A stretch of DNA of 64,000 nt from Streptomyces sp. NBC_01341 (GTDB taxonomy: Bacteria > Actinomycetota > Actinomycetes > Streptomycetales > Streptomycetaceae), in contig NZ_CP108364.1 of the NCBI RefSeq assembly GCF_035946055.1, forward strand, positions 1,178,001-1,242,000, read 5' to 3'. Shown piece by piece: positions 1 to 64,000 of this stretch (position 1 is the first letter of the stretch; every line of letters begins with the position of its first letter). The position numbers and the translations under genes are program-made. Under the pieces are notes generated by a model. The model was not told where the DNA came from and ran no database searches. It worked only from the letters and a program-made list of their open reading frames with translations.

Positions 1-477
1 GCCCTGGCGGACCGCGGTGTCGAGGGCACCCATCGTCTCCTCGAGCGGCGTGTCGGGGTCGAAGCGGTGCGAGTAGTAGATGTCGACGTAGTCGAGGCCG
101 AGCCGGGTGAGGCTCTGGTCGAGCGAGGCGCGCAGGTTCTTGCGGGAGCCCCACTCCCCGTACGGCCCCTCCCACATGTGGTAGCCCGCCTTGGTCGAGA
201 CGACGATCTCGTCCCGCAGGCCCGCGAAGTCCGTCTTCAGGGCGCGGCCCATGGCGATCTCGGCCGAACCGGGCGGGGGGCCGTAGTTGTTCGCGAGGTC
301 GAAGTGGGTGATGCCCAGGTCGAAGGCCCTGCGCAGGATCGCGGCCTGGCTCTCGGGCGTGCGGTCGCCTCCGAAGTTGTGCCAGAGGCCGAGCGAGAGC
401 GCCGGCAGCAGCAGGCCGCTGCGCCCGGTGCGCCGGTAGGGCATGGAGGAGTAGCGGTCGGCGGACGGAAGGTACAT
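1..477 (-). CDS. Aldo/keto reductase, YghZ-like (3' end outside window)
   Basis: The first 159 residues of an NADPH-dependent aldo/keto reductase are visible; the C-terminus lies beyond position 1. The protein starts MYLPSADRYSSMPYRRTGRS. It shows the AKR barrel start with the catalytic-type Asp and Tyr (FDLANNYG, around residues 58-65), the Lys-containing strand (VVSTKAGYHMW) and the LGLDYVDIYYSHR segment before the His strand. The YHMWEGPYGEWGSRK stretch is typical of the YghZ/GprA group (L-glyceraldehyde-3-phosphate reductase and voltage-gated K-channel beta-like AKRs). It is transcribed divergently from a LysR gene 125 bp away, which may regulate it. The exact substrate is inferred from the family only. 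Confidence 0.88.
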   Translation of the reverse strand, partial: MYLPSADRYSSMPYRRTGRSGLLLPALSLGLWHNFGGDRTPESQAAILRRAFDLGITHFDLANNYGPPPGSAEIAMGRALKTDFAGLRDEIVVSTKAGYHMWEGPYGEWGSRKNLRASLDQSLTRLGLDYVDIYYSHRFDPDTPLEETMGALDTAVRQG

Positions 478-549
478 GCGGGAACTCCACGGGACATGGC
501 GTCGGCGCGCCAGGTCTGGTGCGCGTGCTCCAGCCTTGCGCAGAATGAT

Positions 550-577
550 CCAGCGGTCCAACAGGAGATTCCGCTGG
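550..577. promoter_or_regulatory. Inverted repeat between AKR and LysR genes (candidate LysR operator)
   Basis: CCAGCGG, 14 nt, then CCGCTGG is a perfect 7-bp dyad lying 26 bp upstream of the LysR start and inside the divergent promoter region. Its position suits an autoregulatory LysR site controlling both genes. The binding protein is inferred. Confidence 0.4.
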
Positions 578-602
578 GATTCATCGATTACATTGCTCAA
601 TC

Positions 603-1499
603 ATGGAACTGCGTCAGCTGGAGCACTTCGTCGCCGTGGCGGAGGAGCAGCACTTCACCCGCGCGGCCGAGCGACTGGCCGTCTCCCAGTCCGGACTGTC
701 CGCGTCAGTACGGGCCCTGGAGCAGGAACTGAGGGCGCCCCTGTTCAGCCGTACGACGCGCTCGGTCCGGCTGACCGAGGCCGGGCAGGCACTCCTCGTC
801 GAGGCGGAGCGCACACTGGCGGGCGCGCGGGCCGCGCGGGACGCCGTCGACGCCGTACGGGGGCTGCTGCGCGGCACGCTCACGCTCGGGGTGGAGCAGT
901 GCGTGGCCGGGGTGAGCCCCGCACGGCTGCTGGCGGCCTTCCGCCGGGAGCACCCGCACATGGAGATCCGGCTCCGGCAGGAGGGCACGTCGAGCCTGCT
1001 GGAGGGGGTCGCGGGCGGCAGGCTGGACCTGGCGTTCGCCGCGACGGTCAGCCCGCCGGAGTGGCGGGGCGATCTCGTGCCGCTGGCGCGGGAGCCGATG
1101 ATCGTCCTGTGCGCCCCCGGGCACCGGCTGGCCGCGAAGGGGACGCCGCCGGTCGCCTGGAGCGCCCTGGACGGCGAGTCGTTCATCGACTTCCACCCGG
1201 ACTGGGGGCCGAGGCGGGCAGCGGACGAGGCCTTCGCCGCCGCGGGGGTGCGCCGCACGGTGGCGCTGGAGGTCAGCGATGTGCACAGCCTGCTGGAGCT
1301 GGTGCACCAGGGCCTGGGGATCGCCGTCGTGCCGCACCACTTCTCCCGTAAGCCGGAGGCGCGGGGCCTGGTCACGGTGGAGGTCGACGGCACGCAGCCG
1401 GCGGTGTACCGCAGCGTGGTGGTGCTCCCGCCCGCCGGGACCATGAGCCCGGGGGCGCGGGCCCTGATGGCGCTGGTCCGCGAAGCGCCGGTGCGCTGA
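603..1499 (+). CDS. LysR family transcriptional regulator
   Basis: The 298-aa protein has the usual LysR length and layout. The N-terminal winged HTH (residues 1-60) has the typical sequence MELRQLEHFVAVAEEQHFTR followed by AAERLAVSQSGLSASVRALE. A linker helix follows, then a periplasmic-binding-protein-like effector domain (about 88-290). The ATG is the first start that gives a complete HTH. The gene is divergent from an aldo/keto reductase, the classical LysR arrangement in which the regulator controls its neighbour. The effector is unknown. Confidence 0.93.
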   Translation: MELRQLEHFVAVAEEQHFTRAAERLAVSQSGLSASVRALEQELRAPLFSRTTRSVRLTEAGQALLVEAERTLAGARAARDAVDAVRGLLRGTLTLGVEQCVAGVSPARLLAAFRREHPHMEIRLRQEGTSSLLEGVAGGRLDLAFAATVSPPEWRGDLVPLAREPMIVLCAPGHRLAAKGTPPVAWSALDGESFIDFHPDWGPRRAADEAFAAAGVRRTVALEVSDVHSLLELVHQGLGIAVVPHHFSRKPEARGLVTVEVDGTQPAVYRSVVVLPPAGTMSPGARALMALVREAPVR

Positions 1500-1625
1500 C
1501 GGGAGCCGGCCCCGCCCCCGCCGTCCCCTCGCCCTGCCGGGCGCGTGGTCCGGGGCGGGAACGGATGGTGTGCGGGACCGGCGGGGCGCACAGGCCGGCC
1601 GGGCGCCGCCTGCCGGGTCCCGTGT

Positions 1626-4097
1626 TCAGTCCTCGTGCCCCAGCTGCAGATCGCGCTCCGTACGTCCGCCGCCCGGGAGTTGCAGCACGGTGGCCACCGG
1701 CGGGTAGCCGGCGGCGATCACGGTGTACTCGCCGGTGGACAGGTCCACGAAGCGGAACGCCCCGTCCGCGCCGGTGGTGAGCGTGCCGGCCACGTTGCCC
1801 GCCGCGTCGAGCAGCGTGACCCGTGCGTCCTCGACGGCCCTGCCACCGGGGGCCCGCACGATGCCGCGCAGCACGGCGCCGCCCGCCAGTTCGATGTCCT
1901 GGCGGGTCTCCCTGGCCGCCTGGACGCTCACCGGGAGCGCTGCGGGCCGGAAGGCCGGGGCACTGGCGGCCAGGGTGTACTCACCGGCCACAAGCTCGCT
2001 GATGACATAGGCGCCCTCCCGCCCGGTGCGGGTGGTCGCGACGACTTCGCCGCGTACGTCGGTGAGGGTGACCGCCGCGTCGCGGACCGGGGCACCGTCG
2101 GGGGTGAGCACGGCACCGGCGAGCCGTCCGGCGCCTCCGAGCACCACGTCGAGGTCCACCGGCCGCTCGCCCACCGTGACGCTGACGGCCTGCGGCTGGT
2201 GCCCGCCCGCCGCGGCGATGAGCACGTACGACCCGGCGCCCGGTGCGGCCAGCGCGTACCGCCCGTCGTCGTCGCTCGCGCCCCGGCCGACCTGCTGCCC
2301 CTGCACGTCGATGAGCGTGAGCGCGGCGCGCCCCACCTTCGTGCCGTCGGAGTGCTGGACGCTCCCGCGGACCGGGATCCCCGGCAGTGCGCCGGCGGGA
2401 GGCGGGCCGGGGTCGGTGCGGGCCGCCGGGATCGCGGAATGCGTCGTCGAGGGGTCCGCGGCTTGGGGGGTGTGGTGGGACACCAGCGGTTTCTCCTTGA
2501 GGAAGAAGGCGAGGAACAGGCCGAGCAGGAGCACCGGCACGAGGTACAGGAAGATGCGGGGCATCGCGTCGGCGTAGGCCCGGATGTACGCGTCGCGCAG
2601 CGCGGGTTCCATGGCGTGGACCAACTGCGGGGTGATGGACTCCGCGTCGGGGAGGCCGACTCCGTCGGGCAGCCGCACGGCCAGCGCGTCGGCGAGCCGC
2701 CCCGCGAAGAGGGTCCCGAAGATCGCCGCCCCCACGCTGCCGCCGATCTGGCGGAAGTAGTTGTTGGCGCTGGTGGCGCTGCCGAGGTCGCTGGGGCGCA
2801 CGGAGTTCTGCACGGCGAGCACGAGCACCGGCATCACCAGTCCGATGCCGATGCCGAGCACGGCCTGCCAGATGCCGTACTCGGTCGCGGACGTCCCGGT
2901 CTCGAGCCGGGACAGCAGCCACATGCCCACGGCCGAGACGGCGCTGCCGAGCAGCGGGAAGATCCGGTAGCGGCCGGTCCTGGAGATCAGCTGGCCGGAG
3001 ACGATGGAGGCGCCCACGATGCCGCCCATCATGGGGAGCATGAGCAGACCGGACTCGGTGGCGCTCGCACCCTCGACCATCTGCAGGTAGGTCGGCAGGT
3101 AGCTGGCGGCGCCGAAGAGGGCGACCCCGACGACCGCGCCCACCAGTGCCGTGACGTTGAAGACCGAGTCACGGAACAGCCGCAGGGGGATGACGGGTTC
3201 GGCCGCGCGGTGCTCGACGGCGACGAAGAGCAGCGCCGATCCGACGGCCCCGGCGGCGAGCCCGAGGACGGTGCGCGAGCCCCAGGCGTACTCGGTGCCG
3301 CCCCAGCTGGTGAGCAGCACCAGACAGGTCGATCCGGCGGCGAGCAGAGTTGCGCCGAGGACGTCGAGCCGGGGGCGTACGGACGGCTTGGGGAGCTTCA
3401 GGACGAGGGCGATGACGGCGAGGGTGACCAGGCCGAACGGCACGTTGATGTAGAAGCACCAGCGCCAGGAGGTGTGGTCGGTGAAGAAGCCCCCGAGGAG
3501 GGGTCCCGCGACGGACGCGAGGCCGAAGACCGCCCCGATGAGCCCCATGTAGCGCCCGCGTTCACGGGGCGGGACGATGTCGGCGATGATCGCCTGGACG
3601 CCGATCATGAGACCGCCGCCGCCGATGCCCTGGACGGCCCGGAAGGCGATGAGTTCGTCCATCGTGCGGGACCAGCCGGCGAGGGCGGAGCCGATGACGA
3701 AGACGACGATCGCGAACTGGAAGACACCCTTGCGCCCGAAGAGGTCCCCGAGCTTCCCGTAGATCGGCAGGCCGATCGTGGAGGCGAGCAGATAGGCGGT
3801 GACCGCCCAGGACATCTTGTCCAGGCCGTGCAGTTCACCGACGATCTTCGGCAGGGCCGTGGCGACGATCATCTGGTCGAGCGCGGCGAGCAGCAGGGTG
3901 AGCATCAGCCCGAGGAAGACCATGCGGATCCTGCGGGGACTGATCTCACCGGCCGTCAGGGTGCTCCCGCCGGACGGCGGCGGAGGGGACGGGGGTTCTG
4001 TCGCCGCGCCGTGCGGTACGGACTCCGTCACGGTGCCGGGCGGCCCGCACTCGGTGCCTCCCGGCTCGTCCTTCACCAGAGTGATCCCACCCACCAC
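1626..4097 (-). CDS. DHA2 (EmrB/QacA) MFS exporter with C-terminal carboxypeptidase-regulatory-like repeats
   Basis: The 823-aa protein combines two parts. Residues about 55-560 form a 14-TM drug:H+ antiporter of the DHA2 type, with motif A ([11 protein letters not shown]) after TM2 and a motif-C-like segment. A proline-rich cytoplasmic linker follows. Residues about 590-820 hold three consecutive repeats of roughly 80 residues with the pattern G-x-V-x(4)-G-x(3)-A-x-V-x-L-x-D and G-x-Y-x-L/V-x-x-L. This is the carboxypeptidase regulatory-like/transthyretin-like beta-sandwich fold. Plain DHA2 exporters end at about 500-550 residues, so the tail is an accretion. With an even number of TM segments the tail would be cytoplasmic unless its end is re-routed. 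Its role, perhaps substrate or partner binding, is unknown. Confidence 0.9.
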
Positions 4098-4296
4098 GTG
4101 ACGCTCCCCTCGTCGCAGCTGCGCCGACCATTTGTCGCATCAGGCAGCAAGGCGGGGCAAACGCGACCGGGCGCACTCACGGCGCACGTTGAGAGCTTAT
4201 GCGCCGGTGGGAGGCGCTACGGCGCACCACCGGCCTCCCCGGAAAACCACTCGTTCCGGTGAGGCCGGTGCGACGCCAACAGCAGGAGGAGCAGGC

Positions 4297-4740
4297 CTAC
4301 TTCTCGACCTCGGCGGCGAGGTTCTGCAGCACCTCGCCGTAGATCCGGCCGAGCCCCTTGGGCGCGAAGGTCCTCTCGAAGAATCCGCCGATGCCGCCGG
4401 CACCGTCCCACACGGTCGACACGACGGCCTTGGCGCTGCCCTCACCGGCCGGGGTCACCGTCCAGGTGGTCACCATCGAGGAGTTGCGGTCCTTCTCGAC
4501 CAGCTGTCCGTCGGTGGGCTCGGTGACCTCGAGCAGGCAGTCGCGGACCCGCTTGCTCGTCGCCTGAAGCTTCCAGTGGACGAGCGTGCCCTCGCCGTCC
4601 CCGCCCTCGCGCACCTCGTACTCACTGAAGTGCCCGGTCAGCACCTTGCCCCGGACCTCCTTGTAGTCGGCGAGCGCGTCGAACACCGTCTCTGCGTCCG
4701 CCGCGATGATCCGCTCTGTGGTGGCCTCGACCTGCGCCAT
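4297..4740 (-). CDS. SRPBCC family protein (polyketide cyclase/lipid-binding fold)
   Basis: The 147-aa protein begins MAQVEATTERIIAADAETVF. That is the opening of the START/Bet v1-like SRPBCC fold, a hydrophobic-ligand-binding cavity enclosed by a curved sheet and a long C-terminal helix. The start was placed at the ATG preceded by GGAGG nine bases upstream (TGGAGGAACAGGC). A longer in-frame extension to 4920 has no ribosome site and untypical sequence. No catalytic residues are evident, so lipid or small-ligand binding is more likely than cyclase activity. It stands alone between convergent or unrelated genes. Confidence 0.85.
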   Translation of the reverse strand: MAQVEATTERIIAADAETVFDALADYKEVRGKVLTGHFSEYEVREGGDGEGTLVHWKLQATSKRVRDCLLEVTEPTDGQLVEKDRNSSMVTTWTVTPAGEGSAKAVVSTVWDGAGGIGGFFERTFAPKGLGRIYGEVLQNLAAEVEK

Positions 4741-4962
4741 GCCTGTTCCTCCAGCACTCGGGTGTTCGGGGTGCTGATGAGCCAACCACCTCGGGTACGA
4801 CCGCTCAAAATCGGGCCCCGGGAGGGAGCGGGTGTGCATGGGCGGGAAACGCGCGAAGTCCGCGCCGTCCGGGCCGGGTTCGTACGCCGCCGGGCCCCCG
4901 GACGCGATCACCCGGGGCACGGGAGGGCGACAGGCGGCAAGGAGGGCCTGCGCGGGGGCCGT

Positions 4963-5349
4963 TCAGGGGCGCCGTGCCGCGAGGACGCAGAACTCGTTCC
5001 CCTCCGGGTCGGCGAGCACGACCCAGCTCTCGTCACCCTGTCCCACGTCGGAGCGCCGGGCGCCCAGGCCGATCAGGCGGACCACCTCCTCGCCCTGCTC
5101 CCTGTCGGCCGGACTGACGTCGAGATGGAGCCTGTTCTTGACGGTCTTGCCCTCGGGCACGCGCGCGAAGGTGAGCGTCGGCGGCACCGGGCCGGGGCGC
5201 TCTTCGCCTCCGGGCGCCGCCGGCGGCCCGATGGTGACGAGTCCCTCACCCGTGTCGCGCACCTCGTAACCCAGGACCGCACACCAGAACCGGGCGAGCG
5301 CGCCGGGGTCTGCGCAGTCGATCCCCAGCTCGGTGAACCTGCTGGTCAT
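4963..5349 (-). CDS. VOC family (glyoxalase/bleomycin-resistance-like) protein
   Basis: The 128-aa protein begins MTSRFTELGIDCADPGALAR and has the two beta-alpha-beta-beta-beta modules of the vicinal oxygen chelate superfamily. Conserved features are the RFWCAVLGYE segment and the C-terminal WVVLADPEGNEFCVL strand. The start was chosen at the ATG with GGAGGTTCCGAA immediately upstream. Members range from metal enzymes to antibiotic-binding proteins. The substrate cannot be told from sequence. Confidence 0.88.
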   Translation of the reverse strand: MTSRFTELGIDCADPGALARFWCAVLGYEVRDTGEGLVTIGPPAAPGGEERPGPVPPTLTFARVPEGKTVKNRLHLDVSPADREQGEEVVRLIGLGARRSDVGQGDESWVVLADPEGNEFCVLAARRP

Positions 5350-5476
5350 TTCGGAACCTCCAGGTCGGGTGACGGGTCCGCCGGGGCCCACGCCGACGGT
5401 GGCGCCCGGCGTGGGGACGCACCACGCACGCGGGCCCGGTGTGCGACTGCCCACGTTCCGCCGCGCACGATCAAGG

Positions 5477-5488
5477 GAACATATGTTC
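5477..5488 (+). promoter_or_regulatory. LexA (SOS) box upstream of the radical SAM gene
   Basis: GAACATATGTTC is a perfect dyad that fits the actinobacterial/Gram-positive LexA core GAAC-N4-GTTC. It lies 33 bp upstream of the ATG of the next gene, with a -10-like TATTCT at 5489-5494 directly abutting it, so LexA binding would block the promoter. From memory, the mycobacterial homologue Rv2578c is also in the LexA regulon. Confidence 0.8.
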
Positions 5489-5521
5489 TATTCTCGGCGC
5501 AGTACTACCGAGGAGGCGTCC

Positions 5522-6565
5522 ATGCGCTGGGACAATCTGACAGAAAACACCACGGGACAGGGCAATGCCGCGCTCTTCGCTGCCGACGCGGTGACCACAC
5601 GCACCTTCGACACACCCGAATTCCAGGGCATCACCTTCCACGAGATCCGGGCCCGTTCGATCGTGAACCAGGTGCCCGGCGCCTCCCGCATGCCGTTCGA
5701 ATGGACCGTGAACCCCTACCGGGGCTGCTCCCACGCGTGCGTCTACTGCTTCGCCCGCAAGACGCACAGCTACCTCGACCTGGACACCGGCCTCGGCTTC
5801 GACTCCCAGATCGTCGTCAAAGTCAACGCGACCGAACTGCTGAACCGCCACCTCGCCTCGCACCGGTGGCGCGGCCAGCACATAGCGATGGGCACGAACG
5901 TAGACTGCTACCAGCGGGCCGAGGGCCGCTACCGGCTGATGCCCGGCATCATCGCGGCCCTGCGCGATCACGCGAACCCGTTCTCGATCCTCACCAAGGG
6001 CACGCTGATCCTGCGCGACCTCGACCTGCTGCGGCAGGCCGCCCAGGTCACCGAGGTCGGCGTCTCCGTCTCCGTCGGCTTCACCGACCGCGAGCTGTGG
6101 CGCACGGTCGAGCCGGGCACACCCGCCCCCGAGCGGCGCCTGGACGTCGTCCGCGCCCTGGCCGACATCGGGATCGGCTGCGGGGTGCTGATGGCACCGG
6201 TCATCCCGTTCCTCGGCGACCACCCCGACCAGCTGCGCGCCACGGTCCGGGCCGTGGCCGACGCCGGAGCGACGTCGGTGACCCCGCTCGTGCTGCATCT
6301 GCGCCCGGGGGCCCGCGAGTGGTTCATGCAGTGGCTGGCGCGCCACCACCCCCACCTGGTACCGCGCTACGAGCGGATGTACGCCGACGGGGCGTACGCC
6401 CCCACCTGGTACCAGCGGGGCATCACCCGGCGGGTGCACGAGCTGGCCGCCGAGTTCGGCATCGGGCCCGCAGACCGGGGAGGCGCCCGCCGGATCCCCC
6501 GGCCCGGCACCCCGGACGCGCCGGAGGCCCTCACGGACGGCCCCACCCAGCTGACCCTGCTCTGA
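5522..6565 (+). CDS. Rv2578c-family radical SAM protein (SOS-associated)
   Basis: The 347-aa protein carries the radical SAM cluster motif CSHACVYC within NPYRGCSHACVYCFARKTH, giving the three Cys ligands of the SAM-bound [4Fe-4S] cluster. The region resembles the SplB/spore photoproduct lyase-like subgroup, including the MGTNVDCYQ segment. The ATG at 5522 follows GAGGAGG at a good distance; the longer frame starting upstream would run across the LexA box. The family is widespread in actinobacteria with no proven reaction. The SOS box points to a role in DNA-damage response, possibly lesion repair, but that is inference. Confidence 0.9.
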   Translation: MRWDNLTENTTGQGNAALFAADAVTTRTFDTPEFQGITFHEIRARSIVNQVPGASRMPFEWTVNPYRGCSHACVYCFARKTHSYLDLDTGLGFDSQIVVKVNATELLNRHLASHRWRGQHIAMGTNVDCYQRAEGRYRLMPGIIAALRDHANPFSILTKGTLILRDLDLLRQAAQVTEVGVSVSVGFTDRELWRTVEPGTPAPERRLDVVRALADIGIGCGVLMAPVIPFLGDHPDQLRATVRAVADAGATSVTPLVLHLRPGAREWFMQWLARHHPHLVPRYERMYADGAYAPTWYQRGITRRVHELAAEFGIGPADRGGARRIPRPGTPDAPEALTDGPTQLTLL

Positions 6566-6692
6566 CCTCACCCGTCTCCCTGCCCGAACGGGTCAACTCA
6601 CGGCGTCACGTGTCCTTCCGCGGCCGGATCCGGGAAGCATGCGGCCGGGGCTGTGCCACCCACAGCCGCATCGCACTGTGCCGGGAGGCCGT

Positions 6693-8285
6693 ATGACGAA
6701 ACGTGCAGGAATTCTGGTCGCGGTGGGTGCCACGGTCGCCGGCCTGGTGACCGCGGCCCCGTCCACCGCGTCGGCGCCGTCCACCGGGGCGGGCGGGGCC
6801 GTCCCGCGCGCGGCCGCGTCCCTCAAGTGGAAGGGCTGCGGGACGAAGGCGTATCCGGCCCTGCAGTGCGCGACCGTCCGCTCCCTGCTCGATCATGACA
6901 ACCCGTCGGGCAGGCGGATCACACTCGCCCTCTCGCGCATCCCGCACACCGCGAAGACCTCGCAGGGCCCGCTCCTGGTCAACCCGGGCGGTCCCGGGGG
7001 CAGCGGTCTCTCCATGGCGGGCTTCGTCGCGGCCTCGCTGCCGAAGGCCGTCGCCGCGCAGTACGACGTGATCGGGTTCGACCCGCGCGGGGTCGGGAAG
7101 AGCACCCCCGCCCTGGACTGCCTGCCGAAGTACTTCGCCCCGGTGCGCCCCGACAGCGTGCCGGACTCCGACGAGGCCGAGCAGACCGCACGCAACAGGG
7201 CCGCGTCCTTCGCCACCGCCTGCGGCGAGAAGCACGGCGACCTGCTGCCGTACATGGACACGGTCAGCGCCGCCAAGGACCTCGACGTCATCCGCGGCGC
7301 TCTCGGCGCCAAGCGGATCAACTACTTCGGCTACTCGTACGGCACCTACCTCGGCGCCGTCTACGCCAAGCTCTTCCCCGAGCGCGTGCGCCGCCTGGTG
7401 CTGGACTCGGTCGTCGATCCGGACGGCGTCTGGTACGAGGACAACCTGGGCCAGGACCACGCGTTCGACGCCCGCCACAAGGCCTTCACCGCGTGGGTCG
7501 CGAAGAACGACGCCACCTACGGTCTCGGCAGCGACCCGGCCCAGGTCGAGAGCGCGTGGTACTGGATGCGCGCCGAGGTCAAGGAGCACCCGGCGGCGGG
7601 CAAGGTGGGCCCGGGTGAACTCGAGGACACCTTCATGCCCGGCGGCTACTACGACGGATACTGGCCCCGCCTGGCCGAGGCGTTCGCCGCGTACGTGAAC
7701 GACGGCGACCAGGACGCGCTCGCCACCGCGTACGAGGACTTCGGCGCGGTCGACCGGAGCGGCGACAACGGCTACTCCGTCTACACGGCCGTGCAGTGCC
7801 GCGACGCGGGCTGGCCCCGGACCTGGAGCGCGTGGCGCGACGACACCTGGGACGCCCACCGCAAGTCGCCGTTCATGTCGTGGAACAACACCTGGTACAA
7901 CGCCCCGTGCGCCACCTGGCCGGTGGAACCGCTGGAGCCCCTGCGGGTCACCAACGACAGCATCCCGCCGGCCCTCCTCTTCCAGGCGACGGACGACGCG
8001 GCCACCCCGTACGAGGGCGGTGTCACGATGAGCCGCCGGCTCAAGGGCTCCCGCCTCGTCGTGGAACAGGGCGGCGGCAACCACGGCATCACGCTCAGCG
8101 GCAACGACTGCCTGGACACGTACCTGGCGGACTATCTGACCGACGGCGCCCTCCCGAAGGGCGGCGGCAGCGGCGCGGACGCGGTCTGCGACGCCCTGCC
8201 GGAGCCGAAGGCGGTCGCGTCCACGAAGGCCGCGGCGAACACGAAGGGCAGCACCCTGCACGGCCTCCTCGGCTTCCGCGGCTGA
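6693..8285 (+). CDS. Secreted alpha/beta-hydrolase, tripeptidyl aminopeptidase (S33) family
   Basis: The 530-aa protein has a signal peptide (MTKRAGILVAVGATVAGLVT, cleavage likely after the Ala-rich stretch near residue 28). An alpha/beta-hydrolase core follows, with the oxyanion segment NPGGPGGSG (97-105), the nucleophile elbow G213-Y-S215-Y-G217, an Asp in ATDDAATPYEGG and the His in GGGNHG. The C-terminal part is the TAP-like domain of Streptomyces tripeptidyl aminopeptidases (SlpD/SlpE/Tap type), which remove N-terminal tripeptides from extracellular proteins. The start follows GGGAGG. There is no lipobox, so it is probably released. Confidence 0.92.
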   Translation: MTKRAGILVAVGATVAGLVTAAPSTASAPSTGAGGAVPRAAASLKWKGCGTKAYPALQCATVRSLLDHDNPSGRRITLALSRIPHTAKTSQGPLLVNPGGPGGSGLSMAGFVAASLPKAVAAQYDVIGFDPRGVGKSTPALDCLPKYFAPVRPDSVPDSDEAEQTARNRAASFATACGEKHGDLLPYMDTVSAAKDLDVIRGALGAKRINYFGYSYGTYLGAVYAKLFPERVRRLVLDSVVDPDGVWYEDNLGQDHAFDARHKAFTAWVAKNDATYGLGSDPAQVESAWYWMRAEVKEHPAAGKVGPGELEDTFMPGGYYDGYWPRLAEAFAAYVNDGDQDALATAYEDFGAVDRSGDNGYSVYTAVQCRDAGWPRTWSAWRDDTWDAHRKSPFMSWNNTWYNAPCATWPVEPLEPLRVTNDSIPPALLFQATDDAATPYEGGVTMSRRLKGSRLVVEQGGGNHGITLSGNDCLDTYLADYLTDGALPKGGGSGADAVCDALPEPKAVASTKAAANTKGSTLHGLLGFRG

Positions 8286-8322
8286 GAAATCACGGTGCCC
8301 CGATCCGGGGGCGTGCACCAGG

Positions 8323-8895
8323 ATGGGCCGCGTGATCACACGGCCCACTCCCACGCACGCCCCCGGTGTGCGCGTACGCGACATGACCCTCGCCGACTGC
8401 CACGCCGTGGCGGAGATACGGGTGCGCGGCTGGCGGCACGCCTACGCCGGTCTCGTCCCGCAGGCCCACCTCGACGCGATGGACGTCGCCCGGGACGCCG
8501 AGCGGCGCCGCGCCGGCCTCGCGTCGGCGGGCGGGCCGGTGAACCTGGTGGCCGTGGCTCCGGACGCCACCGTGACCGGCTGGGCGTGCCACGGCCCGTG
8601 CCGCGACAGCACCGGCAGGCCGGCGCGCGCCGAGCTCTACGCCCTCTACGTGGACCCGGACCGCATCGGCACGGGCGCCGGACGCACGCTCCTGGAGCGG
8701 GCGACGGCCCGGGCCGGGTCGGACGGCTTCCGCGAGATGGCGCTCTGGGTCCTGAAGGGGAACACGCGCGCGCGGCGCTTCTACGAGCGGGCGGGATTCC
8801 GGCCGGACGGTGCGGAGGAAGCCGTCGAGACGTGCGGCGCCCTGGTGCCCGAGGTCAGGTACGTGCGCCCGCTCAACCCGCCGGAAGCCGGCTGA
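8323..8895 (+). CDS. GNAT family N-acetyltransferase
   Basis: The 190-aa protein (about 186 if the GTG at 8332 is used) has a GNAT fold: N-terminal VRVRDMTLADCHAVAEIRVR, the acetyl-CoA-binding motif A around LYVDPDRIGTGAGRTLLER (R/Q-x-x-G-x-G/A), and the FYERAGFRPDG motif B near the C-terminus. The acceptor is unknown. Its 3' end overlaps by 23 bp the end of the convergent HEAT-repeat gene. Confidence 0.9.
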   Translation: MGRVITRPTPTHAPGVRVRDMTLADCHAVAEIRVRGWRHAYAGLVPQAHLDAMDVARDAERRRAGLASAGGPVNLVAVAPDATVTGWACHGPCRDSTGRPARAELYALYVDPDRIGTGAGRTLLERATARAGSDGFREMALWVLKGNTRARRFYERAGFRPDGAEEAVETCGALVPEVRYVRPLNPPEAG

Positions 8896-9445
8896 GGGCC
8901 GCTGCCGCCGCCGTGCCGAGGCGCGGGTGGGGCAGCGCCGCCTCCAGGACCGGGCGGGCTCTCCCGTCCTCCAGGTCCCCCAGGCCCTCGACGCAGGCGA
9001 GCGCGACGCGCCAGTGCGGTTCGTCGGGATTGAGCAGCCGGTGCAGGGTGCTGACGAGGGCGGGTACCGACTCGGGCGCGCGCAGGGCGGTCAACAGCCG
9101 CACCGGATGCAGGGCGTAGGCGGTCCGCATGCTGTTGGTGGCGAGCGCGGCCGCCGCCCTGGGTGTCCGGGGGTCGCCGAGGAGCCGGAGCGCGTGCGCG
9201 GCGGAGACGCAGCGCTCGGGATCGCGGTGGTTGAGCAGGAGGACCAGCGCCTCGAAGGCCCGGCGGTCACCTCGGCAGCCGAGGCGGAACGCCGCGATCT
9301 CGCGGGCCCACAAGGGGTGTTCACGCTCCACGAGGACCTGGGCCAGTTCCTCGTGGTCCTCGGTGGCGAGCAGCAGGCGCAGGGCCTCCGACTCGCCCGC
9401 CTCGCCCACGATCCGGTCCGTCAGCGAGCGGAACTCCTCATCCAT
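8873..9445 (-). CDS. HEAT-repeat domain protein
   Basis: The 190-aa protein is made of helical pairs with the HEAT pattern (repeats such as ALVLLLNHRDPERCVSAAHA and ALRLLGDPRTPRAAAALATN), probably a small scaffold. The ATG at 9445 (MDEEFRSLTDRIVGEAGESE) sits 7 nt after a TAAACT -10-like box, so the transcript may be leaderless; the frame is open further upstream without support. Its 3' end overlaps the GNAT gene tail-to-tail. The partner is unknown. Confidence 0.82.
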   Translation of the reverse strand: MDEEFRSLTDRIVGEAGESEALRLLLATEDHEELAQVLVEREHPLWAREIAAFRLGCRGDRRAFEALVLLLNHRDPERCVSAAHALRLLGDPRTPRAAAALATNSMRTAYALHPVRLLTALRAPESVPALVSTLHRLLNPDEPHWRVALACVEGLGDLEDGRARPVLEAALPHPRLGTAAAAALSRLPAG

Positions 9446-9525
9446 GACGCTGAGTTTAACCGTGCACACGCAACGTGTCCGGCGAACTGTGTGCCAGTGC
9501 ACAGCCGGCCAGGGCTGGCGCGCTC

Positions 9526-9542
9526 GTTACTCGCCGGTTAAG
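9526..9542. promoter_or_regulatory. Candidate TetR-type operator upstream of the 3-hydroxyacyl-CoA dehydrogenase
   Basis: GTTACTCGCCGGTTAAG is an imperfect dyad (TTAC...GTTAA) in the 348-bp region between the HEAT gene and the dehydrogenase. Similar TTAC-CG-rich-GTAA elements precede fatty-acid genes controlled by TetR repressors. The TetR gene of this cluster (11667-12494) is a plausible binder. Apart from this dyad and a GC-rich leader, nothing else was seen in 9446-9793. Confidence 0.35.
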
Positions 9543-9793
9543 CTCAGGTGAGCGGGACACACACACCCGCCGGCTCCGGTGGCCTGGTGACGCAGCCACC
9601 TGGAGTGCTTGTCGGTTCGGCAGTTCGTGAGACGTGGCTCCGGGACAGAGCCCGTCACCTTTCCCCCCGGTGTGCGCGAGCGCCCGGGACCCGTGCACCA
9701 CGACACGCGATTTCCGCACACCGAGCGCCGGTCGATCCGGACCACGCGCCCCGCCGTGCTCCTCACAGTCGTCACTCACCCTGGAGTCCCGTG

Positions 9794-11575
9794 ATGGACA
9801 TCCCCCTCAGCACCATTGCCGTCGTCGGCCTCGGCACCATGGGAACCGGCATCGCCGAGGTCCTGGCCCGGGCGGGCCGCGAGGTCATCGGCATCGACGT
9901 CAGCGAAGCCGCCGCACGTCAGGCGGTCGCCTCTCTGGAAGCCTCCACCGCGCGCGCCGTGAGCCGTGAGCGGATCACCGAGCAGGAGCGGCGCGACATC
10001 CTGGCCCGCTTCCGCACGTTCTCCGATCTGCAGGCCGCCGCGGACGCGGAGCTGGTGATCGAGGTCGTGCCGGAGACGTACGAGATCAAGCAGCAGGTCT
10101 TCCGCGAGCTGGACGCGGTGGTCTCCCCCGCCGCGATTCTGGCGACGGGCACGAACGCCCTGTCCGTGACCCGGCTGGCCGCCGAGTCGCAGCACCCCGA
10201 ACGCGTCCTCGGCCTGCACTTCTTCAACCCCGCGCCGGCGATGAAGCTCGTCGAGGTGGTCTCCTCCGTGCTGACCGCCCCGCCCGCCGTGGAGAGCGTC
10301 ACCCGGCTCGCGCGTGAACTGGGCAAGGAGCCGGTCGCGGTCGGCGACCGTCCGGGATTCGTCGCGGACGGCCTGCTCTTCGGTTATCTGAACCAGGCCG
10401 CCGCGATGTACGAGGCGAACTACGCCTCCCGTGAGGACATCGACGCGGCCATGAAGCTGGGCTGCGGACTGCCCATGGGCCCCCTGGCGCTGCTCGACCT
10501 CATCGGCATCGACACCGCCCGCACGGTCCTGGAGGCCATGTACGCGGCGTCGCACGACCGGCTGCACGCGCCGGCACCGGTGCTGGGCCAGCTGACCGAG
10601 GCGGGCCTGACCGGACGCAAGGCGGGACGCGGCTTCTACACGTACGACGCGCCCGGGGGCCAGACCGTGGTGGCGGACGCCCTGACGCCGGCGGAGAGCA
10701 CCGGCGCGGTCGCCGGTCGCGCGGTCGCGTCCGTGGGCGTGGCGGGTTCGGGCACGATGGCCTCGGGCATCGCGGAGGTCTTCGCGAAGGCGGGCTACTC
10801 CGTGGTCCTCGCCGCACGGAGCCAGGAGAAGGCGGACACGGCCAAGGCGCGGATCGCCAAGTCCCTGGGACGTTCGGTGGCCAAGGGCCGCCTGACCGAG
10901 GAGGCCAGGGACGAGACCCTCGCCCGGGTGACCGCGTCGGGCTCGCTGGACTCCTTCGCCGACGTCGACCTCGCGGTCGAGGCGGTCGCCGAGGACCTGG
11001 ACATCAAGCGTCAGCTCTTCCAGACCCTGGACAAGGTCTGCAAGCCGGGTGCGGTGCTGGCGACGACCACGTCGTCCCTGCCGGTCGTGGCGGTCGCCAG
11101 GGTGACCTCGCGGCCCGAGGACGTCGTCGGGATGCACTTCTTCAACCCCGCGCCCGCGATGAAGCTGGTCGAGGTGGTCCGCACGGTGCTGACCGCCGAC
11201 GACGTGCACGCCACGGTCCGCGAGGTCTGCGTGAAGGTGCGCAAGCACCCGGTGAACTGCGGCGACCGGGCCGGTTTCATCGTGAACGCGCTGCTGTTCC
11301 CCTACCTGAACAACGCGATCAAGATGGTCGAGGAGCACTACGCGACGCTCGACGACATCGACGCGGCCATGAAGCTGGGCGGCGGTTACCCCATGGGCCC
11401 GTTCGAACTGCTCGACGTGGTCGGTCTGGACGTCTCGCTCGCGATCGAGAAGGTCCTGCACAGCGAGTTCCGCGACCCGGGGCTCGCTCCGGCGCCGCTG
11501 CTGGAGCACCTGGTGGCCGCGGGCTGCCTCGGCCGCAAGACGGGGCGCGGCTTCCGCGAATATGCCCGGCGCTGA
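9794..11575 (+). CDS. 3-hydroxyacyl-CoA (3-hydroxybutyryl-CoA) dehydrogenase, internally duplicated
   Basis: The 593-aa protein consists of two complete 3-hydroxyacyl-CoA dehydrogenase units in tandem. Each has an NAD-binding Rossmann motif (GLGTMGTGIAEV near residue 12; GSGTMASGIAEV near residue 317), the HFFNPAPAMKLVEVV signature and a C-terminal dimerisation domain ending GRKAGRGFYTY or GRKTGRGFREY. Single-unit enzymes are about 285 aa. It likely interconverts acetoacetyl-CoA and 3-hydroxybutyryl-CoA, feeding crotonyl-CoA to the Ccr encoded nearby. ATG 9794 was chosen; GTG 9791 is equally possible. Fusion may fix the dimer that single-unit enzymes form. Confidence 0.93.
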   Translation: MDIPLSTIAVVGLGTMGTGIAEVLARAGREVIGIDVSEAAARQAVASLEASTARAVSRERITEQERRDILARFRTFSDLQAAADAELVIEVVPETYEIKQQVFRELDAVVSPAAILATGTNALSVTRLAAESQHPERVLGLHFFNPAPAMKLVEVVSSVLTAPPAVESVTRLARELGKEPVAVGDRPGFVADGLLFGYLNQAAAMYEANYASREDIDAAMKLGCGLPMGPLALLDLIGIDTARTVLEAMYAASHDRLHAPAPVLGQLTEAGLTGRKAGRGFYTYDAPGGQTVVADALTPAESTGAVAGRAVASVGVAGSGTMASGIAEVFAKAGYSVVLAARSQEKADTAKARIAKSLGRSVAKGRLTEEARDETLARVTASGSLDSFADVDLAVEAVAEDLDIKRQLFQTLDKVCKPGAVLATTTSSLPVVAVARVTSRPEDVVGMHFFNPAPAMKLVEVVRTVLTADDVHATVREVCVKVRKHPVNCGDRAGFIVNALLFPYLNNAIKMVEEHYATLDDIDAAMKLGGGYPMGPFELLDVVGLDVSLAIEKVLHSEFRDPGLAPAPLLEHLVAAGCLGRKTGRGFREYARR

Positions 11576-11666
11576 GCCGGGGGCCAGGTGGGGCGGGTTG
11601 CTCGGGCCCTCGGGCGACCCGCCCCCGCGGGCGCACTCCCCCGCGACGATGGGTTACGTTCACACC

Positions 11667-12494
11667 ATGTCCCAACCCGCCAAGTCCCCCCGTTCCTCCG
11701 CCGCGACGGACGCCCCGGAGAGCGCCGCCGGCACCCGGGCCGCCGCCCAGCGGCTGAAGATGCGCCGCGAACTGGCTGCCGCGGCCATGGAGCTCTTCTC
11801 CACGAAGGGGTACGAGGCGACGACGGTCGACGAGATCGCGGGGGCAGCCGGGGTGGCCAGGCGTACGTTCTTCCGCCACTTCCGCTCCAAGGAAGAGGCC
11901 ATCTTCCCGGACCACGACGACACCCTCGTCAGGGCCGAGGCCGTCCTGAACGCCGCACCGGCGCACGAGCACCCGCTCGACACCGTGTGCCGCGGCATCA
12001 AGGAGGTCATGAGGATGTACGCGGCGAAGCCGGCGGTATCCGTGGCGCGCTACAAGCTGACCCGCGAAGTACCCACGCTCCGGGAGGCCGAGATCGCCTC
12101 GGTGGCCCGTTACGAGCGGCTGTTCACCCGGTATCTTCTGGGCCATTTCGATGAGCGCGACCACCACGTCGGCAACGACGACCCCCTGCTCGCCGAGGTG
12201 GCCGCCTCCGCGGTGGTGACCGCGCACAACCATGTGCTGCGGCGCTGGCTGCGGGCAGGCGGCCAGGGTGACGTGGAAGCCCAGCTCGACCACGCGTTCG
12301 CGATCGTGCGCGAGACCTTCGGCACCGGGATCGGAGCGGGTCGCACCGTGGGCGGCGACCCCGGGAAGAACTCAGGCGCGGCCCCCGTGGCCTCCGTGTC
12401 GGCGGAGGGCGGGGTTCTGGTGGCCGTGGCCCGCGTCGACGCACCGCTCGACGAGGTCATGCGCACGATCCAGAAGGCACTGAAGGAGCACTGA
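11667..12494 (+). CDS. TetR family transcriptional regulator
   Basis: The 275-aa protein has a TetR HTH at about residues 25-75 (AAAMELFSTKGYEATTVDEI then AGAAGVARRTFFRHFRSKEE) and a variable ligand-binding domain. A Gly/Ala-rich C-terminal extension ends in RVDAPLDEVMRTIQKALKEH. A -10-like TACGTT lies 6 nt before the chosen ATG, suggesting a leaderless message; an in-frame ATG 18 nt upstream would fall on that box. The position between the dehydrogenase and ccr suggests control of the ethylmalonyl-CoA pathway genes, with an acyl-CoA as a possible ligand; this is inference. Confidence 0.9.
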   Translation: MSQPAKSPRSSAATDAPESAAGTRAAAQRLKMRRELAAAAMELFSTKGYEATTVDEIAGAAGVARRTFFRHFRSKEEAIFPDHDDTLVRAEAVLNAAPAHEHPLDTVCRGIKEVMRMYAAKPAVSVARYKLTREVPTLREAEIASVARYERLFTRYLLGHFDERDHHVGNDDPLLAEVAASAVVTAHNHVLRRWLRAGGQGDVEAQLDHAFAIVRETFGTGIGAGRTVGGDPGKNSGAAPVASVSAEGGVLVAVARVDAPLDEVMRTIQKALKEH

Positions 12495-12515
12495 GCGGCT
12501 GCTCGCGGAGGCGCC

Positions 12516-13277
12516 TCACCCCCCGGCGGACTCCGCTGCGGCTGTGGCGTGCCAGGGCGGCGGCGCGCTGCCCTCGCTCCACGCGGTGAGCCCGTCGAGA
12601 TCGACGCAGAGGATCCCGCACTGCTCGGCGTACTCCAGAGCGGGCTCGGTGAACTCGCCGGTGGTGACGACCACGGCGGCCTCCGCCCCGTGCACCGCGT
12701 AGCAGGTGCCCCCGAAGCGCTGGAGGTCCTGCGAACCCACTTTGTTGTCGGCCGTGTACCGCTTGCACTGGACGACCAGGCGGCGGCCGTCCGGCATGGT
12801 GGCGACCACGTCCGCGCCGAGGTCACCGGCGCCTCCGACGACCTCGGCGTCCGGGCAGCCGTCGCGCCGGCAGAGCCCGGCCACGGCCTCCTCGAACTCG
12901 TACGGGTCCATGGCCGCGTAGTCGACCGGTACGGGGCGCCGCAGCACCTCGGTGACCGCGACGGGCTCGGCGGCGGCCAGCTCCTCCAGAGTGGCGTCCA
13001 CGACCTCGTACGCGGACTCCAGCGCCGCCGCCGCCGCGTCGGCGGCCGTTCTCCGGCTGCGACGTCCGCGCAGGAGCGCCACGGTCCCGGCCACCAGCAG
13101 GGCGGCGGAGACGACGGCGACGGCCGGGTGCCGTTCGGCGCTGCGCAGGACCGCCCGCACCGTCAGTCCAGCGCCGCAGACGAGGACGGCGAGGAGCGTG
13201 AACCCGAACGCTGTCCGCCGGAGGTCGAACGCGTGGCCGCGCCCTTCACCGACGTGTCTCCGCACCCGTATCGCCAT
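12516..13277 (-). CDS. Membrane-anchored Mrr-like restriction endonuclease-fold protein
   Basis: The 253-aa protein has two N-terminal TM segments (about 23-42 and 52-70) followed by a short coiled/alanine-rich helix. A C-terminal Mrr-type PD-(D/E)xK nuclease domain (about 115-235) follows. The catalytic pattern is visible: E in YEFEEAVAGLC, D in GGAGDLGADVV, and the QxK in RLVVQCKRY. Such TM-Mrr proteins occur widely in actinobacteria, with suspected roles in DNA quality control or defence. It is oriented against the TetR gene (ends 21 bp apart) and interrupts an otherwise metabolic cluster. Confidence 0.87.
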   Translation of the reverse strand: MAIRVRRHVGEGRGHAFDLRRTAFGFTLLAVLVCGAGLTVRAVLRSAERHPAVAVVSAALLVAGTVALLRGRRSRRTAADAAAAALESAYEVVDATLEELAAAEPVAVTEVLRRPVPVDYAAMDPYEFEEAVAGLCRRDGCPDAEVVGGAGDLGADVVATMPDGRRLVVQCKRYTADNKVGSQDLQRFGGTCYAVHGAEAAVVVTTGEFTEPALEYAEQCGILCVDLDGLTAWSEGSAPPPWHATAAAESAGG

Positions 13278-13402
13278 CGTGTACCCACCCCTGTCCGCCG
13301 TGCCCGATCAAGATCACTTCCACCTGCCCCGAACCCGCGGGTTGACGCCGCCGAAGGGGAAAACCGGTGGTCTGGCGGGTGCGGACGTGCTCGGATGCGC
13401 CC

Positions 13403-14194
13403 ATGGAATCCGATGAGATGCTGGCCGTGTTCGACCGCGAGATGCGCGAACACGCCCGGCCCGACGGTCCCGGCACACGGGTCGAGCGAGCGGGTGACGT
13501 CGTGCGGCAGACCGGCGGCGCCGATGACTGGAACGGCGTGGTGTGGACGGCCCCTGGCCTCTCCGCCGGCCGCGCGGAGGCGGAGATCGCGGCGCAGGTG
13601 GAGCACTACACCGCCCTGGGAATCCCCGAGTTCGAGTGGAAGCTGTACGCGCACGACGGCCCGCCCGGCCTCGGCGCGCTCCTGTCGGCCGCCGGATTCG
13701 TGGCGGAGCCGCCGGAGTCCCTGGTGGTCGCGCCGGCGGCGGAGCTGGCCGCGCCCGCGGAGCTCCCCGAGGGCCTGACGCTGCGGACGGTGACGGACGC
13801 GGCCGGGGTGGAGCTGATGGTCCGGGCCCATGAGCTGGCGTTCGGCACGGACGGTTCGCGGCTGCGGCACCGGACCCTGGCCCGGCTCACGGAGGCTCCG
13901 GACACGTTCGTCGCGGTGGTGGTGACGGCCGGTGACGAGCCGGTGAGTTCCGCGCGGATGGAGATGTACCCGGGCACCGGCTTCGCCGGACTCTGGGGAG
14001 GGGGTACAGCGGCTCCCTGGCGCGGCCGGGGTGTGTACCGCGCCCTGGTCGCCCACCGGGCCCGGATCGCAGCCGGCCTCGGGTACCGCTTCCTGCAGGT
14101 CGACGCGACCGACCGGTCGGCCCCGATCCTCCGGCGGCTCGGCTTCACCGCCCTCGGCACGACGACGCCGTACGTGTACCGCACCACGCCGTAG
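13403..14194 (+). CDS. GNAT family N-acetyltransferase
   Basis: The 263-aa protein has a GNAT domain in its C-terminal half. WGGGTAAPWRGRGVYRALVA matches the acetyl-CoA pyrophosphate loop (R-G-x-G) and APILRRLGFTALGTTTPYVY the terminal strand. The N-terminal half (FDREMREHARPDGPGTR) resembles the GNAT-like lobe of two-lobed acetyltransferases such as mycothiol synthase relatives. The ATG at 13403 (MESDEMLAVF) was chosen over an upstream in-frame GTG-rich extension. The substrate is unknown. It has no operon partner. Confidence 0.87.
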   Translation: MESDEMLAVFDREMREHARPDGPGTRVERAGDVVRQTGGADDWNGVVWTAPGLSAGRAEAEIAAQVEHYTALGIPEFEWKLYAHDGPPGLGALLSAAGFVAEPPESLVVAPAAELAAPAELPEGLTLRTVTDAAGVELMVRAHELAFGTDGSRLRHRTLARLTEAPDTFVAVVVTAGDEPVSSARMEMYPGTGFAGLWGGGTAAPWRGRGVYRALVAHRARIAAGLGYRFLQVDATDRSAPILRRLGFTALGTTTPYVYRTTP

Positions 14195-14557
14195 AGCCGT
14201 CGCCCACGGGATCAACCAGGCATACCGGCCATGATGTTGCTCATGCGTGCCTACGAGATGACAACTGAGAGAAAATGTTGGCACTGGGTGCCTTGCCACC
14301 TGTCACGGAGTGCCATACGTTGAAGGAGTCCGGGCGGCCGGCGTGCAGAGATCTCTCGTACGCCGGCTGTCCCCGCAGACCACGTGTCCGCGCGCCCGGG
14401 CGCCTGCGTCACAGGCAAACCCTTCTGCTCCACCGAGCAGGCCCCGCACCACCCGCCGAACCGACGGCACACCTCCACACCGCACCGCTCCCCTGTCCAT
14501 AGGGGTCCCTCCGGCGTTCCCTCGACGCCGGAGACCCGATCTGCCGGAGGCATCACC
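14195..14557 (+). promoter_or_regulatory. Long leader/promoter region of ccr with inverted repeats
   Basis: This 363-bp stretch holds no convincing gene. At 14278-14292, TTGGCACTGGGTGCC contains a perfect GGCAC-TGG-GTGCC dyad. TGGCAC (14279-14284) is also repeated as GTGCCA at 14310-14315, so the two could alternatively pair around a 25-nt loop. The dyads are candidate repressor sites or leader structure. GGAGG at 14546-14550 is the Shine-Dalgarno of ccr. The promoter itself could not be placed. Confidence 0.4.
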
Positions 14558-15931
14558 GTGAAGGAAATCCTGGACGCGATCCAATCGCAGGACAGCACGG
14601 CCGCGGACTTCGCCGCCCTGTCCATCCCCGAGTCGTACCGCGCGGTGACCGTGCACAAGGACGAGGCGGAGATGTTCGCCGGGGTCGCCAGTCGCGACAA
14701 GGATCCGCGCAAGTCCCTCCACGTGGAGGACGTGCCGGTGCCCGAGCTCGGCCCGGGCGAGGCCCTGGTCGCCGTCATGGCCAGCTCGGTGAACTACAAC
14801 TCCGTCTGGACCTCGATCTTCGAGCCGGTCTCGACCTTCGGCTTCCTGGAGCGCTACGGCAAGCTCAGCGACCTCAGCAAGCGCCACGACCTGCCGTACC
14901 ACGTCATCGGGTCCGACCTGGCGGGGGTCGTCCTGCGCACCGGCCCGGGCGTCAACGCCTGGAACCCGGGCGACGAGGTCGTCGCGCACTGCCTCTCGGT
15001 CGAGCTGGAGTCCTCCGACGGCCACAACGACACGATGCTCGACCCCGAGCAGCGCATCTGGGGCTTCGAGACCAATTTCGGCGGCCTCGCCGAGATCGCG
15101 CTCGTCAAGTCCAACCAGCTGATGCCGAAGCCGAAGCACCTCAGCTGGGAGGAGGCCGCCTCCCCGGGCCTGGTCAACTCCACCGCGTACCGCCAGCTCG
15201 TCTCGCGCAACGGCGCCGGCATGAAGCAGGGCGACAACGTGCTGATCTGGGGCGCCAGCGGCGGACTCGGCTCCTACGCCACGCAGTTCGCACTGGCCGG
15301 CGGGGCCAACCCGATCTGCGTCGTCTCCAGCGACCAGAAGGCGGAGATCTGCCGGAAGATGGGCGCGACCGCGATCATCGACCGCAACGCCGAGGGCTTC
15401 AAGTTCTGGAAGGACGAGCACAACCAGGACCCGCGCGAGTGGAAGCGCTTCGGCAAGCGCATCCGCGAACTCACCGGCGGCGAGGACGTGGACATCGTCT
15501 TCGAGCACCCGGGCCGCGAGACCTTCGGCGCGAGCGTCTACGTCACCCGCAAGGGCGGCACGATCGTCACCTGCGCCTCGACCTCCGGCTACAACCACGA
15601 GTACGACAACCGCTACCTGTGGATGTCGCTGAAGCGGATCATCGGCTCGCACTTCGCCAACTACCGTGAGGCGTGGGAGGCCAACCGCCTGATCGCCAAG
15701 GGCAAGATCCACCCGACGCTCTCCAAGGTCTACTCCCTCGAGGACACCGGCCAGGCCGCGTACGACGTGCACCGCAACCTCCACCAGGGCAAGGTGGGCG
15801 TCCTCGCGCTCGCTCCCCGGGAGGGCCTCGGCGTCCGTGACACCGAGCTGCGCGAGCAGCACGCCGACGCCATCAACCTGTTCCGTGACGCGTCAGCGGA
15901 GCGGGCCATTCCATCCAGCCGTAACGTCTGA
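14558..15931 (+). CDS. ccr: Crotonyl-CoA carboxylase/reductase
   Basis: The 457-aa enzyme reductively carboxylates crotonyl-CoA to (2S)-ethylmalonyl-CoA with NADPH and CO2. This is the key step of the ethylmalonyl-CoA pathway and of extender-unit supply. It is a medium-chain dehydrogenase/reductase with the nucleotide loop WGASGGLGSY (231-240). With the GTG at 14558 as residue 1, N81, F170, E171 and H365 fall exactly at the positions reported (from memory) as the CO2-binding pocket of Kitasatospora setae Ccr. This also supports the chosen start, which has GGAGG 7 nt upstream. It heads a tightly packed run with ecm, lyase, hydratase and dehydrogenase genes. Confidence 0.97.
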   Translation: MKEILDAIQSQDSTAADFAALSIPESYRAVTVHKDEAEMFAGVASRDKDPRKSLHVEDVPVPELGPGEALVAVMASSVNYNSVWTSIFEPVSTFGFLERYGKLSDLSKRHDLPYHVIGSDLAGVVLRTGPGVNAWNPGDEVVAHCLSVELESSDGHNDTMLDPEQRIWGFETNFGGLAEIALVKSNQLMPKPKHLSWEEAASPGLVNSTAYRQLVSRNGAGMKQGDNVLIWGASGGLGSYATQFALAGGANPICVVSSDQKAEICRKMGATAIIDRNAEGFKFWKDEHNQDPREWKRFGKRIRELTGGEDVDIVFEHPGRETFGASVYVTRKGGTIVTCASTSGYNHEYDNRYLWMSLKRIIGSHFANYREAWEANRLIAKGKIHPTLSKVYSLEDTGQAAYDVHRNLHQGKVGVLALAPREGLGVRDTELREQHADAINLFRDASAERAIPSSRNV

Positions 15932-15939
15932 GGTCCACC

Positions 15940-17952
15940 ATGACCGAACGTCAGAAGGACCGTCCGTGGCTCATGCGGACCTATGCCGGTCACTCGACCG
16001 CCGAAGCGTCCAACGAGCTCTACCGGCGCAACCTCGCCAAGGGCCAGACGGGTCTCTCGGTCGCCTTCGATCTGCCCACGCAGACCGGCTACGACCCGGA
16101 CCACGTCCTCGCCCGCGGCGAGGTGGGCCGGGTCGGCGTGCCCGTCTCGCACCTCGGTGACATGAGGCGGCTGTTCCAGGACATCCCCCTAGAGCAGATG
16201 AACACCTCGATGACGATCAACGCCACCGCCATGTGGCTGCTGGCGCTCTACCAGGTGGTCGCCGAGGAACAGGGCGCCGATCCGGACAGGCTCCAGGGCA
16301 CGACCCAGAACGACATCGTCAAGGAGTACCTGTCCCGGGGCACGCACGTCTTCCCCCCGGGGCCGTCGCTGCGGCTGACGACGGACATGATCACGTACAC
16401 GGTCAACCGCATCCCGAAGTGGAACCCCATCAACATCTGCAGCTACCACCTGCAGGAGGCGGGAGCCACGCCGGTCCAGGAGATCGCCTACGCCATGTCG
16501 ACGGCCATCGCGGTCCTCGACGCGGTGCGCGACTCCGGCCAGGTGCCCGAGGAGAGGTTCGGTGACGTCGTCGCCCGCATCTCCTTCTTCGTGAACGCGG
16601 GCGTCCGGTTCATCGAGGAGATGTGCAAGATGCGGGCGTTCGGCCGCATCTGGGACCGGGTGACGCGCGAACGCTACGGCATCGCGAACGCCAAGCAGCG
16701 CCGCTTCCGCTACGGGGTGCAGGTCAACTCCCTGGGGCTGACCGAGGCGCAGCCGGAGAACAACGTCCAGCGCATCGTGCTGGAGATGCTGGCCGTCACC
16801 CTCTCCAAGGACGCCCGCGCCCGCGCCGTGCAACTGCCGGCCTGGAACGAGGCCCTGGGACTGCCGCGCCCGTGGGACCAGCAGTGGTCGCTGCGCATCC
16901 AGCAGGTCCTCGCGCACGAGAGCGACCTGCTGGAGTACGAGGACATCTTCGCCGGTTCGCACGTCATCGAGGCCAAGGTGGACGAGCTGGTCACCGAGTC
17001 GCTGGCCGAGATGGACCGGATCCAGCAGATGGGCGGCGCGATGGCCGCCGTCGAGTCCGGGTACCTCAAGTCGGAGCTGGTCTCGTCGCACGCCGCCCGG
17101 CGTGCCCGGATTGAGGCCGGCGACGAGAAGATCGTCGGTGTCAACGTCTACGAGACGACCGAGCCCAACCCCCTGACCGCCGATCTCGACGCCGCCATCA
17201 TGACGGTGGACCCCGAGAACGAGGCCAGGGTCGTGGCCGCGCTGCACGAGTGGCGCGACAACCGCGACGAGGCCCGCGCCACCGAGTCGCTGACCGCCCT
17301 GAAGAAGACCGCGGCGGGCACCGGGAACATGATGGAGGCGACCGTCGAGTGCGCCCGGGCGGGCGTCACCACGGGCGAATGGGCCTGGGCCCTGCGCGAC
17401 GTGTTCGGCGAGTTCCGGGCGCCCACGGGCGTCTCGTCCGCACCGGTCGCGGTGACCGCGGAGCCCGGCACACCGCTCGCCCTGGTGCGCGAGAAGGTCT
17501 CCCGCACCGCCGACGACCTCGGGGTGGGCAGGCTGCGCCTGCTGGTCGGCAAGCCGGGACTCGACGGGCACTCCAACGGCGCCGAGCAGATCGCCGTGCG
17601 AGCCAGGGACGCCGGCTTCGAGGTGGTCTACCAGGGCATCAGGCTGACGCCCGAACAGATCACGGACGCCGCGCTGGCCGAGGACGTGCACTGCGTGGGG
17701 CTGTCCATCCTGTCCGGCTCGCACGCCGAGCTCGTGCCGGACGTGCTGAACCGGCTGCGCGAGGCGGGCGCCACCGACATTCCGGTGATCGCCGGCGGCA
17801 TCATCCCCCAGGCCGACGCACGGGCTCTCATCGAGGCCGGCGTCGCCGCCGTCTTCACCCCGAAGGACTTCGGCATCACCGAGATCATCGGCCGTATCGT
17901 CGACGAGATCCGGAAAGCGAACAAGCTCGACCCTCTGGAGGTCCCCGCATGA
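15940..17952 (+). CDS. meaA: Ethylmalonyl-CoA mutase (MeaA), adenosylcobalamin-dependent
   Basis: The 670-aa enzyme converts (2R)-ethylmalonyl-CoA to methylsuccinyl-CoA. The N-terminal mutase TIM barrel (about 5-510) has the characteristic FDLPTQTGYDPDH and NTSMTINATAMWLLALYQV segments. The C-terminal B12-binding domain (about 530-665) has the base-off motif D542-G-H544-x-x-G547 (LDGHSNG), with His544 the lower axial cobalt ligand. The size and single-chain layout match Ecm/MeaA rather than the two-subunit methylmalonyl-CoA mutase. It starts 8 bp after ccr and its TGA overlaps the ATG of the next gene (ATGA), indicating coupling. Confidence 0.95.
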   Translation: MTERQKDRPWLMRTYAGHSTAEASNELYRRNLAKGQTGLSVAFDLPTQTGYDPDHVLARGEVGRVGVPVSHLGDMRRLFQDIPLEQMNTSMTINATAMWLLALYQVVAEEQGADPDRLQGTTQNDIVKEYLSRGTHVFPPGPSLRLTTDMITYTVNRIPKWNPINICSYHLQEAGATPVQEIAYAMSTAIAVLDAVRDSGQVPEERFGDVVARISFFVNAGVRFIEEMCKMRAFGRIWDRVTRERYGIANAKQRRFRYGVQVNSLGLTEAQPENNVQRIVLEMLAVTLSKDARARAVQLPAWNEALGLPRPWDQQWSLRIQQVLAHESDLLEYEDIFAGSHVIEAKVDELVTESLAEMDRIQQMGGAMAAVESGYLKSELVSSHAARRARIEAGDEKIVGVNVYETTEPNPLTADLDAAIMTVDPENEARVVAALHEWRDNRDEARATESLTALKKTAAGTGNMMEATVECARAGVTTGEWAWALRDVFGEFRAPTGVSSAPVAVTAEPGTPLALVREKVSRTADDLGVGRLRLLVGKPGLDGHSNGAEQIAVRARDAGFEVVYQGIRLTPEQITDAALAEDVHCVGLSILSGSHAELVPDVLNRLREAGATDIPVIAGGIIPQADARALIEAGVAAVFTPKDFGITEIIGRIVDEIRKANKLDPLEVPA

Positions 17953-18959
17953 CCACGCCCAGCCCGTCGCCCGCCACCACCCCGGTCCCGGGCCACTCGG
18001 CCCCCGTGAACCGGCTCCGGCCGCGCCGCTCGTGTCTGGCGGTGCCCGGCTCCAACCCGCGGTTCCTGGAGAAGGCCCAGGGCCTCCCGGCCGACCAGGT
18101 GTTCCTGGACCTGGAGGACGCGTGCGCGCCGCTCGCGAAGGAGGGCGCACGGCACCACATCGTCGACGCGCTCAACGACGGTGACTGGACCGGCAAGACC
18201 CGGGTCGTCCGGGTGAACGACTGGACGACCCACTGGACCTACCGGGACGTCATCACGGTCGTCGAGGGCGCGGGCCCGAACCTCGACTGCATCATGCTGC
18301 CGAAGGTCCAGGACGCGCAGCAGGTCGTCGCGCTGGACCTGCTGCTGACCCAGATCGAGAAGACGATGGGCTTCGAGGTCGGGAGGATCGGCATCGAGGC
18401 GCAGATCGAGAACGCCAAGGGCCTGGTGAACATCGACGACATCGCCGCCGCCTCGCCGCGTCTGGAGACCCTGATCTTCGGCCCGGCCGACTTCATGGCC
18501 TCGATCAACATGAAGACGCTGGTCGTCGGCCAGCAGCCGCCCGGCTACCCGGCGGACGCGTACCACTACATCCTGATGCGCATCCTCATGGCAGCCCGTA
18601 CGCACGACCTCCAGGCGATCGACGGTCCGTTCCTCCAGATCCGCGACGTGGACGCCTACCGGGAGGTCGCCGGCCGTGCCGCGGCGCTGGGCTTCGACGG
18701 CAAGTGGGTGCTGCACCCCGGTCAGGTGGACGCGGCGAACGAGGTGTTCTCGCCCTCGCAGGAGGACTACGACCACGCCGAGCTCATCCTGGACGCCTAC
18801 GACTGGTGCACGTCCGAGGAGGGCGGCAAGAAGGGCTCCGCGATGCTCGGCGACGAGATGATCGACGAGGCCAGCCGCAAGATGGCTCTGGTCATCGCGG
18901 GCAAGGGCCGCGCGGCCGGCATGCAGCGCACCTCCAAGTTCGAAGCCCCGGAGGCCTGA
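17949..18959 (+). CDS. HpcH/HpaI-type CoA-ester lyase (malyl/beta-methylmalyl-CoA lyase)
   Basis: The 336-aa CitE-like protein begins MTTPSPSPATTPVPGHSAPV; the CoA-lyase core starts at RLRPRRSCLAVPGSNPRFLE. Conserved features are DQVFLDLEDACAPLAK (metal-ligand Glu/Asp), the Arg of RVVRVNDW, and the GIEAQIENAKGLVNID strand with the second metal Glu. In the ethylmalonyl-CoA pathway this enzyme cleaves beta-methylmalyl-CoA to glyoxylate and propionyl-CoA, and can form or cleave malyl-CoA. The start overlaps the mutase stop by 4 nt; a long in-frame extension into meaA is not real. The assignment is supported by context. Confidence 0.92.
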   Translation: MTTPSPSPATTPVPGHSAPVNRLRPRRSCLAVPGSNPRFLEKAQGLPADQVFLDLEDACAPLAKEGARHHIVDALNDGDWTGKTRVVRVNDWTTHWTYRDVITVVEGAGPNLDCIMLPKVQDAQQVVALDLLLTQIEKTMGFEVGRIGIEAQIENAKGLVNIDDIAAASPRLETLIFGPADFMASINMKTLVVGQQPPGYPADAYHYILMRILMAARTHDLQAIDGPFLQIRDVDAYREVAGRAAALGFDGKWVLHPGQVDAANEVFSPSQEDYDHAELILDAYDWCTSEEGGKKGSAMLGDEMIDEASRKMALVIAGKGRAAGMQRTSKFEAPEA

Positions 18960-18960
18960 T

Positions 18961-19488
18961 ATGCAGTTCGGCCGCACCTTTGAGGAGTTCGAGGTCGGTG
19001 CCCTCTACAAGCACTGGCCCGGGAAAACGGTCACCGAATACGACGACCACCTCTTCTGCCTGCTGACCATGAATCACCACCCTCTGCACATGGACAGCAA
19101 TTACGCGGAGAAGACGACCGACTTCGGCAAGAACGTCGTGGTGGGCAACTACATCTACTCGCTGCTGCTCGGCATGTCGGTACCGGACGTCTCCGGCAAG
19201 GCGATCGCCAATCTGGAGGTGGAATCGCTGAAGCACGTCGCGCCCACCTTCCACGGCGACACGATCTACGGCGAGACGACCGTGCTCGACAAGACCCCGT
19301 CGAGGTCCAGGAGCGACCGGGGCGTCGTCCATGTCGAGACGAAGGGGTACAAGCAGGACGGCACCCTGGTCTGCGTGTTCCGCCGCAAGGTGATGGTTCC
19401 CACCGAGACGTACATCAAGGAGCGGGGTGGCGAGCAGCCGGGCCGCCCGGAGCCGATCCAGCCGCCGCAGAAGAACGTGGAGAAGTAG
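18961..19488 (+). CDS. MaoC-family dehydratase (mesaconyl-CoA hydratase-type)
   Basis: The 175-aa hot-dog fold hydratase begins MQFGRTFEEFEVGALYKHWP. It has the MaoC signature D-x(4)-H (MNHHPLHMDSNYAEKT) and the GNYIYSLLLGMSV helix that forms the hydratase-2 active site. In this cluster it would hydrate mesaconyl-C1-CoA to beta-methylmalyl-CoA. It starts one base after the lyase stop and is followed 2 bp later by the acyl-CoA dehydrogenase, so the genes are co-transcribed. Mesaconyl-CoA hydratases of Rhodobacter are about twice as long, so the exact role remains inferred. Confidence 0.88.
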   Translation: MQFGRTFEEFEVGALYKHWPGKTVTEYDDHLFCLLTMNHHPLHMDSNYAEKTTDFGKNVVVGNYIYSLLLGMSVPDVSGKAIANLEVESLKHVAPTFHGDTIYGETTVLDKTPSRSRSDRGVVHVETKGYKQDGTLVCVFRRKVMVPTETYIKERGGEQPGRPEPIQPPQKNVEK

Positions 19489-19490
19489 CC

Positions 19491-20696
19491 ATGAGCCGAC
19501 TCGCGCAGACCGCCGGCCTGACGGATGTCCAGCAGGAAATCCTCTCCACGGTCCGTGATTTCGTGGACAAGGAGATCATTCCTGTCGCGACCCAGCTGGA
19601 GCACCGCGACGAGTACCCGACGGAAATCGTCGAAGGGCTCAAGGAACTCGGCCTGTTCGGGCTGATGATTCCCGAGGAGTACGGCGGCCTGGGCGAGTCG
19701 CTCCTCACCTACGCGCTGTGCGTCGAGGAGATCGCCCGCGGCTGGATGAGCGTGTCGGGCATCATCAACACGCACTTCATCGTGGCGTACATGCTCAAGC
19801 AGCACGGCACGCAGGAGCAGAAGGACACGTTCCTCCCGCGCATGGCGCTGGGCGAGGTGCGGGGCGCGTTCTCGATGTCCGAGCCGGCGCTGGGTTCCGA
19901 CGTGTCGGCGATCTCGTCGAAGGGCGTCCGTGACGGCGAGGAGTACGTCCTCGACGGCCAGAAGATGTGGCTGACGAACGGCGGCACGTCCACGCTGGTC
20001 GCCGTCCTGTGCCGGAGTGACGAAGGACACCCCGAGGGGACGGCTCCGCACAAGTCGATGACGACTTTCCTGGTCGAGAAGGAGCCGGGTTTCGGCGAGG
20101 TCCGCCCCGGACTCACAATCCCGGGGAAGATCGACAAGATGGGCTACAAGGGTGTCGACACGACCGAGCTCATCATGGACGGACTGCGCATTCCGGCCAA
20201 TCGCGTGCTGGGGGGCACCACCGGTCGAGGTTTTTACCAAATGATGGACGGTGTCGAGGTAGGACGGGTGAATGTCGCCGCACGTGGCTGCGGTGTCGCG
20301 CAACGTGCATTCGAATTGGGTGTTTCGTACGCCCAGCAGCGCCAGACCTTCGGAAAACCGATCGCCCAGCACCAGGCGATCCAGTTCAAACTGGCCGAAA
20401 TGGCCACCAAGGTCGAAGCGGCCCATGCGATGATGGTCAACGCAGCACGCAAAAAGGACTCCGGGGAGCGGAACGACCTGGAGGCAGGGATGGCGAAGTA
20501 CCTCGCCTCCGAGTACTGCAAGGAAGTCGTCGAGGACGCCTTCCGTATCCACGGCGGCTACGGCTTCTCCAAGGAGTACGAGATCGAGCGCCTCTACCGT
20601 GAGGCCCCGATGCTGCTGATCGGTGAAGGTACCGCTGAGATCCAGAAAATGATCATCGGCCGCCGACTGCTCGAGGAGTACCGACTCCAGGGCTGA
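19491..20696 (+). CDS. Acyl-CoA dehydrogenase (candidate methylsuccinyl-CoA dehydrogenase)
   Basis: The 401-aa flavoenzyme has the three standard domains: an N-terminal helical domain (1-125), a middle beta domain with FAD contacts (FSMSEPALGSDVSAISSKGV and KMWLTNGGTS) and a C-terminal helical domain. The latter holds QRQTFGKPIAQHQAIQFKLA and the IHGGYGFSKEYEIERLYREA segment near the usual catalytic Glu. In the pathway it would oxidise (2S)-methylsuccinyl-CoA to mesaconyl-CoA. Rhodobacter Mcd has an extra N-terminal extension that is absent here, so specificity is inferred from cluster position. Confidence 0.92.
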   Translation: MSRLAQTAGLTDVQQEILSTVRDFVDKEIIPVATQLEHRDEYPTEIVEGLKELGLFGLMIPEEYGGLGESLLTYALCVEEIARGWMSVSGIINTHFIVAYMLKQHGTQEQKDTFLPRMALGEVRGAFSMSEPALGSDVSAISSKGVRDGEEYVLDGQKMWLTNGGTSTLVAVLCRSDEGHPEGTAPHKSMTTFLVEKEPGFGEVRPGLTIPGKIDKMGYKGVDTTELIMDGLRIPANRVLGGTTGRGFYQMMDGVEVGRVNVAARGCGVAQRAFELGVSYAQQRQTFGKPIAQHQAIQFKLAEMATKVEAAHAMMVNAARKKDSGERNDLEAGMAKYLASEYCKEVVEDAFRIHGGYGFSKEYEIERLYREAPMLLIGEGTAEIQKMIIGRRLLEEYRLQG

Positions 20697-20877
20697 TTGT
20701 CCCCTTCGAGACGATTTGGTGGCGAAGAACATCACACCCGGTCAACCTCGTGCGGAGCCTTTCAGCTGTCCGACTCGGCTGCTGGCTTGCCCAGTTGCCG
20801 CTCGCACCCGATAGCATCGCCGGAAAGCCGCCGTCCCCCCGTTGCCAGCGCGGCATCATCCGCTACGAAGGTCATCC

Positions 20878-21525
20878 ATGCCCGACAGTCAGAACTCTGC
20901 ATCCCGCGGCGGGGTCCGCCTTGCCCGCGGAGCATCGCCGTGGCTCCTCCCGACCGTCGCAACCGCGGCGCTCAGCCTCGTCCGGGCCCGCCGGTCCGGA
21001 CGCTGGGCGGCCGTGGCCGTGCCCACCACCGCGCTCGCGGCGGGCATGCTGTGGTTCTTCCGCGACCCCGAGCGCGAGATCACCCAGGGCCGCGTCATCT
21101 CGCCGGCCGACGGCGTGGTGCAGAGCATCATGCCGTGGAAGGACGGGCGCACCCGCGTCGCGATCTTCATGAGCCCGCTGAATGTTCACGTCAACCGGGC
21201 CCCCCTGGCCGGCACCGTGACCTCGGTCGAACACATCCCGGGCGGGTTCGTTCCGGCGTTCAACAAGGAGAGCGAGAACAACGAACGCGTTGTCTGGCAC
21301 TTCGACACCGAGCTCGGCGACATCGAGATGGTGCAGATCGCGGGAGCGGTCGCCCGTCGCATCGTCCCCTACATCCCGCAGGGTACGAAGGTGGAGCAGG
21401 GCGAACGCATCGGTCTGATCCGCTTCGGCTCGCGCGTCGACATCTACCTTCCGGAAGGTGTCGAGGTCGCGGTCGAGGTCGGCCAGGCCACGACCGCGGG
21501 GGTGACTCGAATTGACCGTAGTTGA
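20878..21525 (+). CDS. psd: Phosphatidylserine decarboxylase proenzyme (short archaeal/actinobacterial type)
   Basis: The 215-aa protein makes phosphatidylethanolamine from phosphatidylserine. It has a hydrophobic N-terminal hairpin (about 20-62) followed by the decarboxylase fold: SPADG (D78), SPLNVHVNRAP (H104) and the self-cleavage site RFG184-S185 near the C-terminus, where Ser185 would become the pyruvoyl group. GS replaces the LGST of proteobacterial enzymes, as expected for this short class. The ATG at 20878 was chosen over an upstream in-frame ATG. The 3' end overlaps pssA by 14 nt, so the two steps of PE synthesis are translationally coupled. Confidence 0.93.
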   Translation: MPDSQNSASRGGVRLARGASPWLLPTVATAALSLVRARRSGRWAAVAVPTTALAAGMLWFFRDPEREITQGRVISPADGVVQSIMPWKDGRTRVAIFMSPLNVHVNRAPLAGTVTSVEHIPGGFVPAFNKESENNERVVWHFDTELGDIEMVQIAGAVARRIVPYIPQGTKVEQGERIGLIRFGSRVDIYLPEGVEVAVEVGQATTAGVTRIDRS

Positions 21526-22363
21526 TCCTGAGACGCAAGCCGGCTGGGTGCCGGAGGCCGAGGAGGACGATGCCGAGGACATGCCGCTCTCGATGCGGCT
21601 GTCGATAGCGGACACCCTCACACTCGGTAACGCCACGTGCGGCTTCATGGCGGTGTACTTCACCACCACGGGGATCCTCATCCCGCACCTCACCGGCAGT
21701 GACGAGTCGGGCATGGCCCGGCACTCCGCCGCCACCGCCGTGATCCTCATGCTCATGGCGGCGGTGTTCGACCTCTTCGACGGGCTCGTGGCGCGCAAGC
21801 TGCGGTCCTCGCCGATGGGTGCGGAGCTGGACAACCTCTCCGACCTGATCAGCTTCGGCCTCGCACCGGCGTACTTCGTGCTGGTGTACGGCATGGTCGC
21901 CGACGACGCGCACCAGCGTGTGTCGGCGCTCGCGGCGATCGTGGTGCTGCTGGCCGTGGTGCTCAGGCTCGCCAGATTCTCCTGTGTGACCTTGAAGGAC
22001 GGCATGTTCCAGGGCATGCCGAGCCCCTTCGGAGCGCTCACGGTCGTCTCGATCGTGCTCCTGGAGCTGCCCTTCGTGCCGACGCTGCTCGCCATTGTCG
22101 GAGTGGCGTGGCTGATGGTCAGCCGGGTCGAGTACCCGAAGCCGCGGGGTGTCCTCGCGGTGGCCATGCTGAGCTGGATCGTGTCCGCGATGGGGCTCCT
22201 CGCCGCCTGGGCGTTCGACGCACCGGGTGGCCAGCTGCTCCTGCAGACCGGCTGTGCGCTCCAGGTCGTCCTGGGGGCGGTGATCCCGCTCTTCGCCACG
22301 GCGCGGCGGGTGAACACCTTCCGTGACAACAGGCGTGAGTCACGGGCGGCTCAGCTCCCGTAA
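21512..22363 (+). CDS. pssA: CDP-diacylglycerol-serine O-phosphatidyltransferase
   Basis: The 283-aa multi-pass membrane protein condenses CDP-diacylglycerol with L-serine to phosphatidylserine. The CDP-alcohol phosphotransferase motif is intact: D87-LF-D90-G91-x2-A94-R95-x7-G103-x3-D107-x3-D111. About eight TM helices follow the acidic cytoplasmic N-terminus. The TTG start at 21512 overlaps the end of psd; no ATG gives the full N-terminal amphipathic segment. It is followed at once by a strong hairpin terminator, closing the operon. Confidence 0.93.
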   Translation: MTVVDPETQAGWVPEAEEDDAEDMPLSMRLSIADTLTLGNATCGFMAVYFTTTGILIPHLTGSDESGMARHSAATAVILMLMAAVFDLFDGLVARKLRSSPMGAELDNLSDLISFGLAPAYFVLVYGMVADDAHQRVSALAAIVVLLAVVLRLARFSCVTLKDGMFQGMPSPFGALTVVSIVLLELPFVPTLLAIVGVAWLMVSRVEYPKPRGVLAVAMLSWIVSAMGLLAAWAFDAPGGQLLLQTGCALQVVLGAVIPLFATARRVNTFRDNRRESRAAQLP

Positions 22364-22383
22364 CCTCCTGTGACCCTGTGAAG

Positions 22384-22413
22384 GGGCCCGGATGCTCCCC
22401 GGCATCCGGGCCC
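22384..22413 (+). terminator. Rho-independent-type hairpin after pssA
   Basis: GGGCCCGGATGC and GCATCCGGGCCC form a perfect 12-bp stem with a 6-nt loop, followed by TTT, starting 20 bp after the pssA stop. Confidence 0.85.
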
Positions 22414-22516
22414 TTTCGCGTACCCGGGCCACAACCGGGCGCGCCGGCTCACGGTCCGCACGCGCTCCACGGGGCAGCGGGTGCGGGGCCGCCTCCGCCG
22501 GGGGACGCTGGAGAAC

Positions 22517-24652
22517 GTGCAGGACCACCCGACCCCTGTCGCCGCCACCGGTTCGGTTACGGAGCTGCTGGACAGCGCCGTGGCCCGTCTGGTGCGCGAC
22601 GCCGGCGCCTCCGTGGCCATGCTGTACCTGCTGCCGGGGAACGGCACGACACTGCACCTGACGGTGCTGGCCGGGGTACCGGCTCAGCTCGCCACCCTGT
22701 GGACCAGGGTCCCGCTGTCCGCACCCATGCCGGTGGCCGACGCCGTGCGCCAGCGCTGTCTGATCTGGCTGGGCAGCCAGGAGGAGCTCGCCCGACGCTA
22801 TCCGCGTACCGCTCTCGTCCTGCCGTACCGTTTCACGCTCTGCGCCGCCCCCGTCCGAACCGGCGCCGCTGACCGGGGTGGAGTGGTCCTGCTGTGGCCC
22901 GGCTCCCACTCACCGGAGCTGTCGTCCCAGGAGCGCCGCGCCGTCCTCGCGGGCTCCCACTCCATCGGCATGCTCCTGCAGCAGGCCGAGAGCACAGGCA
23001 CCCCGGTCCTTCCCGGCGCCCAGCCGCGGGTGCTGCCCCGGCCGGAACCGGTGCCGCCCGGACCGGCCGAGGCCAGGGCGGCCTCGGAGTTCGTCACCCG
23101 GCTGCCCGGAGGGAGCTGCGCGCTGGCCATGGACGGTTCGATCACCTACGTCAACGACGCCGCCTCGGCCCTGCTGGGGGCCCCGGCCGAGGACCTGCTG
23201 GGGACCCTCCCCTGGGTGTCGCTCCCCTGGCTGGACATTCCGGCCGTCGAAGACCACTACCGGGCTGCCGTCATCGGCCGTCAGCAGACGTCCTTCACCG
23301 TGCTGCGGCCCCCGGACCGGTGGCTGACGTTTCACCTCTTCCCGGACGACACCGGCATCAGCGTCCGGATCATCCCCGCCACGGAGCCGGGGCCCACGGA
23401 TGATCCGGCACCTCCGCTGCCCCCGATCTCGGCCGCCCCCAGCCGGGCCGGCGCGCTGTACCACCTGATGCATCTGGCAGCGACCCTCACCGAGGCGGTC
23501 GCCACCAAGGACGTGATCGAGCTGGCCTGCGACCAGCTGATACCCGCCTTCCGGATCCAGACCCTCGTGGTGATGACGTCGGCGGAGGGCCGGCTGCGGG
23601 TGGAGGGCAGCCGGGGCAGCCGGCCGGCGCTCATGGACCGCTTCGACGGTGCACCGCTCACCTCGCGGACACCGGCGGCGCACGTGCTGACGACGGGCAG
23701 CCCCGACTTCTACGCGAGCTTCGACGAGCTGCGGCGCGCCTATCCTTCCGCGGATCTGCGCCACGCCGTCGCCGCCTGCGCCTTCCTTCCGCTGGTGGTC
23801 TCCGGGCGGCCCATCGGGTCGCTGGTCCTCGCGTACGACCGGCCCCACTTCTTCGGGGACGAGGAACGTGCCTTGCTGACCTCGATCGCCGGGCTGGTGG
23901 CCCAGGCTCTCGACAGGGCACGCCTCTACGACGCCAAGGACCGGCTGGCGCACAGCCTGCAGGCCCACCTCCTGCCGCAGACCCTCCCCGAAGTCCCGGG
24001 GCTGGACGTCGCGGCCCGCTACCTCCCGTCCACCCGCGGCATGGGAATCGGCGGGGACTTCTACGACCTGATCCGGCTCGACGAGAACACCGTGGCCGCG
24101 GCGATCGGCGACGTACAGGGGCACAACGAGAACGCCGCCGCACTGATGGGGCAGGTCCGCACCGCCGTGCACGCCTCGGCGGGTGCGCCGCCCGACGAGG
24201 TACTGGCACGCACCAACCGGCTGCTCACGGACCTCGACCCAGGTCTGTTCACCAGTTGCCTCTACATCCATCTCGACCTGGCCGGGCGGCGCGCGGTACT
24301 GGCCACCGCCGGTCATCCGCCGCCACTGCTGCGGCAGCCGGACGGCCAGACCGAAGCGCTGCGCCTGCCGCCCGGCCTTCTGCTCGGCATCGACCCGGCG
24401 GCCCGCTATCCCGTGGCGGAGGTGCCTCTCCCGCTGGGTACGGCCCTCGCCCTGTTCACCGACGGGCTCGTGGAGGCGCCGGGCACGGACCTCGACGAGG
24501 CCACCGAGGATCTGGCCGAGCACTTCGCCCTGGCCCTGGACCAGGACATGGAGTCGGTCGCCGACGCGCTCGTACGGTACGCACGGGGAGCCACGCCGGG
24601 CACCGACGACATCGCCCTGCTGCTCATCAACGCCCTGCGGCCGGACGGCTGA
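22517..24652 (+). CDS. GAF-PAS-GAF-SpoIIE (PP2C) phosphatase
   Basis: The 711-aa cytoplasmic sensor phosphatase has a first GAF domain (about 5-150), a Pro-rich linker and a PAS domain (about 190-300, LAMDGSITYVNDAASALLGA). A second GAF (about 325-480) and a C-terminal SpoIIE/RsbU-type PP2C domain (about 495-708) follow. The PP2C metal-ligand motifs are GGDFYDLIRL, IGDVQGHN, LFTDGLVEAP and PGTDDIALLL. Streptomyces has many such proteins that dephosphorylate anti-anti-sigma factors in response to signals. The GTG at 22517 was preferred because the upstream in-frame GTG (22481) adds only an Arg-rich stretch. Its partner is unknown; no anti-sigma gene is adjacent. Confidence 0.9.
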   Translation: MQDHPTPVAATGSVTELLDSAVARLVRDAGASVAMLYLLPGNGTTLHLTVLAGVPAQLATLWTRVPLSAPMPVADAVRQRCLIWLGSQEELARRYPRTALVLPYRFTLCAAPVRTGAADRGGVVLLWPGSHSPELSSQERRAVLAGSHSIGMLLQQAESTGTPVLPGAQPRVLPRPEPVPPGPAEARAASEFVTRLPGGSCALAMDGSITYVNDAASALLGAPAEDLLGTLPWVSLPWLDIPAVEDHYRAAVIGRQQTSFTVLRPPDRWLTFHLFPDDTGISVRIIPATEPGPTDDPAPPLPPISAAPSRAGALYHLMHLAATLTEAVATKDVIELACDQLIPAFRIQTLVVMTSAEGRLRVEGSRGSRPALMDRFDGAPLTSRTPAAHVLTTGSPDFYASFDELRRAYPSADLRHAVAACAFLPLVVSGRPIGSLVLAYDRPHFFGDEERALLTSIAGLVAQALDRARLYDAKDRLAHSLQAHLLPQTLPEVPGLDVAARYLPSTRGMGIGGDFYDLIRLDENTVAAAIGDVQGHNENAAALMGQVRTAVHASAGAPPDEVLARTNRLLTDLDPGLFTSCLYIHLDLAGRRAVLATAGHPPPLLRQPDGQTEALRLPPGLLLGIDPAARYPVAEVPLPLGTALALFTDGLVEAPGTDLDEATEDLAEHFALALDQDMESVADALVRYARGATPGTDDIALLLINALRPDG

Positions 24653-24885
24653 CGGCGGTTCCTCCCTGTGGCTCGTCGAGGTTCGGCGGGGGTGGCTTCC
24701 GCGGGGCCTGTCCTGGACACCTCGATGAGGGATGCCCGTTGTCATCGCTCGGTATTCCCGCACATGAGTCACTTATTTGAGCGATGAAGACGAAATCTTG
24801 CGCAGCACCGTGGACTTCTTTACTCCCACTCTCCTAGCCTGTGGGGCGTCCGAAGAGCCCCTCGAGCCGCAAGGACGTCCCACAC

Positions 24886-27243
24886 GTGACCCCACCACTC
24901 CCAGGACCGCGTCTGTTCAGACGCTCCCTCTCCGCCTCTCTGTCCGTGGCACTCGCCGCTGCGGGCACCGCCGCAGCGGTCGTGCTGGCCGGCGCTCCCC
25001 CCGCCCAGGCCGCAGCCGTTCCCGCCCCGTCCCCCGTAGGGATATCCGGCCGGGGCGCCTCCGTCCCGTTCAAGGAGCAGGAGGCCGAGTACGCCGCCAC
25101 CAACGGTGCCCTGATCGGCCCGAACCGCCTGTACGGCACGCTGCCGTCCGAGGCGTCGGGCCGCCAGGCCGTCACGCTCGACGCCACGGGCGAGTACGTC
25201 GAGTTCACGCTCACCGCACCGGCGAACGCGATGACGTTCCGCTATTCGCTGCCGGACAACGCGGCGGGGACGGGCCGGGACGCCTCCCTCGACCTGCGGG
25301 TCAACGGCTCCTCCCTCAAGAGCGTGCCGGTGACGTCGAAGTACGGCTGGTACTACGGGGGTTACCCCTTCAACAACAACCCGGGCGACACCAACCCGCA
25401 CCACTTCTACGACGAGACCCGGACCATGTTCGGGTCGACCCTGGCCGCGGGCACGAAGGTCAGGCTCCAGGTCACCTCCACCGCCGCCTCGCCGTCGTTC
25501 ACCATCGACCTGGCGGACTTCGAGCAGGTCGCGGCACCGGTCGGCAGGCCCTCCGGCGCGCTGGACGTGGTGAGCGACTTCGGCGCCGACCCGACGGGCG
25601 CCGCGGACTCCACGGCGAAGATCCAGGCGGCGGTCGACGCGGGCCGCACCCAGGGCAAGGAGGTGTACATCCCGCAGGGCACCTTCAAGGTCCAGGACCA
25701 CATCATCGTGGACAAGGTGACCCTGCGCGGCGCGGGCCCCTGGTACAGCGTGCTGACCGGTCGTCACCCCACGGACCGAAGCAAGGCGGTCGGGGTCTAC
25801 GGGAAGTACTCGGCCCAGGGCGGCAGCAGCAACGTCGGTCTCAAGGACTTCGCCATCATCGGAGACATCCGTGAGCGCGAGGACAACGACCAGGTCAACG
25901 CCATCGGCGGGGCCATGTCCAACTCGGTCGTCGACAACGTCTGGATGCAGCACACCAAGTGCGGCGCCTGGATGGACGGCCCGATGGACAACTTCACCAT
26001 CAAGAACAGCAGGATCCTGGACCAGACCGCCGACGGCGTGAACTTCCACTACGGCGTCACGAACTCCACGGTGACCAACACCTTCGTCCGCAACACGGGC
26101 GACGACGGTCTGGCGATGTGGGCGGAGAACGTCCCGAACGTGAAGAACAAGTTCACGTTCAACACCGTGATCCTGCCGATCCTCGCGAACAACATCGTCA
26201 CGTACGGCGGCAGGGACATCACGATCTCCGACAACGTCATGTCGGACACCATCACCAACGGTGGCGGTCTGCACATCGCGAACCGGTACCCGGGCGTCAA
26301 CTCGGGCCAGGGAACAGCTGTTTCGGGTACGCACACCGCGGCCCGCAACACCCTGATCCGCACCGGGAACAACGACTACAACTGGCGCTTCGGCGTCGGC
26401 GCGATCTGGTTCAGCGGACTCAACGAGCCGATCAACAACGCCACCGTCAACATCACCGACAGCGAGGTCCTGGACAGCTCCTACGCCGCGATCCACCTGA
26501 TCGAGGGCGCCAGCAACGGACTGCACTTCGACAACATCAAGATCGACGGCGCCGGTACCTACGCCCTCCAGATCCAGGCTCCGGGCACGGCGTCCTTCAA
26601 CAAGGTCGTCGCCACCCACATCGCCCAGTCCAACCCGATCCACAACTGTGTCGGCAGCGGCTTCCAGATCACCCAGGGCACAGGCAACTCGGGCTGGTAC
26701 GCCAACCCGCCCGCCTGCACGGGTGTCTGGCCCGATCCGGTGTGGACCAACGGCGGGGTACCCGGGGGCGGCAACCCCACGGACCCGACCGACCCCACGG
26801 ACCCGACCGACCCGCCCGAGGAGACGGGCAACCTCGCCCAGGGACGGCCGATCACCGAGACCAGCCACGCCGACGTGTACGGCGCCGGCAACGCGGTCGA
26901 CGGCAACGCCAACAGCTACTGGGAAAGCGCCAACAACGCGTTCCCGCAGTCCGTCACCGTTGATCTCGGTGCCGCCAAGGCAGTCAAGCGACTGGTCCTG
27001 AAGCTGCCCCCGGCCTCCGCCTGGGCGACGCGCACACAGACCATCGGCGTCACGGGCAGCACCGACAACTCCACGTACAGCTCGTTGAAGGCGTCCGCGG
27101 GCTACACCTTCAACCCGTCCAGCGGCAACACCGCGACGGTGTCCCTCACCGGAACACCGGTCCGGTACCTGCGCCTCACGTTCACCGCGAACACGGGCTG
27201 GCCCGCCGGTCAGCTGTCCGAACTGGAGGCCTACACCTCCTGA
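24886..27243 (+). CDS. Secreted GH87-like alpha-1,3-glucanase (mycodextranase-type) with CBM and discoidin domains
   Basis: The 785-aa exported protein has a signal peptide ending near PPAQAAA (residue about 43). A CBM6/35-like beta-sandwich follows (about 55-215; VEFTLTAPANAMTFRYSLPD), then a right-handed beta-helix catalytic domain (about 225-620). A linker with the repeat TDP (NPTDPTDPTDPTDP) leads to a C-terminal F5/8-type (discoidin) carbohydrate-binding domain (about 650-785). D383 and the pair D406-D407 (NTGDDGLAMWAE) are 23/24 residues apart, the spacing I recall for the GH87 catalytic aspartates. The GTG at 24886 has AAGGA 10 nt upstream. It is likely to degrade fungal alpha-1,3-glucan. 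Confidence 0.83.
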   Translation: MTPPLPGPRLFRRSLSASLSVALAAAGTAAAVVLAGAPPAQAAAVPAPSPVGISGRGASVPFKEQEAEYAATNGALIGPNRLYGTLPSEASGRQAVTLDATGEYVEFTLTAPANAMTFRYSLPDNAAGTGRDASLDLRVNGSSLKSVPVTSKYGWYYGGYPFNNNPGDTNPHHFYDETRTMFGSTLAAGTKVRLQVTSTAASPSFTIDLADFEQVAAPVGRPSGALDVVSDFGADPTGAADSTAKIQAAVDAGRTQGKEVYIPQGTFKVQDHIIVDKVTLRGAGPWYSVLTGRHPTDRSKAVGVYGKYSAQGGSSNVGLKDFAIIGDIREREDNDQVNAIGGAMSNSVVDNVWMQHTKCGAWMDGPMDNFTIKNSRILDQTADGVNFHYGVTNSTVTNTFVRNTGDDGLAMWAENVPNVKNKFTFNTVILPILANNIVTYGGRDITISDNVMSDTITNGGGLHIANRYPGVNSGQGTAVSGTHTAARNTLIRTGNNDYNWRFGVGAIWFSGLNEPINNATVNITDSEVLDSSYAAIHLIEGASNGLHFDNIKIDGAGTYALQIQAPGTASFNKVVATHIAQSNPIHNCVGSGFQITQGTGNSGWYANPPACTGVWPDPVWTNGGVPGGGNPTDPTDPTDPTDPPEETGNLAQGRPITETSHADVYGAGNAVDGNANSYWESANNAFPQSVTVDLGAAKAVKRLVLKLPPASAWATRTQTIGVTGSTDNSTYSSLKASAGYTFNPSSGNTATVSLTGTPVRYLRLTFTANTGWPAGQLSELEAYTS

Positions 27244-27252
27244 CCGCACACG

Positions 27253-27283
27253 GACGGGCCCGGCCGAGGAGGCCGGGCCCGTC
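27253..27283. terminator. Bidirectional hairpin terminator
   Basis: GACGGGCCCGGCC and GGCCGGGCCCGTC form a perfect 13-bp stem with the loop GAGGA. It lies between the convergent ends of the glucanase gene and the branched-chain amino-acid ABC operon. Confidence 0.85.
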
Positions 27284-27297
27284 GCTGTGCGGGGAGG

Positions 27298-28551
27298 TCA
27301 GGACGCGGGCGCGAAGGACTCGGCCGCCGCGGACACCTCGGCCGGGCGGACCACCTTGAGACCACCGGGCGTCTTGGCGTCGGGCTTCATGACGACGGTC
27401 TCCCGGGTGGACGGCGCCGACGGGTCGGTGAAGTCGTGCGAGATGCCGAAGTCGGCGCCGAAGCCCTTGATGGTGAGCAGGGCCTTGTCGACACCCTCGC
27501 GGGTGAGGTCCTTGGACTCGCAGGCCTTCTTCAGCGCCTCTCCGAAGACGGACGCGGCGTTGTACCCCGCGATGACGCCGTTGTCGAGACCGTCCTTCGG
27601 GTACGACGCGGCGTACGCCTTGGCGAGCTTGGCCGGGCCTGCCCCCGTGTCACCGATGGGCAGGGTGGAGGAGCCGATGTAGTAGTCCTTCTGCAGCGCG
27701 GCACCCGCCTGGGTCGCCAGGAGCTGCGGGGCGTACGCCGAGTTGTTGCCCACGACCGGTACGTCGAACCCGGTGGCCGCGGCGACACCGACCAGCGAGG
27801 CGGCCTGGCGCGGTCCGGCGCTGATCACGATCGCCTTCACGCCGGCCTGCTTGAGCGCGGAGACCTGGGCGGTCATGTCGTTGTCCGTCGGTTTGATCTT
27901 CTGCTCGACGACGGTGAGGCCCGCCTCCTTCGCCGCGTGCTTGGAGCCGGCCAGGGCGTTCTCGCCGTAGTCGCCCTCGAAATACACGTGGCCGATCTTG
28001 TCGCCCTTGGCGATGCGCTTCTCGGACAGCAGGAAGTCGATCAGGTTGATCGTCTCGACGTCGTACGTGGCGCCGATGACGCGGATGTACTTCGACCCGA
28101 CCAGATTCGCCGACCATGCCTGCGGGAGCACGATGCCCTTGTCCTGGCCGTCGATCCGCGACTCGACGGCGGCGACGAACGGGGAGCCGATGAACTGGGT
28201 GAAGCCCAGCACGTTCGGTTCCAGCTCGGTGTAGGCGCCGATCGCCTTCTGCGGGTCGTACCCGTGGTCGCGCACGGTCAGCTCGATCTGCCGTTCACAG
28301 ATACCGCCGGCCTTGTTGGTCTCCTTCACCCAGAGCTGCTGGGCCTGGGTGACGCTCTTCCCGAGCGAGGCGTACACCCCGGTCATGTCGGTGAGGGCAC
28401 CGAGGGTGATCTTCGAGTCGGTGACCCCTTCCCCGGTCTTCACACCGCCCTTGTCCGCGGCTTCGCCGTCCGACGACTTCGCCTTCTCGCTGCATCCCGC
28501 GAGAGTGAGGGTGAGAGCCGCGACGACGGCTCCGACAACACGTAGCTTCAT
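27298..28551 (-). CDS. Branched-chain amino-acid-type ABC transporter substrate-binding lipoprotein
   Basis: The 417-aa protein has a lipoprotein signal peptide with the lipobox LAGC (Cys20), so it is anchored to the outer face of the membrane. The body is a Leu/Ile/Val-binding type I periplasmic protein fold (ITLGALTDMTGVYASLGKSV; CERQIELTVRDHGYDPQKAI). It is the last gene of a five-gene operon (livF-livG-livH-livM-this gene) and overlaps livM by 4 nt. The family also binds amides, urea or aromatic compounds, so the ligand is not certain. Confidence 0.92.
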   Translation of the reverse strand: MKLRVVGAVVAALTLTLAGCSEKAKSSDGEAADKGGVKTGEGVTDSKITLGALTDMTGVYASLGKSVTQAQQLWVKETNKAGGICERQIELTVRDHGYDPQKAIGAYTELEPNVLGFTQFIGSPFVAAVESRIDGQDKGIVLPQAWSANLVGSKYIRVIGATYDVETINLIDFLLSEKRIAKGDKIGHVYFEGDYGENALAGSKHAAKEAGLTVVEQKIKPTDNDMTAQVSALKQAGVKAIVISAGPRQAASLVGVAAATGFDVPVVGNNSAYAPQLLATQAGAALQKDYYIGSSTLPIGDTGAGPAKLAKAYAASYPKDGLDNGVIAGYNAASVFGEALKKACESKDLTREGVDKALLTIKGFGADFGISHDFTDPSAPSTRETVVMKPDAKTPGGLKVVRPAEVSAAAESFAPAS

Positions 28552-29678
28552 TTCTTCTTCTCCCCTGGATTCTTCAGACGCGCAATGCCGCCGGGCAGGA
28601 ACAGGACGACCGCGACGACCGCGGCGCCGTACAGATAGCGGGACGCCTCACCCGGTGCGATTCCGCCCGTACCTGGGGCGGACACCAGGGGCAGGGAGTC
28701 GCTGTAGTGGGTGAGCACTTGAGGGAGCAGCGACACGAACGCGGCGCCGATGACGGCTCCCGCGACGCTGCCGAGCCCGCCGATGACGATCATGGCGAGG
28801 TATTCGAGGGACAGGATCATGCCGAAGTACTCCGGCACGGTCCGCTGGAAGACCAGCGCGAGCAGGACGCCCGCGAGGCCCGCGTACATGGAGGACAGGA
28901 CGAAGACACCGGCCCGGTAGCGCGCCACCGGGACGCCCATCACGCCGGCGGCGATCCGGTGGTCCCTGATGGCGTTCAGTGCCCGGCCGGGCCGGCCGCG
29001 GAGCACCCCGCGGGCGAAGAGCCCGCCGGCGAGCAGCGCGGCCAGACCGAGGTACCAGAGCTTCTCCGAGGACTGGAAGGGCACCGCCGCCACGACCACC
29101 TCGGCGTCGTCGAAGGTGAACCCGAACAGGGACAGCGGCGGCACGGGGCGGCCGTTGAACCCGCCGGTGAGCGAGTCCGCGTTGAAGAGCACGTGCTGGC
29201 CTATGAAGATCAGCGCGAGGGTGGCGATACCGAGGTAGGCGCCGCTGAGGCGCCCCGCGATGGGGCTGAAGAGGCCGCCGGCCGCCCCCGCCAGGAGTAC
29301 GGCGAGGATCGCCGCCAGCCAGGTGGGAAGCCCCAGTCCGGTGAGGACGTGCCCGTTCTCCTTACTGCTCTCGCCCGCGAGGATGCAGTAGCCGTAGGCG
29401 CCCACCGCGAGGAAGAAGGCGTGCCCCATGGAGAGTTGTCCGGTGGAGCCGGTCAGCAGGTTGAGACCGATCGCCCCGATCGCGGCGGCCATGGCGAACA
29501 GTCCGGCCTGGAGCCAGAATCGGTCCAGGTAGAACGGGACCAGGAGGAGCACGACCGAGCCGGCGAGCCAGAGGTAGGGGGCGGGCCGGCGCAGCCGCCC
29601 CGCGAGCGGGGCGCCCGTCACAGGTGTCGCTGCGCCCGCCGGGGCGGGTGCGGTGACGTCCTTGGTGGCTTCAGACAC
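28548..29678 (-). CDS. livM: Branched-chain amino-acid ABC transporter permease LivM
   Basis: The 376-aa integral membrane protein has about ten TM helices and the LivM signatures GLNLLTGSTGQLSMGHAFFL and LGSVAGAVIGAAFVSLLPQV (EAA-like loop toward the C-terminus). It pairs with LivH to form the channel. It overlaps livH by 8 nt and the binding protein by 4 nt, showing coupled translation. Confidence 0.93.
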   Translation of the reverse strand: MSEATKDVTAPAPAGAATPVTGAPLAGRLRRPAPYLWLAGSVVLLLVPFYLDRFWLQAGLFAMAAAIGAIGLNLLTGSTGQLSMGHAFFLAVGAYGYCILAGESSKENGHVLTGLGLPTWLAAILAVLLAGAAGGLFSPIAGRLSGAYLGIATLALIFIGQHVLFNADSLTGGFNGRPVPPLSLFGFTFDDAEVVVAAVPFQSSEKLWYLGLAALLAGGLFARGVLRGRPGRALNAIRDHRIAAGVMGVPVARYRAGVFVLSSMYAGLAGVLLALVFQRTVPEYFGMILSLEYLAMIVIGGLGSVAGAVIGAAFVSLLPQVLTHYSDSLPLVSAPGTGGIAPGEASRYLYGAAVVAVVLFLPGGIARLKNPGEKKK

Positions 29679-30561
29679 GGGACAGCTCCTTCGTACCGAA
29701 GAGTCCCGCCGGCCGGACGAGCAGGACGACCACCATCACGAGGTACGGGGCGAGATCGCCGATGCCGCGGCCGAGGAAGGAGAGGTCGCTCTGGTAACCG
29801 GTGGCGAGTGATTCGGTGACTCCGACGACAAGCCCCCCGACGAGGGCCCCGGTCGTCGAGTCGAGGCCCCCGAGGATCGCGGCGGGGAACGCCTTGAGCG
29901 CGGCGAGCGAGGTGGCCCGTTCGAGGCCGGGTGTCGGGAACACCGTGAGGAAGAGCGCGGCGACGGCGGCGAGCGCGCCTGCCACCGCCCAGGCGGAGAG
30001 GGAGACCCGGCCGAGCCGGATGCCCATCAGCGCGGCCGTCTGCGGGTTCTCGGCCGCGGCCCGCATGGAGACGCCCCAGGTGGTGAAGCGGAAGGCCAGC
30101 AGGAACACCGTGATGAGCAGCCCCGCGACGAGGAAGGCCGCGATGCGGGTCTCGGCGAGGGTGACACCGCCGATGGTGACCACGTCGTCGCCCCAGGGGT
30201 CGCCCAGCGCCATGACGTCCGTCCCCATGCGCCGGGTGAGTTCCGTGGTGAGGAGGATGTCGACGCCGATGGTGACGATCGCCAGGACGCTCTGGTCGCT
30301 CCCCCGGTAGCGGCGCATCACGAAGAACTCGACGGCCGACCCGACGACCGCGGCGCCCGCGATCCCGACGCCGAGCGCGGGCCAGAACCCGATGTCGTCG
30401 TGGAGGACGGCGGTGACGTAGCCGCCCGCCAGCAGCAGGGAGGCGTGGGCGAAGTTGACGACCTCGGTCGCCTTGAAGATGACGACGAAGCCCAGGGCGA
30501 TCAAGGCGTACACCGAGCCGATGGACAGGCCGCCGAGGAGGAGTTCGATGAACGTGGTCAT
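29671..30561 (-). CDS. livH: Branched-chain amino-acid ABC transporter permease LivH
   Basis: The 296-aa permease has about eight TM helices and begins MTTFIELLLGGLSIGSVYAL. It has the LivH motif ALGFVVIFKATEVVNFAHAS and the conserved cytoplasmic AILGGLDSTTGALVGGLVVG loop that contacts the ATPase. The ATG at 30561 overlaps the livG stop by 4 nt; a longer in-frame extension into livG is not real. Confidence 0.93.
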   Translation of the reverse strand: MTTFIELLLGGLSIGSVYALIALGFVVIFKATEVVNFAHASLLLAGGYVTAVLHDDIGFWPALGVGIAGAAVVGSAVEFFVMRRYRGSDQSVLAIVTIGVDILLTTELTRRMGTDVMALGDPWGDDVVTIGGVTLAETRIAAFLVAGLLITVFLLAFRFTTWGVSMRAAAENPQTAALMGIRLGRVSLSAWAVAGALAAVAALFLTVFPTPGLERATSLAALKAFPAAILGGLDSTTGALVGGLVVGVTESLATGYQSDLSFLGRGIGDLAPYLVMVVVLLVRPAGLFGTKELSRV

Positions 30562-31334
30562 TCCTGTGCCCCCAGGTAGGCCTGCACGACGGCCGGGTCG
30601 TTCTGCACCTCGGCGGGCGTGCCCCCCGCGATCCTGCGTCCGAAGTCGAGTACGGTCACCGCGTCCGCGAGCCGCATCACCACCCCCATGTCGTGTTCGA
30701 CCATGACGATCGAGATGCCGAGGCTGTCGCGTACACCCGCGACGACGGCCGCGGTACGGCGCCTCTCGTCCGCGGTCATGCCGGCGATCGGCTCGTCCAG
30801 GAGCAGGACCTCGGGTTCCATGCACAGGGCGCGACCGAGCTCGACGAGCTTCTGCTTGCCGTACGGAAGGGCCCCGGCGGGGCGGTCGAGTTCCTTGTCC
30901 AGGCCGATGAACCCGGCGATCTCCCGCACCCGTTCGAGGTGCCGGTGCGCCTCACGGGTCGCGGAGGGCAGCCGCAGCCCGGTCGCCAGGAAGCCCGCCC
31001 GGGTGAGCCGGTGCCGGCCGAGCATGAGGCTGTCGGCGACGGTGGCGTGCGGAGGGAGGGCAATGTTCTGGAAGGTACGGGCGACGCCGAGTCCGGCGAT
31101 CCTGTGCGGTGCGAGGCCGGTGAGTTCGGTCGCGCCCAGGTGCACGCTGCCCGAGGTGGCACGGTAGACGCCCGACAGCACGTTGAAGGTGGTGGACTTG
31201 CCCGCGCCGTTGGGTCCGATGACGGCGTGCACACTGCCCGGTTCGACGGTGAAGGACACCGCGTCGAGGGCGGTGAGCCCGGCGAAGCGCACGGTCACGT
31301 CCCGCACGGTGAGCGGGGCCGGGGCGGTCGTCAC
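30558..31334 (-). CDS. livG: Branched-chain amino-acid ABC transporter ATP-binding protein LivG
   Basis: The 258-aa ABC ATPase has Walker A GPNGAGKST, a signature helix of the Liv type (LPYGKQKLVELGRALCMEPE) and Walker B VLLLDEPIAGM. The GTG at 31334 gives a GTGA overlap with livF, the same 4-nt pattern seen at other junctions in this operon; another GTG at 31343 is possible. It energises the LivHM channel together with LivF. Confidence 0.93.
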   Translation of the reverse strand: MTTAPAPLTVRDVTVRFAGLTALDAVSFTVEPGSVHAVIGPNGAGKSTTFNVLSGVYRATSGSVHLGATELTGLAPHRIAGLGVARTFQNIALPPHATVADSLMLGRHRLTRAGFLATGLRLPSATREAHRHLERVREIAGFIGLDKELDRPAGALPYGKQKLVELGRALCMEPEVLLLDEPIAGMTADERRRTAAVVAGVRDSLGISIVMVEHDMGVVMRLADAVTVLDFGRRIAGGTPAEVQNDPAVVQAYLGAQE

Positions 31335-32128
31335 GCGGACCACCTGCTCAGGACGCGGGTGGTGTCCACCGCCTGCGCGGCGTCCTCGGCTGCCGTCTCG
31401 TCGACGACGCCGAGGTAGCGGCGGCGTACCTCGTCGGAGGCGGCGAGTTCGCCGGCCGGCCCGCTCAGCGCGACCTCGCCGACGTCCAGGACGTAGGCGG
31501 TGGAGGCGAGGCGCAGCGCGATGGCCGCGTTCTGCTCGACGAGCATGACGGAGGTTCCGCCCGCGTTGATCTCCTGGACCGTCTCGGCGATCCTCGCCGC
31601 CATCAGCGGGGCGAGGCCGAGGGACGGCTCGTCGAGCAGCAGCAGCCGGGGCCCGGCCATCAGGGCGCGGCCCATCGCCAGCATCTGCTGCTCACCGCCG
31701 GACAGCAGCCCGGCCCGCTGGTGCGCGCGCTCGGCCAGCACGGGGAACAGTTCGTGCACGCGCTTCAGGGCCGCGGCCGTCGTCCGTCGCCCGCCGCTCG
31801 CCCCGAGCGCGCCCGCCCGCAGATTGTCGGCCACCGTCATCCGGGCGAACACCTGCCGGCCCTCCGGTACCTGGACCACTCCCGCCGCCACCACCTGGGC
31901 GGGGCGGAGCCCTTCCAGGGGGCGGCCGTCGAAGCGGATGGTGCCCGTGCCCGTCCCGCGGTGGAAGCCGAGGGTCCGCGACACGGCCCGCAGCAGCGTG
32001 GTCTTGCCGGCGCCGTTGCCACCGAGTACAGCGGTGATCGCGCCGGCCGGCACGTCGACGGAGACGTCGCGCAGTGCCCGTACCGGGCCGTAGCCCACGG
32101 ACAGTTCGCGGATCTCGAGCGTTGCCAT
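31331..32128 (-). CDS. livF: Branched-chain amino-acid ABC transporter ATP-binding protein LivF
   Basis: The 265-aa ATPase is the first gene of the operon. It has Walker A GGNGAGKTT, signature LSGGEQQMLAMGRALMAGPR and Walker B LLLLDEPSLGLAPL. The start ATG follows GGAGGAGGACGC. It lies 216 bp from a divergent PucR-type regulator that may control the operon. Confidence 0.93.
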   Translation of the reverse strand: MATLEIRELSVGYGPVRALRDVSVDVPAGAITAVLGGNGAGKTTLLRAVSRTLGFHRGTGTGTIRFDGRPLEGLRPAQVVAAGVVQVPEGRQVFARMTVADNLRAGALGASGGRRTTAAALKRVHELFPVLAERAHQRAGLLSGGEQQMLAMGRALMAGPRLLLLDEPSLGLAPLMAARIAETVQEINAGGTSVMLVEQNAAIALRLASTAYVLDVGEVALSGPAGELAASDEVRRRYLGVVDETAAEDAAQAVDTTRVLSRWSA

Positions 32129-32344
32129 GCGTCCTCCTCCTTCCGACTGGTCGTCGTGGTGCCACAGACCAGCAGCGGGCGCGCCGCGCGTCCACGGTCC
32201 CGGGCGCTTCCGCTGCGGCTGACCAGTGAAGGAACGGCCCCGTTGTGCACGCGCACAGAGGGAGGCGGAGGACTGCCGCCCGCCGCGCGGCCGGTGGCAT
32301 CCTCACCAGCCATGAGCGGCTCGGCCGCGGGACGGAGCGAGGAC

Positions 32345-33067
32345 ATGGGGCGGCGCGGTGACGAGCGAGGCCGGGCGCTGCTCGACGCCCTGCTGGAGGG
32401 CCGGCCGGAGCCGGGCCTCGCGGCACGGGCGGCGACCGCTCTCCGCCTGCCGGAGTCGGGGCGTTACGCCGTGGCGGTGTTCCCGGCGGGCGGCGGCGCG
32501 GCTCCGGGAACCCGGCCGGACGTGCAGGGCCTGCGGGTCCTGTGGCGGAGGCGGGGGGAACGCGAGATCGCCGTCGTCTCCCTGGGCGACGGGGACATGG
32601 CGGGGCTCGCCACGCGTCTGGGGCGGTGGTGCCCGGGGCCCGGGGGGATCGGGCCGGTGGCGGACGGCCTGGCCGGACTGGGCACCGCGCGCCGGCTGGC
32701 CGAGGTGGCCCTGGCGACGTGTCCGCCGGGCACGACGGGGATCGTACGGCTGGAGGAGCGGCTGCCCGCGGCGCTGGTGGTGAGCCAGCCGGAGCTGTCG
32801 GACCGGCTTCTCACCGGTGTCTTCGGACCGCTGCTGGCGCTGGACCCGGCGGACCGGGCCCTGCTGGTGGGGACCCTGGAGGCGTGGCTGGAGTGCGGGG
32901 GTTCCGCGGGCCGGGCGGCCGGGCGGCTGTACTGCCACCGCAACACCGTGCTCAACCGCCTGCGCAGGCTGGAGCGCCTGACCTCCCGGTCGCTGTCGCG
33001 CCCGCGCGAACTGACCGAGATGACGCTGGCGCTCGACGCCTTCACGCTGACGGTGCCGCAGCCGTGA
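32345..33067 (+). CDS. PucR-type helix-turn-helix regulator
   Basis: The protein is about 240 aa (251 if the in-frame ATG at 32312 is used). The C-terminal 60 residues are the PucR/CdaR HTH: ECGGSAGRAAGRLYCHRNTV then LNRLRRLERLTSRSL. The N-terminal part is a GGDEF-like/CdaR central domain without catalytic residues. GGAG 7 nt before ATG 32345 supports that start. Divergent orientation from the Liv-type operon suggests it senses a related amino acid or amide; this is inference. Confidence 0.85.
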   Translation: MGRRGDERGRALLDALLEGRPEPGLAARAATALRLPESGRYAVAVFPAGGGAAPGTRPDVQGLRVLWRRRGEREIAVVSLGDGDMAGLATRLGRWCPGPGGIGPVADGLAGLGTARRLAEVALATCPPGTTGIVRLEERLPAALVVSQPELSDRLLTGVFGPLLALDPADRALLVGTLEAWLECGGSAGRAAGRLYCHRNTVLNRLRRLERLTSRSLSRPRELTEMTLALDAFTLTVPQP

Positions 33068-33096
33068 GGGGAGCCCGGGAAGGGGCTCCCCTCACG
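33063..33096. terminator. Bidirectional hairpin terminator
   Basis: CGTGAGGGGAGCCC and GGGCTCCCCTCACG form a perfect 14-bp stem with a 6-nt loop. It overlaps the PucR stop codon and lies just before the convergent glycerate kinase stop. Confidence 0.8.
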
Positions 33097-33104
33097 CCGT
33101 CGCG

Positions 33105-34220
33105 TCAGGACAGGAAGTCGCGGGCGATCGCCTGGGCCGCGCGTTCCAGCAGGGGACCGGCCTGCGCCATGCAGACGGCCGGGTCGGGCTCCAGGTCCGT
33201 CAGGGGGTAGGCCCGCCGGATACCGGCTCCGTCGAGGGCTTCCTGCGGCAGGACGAGGCGTCCGCATACGGCGACGACCTCCACACCGGCCGCGCGTGCC
33301 GCCGCAGCGACGCCCGCCGGTGCCTTGCCGTGGAGGGTCTGCTCGTCCAGGGAGCCCTCCCCGGTGACGACGAGTGTGGCCTTCGCCAGTGCGGGGGCGA
33401 AGCCGAGGACGTCGAGCATGACCTCGATGCCCGGCCGGAACCGGGCGCCGAGCGCGACGAGCGCGCCGTAGCCGATGCCTCCCGCGGCGCCGGCGCCGGG
33501 CAGTCCGGCGTGCTCGGGTCCCAGGACGGACGCGTAGTGGGCCAGTGCCGCGTCGAGGACCGCGATGTCGTCCTCGGTGGCGCCCTTCTGCCGCCCGTAG
33601 ACCTCGGGGGCGCCCTTCGGGCCGGTCAGCGGGTTGTCCACGTCGCTGGCCAGGATCAGGTCGATTCCGGCGAGCCGGGGATCGAGGCCCGACAGGTCGG
33701 CCTCGGCGAGTTCCGCGAGTCCGCCGCCACCCGGGCCGACGGGTTCGCCGTCCTTGTCCAGGAAGCGCGCTCCGAGCGCGGCGAGCATGCCCGCGCCGCC
33801 GTCGGTCGTGGCGCTGCCGCCGACGCCGAACACGATCGTGCTGGCGCCCGCGTCGAGCGCCGCGGCCAGGAGTTCGCCCGAGCCGTACGTCGTCGCCGTG
33901 AGCGGGGCGAACTCTCCCTCGGGGAGGTGCTGGAGGCCCGAGGCCTCGGCCATCTCCACCACGGCCGTGGTGTCGCGCACCGCGTACGCCGCGGTGACCG
34001 GGGTCCCCAGCGGCCCGGTGACCCGCGCCTCGCGGCGCTCGAAACCGGCGGCCACGGCCGCCGCGACCGTACCGTCGCCGCCGTCCGCGACGGGCAATGT
34101 CTCCACCCGCACGCCGGGAACGACGTGCCGCAGTCCGGCCGTCACCCGCTCGGCGACCTGTACGGCCGTGAGCGAGCCCTTGAACTTGTCCGCCGCCACG
34201 AGCACGTGGGCGGTCTCCAT
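33105..34220 (-). CDS. Glycerate kinase (type II/GarK family)
   Basis: The 371-aa enzyme (378 if the upstream ATG at 34241 is used) phosphorylates D-glycerate, in this family usually at C2. It begins METAHVLVAADKFKGSLTAV and has the family signatures LPVADGGDGTV, FGVGGSATTDGGAGMLAALG, SDVDNPLTGPKGA and VTGEGSLDEQTL. GGAG precedes the ATG at 34220. It is a single gene terminated by the shared hairpin. It could channel glycerate or glyoxylate carbon into glycolysis. Confidence 0.93.
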   Translation of the reverse strand: METAHVLVAADKFKGSLTAVQVAERVTAGLRHVVPGVRVETLPVADGGDGTVAAAVAAGFERREARVTGPLGTPVTAAYAVRDTTAVVEMAEASGLQHLPEGEFAPLTATTYGSGELLAAALDAGASTIVFGVGGSATTDGGAGMLAALGARFLDKDGEPVGPGGGGLAELAEADLSGLDPRLAGIDLILASDVDNPLTGPKGAPEVYGRQKGATEDDIAVLDAALAHYASVLGPEHAGLPGAGAAGGIGYGALVALGARFRPGIEVMLDVLGFAPALAKATLVVTGEGSLDEQTLHGKAPAGVAAAARAAGVEVVAVCGRLVLPQEALDGAGIRRAYPLTDLEPDPAVCMAQAGPLLERAAQAIARDFLS

Positions 34221-34351
34221 CGCTGCTCCGTCCGTCACCATGTATCCCTTTGCATTCGAACAGGCAGTCGCGCCGCTCCGACCTTATCCGCACCACCCCT
34301 GATCTGCCCATACCTGTCCAGAACCACCGGCCGGGCCCCTACGCTGCCCCT

Positions 34352-34846
34352 GTGACTCTCTCGGACTACGCCACGTACATCGCCGGCCTGCCCCGCGTGC
34401 TCGCCGGGGCCGCGTCCCTCTTCAGGGACGAGGAGGGACGGCTTCTGCTCGTCGAGCCGAACTACCGGGAGGGGTGGGCGCTGCCGGGCGGGACGGTCGA
34501 GTCGGACGAGGGCGAGACGCCGCGGCAGGCGGCGCGGCGGGAGACGGCGGAGGAGATCGGTCTCGACATCGCGCCGGGGCGGCTCCTCGCGGTCGACTGG
34601 GCACGGGGCGCCGACCGTCCCCCGATCGTCGCCTACCTGTACGACGGCGGCGTCCTCAGCAGGGAGCGGTTCGACGCGATCGAACTCCAGGAGGCCGAAC
34701 TGCTCTCCTGGCGCCTCGTGGACCGCGGCGCGCTTCCCCGCTTCCTGCCCGACCGGCTCCTGCAGCGTGTCCTCGCCGCCCTGGAGGTGCTCGACAACGG
34801 CACCGGGGCGGCCGAACTGGAGGACGGCGTACCGGTCATGGACTGA
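34352..34846 (+). CDS. NUDIX hydrolase
   Basis: The 164-aa protein has a Nudix box GGTVESDEGETPRQAARRET followed by AEEIGLDI. Compared with G-x5-E-x7-R-E-x2-E-E-x-G the loop is two residues longer (E-SDE-GE), but all metal-binding Glu residues are present. The GTG start lies 6 nt after a TACGCT -10-like box with no Shine-Dalgarno, so the message is probably leaderless. It hydrolyses a nucleoside diphosphate-X compound; the substrate is unknown. Confidence 0.9.
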   Translation: MTLSDYATYIAGLPRVLAGAASLFRDEEGRLLLVEPNYREGWALPGGTVESDEGETPRQAARRETAEEIGLDIAPGRLLAVDWARGADRPPIVAYLYDGGVLSRERFDAIELQEAELLSWRLVDRGALPRFLPDRLLQRVLAALEVLDNGTGAAELEDGVPVMD

Positions 34847-34923
34847 GGGCGGCGGGCCGGCCGCGCGGGGCACCGACGGCACGGCCGGACAGTGGGGTGA
34901 CCACCGCGCCGGGAGCCGCGCGG

Positions 34924-35124
34924 TCAGCCCTGCGGCTCCTGCGGCCGCTGCGCGGTCTCGCGCAGCGCGTCGTCGCGGGCGGCGATCCGGGCCTCGGTCC
35001 GGTGCCCGCGCGCGATGTAGTCGCGCACGACGAGTTCGACCGCGTCCCGGGCGCTGCCGACGCCGGCGAGCACCATCGCTTCCACGACGAGTTCCGCGTC
35101 GAGACTTACGGTCACCTTGGCCAT
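34924..35124 (-). CDS. Small ribbon-helix-helix protein (VapB-like antitoxin family)
   Basis: The 66-aa protein MAKVTVSLDAELVVEAMVLA... has a beta strand followed by two helices and a charged tail, the pattern of VapB/DUF2191 RHH proteins that bind DNA as dimers. No PIN-domain toxin or other partner lies next to it, so it may be an orphan antitoxin or a stand-alone repressor. The frame is open upstream to 35253, but ATG 35124 matches the family start. Confidence 0.72.
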   Translation of the reverse strand: MAKVTVSLDAELVVEAMVLAGVGSARDAVELVVRDYIARGHRTEARIAARDDALRETAQRPQEPQG

Positions 35125-35200
35125 GAGGGGCAATGCAGCAGCGGCGCTGCACCGGAATAATGTGATCGCGGGTACCCGGGGTGATGCGTACGCTCGGGCC

Positions 35201-35935
35201 ATGACTCTCGTCGCGATCCTCAGCGGCGCCGGCATCTCCACGGACTCCGGCATTCCCGACTACCGCGGGCCGCGGGGCCTCTGGCGGCAGGACCCGGAGG
35301 CGGAGAAGCTCGTCACCTATGCCCCCTACATGTCCGACCCGGAGATCCGCCGCCGTTCCTGGCGGATGCGCCGTGCGGGCGCGGCCCTGGGCGCCGAGCC
35401 GAACGCGGCACACCGCGCCGTGGCCGCGCTCGAACGCTCGGGCACCCCGGTCCGGGTGATCACCCAGAACGTCGACGGTCTCCACCAGCGGGCCGGCCTC
35501 CCCGCCCGCAAGGTCGTCGAACTCCACGGCACGGCACACCAGGTGGTCTGCACGCGCTGCCACGCCAGGTCGCCCATGGCGGCCGCCCTGGTCCGGGTCG
35601 AGGCGGGCGAGGCCGATCCGCCGTGCACGGTCTGCGGCGGGATCCTGAAGTCGGCGACGGTGATGTTCGGCGAACGCCTCGACCCCCAGGTGCTCGCGGA
35701 CGCGACGGCGATCGCCAGGGCGAGCCAGGTGTTCATCGCGGTGGGCACGACGATCCAGGTGCAGCCCGCGGCCTCGCTGGCGGGGATCGCGGTGGAACAC
35801 GGGGCGCGGCTCGTCGTGGTGAACGCGGAGCCGACGCCGTACGACGAGCTGGCAGAGGAGATCGTGCGCGAGCCCATCGGGACGGCCCTGCCCGCTCTGC
35901 TCGAACGCCTGTCGGCGCAGCACGGTGCGCGCTGA
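35201..35935 (+). CDS. cobB: NAD-dependent protein deacylase, Sir2 family
   Basis: The 244-aa sirtuin has the NAD-binding GAGIS (residues 10-14), ITQNVDGLHQRAG (88-99), the catalytic His109 (VVELHGTAH) and a zinc site C117-x2-C120...C142-x2-C145. It deacylates lysines, for example in acetyl-CoA synthetase. A TACGCT -10-like box ends 6 nt before the ATG, so it is probably leaderless; the in-frame upstream extension is unsupported. Confidence 0.93.
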   Translation: MTLVAILSGAGISTDSGIPDYRGPRGLWRQDPEAEKLVTYAPYMSDPEIRRRSWRMRRAGAALGAEPNAAHRAVAALERSGTPVRVITQNVDGLHQRAGLPARKVVELHGTAHQVVCTRCHARSPMAAALVRVEAGEADPPCTVCGGILKSATVMFGERLDPQVLADATAIARASQVFIAVGTTIQVQPAASLAGIAVEHGARLVVVNAEPTPYDELAEEIVREPIGTALPALLERLSAQHGAR

Positions 35936-35960
35936 GACGGGTTGCGGAGGACAACCCGTC
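35936..35960. terminator. Hairpin terminator after Sir2 gene
   Basis: GACGGGTTG and CAACCCGTC form a perfect 9-bp stem with a 7-nt loop, beginning at the base after the stop codon and facing a convergent gene. Confidence 0.65.
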
Positions 35961-35985
35961 CGGCCCGGGCGCGCCGCGGCCCGGC

Positions 35986-36387
35986 TCAGCCGTCCAGACC
36001 CGCCCGGATCCGGCGCGACGGGCTGAACGCGTACAGGTCGAGGATCTCCGGCGCCTCCGCGACGCCGGGCCCGCCGGCGCCCGCCCAGGCGGCGATGTCG
36101 GCGACGGCGTGAGGGTCGTTGACCAGCCCGAGCCAGACCGGGCGGCCACCCGCCCGCCGGCCCTCGGCCGAGGGCTGCACCACGATCACGTTGCCGTGCT
36201 CGCAGGCGTCCAGGCACTCCACCGCACGCACGGTGGCGGCGCCGCCGACGCCCTGACGCAGCCGCGCGAGCTGACCGGCGTGGTCCACACCGGGGATCTT
36301 CGCCGTGCCGCAGCAGCAGCCGCGGCACACGCTCACGGTGGGTCTCGACGGCCCCGTACCGGCGGGCTCACGGGGACGGCGGCTCAT
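35986..36387 (-). CDS. Thioredoxin-like (2Fe-2S) ferredoxin domain protein
   Basis: The 133-aa protein has Cys-rich segments VSVCRGCCCGTAKIPG and VECLDACEHGNVIVVQP. These match the thioredoxin-like [2Fe-2S] ferredoxin family (C-x(n)-C ... C-x3-C). It probably carries electrons to an unidentified partner. A short start region MSRRPREPAGTGPSRPTVSV precedes the domain. No redox enzyme is adjacent. Confidence 0.85.
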   Translation of the reverse strand: MSRRPREPAGTGPSRPTVSVCRGCCCGTAKIPGVDHAGQLARLRQGVGGAATVRAVECLDACEHGNVIVVQPSAEGRRAGGRPVWLGLVNDPHAVADIAAWAGAGGPGVAEAPEILDLYAFSPSRRIRAGLDG

Positions 36388-36479
36388 GCGGGGACGCTCC
36401 GGCGGTCTGCGGCGATGATCACCGCAGGACTGTACCGGCCGGCTGCCCCGCAGCGCGTGTGGGGTAGTGTTGACGGCTG

Positions 36480-36610
36480 CGAAGGGGAGTAGCCCCGCAA
36501 ACCGGTCGTCGACACACTGGAGCCTTCGGGTTCCCGGTGGCCGGGCTCGTAGATGCTTACGGGTGGGCGAGACCTTCGGTCAGGTATGACACGCCCGCGC
36601 CCTGCGGGCG
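36480..36610 (+). ncRNA. yybP-ykoY manganese riboswitch with expression-platform hairpin
   Basis: The aptamer spans about 36480-36578. P1 is CGAAGG (36480-36485) paired perfectly with CCTTCG (36573-36578). The conserved loop GGGGAGTAGC is at 36484-36493 and the second conserved strand GCGAGACC at 36567-36574, with an intervening GACACAC segment. These are the hallmark elements of the Mn2+-sensing yybP-ykoY RNA. CGCCCGC-GCCCT-GCGGGCG (36592-36610) is a candidate expression-platform hairpin. It lies upstream of a TMEM165/GDT1 gene, one of the commonest targets of this riboswitch, and should turn it on when Mn2+ is high. Confidence 0.88.
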
Positions 36611-36704
36611 CTGCGGTCATGCCGGGCCGAGTGGTCCTCCGAAAAGCCCGTACGGCACTTCGCGGAAAGACCCGGGGCCCGGCTCTCACAGAAAGCCACC
36701 CGGA

Positions 36705-37286
36705 ATGCATCTCGACCTCCTGGCGATCCTCACCGCCTTCGGGCTGATCTTCCTCGCGGAGCTCCCCGACAAGACGATGTTCGCGTCGCTGGCCATGGGC
36801 ACGCGCATGCGTCCGCTCTACGTGTGGTTCGGCACCTCGTCCGCCTTCATCGTCCACGTCGCCATCGCGGTCGGCGCGGGCGGGCTGATCGGCATGCTCC
36901 CCGACTGGATCGTCAAGCTCGTCTCGGCGGTCCTCTTCGCCTTCGGCGCCTTCATGCTGCTGCGCGGCAGCGGTGACGACGACGAGGACGAGGAGGTCAA
37001 GACGGTCACCGGCTTCTGGCCCGTCTACTCGACGGCCTTCATGGCGGTGTTCATCAGTGAGTGGGGCGACCTGACACAGATCACGACGGCGAACCTCGCC
37101 GCGAGCAACGGGGCCTGGTCCACGGCCATCGGCTCGGCAGCCGCGCTCATGTCGGTGTCCGCGCTGGCGCTGCTGGCCGGCCGTTTCATCGCCAAGCGGG
37201 TCCCGCTGAAGACGGTGCAGCGCATCGGCGGTGTGTGCATGCTCGGGCTGGCGATCTGGTCGGTGGTCGAGATCTTCGCGGGCTGA
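36705..37286 (+). CDS. TMEM165/GDT1 (UPF0016) family cation exporter, probable Mn2+ exporter
   Basis: The 193-aa membrane protein has about six TM helices in two inverted repeats. Each repeat carries the family motif E-x-G/P-D-x-T (FLAELPDKTMF near residue 20; ISEWGDLTQI near residue 125), separated by an acidic cytoplasmic loop (GSGDDDEDEE). The family exports Mn2+ (and Ca2+) against H+. The upstream yybP-ykoY riboswitch directly supports the Mn2+ role. The start ATG lies 95 nt after the candidate hairpin. Confidence 0.93.
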   Translation: MHLDLLAILTAFGLIFLAELPDKTMFASLAMGTRMRPLYVWFGTSSAFIVHVAIAVGAGGLIGMLPDWIVKLVSAVLFAFGAFMLLRGSGDDDEDEEVKTVTGFWPVYSTAFMAVFISEWGDLTQITTANLAASNGAWSTAIGSAAALMSVSALALLAGRFIAKRVPLKTVQRIGGVCMLGLAIWSVVEIFAG

Positions 37287-37363
37287 GCGGGCTGAGCGGC
37301 ACCGTCGGCGCGGGCGGCGGCTCCTGGGGCCACCCGTGCCGCGGCGCCCGCCCGCCGGCGGGC

Positions 37364-37882
37364 TCAGAACAGCACTGGCGCCTCGGCCTCCGCGCCCCTC
37401 TCGAAGGCCAGCAGCCGCTGCTTGCGCTCCAGGCCGCCGCCGTACCCCGTGAGGCTCCCCGAGGCGCCGATGACACGGTGGCAGGGGACGATGATCCCGA
37501 CCGGGTTCTTCCCGTTGGCCAGGCCCACCGCGCGCGAGGCACCGGGCTTGCCGAGGATCTCGGCCAGTTCGCCGTACGAGCGGGTCACGCCGTACGGAAT
37601 CCGCGCGAGCTCGGCCCACACGCTGCGCTGGAACGGGGTTCCCTCCAGTCGCAGCGGCAGGTCGAACTCCTTCAGCCGGCCCGCGAAGTAGGCGTCGAGC
37701 TGGCTGATCGCCTCCCCGAAGGGCCGGGGGTCCGGCAGGCCGAAGGTCTCCTCGGGCGGGCGGTGCCGCTGCCCGGTCATGTAGAGGCCGCAGAGCGTCC
37801 CGTCGGTGGCGACCAGGGTGAGCGCGCCGTAGGGGCTGTCGACGACGGTGTGCTGCCGCGTCGTCGTGGATGCGGGGGTCAT
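37364..37882 (-). CDS. ogt: Methylated-DNA-protein-cysteine methyltransferase
   Basis: The 172-aa suicide DNA repair protein has the active-site motif P133-C134-H135-R136 (GIIVPCHRVIG), the helix-turn-helix RSYGELAEILGKPGASRAVG with its Arg finger, and the C-terminal GGLERKQRLLAFE. It transfers methyl from O6-methylguanine to Cys134. The ATG overlaps the stop of the Ada-AlkA gene by 4 nt, so the two repair proteins are made together. A much longer open frame upstream is antisense-type noise. Confidence 0.95.
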   Translation of the reverse strand: MTPASTTTRQHTVVDSPYGALTLVATDGTLCGLYMTGQRHRPPEETFGLPDPRPFGEAISQLDAYFAGRLKEFDLPLRLEGTPFQRSVWAELARIPYGVTRSYGELAEILGKPGASRAVGLANGKNPVGIIVPCHRVIGASGSLTGYGGGLERKQRLLAFERGAEAEAPVLF

Positions 37883-39396
37883 GGGTTCGTCCTCGCTGCG
37901 GTCATGGGTTCGTCCTCCCGCCCTCGGGCGGGCAGATGGTTGATCGGGTGGTCGTCGACGGTCCACAGGTACTGCACGGCGTACGCGCGCCAGGGGCGCC
38001 ACCGCGCCGCGCGGGCGGTGAGGGCCGCCGGGGTCGCGGGGAGGCCGAGGCGGGCGGCCGACCTGCGGATCCCCAGATCGGTGGGGAGGAAGGCGTCCGG
38101 GTCCCCGAGGGCACGCATGGCGATCACCTCGACCGTCCAGGGGCCGAATCCCGCGAGCGCGGTCAGTTCCGCCCTCGCCCTGTCCCAGTCGGTGCCCTCC
38201 CCCAGGTGCAGCGACCCGTCGGCAAGGGCTCGCACGAGGGTGGTGAGCGTGGCGCGGCGGCTGCGCGGCAGGGCGAGCGCCTCGGGATCGAGTCCGGCGA
38301 GCGCGTCGGGGGCCGGGAAGAGGTGGGTCAGCCCGCCGTCGGGGTCGTCGACCGGCACCCCGTGGGCGCGGACCAGCCTGGCCGCATGGGTCCGGGCGGC
38401 GGCCGTGGACACCTGCTGGCCGAGCACCGCGCGTACGGCGAACTCCGCCGCGTCGACCGTGCGCGGCACCCGGCGGCCGGGAGCCGCGTCCACCAGCGGG
38501 GCGAGCAGCGGATCGGCACGCAGTTGGTCGTCCACGGCCACGGGGTCGGCGTCCAGGTCGAGCAGACGGCGGCAGCGGCTGATGGCCTGGGCGAGGTCGC
38601 GGGGGTCGGTGAGCGAGAGCCTGCACTCGATGTGTCCGGAGCGGGGGGTGAGCGCCACGATGCCGTGCCCGTGCGGGAGGGTGAGCGTGCGGCGGTAGGC
38701 ACCGTCGCGCCATTCCTCGACTCCGGGCACGGCGGTCGCGGCCAGGTGACCGAACAGGTTGCTCGGGTTGAGCGGGGCGCGGTACGGCAGCCGGAGGGCG
38801 ATGACACCCGGCGTCCCGGGCTTCCTCGCCCCGCGTGCGGACCGGGTGCGCAGTTCGCCCGGGGCCAGTGCGAAGACCTCGCGCACGGTGTCGTTGAACG
38901 TACGGATGGACGAGAACCCGGCGGCGAAGGCGACCTCGGCCATGGGCAGCGCGGTCGTCTCGATAAGGACCCTCGCGGTCTGGGCACGCTGGGACCTGGC
39001 CAGCGCCAACGGGCCCGCGCCGAGTTCGGCGAGGAGCTGGCGCTCGACCTGGCGGGTGGAGTAGCCGAGCCGGGAAGCGAGCCCGGTGACGCCCTCCCGG
39101 TCGACGACCCCGTCCTGGATGAGCCGCATGGCACGGGCCACGGAGTCGGCGCGGGCGTTCCACTCCGGAGAACCGGGGCTGGTGTCGGGGCGGCAGCGCT
39201 TGCAGGCCCGGAAACCGGCCTGCTGGCAGGCGGCGGCGCTCGGGTAGAAGGTCATGTTCCGTACCTTGGGCGGCACGACCGGGCAGCTGGGCCGGCAGTA
39301 GATGCGGGTGGTCAGGACCGCGGTGAAGAACCAGCCGTCGAATCGGGAGTCCTTCGACCGCACGGCTCGCACGCAGCGCTCGGTGTCGGTGTGCAT
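37879..39396 (-). CDS. Ada-AlkA fusion: methylphosphotriester sensor/AraC regulator with 3-methyladenine glycosylase
   Basis: The 505-aa protein has four parts. An Ada N-terminal zinc domain has Cys34, Cys38, Cys65 and Cys68 (YCRPSC ... CKRC; same spacing as E. coli Ada C38/C42/C69/C72, where C38 is the methyl acceptor). An AraC-type double HTH follows (about 78-175), then an AlkA N-terminal domain (about 190-300). Last is an HhH-GPD glycosylase (about 310-490) with the hairpin LAGFGPWTVEVIAMRAL and the catalytic Asp in LPTDLGIRR. It can both induce the adaptive response and excise N3-alkyladenine. It overlaps ogt by 4 nt. Confidence 0.93.
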   Translation of the reverse strand: MHTDTERCVRAVRSKDSRFDGWFFTAVLTTRIYCRPSCPVVPPKVRNMTFYPSAAACQQAGFRACKRCRPDTSPGSPEWNARADSVARAMRLIQDGVVDREGVTGLASRLGYSTRQVERQLLAELGAGPLALARSQRAQTARVLIETTALPMAEVAFAAGFSSIRTFNDTVREVFALAPGELRTRSARGARKPGTPGVIALRLPYRAPLNPSNLFGHLAATAVPGVEEWRDGAYRRTLTLPHGHGIVALTPRSGHIECRLSLTDPRDLAQAISRCRRLLDLDADPVAVDDQLRADPLLAPLVDAAPGRRVPRTVDAAEFAVRAVLGQQVSTAAARTHAARLVRAHGVPVDDPDGGLTHLFPAPDALAGLDPEALALPRSRRATLTTLVRALADGSLHLGEGTDWDRARAELTALAGFGPWTVEVIAMRALGDPDAFLPTDLGIRRSAARLGLPATPAALTARAARWRPWRAYAVQYLWTVDDHPINHLPARGREDEPMTAARTNP

Positions 39397-39583
39397 GTAT
39401 CCAGGATCGGGCACCGGAGACGCTGCGGCTGGCGGAAATCCGACATGAGCCTCGCGCTGCCACCGGTGCGCGCCTGCCCGCCGGCCCTCGGCCGTCTCCC
39501 TCCCGCGCGGCACCGGACGGCCGCCTCCGCCGTGTCGGAGACGGGGCGCGTACACCGTGAGGTTTCGGTCACCTCGCCGCAAT

Positions 39584-39621
39584 GAAACATGCCGGAAACC
39601 TGACGGCGTCCTCGGCGAAAC
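39584..39621 (+). promoter_or_regulatory. GlnR binding site upstream of amt-glnK
   Basis: GAAAC-n6-GAAAC-n6-GCGTC-n6-GAAAC, with exact 11-bp periodicity, matches the Streptomyces GlnR box (gTnAC-n6-GAAAC repeated twice with 6-nt spacing), with degenerate left half-sites. It ends 58 bp before the amt start, consistent with activation under nitrogen limitation. Confidence 0.75.
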
Positions 39622-39679
39622 GCGCGCCCGCAACCCTCTCAGGGCCGGACCCCACGCCGCCCCGAGGAGGAAACCTCTC

Positions 39680-41337
<1,658 letters not shown>

Positions 41338-41342
41338 CGGGT

Positions 41343-41383
41343 GGGCGGTCCCCGTCAGCGTCGGCCCGGCGCGGGGGCCGCCC
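41343..41383. terminator. Hairpin after glnK
   Basis: GGGCGGTCCCC and GGGGGCCGCCC pair at 10 of 11 positions (one T-G) across a 19-nt loop, starting 5 bp after the glnK stop and facing a convergent cupin gene. Confidence 0.45.
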
Positions 41384-41483
41384 GCTTCACGGATGACTTG
41401 CGCCCTGAACGGGGCTGGGTGGGTTCGGCGTTCCGTCCCCGTGCGGCGCACAGGAGCCTTCCGGCGGTGCGGGCGGTACGGGG

Positions 41484-41993
41484 TCAGTGCGTCCCGTCGG
41501 GCCGGAGCGCGTCGAGGCCGGGCAGATTGACGACGATCGCCTCCTGGGTGCTGCGCGCGATGACCACCACGGCCTCTTCCGCCGGGTCCGGGTTCTCCTC
41601 GCGGTGCGGCACGAACGGCGGGACGAAGATGTAGTCGCCCGGTGACGTGCGCAGCCGGATCTCCTCCGGCTCGCCCCCCGAGTCGTCGATGAAGACGAAC
41701 TCCGGGTGTCCGCTCACCACATGGATGGCGGTCTCGGACTCGCCGTGGTGGTGGTCCGACGAAGCGGTCGAGGGCGCGACGTGGGTCTGACCCATCCACA
41801 GCTTCTCGGAGCCGACGGTCTTCCCGCTGACGGCGCTGAATCTGCGCATCCCGCCGGTCTGTGCCGTGTCGCCGTCGAGTGCGTCCGCACGGATGTGGTG
41901 CAGACGGCTGCGCAGGGGCCCCGCGGGACTGCCCGGGGCGTCGTGGAGATGAGGGTGGAACCCTTCACCGGGGGTGGTCGACGGCTCGCTCAT
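41484..41993 (-). CDS. Cupin domain protein
   Basis: The 169-aa protein has a single cupin barrel. Motif 1 is G-x(n)-H-x-H-x(n)-E (SSDHHHGESETAIHVVSGHP) and motif 2 PGDYIFVPPFVPHREENPDP. The metal ligands (His, His, Glu, His) are present. It resembles small stand-alone cupins that may bind or isomerise small acids; the substrate is unknown. It is divergent from an Rrf2 regulator with a 24-bp palindrome between them, suggesting it is the regulator's target. Confidence 0.88.
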   Translation of the reverse strand: MSEPSTTPGEGFHPHLHDAPGSPAGPLRSRLHHIRADALDGDTAQTGGMRRFSAVSGKTVGSEKLWMGQTHVAPSTASSDHHHGESETAIHVVSGHPEFVFIDDSGGEPEEIRLRTSPGDYIFVPPFVPHREENPDPAEEAVVVIARSTQEAIVVNLPGLDALRPDGTH

Positions 41994-42018
41994 GGCAGGG
42001 ACGCTAGAGGCGCGAAGA

Positions 42019-42042
42019 AAAGGATGTCAAGAGGTGTCCTTT
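42019..42042. promoter_or_regulatory. 24-bp inverted repeat between cupin and Rrf2 genes (candidate operator)
   Basis: AAAGGA-N12-TCCTTT forms a perfect 6-bp dyad 26 bp upstream of the cupin start, in the divergent promoter. The A/T-rich element stands out from the GC-rich background. It is a candidate Rrf2 binding site. Confidence 0.5.
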
Positions 42043-42132
42043 GCCCTTCACCTGGGGCAATGTCCCCGCAACGCATCGGCCTGCCCGAGGGCGAGCCTCG
42101 CCCGGCCTCCCGCTCCGGGGCATGATGTGGGC

Positions 42133-42567
42133 ATGCATATCTCCGCGAAGGCGGACTACGCCACGCGCGCCCTTCTGGAGCTCGCGAGTGATCCCGGCCG
42201 TCCGCTCTCCTGTGAAGCCATCGCCTCCTCGCAGGAGATTCCGTTCAGGTTCCTCAAGTCCGTGGTGGGCGAGCTGCGCAGGGCCGGGCTGGTGCGAAGT
42301 CAGCGCGGCTGCGAGGGCGGTTACTGGCTCGGCAGGCCGGCCGACGAGATCCCGCTGCTGGACGTCGTGCGCACCGTGGACGGTGAACTGATCACCCTTC
42401 GGGGTGAGTCGCTGGCGGGGCTCGACTACCCCGGCCCGGCCGCGGGTCTGCCCGGGGTCTGGCGCCGGGTGGAGGCGGACGCGGCGGCGATCCTCGGCGG
42501 GCTGACGGTGGCCTCCCTGCTGCCCGCCGAGCCGCGTGCACGTCAGCCCGTGCCCGGTGCCGCGTGA
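42133..42567 (+). CDS. Rrf2 family transcriptional regulator
   Basis: The 144-aa protein has the Rrf2 winged HTH (MHISAKADYATRALLELASD, then EAIASSQEIPFRFLKSVVGE and GLVRSQRGCEGGYWLGRPAD). It lacks the three-Cys cluster ligand set of IscR/NsrR; only Cys27 and Cys60 are present. It therefore probably does not bind an Fe-S cluster in the classical way, though Cys-based redox sensing remains possible. The last codons overlap a truncated DsbA-like remnant. It probably regulates the divergent cupin gene. Confidence 0.9.
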   Translation: MHISAKADYATRALLELASDPGRPLSCEAIASSQEIPFRFLKSVVGELRRAGLVRSQRGCEGGYWLGRPADEIPLLDVVRTVDGELITLRGESLAGLDYPGPAAGLPGVWRRVEADAAAILGGLTVASLLPAEPRARQPVPGAA

Positions 42568-42776
42568 CCGGCACCCCGGACGAACCGCTGCTGGAGGTGG
42601 TGGAGTTCACCGACCCGATGTGCCCCTGGGCGTGGGGCTCGGAGCCGGCGTTCCGCAGGCTGCGCGCGGAGCTCGGGGGTGTCGCGACGGCTGCCGCCGA
42701 AGCCCTGGCCCAGGTCACGGACACCTTCTCGGCGGTGCTCGGCGGCCGGACGGCGGTGCTGGCGCCCACCGGCTGA
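42564..42776 (+). pseudogene. Truncated DsbA/FrnE-like thioredoxin-fold remnant
   Basis: The 70-aa frame begins MTGTPDEPLLEVVEFTDPMC and continues PWAWGSEPAFRRLRAEL. This is the opening of DsbA-family (2-hydroxychromene isomerase-like) proteins, which are normally 200-230 aa. Right after LRAELGG it jumps to a tail-like VATAAAEALAQVTDTFSAVL, so most of the domain seems to have been lost by an internal in-frame deletion. It starts by a GTGA overlap with Rrf2, implying that the intact ancestor was co-transcribed with the regulator. Confidence 0.6.
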
Positions 42777-42798
42777 GGGCGCGCCGCCGGGCCCGCGT

Positions 42799-44205
42799 TC
42801 ACGCCGCTCGCAGGCGCCGCCACACCGCCTTGGCCGCGTGGTGCCCCGACATGCCGTGCACACCGGGACCGGGCGGCGTGGCCGACGAGCAGAGGTAGAC
42901 CGCGGGGTGGGCGGTGGCGTACGGCACCCGGGCGAGCCGGGGCCGGATCACCGTCTGCAGCCCCGCGAACGCGCCGGTGGCGATGTCCCCGCCGACGTAG
43001 TTGGCGTTCCGTGCGGCGAGTTGCGGCGGTCCGGACACGGCACGGGCCAGCACGAGGTCGCGGAACCCGGGTGCGAAGCGCTCCAGTTGACGTTCGATCA
43101 CGTCGGTGGCGTCGCCTTCCCAGCCGGCCGGGACGTGCCCGTAGACCCAGAAGACGTGGCGGCCCTCGGGGGCGCGGCCCGGGTCGACGAGGCTGGGCTG
43201 CGCGGTGATCAGGAAGGGGACGCTCGGGTCGCGGCCCGCCCCCGCGGCGCGCAGGGAGGCGTCGATCTCGGCGGCCGTGGGACCGACGTGGACCGTGCCG
43301 GCGCGCCGGGCCTCCTCGGCCGTCCAGGGCACCGGACCCGACAGCGCGTAGTCGACCTTGAAGCAGGAGGGGCCGTAACGGTAGTGGTCGTAGGCGCCGC
43401 CGAGGCCCGCGATCCGGGCGAGCGCGGTCGGCGAGGTGTCGAAGACGTAGGCGCGGGCGGGCGGGAGTTCGTCGAGCCGCTTGACCTCCGTGCCCGTACG
43501 GATCGCACCGCCCAGCTCGCGCAGGTAGGAGGCCAGGGCGTCGGAGACGGCCTGCGAGCCGCCCCGGGGCATCGGCCAGCCGTTCTCGTGCGCGGCGAGC
43601 GCGAACATCAGGGCGATTCCGCCCGTCGCGAGGCCACTGGCCGGAGCGATGGCGTGGGCGGCGAGCCCGGCGACGAGACCGCGCGCCTTCTCCCCCCGGA
43701 AGCGGCGCGAGAGCAGCGAGGCCGGCTGCACCGCGTCCATCCCGAACCGCGCCCAGCGGTACGGGTCACGGGGCAGCCCGTCCCAGGGAGTGCGCAGCAT
43801 GTCCGCCGCGAGGGTGTCCCAGTGGCCCGTGTAGGGAGCGACGAGCCTGCGGTACGCGCCCGCGTCGGCCGGGCCTAGCGACATCGCGCTCTCGCCGACC
43901 GACCCGGTGAGCACCGCCGCGGAGCCGTCCGGGAAGGGATGGGCCAGCGCGAGCGGTGCGTGGAGCCACTCGAGGCCGTGCCGGGCCAGCGGCATCGCCC
44001 GGAATGCCGGGGAGCCGATGCCGAGCGGGTGTACGGCGGAACACGGGTCGTGGCGGTAGCCCGGGAGGGTCAGCTCCTCGGTGCGGGCACCGCCCCCGAC
44101 GGTGTCCCGCGCCTCGAAGACCTCCACGGAGAAGCCCCGGCGGGCCAGCTCGACCGCGGCCGTGAGGCCGTTGGGCCCCGCCCCGACGACGACGGCATCA
44201 AGCAT
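42799..44205 (-). CDS. FAD-dependent oxidoreductase, phytoene desaturase/carotenoid-type (CrtI-like)
   Basis: The 468-aa protein begins [20 protein letters not shown] with the dinucleotide-binding motif G-A-G-P-N-G and the FAD Glu ([20 protein letters not shown]). The C-terminal segment [20 protein letters not shown] is the FAD-closing motif of the CrtI/NAD(P)/FAD oxidoreductase group. No carotenoid biosynthesis genes are nearby, so it is likely one of the many stand-alone actinobacterial members of unknown substrate. ATG 44205 has GAAGG upstream; a GTG at 44214 is possible. Confidence 0.87.
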
Positions 44206-44415
44206 CGATGGCACCTTCGGACTCCTTCGTCAGCCGATGGCCAGGGCACCCAGGATATTCGGGCGCACCGACAGCGGACCTCCGGGTGCGTTCAGTCCCG
44301 GCGCGCGACGCGTCCCGCGCCCCTGAGGGCGGCCCGGTCGTGAAGGCGACCGCGAACCGGGTCCGCCCCGCCGACCGGTCGGGAACCGGGCGGCAGGGCG
44401 GACGGATCCGTGTGG

Positions 44416-45327
44416 TCAGGCCAGGCGGCGGCGCAGGACACGGAGCGCGGCGAAGGTGAACAGTGCCGCGGCAGCGAGCGCCAGGACGGTGGACGCGATC
44501 TGGTATCCCCAGTAGTCGGTGGCGTCGAGGGAACTGATGAGGTAGTTGTCCTGGGGCAAGGCGTCGTAGAACTGGAGGCCCAGCACACCGCCGGGGTGGA
44601 CACCGTGGACCTTGGAGAACAGCGGGAAGTCGAGCAGCAGCACCGCCCGGGAGCGGACCAGCACGGCGACGGCCAGCCAGGTGAGCAGGGGCGCGGCGAC
44701 GAGCGCGGGCAGTGCACGGCGCAGGACCGTTCCGGTCAGCGCGCCGGCCGCGGCCCCCAGAAGGACGTAGGCGACGGTCACCGGGCCGATGGTGTAGTAC
44801 GCGGTCTGCCGGTCGATGCCGTAGGTGAACAGGTCGAGGCGGAAGGCGTGGACGGCGTTCATCCGGTACAGCGCGACCAGAGGGATCGTCAACGCCGCGA
44901 CGATCGTCGCGAGGGTCGCCCAGCGGACGGTGAACCACCGCCGGGGAGTGACCGACTGGGTCAGCGCGAGGACGACACGGCGGGTCTCCCACTCCCGTGC
45001 GGTCAGCGTACCGGTGAGGAGCGCGGCGATCATGGCCGGCAGGAAGGCGAGGGGAGAACCGTTCGCCAGGAGCGTCGCCGTCTGCTTGTGGGCGTCGTGG
45101 GCGTAGCGGCCCAAGCGGTAGGCCTGGCTGCCGACGTGGTCGCGCAGGGTCAGGGCGTCGGCCCAGCCGCCGTAGTGGTACACCAGCGGGACGCCGGTGC
45201 GCACGGCCAGCAGCAGGAGGATGAGAGCGGGTATCCGGTACTGCCGCAGGGCGACGCGGGCGAGCGGCCACCGCTCTCCGGGGCCCGCTGCGGTGTTTCC
45301 GGTGGGCGGGGAGACGAGGGCGCTCAT
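44416..45327 (-). CDS. ABC transporter permease (ABC-2 type)
   Basis: The 303-aa protein has six or so TM helices, starting after MSALVSPPTGNTAAGPGERW. The cytoplasmic segment LTAREWETRRVVLALTQSVT, typical of ABC-2 permeases that lie behind a GntR/YtrA regulator, is present. It overlaps the ATPase gene by 4 nt. The substrate is unknown; related Ytr/Bcr-type systems respond to cell-wall antibiotics. Confidence 0.87.
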   Translation of the reverse strand: MSALVSPPTGNTAAGPGERWPLARVALRQYRIPALILLLLAVRTGVPLVYHYGGWADALTLRDHVGSQAYRLGRYAHDAHKQTATLLANGSPLAFLPAMIAALLTGTLTAREWETRRVVLALTQSVTPRRWFTVRWATLATIVAALTIPLVALYRMNAVHAFRLDLFTYGIDRQTAYYTIGPVTVAYVLLGAAAGALTGTVLRRALPALVAAPLLTWLAVAVLVRSRAVLLLDFPLFSKVHGVHPGGVLGLQFYDALPQDNYLISSLDATDYWGYQIASTVLALAAAALFTFAALRVLRRRLA

Positions 45328-46241
45328 GCGGCGTTTTCCTTGCTGGGACGGGTCGGGGCGAGGGCGGGACCCGTGGCCCCGGCGGCGGTGAGATGGGCGA
45401 GGACCAGCTCGTCCAGCGAGGGGGTGCGTACGTCCCATTCGGCCGGCAGGGGGCCGGCGGGGCGGACGAGGGCACTCGTGCCGCGTCCGGCGGGGCGGCT
45501 CTCGACGACCGTGTGACCCGCGAGGCGGTCGGAGCCGCCGGGCAGGGCGACGACGGCGTGGGCCGCTGTCAGTTCGTCGATGCCGCCGCACAGCCGGGTC
45601 GTGCCTTCTTGGAGCAGGAGCAGGTGGTCGCAGACGTCCGCCAGCTCGGAGATGATGTGCGACGACATCACCACGGTCGCGCCGGTGTCCGCGACATGTG
45701 CCATCAACAGCCCCATCACGTCCTGTCGCGCCAGCACGTCGAGATCGGCCATCGGCTCGTCCAGCAGGAGCAGGCCGGCGCCCTTGCCGAGGGTGAGGGC
45801 CAGGGAGACCCGGGTACGCTCACCGCCGGACAGATCCCCGACACGGTCGTCGAGGCGGTCGTGCAACGAGCCGAGGACCCGGCCCGCGAGTTCCGCGTCC
45901 CAGCCGTGCCCGTTCAGGCGGGCGCCGAGGCGCATGGTCTCGGCGACCGTGAACCGGGGAAAGAGGGGGCGGTGCTGCGCCAGGTACGCGACCCGGGGGT
46001 GCCCGGCCCGCGGGGAGCCGCCGAAGACCTCGACCGCCCCGGAGACGGGCCGTCGCATGCCGGCCGCGAGTTCCAGCAGGGTGGACTTGCCCGCCCCGTT
46101 GGGTCCGACGAGTGCGGACACTACTCCGGCGGGGACGGTGAAGGTGCAGCCGTCGAGGACGGCGCGGCCTCCGCGCCGGTATGTCTGGGTGACCCCGTGG
46201 GCGGCGAGCACCGCGTCGGGACTACTGATCGGGGACGGCAT
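45324..46241 (-). CDS. ABC transporter ATP-binding protein
   Basis: The 305-aa protein has Walker A GPNGAGKSTLLELAAG, Q-loop YLAQHRPLFPRFTVAET, signature LSGGERTRVSLALTLG, Walker B LLLLDEPMADLDV and switch His (MSSH). A C-terminal extension of about 80 residues is typical of ABC-2 ATPases. It overlaps the GntR gene by 20 nt upstream and the permease by 4 nt downstream, forming a three-gene operon. Confidence 0.92.
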   Translation of the reverse strand: MPSPISSPDAVLAAHGVTQTYRRGGRAVLDGCTFTVPAGVVSALVGPNGAGKSTLLELAAGMRRPVSGAVEVFGGSPRAGHPRVAYLAQHRPLFPRFTVAETMRLGARLNGHGWDAELAGRVLGSLHDRLDDRVGDLSGGERTRVSLALTLGKGAGLLLLDEPMADLDVLARQDVMGLLMAHVADTGATVVMSSHIISELADVCDHLLLLQEGTTRLCGGIDELTAAHAVVALPGGSDRLAGHTVVESRPAGRGTSALVRPAGPLPAEWDVRTPSLDELVLAHLTAAGATGPALAPTRPSKENAA

Positions 46242-46644
46242 CGGATTCCTTCGGGGTGTATAGATCTTCCAGTACGTCGGCGAACAGCGCGGCGAGATCG
46301 TCCCGCTCGGCGCCCGCCGCAGCGGCCCTGCCGGCCACGTCCGCGAGCTCGGCCCGCCACGGCGAGCCGGCCGAGGCGGCACCGAGCGTTCCGGTCACGA
46401 ACGTGCCGTGTCTTCGCCGGGTCTCGACCAGGCCCTGGGACTCCAGCTCGCGATATGCCTTGAGGACGGTGTTGGGGTTGAGCGCGGTCGCCTCGACCAC
46501 CGCCCGCGCGGTGGGCAGCCGGTCTCCCGGCTCGAGCAGCCCGAGCCGGAGCGCCTGCCGGACCTGCTGGATGATCTGGACGTAGCTGGGCACTCCGCTG
46601 CGCCGATCGATCCTGAAGACGAACACCGATACCTCGTTCCGCAT
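46222..46644 (-). CDS. GntR family regulator, YtrA subfamily
   Basis: The 140-aa protein has a winged HTH (about 10-78: PSYVQIIQQVRQALRLGLLE, PGDRLPTARAVVEATALNPN, TVLKAYRELESQGLVETRRR). Only a short helical C-terminal dimerisation tail follows, the hallmark of the YtrA group that represses its own ABC operon. It is the first gene of the operon with the two ABC genes. The start was chosen at the ATG giving MRNEVSVFVFRIDRRSGVPS. Confidence 0.9.
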   Translation of the reverse strand: MRNEVSVFVFRIDRRSGVPSYVQIIQQVRQALRLGLLEPGDRLPTARAVVEATALNPNTVLKAYRELESQGLVETRRRHGTFVTGTLGAASAGSPWRAELADVAGRAAAAGAERDDLAALFADVLEDLYTPKESDAVPDQ

Positions 46645-46676
46645 GAACCTATGAACTAGTGGAATGATGCATTGGA

Positions 46677-46696
46677 TTATTTGGCACGTCAAATAA
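46677..46696. promoter_or_regulatory. Inverted repeat upstream of the GntR-ABC operon
   Basis: TTATTTG-GCACGT-CAAATAA is a perfect 7-6-7 palindrome 32 bp upstream of the GntR start. Its AT-rich arms contrast with the surrounding GC-rich DNA, and it probably overlaps the promoter. It is a candidate autoregulatory operator. Confidence 0.5.
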
Positions 46697-47136
46697 ATGC
46701 CTCGAGGTCCACCGCACAGCCGGACAGGGTGCGGGCGGGAACGGCGCAGCCTGCGAGGACAAGCGGAGGGAGGACGTGACCGTCCGGGCTCGCGGGGCCG
46801 GGGATGCCTGGCCCGTTCGGAGCGGCGTCCCGAAGTCGCCACCGAGGCGCGTGGCGCCCGGCGCGGAGGCAGGAGCGCGCTGCTCGCGGCACGCGGCGTT
46901 GCCGCCCTGCCGGGAAGGGCCGGGTCCGAGACGAAAGCACGCAAGGGCCGCATCGCCCGCCGGAGTTGCGTCGCGGCCGAAGGAACGCTGAGGCAGCACG
47001 AGTTGACGCCATATCAAGGGCCTGTTGCGATCGGCCCCCAGCGGCCACGTCGGCCACTCACCCGGCAGCGGCCCAGCCCTGGACCGGGCAACTGGGCCGC
47101 TCGCGGTCGGCGTCGTACGGGATGCTCGTACGGCAC
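46697..47136. other. Non-coding stretch, no supportable gene
   Basis: This stretch has several overlapping open frames on both strands, but none has a convincing ribosome site, codon bias or recognisable protein. It is bounded by the GntR operator and the inositol monophosphatase terminator. It may contain decayed sequence. Confidence 0.5.
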
Positions 47137-47203
47137 GGGGGCTGAGGAACCGCCCCCGGACGCCGTGAAAGATCCCTCGGCCGAGGGCGGTTCCTCAGCC
47201 CCC
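47137..47203 (-). terminator. 19-bp perfect inverted repeat at the 3' end of the inositol monophosphatase gene
   Basis: GGGGGCTGAGGAACCGCCC (47137-47155) and its exact reverse complement (47185-47203) flank 29 nt. The right arm covers the last codons and stop of the gene. The size suggests a strong terminator or mRNA 3' stabiliser; the long loop is unusual. Confidence 0.65.
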
Positions 47204-48064
47204 GACGGGGTCCGGTCCCTGCCGTCCGGACCGCAGCGCGTCGAGAATGCGCTCGGCCGTCGCCGTGTCCCTGGCCGCCGTGAACGGCAGGTCGTTGCCG
47301 CCTGTGAGGCGGTAGGGGACACCGGACAGGGTGGACTGTGCACCGCCCGACTCGGTGACCAGCAGGAGCCCCGCCGCATGGTCCCAGGCGAATTCCCAGT
47401 TGAAGGCGACGGCATCCTGGGCGCCGCAGGCGACGGCGAGGTACTCCAGGCCCGCCGATCCGCACGCGCGGGCGTCGATGCCGTCGGTGCGCAGGCCGAG
47501 CAGGGCCCGCTTCTGGGCGTCCGACGTGTAGTCCGGGTGGGACATGGCCACCTTGAGCACCGCGCCGGGTGCGGGCGAACCACTGTGCAGCCGGGTGCCG
47601 TTGAGTGTGGCACCACGTCCCTTCAGGGCGACGGCCATCTCACCGAGGACGGGGGCGTACGTCCATGAGGCGTACACCTCTCCGCGCAGGGCGAGGGCCA
47701 CCAGGGTGCAGAAGCCGGGCTCGCCGCGGACGAACTGGCGGGTGCCGTCGACCGGGTCGACGATCCACACGGGCGCGTCGCCTCCGAGCGCGTCGTAGAC
47801 GGAGGGGTCGGCGTGGACCGCTTCCTCGCCGACGACGACCGAACCGGGCAGCAGCCGGGTCAGGGACGCGGTGAGGTGCTCCTCGGCCAGGCGGTCGGCG
47901 GCGGTGACCAGGTCGTGGGGGCCGCTCTTCTCGACGATCTCGTGCGCGGCGAGCTGCTGGTAGCGCGGCAGGATCTCGGCGGCGACCGCTGCCCGCACCG
48001 CCGCTTCCACCTCGGTCAGCTGTCCGGCGGTCCCGGCGGTCCCGTAGAGGAAGTCATCGATCAT
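47195..48064 (-). CDS. Inositol monophosphatase family protein
   Basis: The 289-aa Mg2+-dependent phosphatase has the two family signatures. Motif 1 is WIVDPVDGTRQFVRGEP (metal Asp residues) and motif 2 WEFAWDHAAGLLLVTESGG. The upstream metal Glu is in VVVGEEAVHADP. Candidate substrates are inositol-1-phosphate, histidinol phosphate or PAP; the family cannot be narrowed by sequence alone. It is a single gene with a 19-bp inverted repeat at its end. Confidence 0.91.
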   Translation of the reverse strand: MIDDFLYGTAGTAGQLTEVEAAVRAAVAAEILPRYQQLAAHEIVEKSGPHDLVTAADRLAEEHLTASLTRLLPGSVVVGEEAVHADPSVYDALGGDAPVWIVDPVDGTRQFVRGEPGFCTLVALALRGEVYASWTYAPVLGEMAVALKGRGATLNGTRLHSGSPAPGAVLKVAMSHPDYTSDAQKRALLGLRTDGIDARACGSAGLEYLAVACGAQDAVAFNWEFAWDHAAGLLLVTESGGAQSTLSGVPYRLTGGNDLPFTAARDTATAERILDALRSGRQGPDPVGG

Positions 48065-48109
48065 GCCTCCAGCTAAGCACGGTCCGCCGGGGGCACTCCG
48101 GGCAGGAGG

Positions 48110-49915
48110 TCAGCGGCCCACCGCGTAGCCCTGCATCCCGCGCGGATTGGCGGCGGCGGACAGGATGCCGGTCTCCGGGGCCCGGGCGACGGCGCACATG
48201 CGGCCCTCGGACCAGGGTTCGCCGACCGTCACGTCGTGGCCGAGGCGGCGCAGCTCCTCGACGACCCCGGGGGCCATGCCCTCCTCGACCGTGAGGCTCC
48301 CCGGCCGCATCCCGCGCGGGAAGAAGGAGCCGGGGAAGCTGTCGTTGTGCCAGTTCGGGGCATCGATGGCCCCCTGGAGGTCGAAGCCTCCGCGCACGGT
48401 GCCGCGGAGTGCCACGGCGAGGAAGAAGTGCAGCTGCCACTGGTCCTGCTGGTCGCCGCCGGGCGTCCCGAACGCCATGACGGGGACCCCGTCGCGCAGG
48501 GCGAGTGAGGGGCTGAGGGTGGTGCGCGGTCGGCGTCCGGGGGTCAGTGTGTTCGGAAGGCCCTCGTCGAGCCACGCCATCTGCAGGCGGGTCCCGAGGG
48601 GGAAGCCGAGTTCCGGCACCACCGGGTTGGACTGGAGCCAGCCGCCGCTGGGGGTCGCGGCGACCATGTTGCCCCAGCGGTCGACGATGTCGAGGTGGCA
48701 GGTGTCACCGCGGGTCGCGCCGTCCCTGGCGACCGTCGGCTCCCCCGCCCCCGCGGCCGGCACGCCCGTCGCGTCGAAATCCGCCTCCCCGGAGGCGGCG
48801 GCGCGGGCGTGCGCACTGAGGACCGGGGTACGGCCGTCGGGGCTGCCGGGGCGCAGCTCCAGGGACGCGGTGCCGGTGATCAGCGTGCGGCGCTCGTCGT
48901 TGTACGCCTCGGAGAGCAGGGTCTCCAGCGGCACGTCGGCGGCGTCGCCGTACCAGGCCTCGCGGTCGGCCATCGCGAGCTTGCAGCCCTCGGCGAGCAG
49001 GTGGACGTAGGCGGCGGAGCCGTGTGCCGGGAGCTCTGCGGGGAGGAGGGCGAGCTGCTGGAGGAAGGCGGGGCCCTGGCTCCAGCCGCCGGCCTTGGCC
49101 AGCGTCCAGCCGTTCCACTCGTACGTGGCGGGGGCCTCGTACGACGCGGACCAGCCGGCCAGGTCCTCGGCCGTGAGCGTGCCGGTGTGACGGCTCCCGC
49201 TGGTGTCCAGGGTGGGGACACCGGCCTGGCGGACGAGCGCCTCGGCGACGAAGCCCGTGCGCCACACGGCACGGGCGGCCTCGATCTGGGAGACGCGGTC
49301 GTCGCCGCCCGTCTCCTCGGCCTCGGCTATGAGGCGGCGCCAGGTCGCGGCGAGCGCGGGGTTGCGGAAGAGCTCTCCCGGCGTCGGCGCCTTCCCGCCG
49401 GGGAGGTAGACGTCGGCGGAGCTCTGCCACTCTGTCTCGAACAGCTCACGGACGGCCTCCACGGTCAGGCCCACGCGCTCGACGGGCGGGTGGCCGTCCT
49501 CGGCGTACCCGATGGCGTACCGAAGGACCTCCGCGACGGTCTTCGTCCCGTGGTCGCGCAGCAGGAGCATCCAGGCGTCGAAGGCCCCCGGTACGGCGGC
49601 GGCGAGCGGCCCTGTGCCGGGGACCAGGCCGAGGCCGAGCGAACGGTAGTGCGCCGCCGAGGCACCGGCGGGAGCGGGGCCCTGCCCGCAGAGCACCCGC
49701 ACCTCGCCGTCCTTCGGGGCGAGGATCATCGGGACCTCGCCCGCCGGCCCGTTGAGGTGCGGCTCCACGACGTGCAGGACGAATCCGGCGGCCGCGGCCG
49801 CGTCGTAGGCGTTGCCACCGTTCTCCAGGACGGCCATCGCGGACTGCGAGGCGAGCCAGTGGGTGGAGGACACCATGCCGAAGGTGCCCTGAAGGGTGGG
49901 GCGGGTGGTGAACAC
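48110..49915 (-). CDS. Gamma-glutamyltransferase family protein
   Basis: The 601-aa Ntn-hydrolase fold protein begins VFTTRPTLQGTFGMVSSTHW. The processing/nucleophile region is GDTCHLDIVDRWGNMVAATP, with Thr where GGT self-cleaves, followed by PSGGWLQSNPVVPELGFPLG. The C-terminal part has PSLALRDGVPVMAFGTPGGD. It lacks a recognisable signal peptide, so it may act in the cytoplasm. The GTG at 49915 with AAGGAG upstream was chosen; the longer frame to 50065 includes low-complexity repeats. Specificity (glutathione, mycothiol conjugate or cephalosporin-type amide) is unknown. Confidence 0.88.
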   Translation of the reverse strand: MFTTRPTLQGTFGMVSSTHWLASQSAMAVLENGGNAYDAAAAAGFVLHVVEPHLNGPAGEVPMILAPKDGEVRVLCGQGPAPAGASAAHYRSLGLGLVPGTGPLAAAVPGAFDAWMLLLRDHGTKTVAEVLRYAIGYAEDGHPPVERVGLTVEAVRELFETEWQSSADVYLPGGKAPTPGELFRNPALAATWRRLIAEAEETGGDDRVSQIEAARAVWRTGFVAEALVRQAGVPTLDTSGSRHTGTLTAEDLAGWSASYEAPATYEWNGWTLAKAGGWSQGPAFLQQLALLPAELPAHGSAAYVHLLAEGCKLAMADREAWYGDAADVPLETLLSEAYNDERRTLITGTASLELRPGSPDGRTPVLSAHARAAASGEADFDATGVPAAGAGEPTVARDGATRGDTCHLDIVDRWGNMVAATPSGGWLQSNPVVPELGFPLGTRLQMAWLDEGLPNTLTPGRRPRTTLSPSLALRDGVPVMAFGTPGGDQQDQWQLHFFLAVALRGTVRGGFDLQGAIDAPNWHNDSFPGSFFPRGMRPGSLTVEEGMAPGVVEELRRLGHDVTVGEPWSEGRMCAVARAPETGILSAAANPRGMQGYAVGR

Positions 49916-49941
49916 GGGTGCTGCTCCTTGCTGCGGCGTTC

Positions 49942-49967
49942 GGAGTTCGGGTGCGGAGTTCGGGTTC
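49942..49967. repeat. Two tandem 13-bp repeats upstream of the gamma-glutamyltransferase
   Basis: GGAGTTCGGGTGC is followed directly by GGAGTTCGGGTTC. The region 49916-50211 between the divergent transferase and lplA genes otherwise shows only GC-rich promoter-type DNA. Confidence 0.5.
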
Positions 49968-50211
49968 TTCAGGTCGGGCGTCCGGAATTCGGTGGGGCGT
50001 TCGCGGATCGTACGGAACGGCGGAACGCCGGCTGTCGTGGCCTCGCTGCCGCGCCACCGGTCCACCCGGGGGTTCGCATGCAGCCGTGCCGACGGGCGGG
50101 GGTCCGCTCACGCCCGGAGCCGCACCGGTCCGCACCGGGCGGCACGCCGGGAAGATATCGGGGCCCCGGTGCGCTGAGGTGGAGGTGATTCCACTCAGCG
50201 GAGGCCCGGCG

Positions 50212-50784
50212 ATGCACGGCGAATACAAGGTTCCTGGCGGCAAGCTCGTCGTGGTCGATCTGGAGAACCGGGCGGGCGTACTGCGCAACGTCCGGGTGGC
50301 GGGAGACTTCTTCCTGGAACCCGACGAGGCGATCACCGCGATCGACGAGGCCCTGGAAGGTGCGCCGGCCGACACCGACGCCGCCGGACTGGCGGCCCGC
50401 GTCGAGGCCATGCTGCCCGAGGGCACCGTGATGTACGGGATCACCGCGGAAGGCGTCGCCGTGGCGGTGCGCCGGGCGCTCGCACAGGCCACCGACTGGA
50501 ACGACTACGACTGGCAGCTCATCCGCGAAGGTCCGCAGTCCCCCGCGCTGCACATGGCCCTCGACGAGGTGATCACCGCCGAGGTCGCCGCGGGGCGCCG
50601 GCCGCCCACCCTGCGCGTGTGGGAGTGGGGCGCGCCGGCCGTCATCATCGGCAGCTTCCAGTCGTTGCGCAACGAGGTGGATCCGCAGGGGGCGGCACGC
50701 CACGGCGTCACGGTGGTGCGCCGCATCTCGGGCGGCGGGGCCATGTTCGTCGCAATGCTCAAGCACTACAAGCTCGCCTCTTAG
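50212..50784 (+). pseudogene. Lipoate-protein ligase family gene, 3' half missing (split by integration)
   Basis: The 190-aa frame starts MHGEYKVPGGKLVVVDLENR, the N-terminal accessory domain of actinobacterial LplA-like proteins. It enters the biotin/lipoate ligase domain (DWQLIREGPQSPALHMALDE; WGAPAVIIGSFQSLRNEVD) and reaches RRISGGGAMFV. Intact homologues continue with an EPGNTI-type segment and about 160 further residues. Here it switches to AMLKHYKLAS and a stop. The break is 80 bp before a serine integrase, so the gene was cut by site-specific insertion. The remaining part would lack lipoyl-AMP binding and is probably inactive. Confidence 0.85.
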
Positions 50785-50790
50785 CCTTCC
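50745..50790. other. Probable attachment site (attL) at the lplA/element junction
   Basis: Homology to lplA ends after the codons for GGGAMFV (about 50750). The following GCAATGCTCAAGCACTACAA has no lplA character and starts the element carrying the serine integrase. The crossover core should be a 2-3 bp sequence at this point. The other junction was not found in the window. Confidence 0.55.
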
Positions 50791-50865
50791 CGCGGCACTC
50801 AATAACCGCGAAGTGCGGCAATTGCGACAAAGGTCGGCCGGAAAAACGACCTACTCTGCGCGATT

Positions 50866-52617
50866 GTGAGCACCATTGTGACAACCGGACCACTCCGGCT
50901 ACGCCCCGTCGAAGAGCAGCCAGCCACCGTCGGCCGCCGCAAGCGCGGCCTGATCTATGTCCGGGTCTCGAAGGCCCGGGACGACATGATCAGTCCCGAA
51001 CTGCAGGTCGGTCACGCCTTGACTCTCGCCAGGGCCGAGAACATCGATATCATGGCCGACCCGATCATGGATCTCGGCGAATCGGGGCGCGAGTTCGAAG
51101 AGCGCCGGATCGAAGAGATCAAGCAGATGGCGCGCGACAAGCAGTTCGATGTGCTCATCCTGTGGATCTGGTCGAGGTTCGGCCGCAACCTTCGCGAGTC
51201 TCTCCAGCACCTCGACGCGCTCATGGACTACGGGGTCGAAGTCCGCGCCGCCAAGGAGGACTTCGACGGCAAGACAACCATCGGCCGCTTCGCCATCGCC
51301 CAGATGCTCAACATCGCCGAGCTGGAGTCGAACCAGAAGGCTGACTCCTGGCGTGACATCTTCGAGCGCCGGCGGAATAAGGGACTCCCCCACTCCAACC
51401 GCGGCAGGTTCGGGTACTACCGTTGCGAAACCTGCCCCAAGTGGGAGTTCGGCAGGAAGCTGGACACCTGCCCCAAGTGCCGCAACGGGATCCTGAAGAT
51501 CGACCCGGTGACCGGTCCTGTTCTGGGCCAACTCTACCGTGACTACGCCGCCGGCACATCGGTCCGCAGGCTGCTGGTCGACCTCAACCAGCGGGGAATC
51601 AAGACCTTCACAGGCAGGCCCTTCAACTCCGGTGACCTCCACAACGTCCTCGACAGCGGCTTCGGCCTCGGCTACGTCCGCTACCTCATACCCGAGCTGT
51701 CCCACCAGGTCGTCACGAACGACGACGGCAGCACGAAGAAAAGGCGGATGAACCGGCAGCGCGACGTCACGGCGTTCCTGTATTACGGTGGCGCCCACAA
51801 CTCGGTCATCGACGATCCGACCGAGTGTGAGCGCATCTGGGATGCGTACACCAAGCGCCGCATGACCCAGAGCGGCCAGAGCTTCTTCTCGAACCGGCCT
51901 CGCTACTCCCTCTCCCGGCACCTCCGTTGCTCGGGTTGCGGCGGCCGAATGCAAACCGCTCTGCGTAACAAGCGGTATCGACGCCCTCTGGTCGACGGCC
52001 TCCCCAACCCTCTCGACGTGACGTTTCGCTGCGCCAATCACATCGACTCGAAGTCATGCCCGACAAATGGCACGTACATCTCTCTGGCTGTCGCGGAGAA
52101 GTGGTTCCTCGAGTGGCTCGACCGCGAAGCGCAGACGAGTGAACAAGAAGCTGAAGCGATCACGGCGAGGATGGCCGCGATCAGGACACAGAGCGATGGC
52201 GACCAAGCGCTTTTGGCCCGCCTTGACAGGATCCAGGGCCAGTTGGAAGGACTCCGCACCAAGGACGACAAGCTGACCGACGCAGTCCTCGCCGATTTGG
52301 TGCCTGAAGATTCGGCCCGACGCAAGCGGGCCGAGCTGGACGTGCAGAGGCAAGCGCTGCTCCGAGAACAGTCGCAGCTGCGCTCGAAGTTGAAGGAGAG
52401 GCCGACGCAGCAGCCCCGACCACCCCAGGAGGATCTGCTCACCGCCCGCAAGATCTACTTGGCCGCGGGCCAGGCCGACCGGCGCGAGCTTGCGTCGAAA
52501 CTCATCCGCGAGATCCGCGTTTTCAAGGGCAGGAGCGGCCCCGGCAAGATCGGTGTCTACCCCCTCTGGGAAGCGCCGCCACCATGGATCCCTGATGACT
52601 CACCTTCCGGTTCCTGA
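50866..52617 (+). CDS. Large serine recombinase (site-specific integrase)
   Basis: The 583-aa protein has an N-terminal resolvase catalytic domain (about 27-175) with nucleophile Ser35 (LIYVRVSKARDD) and the Arg pair in WSRFGRNLRE (R104, R107). A recombinase domain follows (about 185-320) and contains an extra zinc-finger-like insert (CETC...CPKC). Then come a zinc ribbon (LRCSGCGGRM) and a C-terminal coiled coil (about 415-510). A TACTCT box 8 nt before the GTG suggests a leaderless start. It catalyses integration between attP and attB; the cut lplA upstream is its likely target. Confidence 0.93.
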   Translation: MSTIVTTGPLRLRPVEEQPATVGRRKRGLIYVRVSKARDDMISPELQVGHALTLARAENIDIMADPIMDLGESGREFEERRIEEIKQMARDKQFDVLILWIWSRFGRNLRESLQHLDALMDYGVEVRAAKEDFDGKTTIGRFAIAQMLNIAELESNQKADSWRDIFERRRNKGLPHSNRGRFGYYRCETCPKWEFGRKLDTCPKCRNGILKIDPVTGPVLGQLYRDYAAGTSVRRLLVDLNQRGIKTFTGRPFNSGDLHNVLDSGFGLGYVRYLIPELSHQVVTNDDGSTKKRRMNRQRDVTAFLYYGGAHNSVIDDPTECERIWDAYTKRRMTQSGQSFFSNRPRYSLSRHLRCSGCGGRMQTALRNKRYRRPLVDGLPNPLDVTFRCANHIDSKSCPTNGTYISLAVAEKWFLEWLDREAQTSEQEAEAITARMAAIRTQSDGDQALLARLDRIQGQLEGLRTKDDKLTDAVLADLVPEDSARRKRAELDVQRQALLREQSQLRSKLKERPTQQPRPPQEDLLTARKIYLAAGQADRRELASKLIREIRVFKGRSGPGKIGVYPLWEAPPPWIPDDSPSGS

Positions 52618-52730
52618 CCGCCAGCTCCGACTCCGTAGCGAATAGCCAATACGACCGCCAGGTCCCAGAAGTCCTCGAGGCACTCTTCCCTGCTCAGAAT
52701 GTCGGCCCTCATCACCATCTCGCTCTCCAT
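52557..52730 (-). CDS. Small hypothetical protein antisense to the integrase 3' end
   Basis: The 57-aa frame reads MESEMVMRADILSREECLED then FWDLAVVLAIRYGVGAGGQE. The acidic helix and non-shadow composition make it a plausible small gene, possibly an element-encoded accessory protein. It overlaps the integrase 3' end by 61 nt on the opposite strand and no homologue is recognised. It could be chance. Confidence 0.3.
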   Translation of the reverse strand: MESEMVMRADILSREECLEDFWDLAVVLAIRYGVGAGGQEPEGESSGIHGGGASQRG

Positions 52731-52821
52731 GACGCGTTGACTGGCCCTCCTGCTTGGAGGGGCGGCGTTGACTGGCCGTCCCTCCAAGATTCGGCATCCT
52801 TCCGTTTTGCTCCGGCCGGAT

Positions 52822-52973
52822 TCTGGTGCTACGGCAGAAGACATCGATGCCAGTGCTCCATGTGCGCGGAGTACAAGGAACCGCTGTACGCCGCTCCCCC
52901 GCTGCTCCAGCGGATGGTGGACGCGGGGCAGCTCGGGCGTAAGACGGGGTCGGGCTTCTACCCGTACGATTGA
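52822..52973 (+). pseudogene. 3-hydroxybutyryl-CoA dehydrogenase, decayed 3' fragment
   Basis: Two pieces of a single-unit HBD are recognisable in different frames. SGATAEDIDAS (from about 52822) corresponds to the ATAEDID segment of the C-terminal domain. AEYKEPLYAAPPLLQRMVDA then GQLGRKTGSGFYPYD-stop (about 52867-52973) is the enzyme's very end. Roughly 30 residues between them are deleted and the frame has shifted. The rest of the gene is absent. A 12-bp hairpin terminator after the stop looks like the original gene's. It is not derived from the fused dehydrogenase at 9794-11575, whose tail differs. Confidence 0.75.
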
Positions 52974-52983
52974 CCGCCTGTCC

Positions 52984-53014
52984 GCGGGCCCGGCGCTCAC
53001 ACCGCCGGGCCCGC
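52984..53014 (+). terminator. Hairpin terminator after the HBD remnant
   Basis: GCGGGCCCGGCG and CGCCGGGCCCGC form a perfect 12-bp stem with a 7-nt loop, 10 bp after the stop of the dehydrogenase remnant. Confidence 0.7.
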
Positions 53015-53607
53015 CAGGACACGTTCTCCGAGGTCAGGACCGTGTGCGGCCCCGAAGGGCCTCTTCTTCTACTGCCGACCCGGTGCCCTGCCGGAGCGCT
53101 ACGGAGCGACTGCGCGGATGCGCGAGCCCGAAGACCTGAGCCTTTCAGCGCTGTCGCAGCCTTCCGTGCTTGTACTGCGAAAACTCCCTCGGATGTCCCT
53201 CCGACAGAGCTGAAAGTCCCTGAAAAGTCCCTGGCGACTCGGACCCGGGACCTACGGATCGCGAGTACGCGAGCGATCCCGACACACCGTGCCCGGGAGT
53301 GCCGCCAGATGTCGTTTCGCCTGGTCAGAAGGCACTGGTTAGGGGCGCTCATGTTGTCCTATGTCGGCTCGTCCAGAGGGGTCCGCGCTCCCCTTCTCCC
53401 ACACTGACTCTGCGTCGGCCGACTCCGGGCGCCGCGGCAACTCACCACAACTGACTGCACCTGGCGGAACACCGGCCCGGCAGTTCGGCGGTTCGACGGC
53501 TCACAGATTCGACGGGTGGCCGAGCGTGTAGGCCGTCAGGATGATGCTGACTAAGGCGCTAACTGGTCGGGAACAGTGCCCCATCATGACGCGGCTGCCC
53601 ATCTTGG
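53015..53607. other. Gene-poor stretch of the island
   Basis: No convincing gene was found on either strand. On the minus strand, about 53225-53265 resembles the 3' half of a tRNA (CGTAGGTCCCGGGTCCGAGTC) preceded in the plus direction by repeated AAAGTCCCTG/AAAAGTCCCTG. No matching 5' half exists, so it is at most a relic. Two AAGTCCCTG copies lie at about 53213-53232. Confidence 0.45.
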
Positions 53608-54333
53608 CTACCGGACTTCCGTTGAGACCGGATGCAGGAACAAGAGGCACTGGGCCGCTTTGAATTCGCGCACCTCAGCGATGAAGCGGAACTTGTCGCC
53701 CACGCCGACGGTAGCGGGAATCTTCTTGCCGGTCAGGTTCAGGTCCCCGGCGTTGACGTCTTCGTACTTGAAGGCCGGGCCGATCGTCGTATTCGGCCCC
53801 TCGTCGCCTGGGCCCAGAAGGAAGTCGTAGCGGGTCTCGTAGTCACCGTGGGGCGCCATGTGCCTGATCGAACCGTTGAACGCGACCGTTTGGCCCTCAT
53901 ACCTGGTCGCGAAGTCCAGGTTCACGTCGTCGCACGAGTCCGCCTTCAGCAGAGCCGCAAACTCCGGGTTGTTCTCAAGCGTGATCAACTCGGCGGCAGC
54001 CGACTCGGCCGCGGTCGGCGTCGGCGTAGTGGAAGGCTTCTCGCTAACAGCGGTCATCGACTTGCCTGCATCGTCCTTCTTCGCGTCTCCGTCACTGAGC
54101 GCAGAGGCAACGCCGATGACGATGGCCAGGATCACGAGGACGGCGGCTACCGAGCCGATCAGGAGCCACGGCTGCGGCTTCTTCGGCCGACGGAATTCGA
54201 GGGTGGAGCGAAGCATGCCCTGGGTCTGTTCAACGAGCTCCCAGCCATCCTTCTCCATCTTCGAGATCACCAAGCCGTCGGTGCCGCGAACTGTCTGCAC
54301 GGTCTCGTGCTCGTACTTGATCTCGTCGGTCAT
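53608..54333 (-). CDS. DUF4839 domain membrane protein
   Basis: The 241-aa protein has a small N-terminal domain with a DUF4177-like look (YEHETVQTVRGTDGLVISKM, EKDGWELVEQTQGM) and one TM helix (about 57-80, LLIGSVAAVLVILAIVIGVA). A Ser/Thr/Pro-rich linker leads to a C-terminal DUF4839 domain (about 140-235; SCDDVNLDFATRYEGQTVAF ... FRFIAEVREFKAAQ). The C-terminal domain is predicted outside the cell. The function is unknown; such proteins are common on actinobacterial mobile DNA. The ATG at 54333 begins MTDEIKYEHE. Confidence 0.82.
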   Translation of the reverse strand: MTDEIKYEHETVQTVRGTDGLVISKMEKDGWELVEQTQGMLRSTLEFRRPKKPQPWLLIGSVAAVLVILAIVIGVASALSDGDAKKDDAGKSMTAVSEKPSTTPTPTAAESAAAELITLENNPEFAALLKADSCDDVNLDFATRYEGQTVAFNGSIRHMAPHGDYETRYDFLLGPGDEGPNTTIGPAFKYEDVNAGDLNLTGKKIPATVGVGDKFRFIAEVREFKAAQCLLFLHPVSTEVR

Positions 54334-54592
54334 GCGGCTCCGCGCCCCCTGAATGGACTGTTCATACCAACTGCCTCGTGAGCATAAGGGGACTCCGCAA
54401 GGCACTCGCCATCACCGGCGTCACCCTCGGCTCTGAGCTTGCGATTCGGACCACGAGCACTCGGTCAGGGGTGCAAGCTGGCCAGACAGTCGAACGCTGC
54501 TTCGTGACGGCCCGGGATTTTGGTCACGGGCTGGACCCAAAGGGGCAGTGGACGCGGTGCCGCCGAGTCGGCGGAGGCCCAAGGCGAGCCTT

Positions 54593-55378
54593 CTACGAGG
54601 TCCATGCGCCGCTGAACAGTGCCAATTCCAGTAGGTCGGGAGCGAGCGGCCAGTGCGTGGACCCGGCCAGCTGCCCGGTGGCACCGTGTGCCCATCTCAG
54701 GTAGACGTCGTAGCGGTGCGGGGTCCACCCGCCGTCGCTCCACAGCCAGGCAGCGAGCCTCGCGGGTTCCTCGAGCCCGATCTCCTCCCCCAGTCGTGTC
54801 GTGTACGCGCGCAGAACACGAGCTATGCGCTGGTCGAGAATGAGCGGGCGCGGCCCCGGCGCATCCACTACGGCGCCGCCGGCGAAGTAGAGGAACTTGG
54901 TGAAGAACGCCGGTCCAAGGCCTGCGATCGCGCCGCTCAGCCTGCGGTAGCCCACCACGGCGCCATCGGTCGCCATCAGCGCAATAGCCTGTGCCAGCAC
55001 CGCCTCAACCGGCGCTGGGCGCAGGATTTCACCCAGCCGGTGGGCCCCGTAGCCGATGTCACCCTGTCCCCAGACGTAGCTGGCGACGAGTGTCTCGGTC
55101 CAGCTCGCCGTTGCTGCCCCAGTCCGGGCCACCGCCAGCACCTGCGCCCGGCTCAGCGAAGTTGGCTTACGTCCGACCTGCTCTGCCAACCCCGAGGGCC
55201 ACGGCCGGATGCCGGCCCAGGACCCCGGGATGTAACGAACGGCGTGCTCGCCGGTCCCGTCCGCGTACGGCGCCCCGTCTCCGGCCAGCCAGGCTCCCAG
55301 CTTTCCCATTGCATCCGAAGGAAGCGGACGCTCGAGCATCCGCGCGTCCAGTTCCCCGGCGCCCTCTCGCCACTCCAT
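54593..55378 (-). CDS. OGG-fold (8-oxoguanine DNA glycosylase-like) protein
   Basis: The 261-aa helical protein begins MEWREGAGELDARMLERPLP. The segments LSGAIAGLGPAFFTKFLYFA and PLILDQRIARVLRAYT resemble the helix-hairpin-helix core of the OGG fold: GLGPAFFTKFLYF in place of the hairpin, and an Asp in LILDQRI at the position of the catalytic/structural Asp. The catalytic Lys of true OGG enzymes is not evident as an isolated residue in a canonical hairpin; Lys in FFTKFLYF is the best candidate. AAAGGAGAGG precedes the ATG. Members often sit in defence or mobile islands; activity is unproven. Confidence 0.72.
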   Translation of the reverse strand: MEWREGAGELDARMLERPLPSDAMGKLGAWLAGDGAPYADGTGEHAVRYIPGSWAGIRPWPSGLAEQVGRKPTSLSRAQVLAVARTGAATASWTETLVASYVWGQGDIGYGAHRLGEILRPAPVEAVLAQAIALMATDGAVVGYRRLSGAIAGLGPAFFTKFLYFAGGAVVDAPGPRPLILDQRIARVLRAYTTRLGEEIGLEEPARLAAWLWSDGGWTPHRYDVYLRWAHGATGQLAGSTHWPLAPDLLELALFSGAWTS

Positions 55379-55484
55379 CCAAAGCCTCTCCTTTGGTTCC
55401 ACCAGTTCGCCGCGACGGCAGGCATCACCAGTTCGTGACGGATTCTGTCCCGCGGAAGTGCACCCCGCACGAGTGCGGGACGGT

Positions 55485-56143
55485 TCAGCTGGTCTTGCGG
55501 GCGGAAAGTGGGCTGGAACCAGGTACGGCCCGGATACCGGGAACGTTGTCGGCGCGAAGTCTGGCGGCCACAGCACCGGGGCTGATCTCACCGGCCTGGT
55601 ACTGACTCGTGGGGACCGCCGTTATCTGCGACACCGTCAGAACGCTTCCGGCCGGCAGCCCGGAGAAGGCCTCTCGCATGTGGCGGGCGACATCGCGCCG
55701 GGACCGGGGCATCTGAACCGTCGCCGGCCTACCGACGGGAGTAGCCTCCCGCTCCCTCAGCCGGGGTGCCGGGAAGCCTGCAACTGAGAAGGTGGGCGCG
55801 CCTCCATCCGGGCGTTGCCAGCGCCGGGAGAACGCCTCGGACAGATGGTCAGCCCGGGCCAGGATGGTCTCCTCGTCCCACTGAGCAGGCAGGGAACGGT
55901 TCAACGAAAGTGCACTGTGCACGAGGATGTCGTTCCTCTTGCGCTCCCAGGGACCGTTGGAAACCGATGTGTTCAGTCTGCCGGTGAGCAGAGTCAGGTT
56001 TCCTACGGTGTGGAGGAGGGACTGCCTGCGCTCATGAGCCTCGACGCTTCCGCGGCCTCCGCCGTCGGAAAGCGGCCAGTGTTCCTCCCAGGCCTGCGGC
56101 AGTAGGTGCTCGTCCTTTGCCTTCCCTCGATCCGGCTCGGGTT
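55485..56143 (-). pseudogene. DUF262/DUF1524 (GmrSD-like HNH nuclease) C-terminal fragment
   Basis: About 219 codons stay open after an in-frame TAA near 56145. They encode the DUF1524 HNH half of GmrSD/DUF262 proteins: DEHLLPQAWEEHWPLSDGG (the H-x-L-P-Q motif), LLHTVGNLTLLTGRLNTSVS, NGPWERKRNDILVHSALSLN and a helical tail. The N-terminal DUF262 ParB-like domain is missing and there is no good start, so this is a truncated defence gene. An internal GTG at 55922 gives a 145-aa frame that is probably not the real gene. Confidence 0.7.
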
Positions 56144-56151
56144 ACAACTCT

Positions 56152-56505
56152 ATGGAGCCGACGCGGTGTCAGTACACCGGACTTTCAGCGACATTTCGCG
56201 CCGTCCTCGGCCCACCGCCACAGATCTACCGCTCCCAGTTGTCACCCGGCTCGCCACCGAATCCCCCAGACTCCCTCGCGGACGCATCCGCCTCCAGCCG
56301 GCAGCCGACTTCCCCCGCCGGCTGGAACGTCACCGCCCACCTGAGCCTGGCCACCACCGAGGTACGCCTCACCTCCTGGCCCGGCGCACCGGACGACCGG
56401 CCGCGTCTGATCCACCCGACCATCCACGAAGCACTCGGCCTGTGCACCGCCCTCACCATCGCGACCGCCGCCCTCGACCTCTCAAATCAACTCGTCCATT
56501 ACTAA
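56152..56505 (+). CDS. Hypothetical protein, possibly a fragment
   Basis: The 117-aa frame has a Ser/Pro-rich first half and a more protein-like second half (AGWNVTAHLSLATTEVRLTS then HPTIHEALGLCTALTIATAA). No family is recognised. It may be the tail of a lost gene. An opposite-strand frame (56226-56459) covers the same DNA with poorer composition. Confidence 0.3.
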   Translation: MEPTRCQYTGLSATFRAVLGPPPQIYRSQLSPGSPPNPPDSLADASASSRQPTSPAGWNVTAHLSLATTEVRLTSWPGAPDDRPRLIHPTIHEALGLCTALTIATAALDLSNQLVHY

Positions 56506-56665
56506 CCGGAAGGACGCCCGCGCCGAACAGGCAAGGGCGGCCTTGCCGTACTCGGTAAGGCGAAGCACGCCACGGAGCGCCGGACGTCGCCCATCGCCTC
56601 CGTCCATCGCCTCGCGTGGTCCGGCCGTCATCGGCCTCGTCCTGGCCGCCTCGGTAGGGCCGCTT

Positions 56666-57246
56666 CTAGGATTGGTCGGCCCACACTGGACTGCTGGCTT
56701 CCTGCACGTGCAGGGTTGGCGAATGCTCCCGATATGCCCACTGCACCCCGTCGTGCGGCGCTACCCAGGCTTTGGCCTGGAATGCCTGAATCGGTGTCAG
56801 TGCAGCGGTGCAGGTGTCAAGCGGGCTGATTCGAGTGCCCCTGGCTGGGATGGTGATGGTCGCCGAGGTTCCCCAGGGAGCAGGGCAGGTCTGCTCCACG
56901 GAGGCTTGGACGTAGGCGAGTTTCGCTTTCACTGTCATCGCCTTGCCCGAGGTGTTGGTGAACTGAACGAGGACAGCCATCGTCGCCTCGTCAGCGACAA
57001 GCAGGCATGTCTTCCACACCACCGTCCCCGCGCTCCGCGTTCTTCCGCATCGGTGATTTCCGTTCAGGCTGCCTGACACGGGCGAGGTATCAGCGTCGGG
57101 ACCGTCGGCGTCCATGGCATGCGCGCTCGGTGACGCCGACCTGGCCGGGCCCCTGCCAGCCGTGGCCGGCGTTTCGTCGCCCGGCCACGTCCACAGGCCG
57201 ATCGACACGGCCGCCGCAGCGGTGAGTGCTAGCCTCGCGCTTTCAT
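56666..57246 (-). pseudogene. Small secreted protein, probably frameshifted at the start
   Basis: The frame ending at 56666 encodes a signal-like LALTAAAAVSIGLWTWPGDE, a disordered Ala/Pro/Ser stretch and a compact domain (WKTCLLVADEATMAVLVQFT then NTSGKAMTVKAKLAYVQASV) with paired Cys residues, suggesting an exported beta-sandwich. The natural ATG (57246, MKARG) is one frame off and hits a stop. In the right frame the only ATG upstream lies inside the IS1380 end (57346). Insertion of the IS or a 1-nt change probably destroyed the start. No family is recognised. Confidence 0.45.
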
Positions 57247-57280
57247 GAAGCGGGCTGTCCGACGGGTGGGCAGGTAGCGA

Positions 57281-57720
57281 AAAGTGCCTCTGACCAGCAA
57301 GAATGAGGATTATCGTGGTCCTTGTTCCTGCTCCAGCCGGAGGCACTTCTCAGGTAAAGAAGCGTATCGGGTCGTACCCGCGTGTCCGCATCGAGGGTGG
57401 CGGCCGGGCAGTGGTCGCGCAGGCCGGGGGCGTGCTGCTGGTCGAGACGGTCCGCAAGGCCGGCTTGGACACCGCGATATCAGCGTCGCTGGCGCCGTGG
57501 CGGAAGGCTCGGGCGGTGCACGATCCGGGCAAGATCCTGCTGGACGTGGCCTTGGCGGTCGCGCTGGGCGGGGACTGTCTCGCGGATGTCGCCATGCTGC
57601 GGGCCGGGCTGTCCGTGTTCGGGTCGGTGGCCTCCGACCCGACCGTCTCCCGCCTTATCGACACCCTCGCGGCCTCCGGGGAGAAGGCCCTGCGGGCGCA
57701 GCAGCCTACAGAGATACCCG
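57281..57720 (+). mobile_element. Truncated IS1380-family insertion sequence
   Basis: The left end begins around AAAGTGCCTCTGACC. AGTGCCTC at 57283-57290 recurs as GAGGCACT at 57340-57347 just before the transposase coding region. Only the first third of the element remains; the right end and its terminal repeat are missing, and the sequence passes into a decayed Rhs tip at about 57716-57743. Confidence 0.7.
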
Positions 57721-57746
57721 ACCAAGGATCCGAGACGAGCCACTAG
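57303..57746 (+). pseudogene. IS1380-family transposase, N-terminal fragment
   Basis: The 147-aa frame shows the IS1380 N-terminus: GVLLVETVRKAGLDTAISAS, the helical region HDPGKILLDVALAVALGGDC and LADVAMLRAGLSVFGSVASD. It then breaks after LIDTLAASGEKALRA, where intact enzymes (about 450-470 aa) go on to the DDE domain. The last 14 codons are foreign. It cannot be active. Confidence 0.8.
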
Positions 57747-58065
57747 CTTTCGACCTGTACAGTCGCATGCTTGTTGAAGCGAATTCGCAGACCGTAGTAA
57801 TGCCATGGGAACTTCAGACGTCCGGTCAGGTCGAGTTCGTTCACGGGGGCGCTCGGGTAGGTGTAGGCGTCGGAGTTGTCGCCGTCGACGGGTCGGTGGA
57901 CACGAAGCGACCAGTCGCTGGGGTGCAGAGACGGACTCCCAGAGGACGGCGCCGCCGAGAGTATTGGATGGCCGCTGGTACCGGCCGAGCCATCCGCGGG
58001 TGCAACTGCCGAGGAATCCAGCGTGTTGCCGTATTCGTCGAAGGTGCTGTCGCCGGAGACCAGCG
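57743..58065 (-). pseudogene. Orphan Rhs core/tip fragment with frameshifts
   Basis: Rhs-core pieces are split over three frames: STFDEYGNTLDSS, then GWLGRYQRPSNTLGG, then LGVRLCTPATGRFVSTDP, then back to DGDNSDAYTYPSAPVNELDL and TGRLKFPWHYYGLRIRF up to a stop. These correspond one-to-one to FDEYGNTL ... GVRLYDPTTGRF ... GGNANAYDYC ... VNCYDLDGRF of the large Rhs gene 0.7 kb away. At least two indels are needed. It is a displaced older tip downstream of the active toxin-immunity pair, as in other Rhs/CDI loci. Its own short tip is not recognised as a toxin. Confidence 0.75.
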
Positions 58066-58088
58066 CCACGATGTCTCCTCTTAGGAGT

Positions 58089-58118
58089 CGGGTGGGGCCC
58101 TTCGGAGGGCCCCACCCG
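58089..58118. terminator. Strong hairpin terminator downstream of the immunity gene
   Basis: CGGGTGGGGCCCT and AGGGCCCCACCCG form a perfect 13-bp stem with a TCGG tetraloop, 45 bp after the stop of the immunity candidate (minus-strand direction). Confidence 0.8.
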
Positions 58119-58163
58119 GCGGCGAGAAGGGGCTTGTAGGACATCCCCTTCATCTATGTGGTT

Positions 58164-58469
58164 CTATTCTTGAATGGCTTCCCACTCTTTTGCGTACCGT
58201 TCGGCGAGGAGCCGCAGTTCGAATATTGTCGGACTCATGTCCGTTTTCGATGAGAGGTAGCTACGCAAGTTCTGGCCTGAGCGGCGGGCCTCAATGACGT
58301 GTGCCAGCACGTCGTCGTCCTCTGCGTACATTGCGTACTCGGGCCAGAGGAGTCCGAGGAACGTGTGATAATCCACACCGTCATCCCCGGATTCATCCCA
58401 CTCATCCCGATAGGTGTCGATGTCATCGAGTGATGCTCGGCCATTCAGGACGTCCTCAACGAATGTCAT
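58164..58469 (-). CDS. Probable immunity protein to the Rhs E3-type toxin
   Basis: The 101-aa, strongly acidic protein begins MTFVEDVLNGRASLDDIDTY and has the segment DYHTFLGLLWPEYAMYAEDD and a helical end. Its ATG overlaps the Rhs stop (ATGA), so it is made directly with the toxin tip, the standard place for a cognate immunity gene. It does not resemble the ImmE3 colicin immunity family, which is a shorter beta-rich protein. An acidic protein suits binding of the basic RNase tip. The binding partner is inferred from position. Confidence 0.75.
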   Translation of the reverse strand: MTFVEDVLNGRASLDDIDTYRDEWDESGDDGVDYHTFLGLLWPEYAMYAEDDDVLAHVIEARRSGQNLRSYLSSKTDMSPTIFELRLLAERYAKEWEAIQE

Positions 58470-61400
58470 GGCTTGATCTTCCGGCCCTTCACTGGCGGCT
58501 TGTAGATGTGTCCCCCGTTGGGATCTGCGCTCCCGAGGTGCTTACCGTTCTTGTCGTATACCTCGATATCACCGTGGGTGTAGTCCCATTCGAAGTACCG
58601 CTTCTTCGACCCTGATTTACCGTTGCTCTTGGTCTTGCCCTTGTGTGGGGTCAGCTTCTTCCAGTACGGGGAGTTCGAAGGAGTGGACTTCGCAGTGTGA
58701 TGGTTATAGTGGGCGATCCACACACCCGCCTGGTAGACACCGTAGGTCAGGATACCCAGCGCGATCAGACCGGCGACGATCCAGCCAATGGGATTCCACC
58801 AGTCGGCCACGGCGAAGAATCCGAGTGCCGCTACCGCCGCGAATCGGCCGTCGAGGTCATAGCAGTTGACGGCATCCGCCGTGCAGTAGTCGTAGGCGTT
58901 CGCGTTTCCACCGTAGATGGAGTCGACCTGGAGGAAGCGGCCAGTCGTCGGGTCGTACAGGCGGACGCCCATGAGGGTGTAGCCGCTGATTGTGCCAGAC
59001 GACCGTTGGTAGGAGCCGAAGGCACCATAGGTGGCGTCCTCCGTGTCGTCGAGCGTGTTGCCGTACTCGTCAAAGTGCTGGACTGTGCTGGCGACGCTGG
59101 TGTCCAGCGGCTGCTGGACCGTAATGTCGCCGTGGATGTTGGCGAGTTGGAGGACGGTGTCGCCGGCGTCCGTCGTTGTGGCGGCCAGGCCGCCGGTCAG
59201 GTCGGTGACGTTGCGGATGGTGGTGCTGCTGCCCGTCTTGGCCCAGGTGGGGCTGTCCGACGAGTCGCCGTAGTGGTTGGTCGTCGTGGTGTTGGTCGTC
59301 CAGGTGCTGCCGGACTGGGTCTGGGCGGTCTGGACGGCGAGACGTCCGGCGGCGTCCAGGGCCCAGGTGTTGCGGCTGGTGCCGACGGTCTCGGTGGCGA
59401 CCAGGTCGTTGGTGAAGTACGACAGGGTTGTGGCTCCGCTGGTGGTGGTGCGGCCGAAGGCGTCGTAGACGTAGCCGGCGTTCACCAGTCGGTCGGCGCT
59501 GTCGTAGGCGTACGACGTGGTCGCCGTGGTGGTGTCGACGGTGCTGCTGTCGCAGTCATCCGAACTGGCGTTCAACGACTTGCGGTTGCTGTTCACGTCG
59601 AAGGTGTAGGCGCGGGTGGTGCAGCCGGCGGTGGACGAGTTAATAGCCTGAGTGAGGTGGCCGGCGCTGTCGTAGGTGTAGTCGGACTGCGTGGTCGAAC
59701 CGTCGGTCTGGGTATGGCCGGCCTGCTGGCCGTGCACCGTGTATCCGGCGGCGTCGGAGGCGACGGTGGTGCCGTCCGCCGTGACGTACGTACGGTTGGT
59801 CTCCTGGCCGGTGGTGTCACTGGTGACGGCCAGGGTGTAGCCGCCGGGCAGGGTCTCGGACGTGAGCGTGCCGTCGGCGTCGTACGTGCCCGTGAAGGTG
59901 CCGGCCACCGAGTCGGTCAGCGTCGTCACGTTGCCTGTGGCGCCATAGGCGTACGTCCTGGCGGACGGTACCGAGTCGGTGGTCTTCACCGGCCGGTCGA
60001 GGATGTCGTAGGACGTGATCGTGGTGTTGCCCGCGCCGTCGTTGTATTCCGTCCGACGTCCCAGGTCGTCGTAGGTGTAGGCGATGGTCAGACCGTTCGA
60101 GGTCTGGGTGGCCGTCTGGCCGTTGTCCTCGTCGTACGTGACCGTCGTGTCCGGGGTGCCCGTGCCGATGCCGCCGGTCATTGCGGTCCTGGTGACGCGG
60201 CCCGCGCCGTCGGTGGTGTTGGTGGTGGTGCGGGTCACGCTGTTGGCGGTCTCGGCCTTGGTGGCGAGCTGGCCCCAGCGGTCGTAGGTGTAGACGGTGG
60301 TGACGGCCTCCGCCGGGTTGGTGCCGCCGCCCGTGATGGTGGCCGCAGGCGCCGTCCTGCAGAGCAGTCCGGTCGAGATGGCGGAGACACAGGTGCCGGT
60401 GCCGGAGGCCGTGTAATAGGTGTAGTTCACGGTGTTTGCGTCCGAGCCAGTCGAGCCGGCTGTGCGGGTGGTGGACGCCCGCCCGGTGCTGTCGTACGTC
60501 GTCATGATGCCGGTGGTGTCAGCGCCGCTGCTGGCCTTCTCCTGGCCGGTCGACCAGTCGTAGGTGGTGGTCACCGCACGAGTGTCGGCGTCGTTCACGT
60601 ATCCCGCGACGGCGGCGCCGGTCGCCGTGGAGGTGACCAGGCCGGAGACCTTAGCGCCGCTGGGCCGGTTCTCGTCGTAGCTGTAGGCGGTGTGGGTGTG
60701 TGCCGGGGTCACTGTACCGGGGGCCATCGTGGACTCCGCGGTGCTACCGGTGAGTTCCTTGGTGAGGGTGACCTCGTGCAGGGGTCCGTACTCGTCCACG
60801 AGCTTCTGACCGTCGGCTGAGTACCGGGAGACGGTGGCCAACTGCCGGGCACGGTCCGCAGTGGACAGGTCGGCTAGGCCGAGTGCCGCCAGTTTGCCGG
60901 ATGCTCCCGTGCTGGTGCCGAGGGCCAGCTCCCGGTTGGTGGCTGCCAGGTCGATGACCTGGTTGCCGTAGTCGTCGTACCCGGTGGTGGTGAGCGAGCC
61001 GCCGGGGTTCGCGGTGTTGGTCTCCTCGCCGTTCGCGTCGATGTAGGTGATGACGGCCCGGTCGTACGAGGACGACGTCAGGCCGCTGCCGGTGTTGCCC
61101 GGAGGGACGCTGTCGGCCGGGAAGACGGCGGTCGCGTCGGTAGGTGCCTCGTCCTGCGCCCAGGCCGCCACGGTGGTGGCGTCCATCTGGTGCGGGGCGG
61201 TCGAACCGGAGAGCGGCACGTCGTAGACGACGGTGGTGGCCGCCGTACCGGACGTGGTGCTCGCGGAGCCAACGACGAGTGCCGGGCGGGAGACCTTGAG
61301 CAGCATGCCCGCGCCCGAGGTCAGCGCGGAGCCGGCCTTGCCGTATTTGAACGTCCAGGGGAGTTCACCGGGTTCGGTGAGGGTGGCGACGCGACCGTCG

Positions 61401-63308
61401 GTGTCGTAGGTGTACGCCGTCTTCAGCGGGGTGCTGATTCGCGGGTCCCAGTCCTGCGCAAGCCGGCCGGAGCTGTCGTAGGTGTAGGACTCGACGGTCT
61501 CGGCGGTCGCGGCGGAGGCGCCGGGGCCGGTGGCCCACAGCTTGAGCGCCTTCACTTGGCCCGTGTAGTCGCCGACCGCGCCGGATGTGGCGGTGGTGGA
61601 GGTCGAGTAGATAAACTCCAGGACGCGGCAGCCCTTGGTGGCCGGGGTGGCCTGGCAGGTCGCGGGAGTGACCGCCGCGGTCGGGGAGATCACGTACTTC
61701 GGACGGGCCAGCGTCGAGCCGCCGACTGTGACGGTCTCCGAGACGGTGGTGAGCGTGGTGTCATCGACTGCCGAGGCCGAGGAGGCTAGCGTCCAGGTGG
61801 CCACACCGGTCGCGGCCTTGGCGAACACCGTGGCGTTCGCGTCGGTGTCGGTCAGGGTGAACGTCGACCCGCTGACCGCGCCCGTCAGAGTCAGTTCCTC
61901 GGCCCCTGGCTGAGGCGCCCAGCTGCCGTCCGAGTTCAAAGTGAAGGCGATCGAGCTGCCGTCGCCGGACAGGAGCTCCACCGAAGTGGCGGAGGTCCTG
62001 CGGATCTCTGTGTACCCGCTCGCCTCACCGGCGACGGTGGAGGTCCAACCAGGGCCGAAGATCTGCGCCTGGCCCTCGGTGTCTGTGTCGTTGGCACGCG
62101 AGGAGTACGTCCGCACTACGCTCGCCTCGAAGGCAGTCGCGTCCGTGGCCGACAGTGTGAAGTCACCGGTGAGCTGGTTGACCGAACCCGGGCCGACCTG
62201 GGCGCCGGGGGCGGTGCCCGCGTCCCGGTCGAGGGTGACGTCGGTGGTCTGTGAGTGGCCTGTTGTGGTGCCGTCCGTGAACGCGGCGCGCAGTTCGATG
62301 ACGCCGTCCTCGGACAGCGAGTTGACGGTGTTCCAGACCAGTTTGGTGGCGGTGCCGCTGGTGACGGCGACCGGCCAGGCGGAGACCACCGCGCCGGAGG
62401 CAGTGACGTCGGTGGCTGGCACGATATGCCAGGCGTCGGTCTCGCCGCGCCGGTACTGCCAGGTCACCCCGGTGTAGGAGGTGAGTCCCTTCGCCGACAA
62501 TGTGAGGCGGCGGGCGGTGGTGTCGCCGTCGGCCGGGGAAAGGATCGCTGCCCCGTCGGCGCCGACCCCGAAGGCGTAAGAGGTAGTTGCCGTCGACAGG
62601 TTGCCGCCGGAGTCGATGGTCCGCGCGTACAGCGTGTGCCAGCCGTCGGCCGGGTTGATGCTGACCGTCTGCGCGTCGCCGCCGTTCCCGTTGCTGATGT
62701 CCAGCTTCTTATTCGGCAGGGAAGAGTTGTCCAGGCCCCACTGGAATCCGGCACCGTCCGTGGAGGTCGTGTCAAGGGTGCAGGACACGGCCGCACTCGC
62801 CTTGGCCGTCCAGCCGTTCTGCTCGTACGTGTCGCAGGTGACCGTCGGGGCGGCGGGTAGGCCGGTGTTCATCACGAACGTGGAGTAGCCGGTCCAGGAG
62901 CCGTAGTCGGCGCCGTCATAGGCGCGGACGCGATAGCGCAGGTGGGTGCCTGCTGGGAAGGAGCTCGCCGGTGGAATCGTCAGCTTGGCCGTCGAACCGG
63001 AGGAGACCGAGGAGGATACAGCCGTGTAGGAGTACGTGGTGTCCGCGTAGGCTGGGTCCGCTGTGATCTCGAACTGACCCTTGGTACTAGAACCGTCCGG
63101 GTCGATGACGTTCGCCGACAACGTCGGGGTGAGCGAGGTGACGTACCGGGAGCCGTTGTAGGCGTTGACCTGTGACGGCGCGATCGTCGCCGCACTCGGC
63201 TTCGCGGGGTAGGAGTTGTAGGTGACAGTGAGTTTCGGCGCGTAGCCGGATGTGGGGTAGTTGGCCGAGCGGACGCGCGGAGTGGCCGAACTGGAGTCTG
63301 GGCAGGTG
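58466..63308 (-). CDS. Rhs polymorphic toxin with C-terminal colicin E3-type 16S rRNase domain (5' end lost)
   Basis: About 1,600 residues remain. They begin with fibronectin-like segments (YAPKLTVTYNSYPAKPSAAT), followed by a long series of YD/Rhs repeats that build the cocoon. The core end is VRLYDPTTGRFLQVDSIYGG...NCYDLDGRF. A hydrophobic stretch (WNPIGWIVAGLIALGILTYG) and a basic linker lead to the tip KRYFEWDYTHGDIEVYDKNG ending in VKGRKIKP. The tip aligns with the colicin E3 cytotoxic domain. Asp (codon 58583-58585), His (58574-58576), Glu (58562-58564) and Arg (58481-58483) match D510, H513, E517 and R545 with identical spacing. The frame stays open to 63565, but that extra part is antisense to a transposase, so the original N-terminus (export region) is gone. 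Confidence 0.85.
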
Positions 63309-64000
63309 TTGTTGGGGCGAGTTCGTCGTCCTGGTGGGGGCCGGAAGAGGGCAGCGGACCTTGATCCCGGGCTGCGGCCGGCTTTGCTTGGGTTGGTCGA
63401 GCCCGACGAGCGGGGCGACCCGATGTCGCCGCTGCGGTGGACGACGAAGTCGACCCGGAAGCTGGCAGCGGAGCTGACCCGGCAGGGCCATCGGGTCTCC
63501 GCCGACACGGTCGCCGGCCTGCTGCGGGAGGAAGGCTTCAGTCTGCAGGCCAACGCCAAGACCATCGAGGGTGCTCAGCACCCCGACAGGGATGCCCAGT
63601 TCCGCTACCTCAACGAGCGGGCACGAGACCACAGGGACGCCGGTGACCCGGTGATCAGTGTGGACAGCAAGAAGAAGGAACTGATCGGCGACTACAAGAA
63701 CGCCGGGCACGAATGGCAGCCCGCAGGGCAACCCGTCAGGGTCAAGACCCACGACTTCCCAGGCCAGGCCGAGAAGGCGATTCCGTACGGGATCTATGAC
63801 ATGGCAGCGAACACCGGCTGGGTCAGCATCGGCACCGATCACGACACTGCTGCGTTCGCCGTCGCCTCGATCCGACGCTGGTGGCAGGCTCGCGGCCGAC
63901 ACGACTATGCCCGTGCCCGCCGGCTGCTGATCACCGCTGACGGCGGGGGCTCCAACGGCTACCGCACCCGCGGCTGGAAGGTCCACCTCGCCGACCTCGC
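63309..64000 (+). mobile_element. ISAzo13-family transposase, 5' truncated and running off the window
   Basis: An uninterrupted frame to the window end encodes GRVRRPGGGRKRAADLDPGL, SPLRWTTKSTRKLAAELTRQ and GHRVSADTVAGLLREEGFSL. The DDE-type catalytic core follows: DPVISVDSKKKELIGDYKN (first Asp), YDMAANTGWVSIGTDHDTAA and RRLLITADGGGSNGYRTRG (second Asp). The N-terminal 40-80 residues expected of the family are replaced by the Rhs gene on the other strand at about 63300. The transposase is inserted into, or recombined with, the Rhs 5' part. Confidence 0.85.

Follow-up and report, generated by a model that had tools for sequence, protein, structure and literature searches.

A colicin E3-type RNase tip on a truncated Streptomyces Rhs protein and related free-standing toxin–partner pairs in actinobacteria and phages

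A truncated Rhs carrier gene

The window analysed here, a stretch of 64,000 nucleotides from the 7.41 Mb single-contig genome of Streptomyces sp. NBC_01341, holds an Rhs/YD-repeat gene on the minus strand that was called as an open reading frame of 1,699 amino acids at 58466–63565. The upstream end of this frame reads into a transposon remnant, and its homology with P0014, an intact Streptomyces relative, begins at residue 343–348 of the latter, which confines the 5′-truncated Rhs gene itself to 58466–63292. In a tblastn comparison of the relative with the locus, P0014 residues 348–1952 matched positions 63277 to 58469 with 86% identity. A search of the whole genome matched residues 343–1952, up to position 63292 of the window, and returned no match for residues 1–342 anywhere in the genome, so that the N-terminal trafficking region of an Rhs/YD polymorphic toxin is missing. 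The relatives found comprise 1,952–2,100 amino acids. The remaining approximately 1,605 Rhs codons are open and free of stops, and an RHS repeat-associated core domain (TIGR03696, 39.8 bits against a cut-off of 32.5; residues 1499–1573, 58847–59071, minus strand) lies directly ahead of the variable tip, as in Rhs/YD polymorphic toxins.

The sequence into which the frame runs belongs to an ISAzo13-type element on the plus strand (63274–64000; PF07592, 489.8 bits), whose matched stretch continues to window-equivalent position 64802. As two further copies of this element in the genome, 99% identical, reach about 229 bp farther on the Rhs side, the copy in the window is truncated and both genes lack their facing ends. 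With about 342 front codons missing and a truncated ISAzo13-type element abutting, export or delivery by this Rhs copy is unlikely, and its toxin is probably no longer exported. An earlier note on this DNA had suggested an effector of kin competition or phage defence, a working role that the same two features leave unsupported as far as the window's copy is concerned; neither the missing 5′ part of the carrier gene nor the partner gene that overlaps the toxin stop appeared in that note.

On the 3′ side of the partner gene, a frame at 57743–58153 forms part of an Rhs C-terminal remnant (57743–58282, minus strand). P0014 residues 1667–1828 match positions 58282 to 57815 weakly in tblastn (28% identity, E 0.001), overlapping the 3′ end of the partner gene, and a FDEYGNTLD motif is common to the remnant and the Rhs core. 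The frame at 57743–58153 matches no Pfam family, and the remnant is perhaps part of an older tip that was displaced. The present tip shares 95% identity with its counterpart in Streptomyces sp. NBC_00576 and the partner 89%, and those closest relatives of the tip that bear a name are Streptomyces.

The E3-type tip and its overlapping partner

The C-terminal ~57 residues of the Rhs protein (residues 1642–1698; 58472–58642, minus strand) constitute a colicin E3-type RNase domain (PF09000, Cytotoxic), which scores 42 bits in the full frame against a cut-off of 22 (E 1.2e-10) and 46.6 bits when the C-terminal 146 amino acids are searched alone. Comparison of the last 99 amino acids with PDB sequences by phmmer returned five distinct sequences at E ≤ 1, all of them colicin E3 (best E 1.8e-5), and identity of the tip to the E3 chains amounts to 30–35% across the aligned domain. 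The predicted structure of the tip, a moderate model with a pLDDT of 73 and a pTM of 0.64, has the E3 fold, its top PDB matches being colicin E3 with Foldseek E values of 1.3e-3 to 2.7e-3 and none below 1e-3. Family match and predicted fold both bear out the suggestion of the earlier note that an actinobacterial Rhs protein ends in an E3-type RNase. Such tips are not new to Actinobacteria, since they were tabulated in 2012 with RHS carriers included (Zhang 2012, PMC3482391).

Asp1661, His1664, Glu1668 and Arg1695 align with Asp510, His513, Glu517 and Arg545 of E3, numbers that had been quoted before and are consistent with the chain numbering of 1jch. The catalytic set is thereby aligned in full as had been proposed, but its positions are not identical to those of E3, as the spacing from Asp to Arg is 34 instead of 35; the alignment to the end of E3, described earlier as free of gaps, contains one gap of a single residue immediately before the block and a second one separating Glu from Arg. 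Within the 30 chosen rows of our alignment A6, the residues encoded at 58583–58585 (Asp1661), 58574–58576 (His1664) and 58562–58564 (Glu1668), all on the minus strand, are invariant, as is a second His, and the conservation of Arg1695 (58481–58483, minus strand) in A6 reaches 90% or more. In a distant Rhs tip, P0020, Asn takes the place of His1664, and the first His is kept in 10 of 11 rows once distant Rhs tips are added. The same pattern is described for Tox-ColE3, where the first His is not conserved throughout and the second is (Zhang 2012, PMC3482391). By analogy, cleavage of 16S rRNA within the decoding centre is the predicted activity of the tip. The tip resembles colicin E3, cloacin DF13 and pyocin S6 in its PF09000 score over the cut-off, its aligned Asp, His, Glu and Arg and its predicted fold, but sits on a frame that matches no receptor or translocation domain: a Pfam search for colicin T or R domains gave none at E ≤ 1 and RHS-type domains instead.

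The ATG of the following gene, P0002 (58164–58469, minus strand, 101 amino acids), overlaps the toxin stop in an ATGA at 58466–58469. No Pfam, NCBIfam or PADLOC family matches P0002 at E ≤ 1, and it solely matches PHROGs of unknown function. Its structural model, with a pLDDT of 88.7, consists of seven helices and no strands, and comparison with the PDB yielded no trustworthy structural match. Imm-Cloacin and Imm45 are represented by Pfam models, and neither these two known E3 immunity families nor DUF7683 matched P0002 at E ≤ 1. The predicted all-helical fold likewise sets this unnamed partner apart from cloacin-type immunity proteins, Imm-Cloacin being described as FKBP-like alpha+beta (Zhang 2012, PMC3482391). 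A large protein database contained 10 matches to P0002, itself included, and six of the nine others are named Streptomyces; the UniRef name of the homologue P0006 starts with "CdiI immunity protein domain-containing". P0002 is likely the immunity protein for the tip, from an unnamed family predicted to be all-helical, and because this family has no model in the searched copies of Pfam, NCBIfam and PADLOC, toxin–partner operons of this kind are easily missed in annotation.

Two described groups of delivered toxins come close to this arrangement. The Tox-ColE3 polymorphic toxins share E3-type tips, RHS carriers and Actinobacteria among their hosts, but the immunity families given for them are Imm-Cloacin and Imm45; among the rows of that tabulation covered here, Tox-RES and Ntox24, and not Tox-ColE3, are marked as occurring in toxin–antitoxin systems too (PMC3482391). 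CdiA-CT/CdiI of Enterobacter cloacae (PDB 4NTQ; PMC9086364) likewise pairs a delivered, E3-like tip that acts as a 16S rRNase with a cognate immunity protein.

Free-standing toxin–partner pairs

Relatives of both genes also occur free of a carrier, in actinobacteria, phages and viral contigs, where a toxin of mostly ~77 amino acids precedes a partner of ~105 amino acids, in most cases with overlapping codons, and an M78 (IrrE/CapP-like) protease gene usually comes next. In a genus sample of 392 genomes, PF09000 was found in 13, the window's included. Six of the matches are long Streptomyces proteins (L022–L027, 120–134 bits), followed by DUF7683 genes in the two that were scanned (L022 and L023); L028 is a frame of 100 amino acids and L033 a fragment. 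The free-standing pair is present in 4 of the 392 Streptomyces genomes (L029–L032), with the stop of a ~77-aa frame overlapping the ATG of a gene for 107–109 amino acids, 26–36% identical to P0002, and an HExxH gene thereafter.

A partner profile, A1, was built from P0002, seven relatives and the partners of L029–L032. It matched eight genomes of the genus sample, adjoining a toxin in five, all of which had fed the profile. In a phylum sample of 396 genomes, A1 was found in three (G000, which is the window's, G588 and G671), PF09000 adjoining it in each, and PF09000 itself in four. Among 394 genomes of a class sample, 10 contained PF09000, with the partner adjacent in seven (G000, G588, G671, G882, G980, G1074 and G1082) and no adjacent partner in G291, G857 and G941. 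With the toxin as the sole query, a search of phages and viral contigs recovered the fecal phage L055, three Gordonia phage records and the viral contigs L053, L054 and L060, and the partner adjoins the toxin in all six records that were fetched (L053–L057 and L060, L056 and L057 being the Gordonia phages). The pairs of G588, G671, G882, G980, G1074 and G1082 and those of the five operons that the toxin-only search recovered from phages and viral contigs (L053–L056, L060) lie outside the build of A1. As the L053 toxin equals P0138 from Nitrosomonas sp. Nm34 except for the start residue, the pair extends beyond actinobacteria. In the Gordonia phages, whose integrase genes attest mobile carriage of the free-standing pair, the two genes are flanked by a repressor-type gene on one side and an IrrE-like gene on the other, close to a tyrosine integrase; depositors labelled those of one phage HicA-like and HicB-like.

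Once duplicates were removed, together with L057, which nearly duplicates L056, there remained 29 distinct loci that had been fetched through a match to PF09000 or the toxin, of which all but L033 are matched by the toxin HMM (28/29). The A1 partner lies on the same strand, −5 to +34 bases from the toxin end, at 16 of the 29, namely 12 free-standing loci (L029–L032, L048, L049, L053–L056, L060 and L074) and four tip-type loci (the window, L075, L076 and L079, where L076 is a short frame that groups with the tips). The other 13 have no adjacent partner (L022–L028, L033, L050, L058, L059, L077 and L078), which makes 12 among the 28 toxin-HMM loci, including all six long Streptomyces proteins L022–L027 and the long L077 and L078. 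A partner or partner-like domain with no toxin found nearby was encountered at 10 loci: L034 and L045–L047 from Streptomyces, L045 lying at a contig end, and L067, L068 and L070–L073 from viral contigs. At L046 and L047, an apparent remnant of a toxin tail lies just ahead of the partner.

Within 1.5 kb behind the partner, and on its strand, a gene encoding an HExxH protein is present at 11 of the 12 free-standing loci and at none of the four tip-type loci; L053 has no protease gene within the stretch read. Pfam M78 scored over its cut-off in 9 of 10 proteins scanned (L029, L030, L032, L048, L049, L054, L055, L060 and L074; L031 was left out of the scan), with borderline scores for L049 (22.1 against a cut-off of 22) and L056 (21.1, just under). 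The best PADLOC match was capP in all eight proteases scanned, with E values from 5.5e-16 to 3.5e-31. The operons thereby resemble CapP/CapH and PprI/DdrO, whose proteases CapP and PprI cut transcription repressors in the presence of ssDNA (PMC10904395), but the partner here matches no HTH family above the cut-off, with weak sub-threshold matches only. They also recall the COG2856 (M78/ImmA/IrrE) three-component systems predicted by Makarova 2009 (PMC2701414). These join toxin–antitoxin genes to an HExxH protease whose proposed substrate is a repressor, either the antitoxin itself or a component of its control. Toxins in those systems are mostly RelE and PIN, however, with an Xre repressor as the cleaved partner (PMC2701414), and colicin is not mentioned in the text. 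RelS–RelI is an actinobacterial toxin–antitoxin pair that cuts 16S rRNA as well, but its toxin is RelE/BrnT-like and cuts between C1520 and U1521, not at the E3 site (PMC13284704). Among the matches listed from the open PMC literature, we came across no description of the free-standing operon. The tip is thus of a known kind, and what appears to be new is its pairing with this partner together with the free-standing operon.

Of 674 candidates that passed the length filter, 646 are matched by a profile built from five free-standing toxins, a proportion that says nothing on the share of free-standing forms because the search accepts only proteins of ~42–135 amino acids. Among the 120 matches listed, 103 have 75–81 amino acids, all 120 contain a D..H...E-type motif (loose pattern), and 13 carry the NCBI name "colicin E3/pyocin S6 family cytotoxin"; hosts named among them are Micromonospora, Rhodopseudomonas, Nitrosomonas, Paludibacterium, Thiodiazotropha and a Desulfomonilia genome. 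In contrast to E3-type bacteriocins, the free-standing form is mostly this short and shares an N-terminal motif of its own, and its Pfam matches begin at profile positions 24–30 of 80. Small adjoining two-gene operons, patchy spread and mobile carriage, as seen in these relatives, are characteristic of type II toxin–antitoxin systems.

Toxin and partner distance matrices correlate over 16 pairs with r 0.761, a value that includes the shared descent of the hosts and was reached in 0 of 9,999 permutations. In maximum-likelihood trees of 26 toxin rows and 19 partner rows, with L022–L027, L077 and L078 left out, one branch of the toxin tree (100/99) sets the nine tips apart and one branch of the partner tree (99/99) does the same for the seven tip partners. 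In the free-standing operon of the fecal phage L055, the toxin groups with the tips (98/97) and the partner with the free-standing partners. Given the distance correlation and the tree grouping, toxin and partner therefore seem to have moved together, and a single change between carrier and free-standing form suffices.

Proposed explanation and alternatives

The explanation that we favour, with a probability of roughly 0.7, joins three statements: the tip is a PF09000 rRNase accompanied by its likely immunity partner, the free-standing pairs are probable toxin–antitoxin systems, and the copy in the window is probably a relic or spare cassette. If the tip acts as E3 and CdiA-CT do, the RNase would reach the ribosome and cut 16S rRNA between A1493 and G1494, which is the E3-type cut (PMC9086364), whereupon translation would stop; the helical partner, by the same analogy, would bind and block the RNase. 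For the free-standing operon, a candidate protease-gated toxin–antitoxin system, we consider the M78 protease a candidate for the trigger, one that would probably remove the partner under stress such as DNA damage or phage infection, and that it acts on the adjacent partner is our guess. Rhs-type carriers probably acquired the toxin–partner pair as a single unit, a direction that we infer, and in the window the pair would have survived the loss of ~342 codons from its carrier. More tentatively, these operons may represent a phage-carried three-gene defence that crosses phyla, made up of a 77-residue E3-type cutter, an all-helical antitoxin and a CapP-like M78 protease that ssDNA would activate upon phage attack or damage and that would destroy the antitoxin; the pair would then have been fitted once to Rhs without the protease, with the window as a broken descendant.

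It is quite unlikely that the window's Rhs protein still works as a delivered effector, by way of an internal start or an unrecognised export route. Its ~1,605 open codons at 86% identity to the relative, the 95% and 89% identity of tip and partner to Streptomyces sp. NBC_00576 and the protein database entry P0013, which is the window's protein from an internal start (1,551 amino acids), would agree with such a role, whereas the absence of residues 1–342 of the relative from the genome and a 5′ end that runs into a truncated transposon do not. The free-standing ~77-aa genes could instead be fragments of bacteriocins or tips, as PF09000 is common to bacteriocins, 13 of the 120 matches listed bear the NCBI cytotoxin name and the short L076 groups with tips. 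We regard this as unlikely in view of their shared N-terminal motif, their overlap with a partner and the protease gene behind it, and their position between repressor-type and IrrE-like genes in the Gordonia phages. Lengths of 75–81 amino acids in 103 of the 120 matches listed point the same way, though the search takes just 42–135, and so does the tree, which separates free-standing toxins from tips except for the phage L055.

The predicted target itself might differ, the protein being a metal-independent RNase of E3 fold that cuts tRNA, mRNA or another rRNA site; just 30–35% identity to the E3 chains across the aligned domain and free-standing Pfam matches that begin only at profile positions 24–30 of 80 are compatible with this, and we assign it a small probability. 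That P0002 is an unrelated neighbour and immunity is encoded elsewhere would fit a protein that no curated Pfam, NCBIfam or PADLOC family covers, but appears very improbable against the stop–start overlap, the adjacency at 16 loci, the distance correlation and the CdiI-type UniRef name of its homologue P0006.

The ribosome cutter of colicin E3 is a textbook bacteriocin domain, and it is met here also as a small, widespread gene with an unnamed partner and a stress-type protease, so that a defined toxin–partner pair is seen both in candidate toxin–antitoxin systems and among delivered toxins. If the favoured explanation is true, the same ribosome-cutting reaction would take place inside the cell, as a candidate switch for phage defence or the protection of lysogeny. 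Should the three-gene defence prove true as well, an intracellular suicide module would have been turned into a delivered weapon.

Surroundings of the toxin and partner genes

Downstream of the candidate immunity gene, hereafter the partner, the minus strand of the window carries a remnant of an Rhs C-terminus (57743–58282), as would be expected if the colicin E3-type cassette had displaced an older tip. The remnant is adjoined by a fragment of a DDE transposase on the plus strand (57303–57746; PF13701, 67.7 bits, profile positions 3–120 of 435). An 8-oxoguanine DNA glycosylase-like protein is also encoded in the window (54593–55591, minus strand; PF21790, 175.7 bits).

Partner-like proteins without an E3 toxin

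The N-terminal motif of the partner was also present in proteins of six viral contigs (L067, L068 and L070–L073), near which no E3 toxin was found. They might serve as antidotes produced by the phages, or they might be paired with toxins of another kind. In L073 the motif-bearing protein comprises 67 aa and is followed by an ORF of 964 aa, whose sequence reads like that of a tape-measure protein. The orphan partners of two Streptomyces loci, L046 and L047, are directly preceded by short stretches ending in AKIKV and KGRKIKV, respectively, which read as toxin-tail remnants; both partners have lost their toxin.

Fused forms and other neighbours

In the free-standing locus L049 and in the Gordonia phage loci L056 and L057, of which the second is a near-copy of the first, an N-terminal part of about 80 aa without any Pfam match is fused ahead of the E3 domain, and a longer C-terminal part is fused to the partner motif. 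In one phage, the depositors labelled the fused toxin and partner genes HicA-like and HicB-like. Since the E3-type domains on a Bosea plasmid (L058, 3803–4419) and a Vibrio plasmid (L059, 2638–3392) precede other small hypothetical genes, additional partner families for the E3-type RNase may exist.
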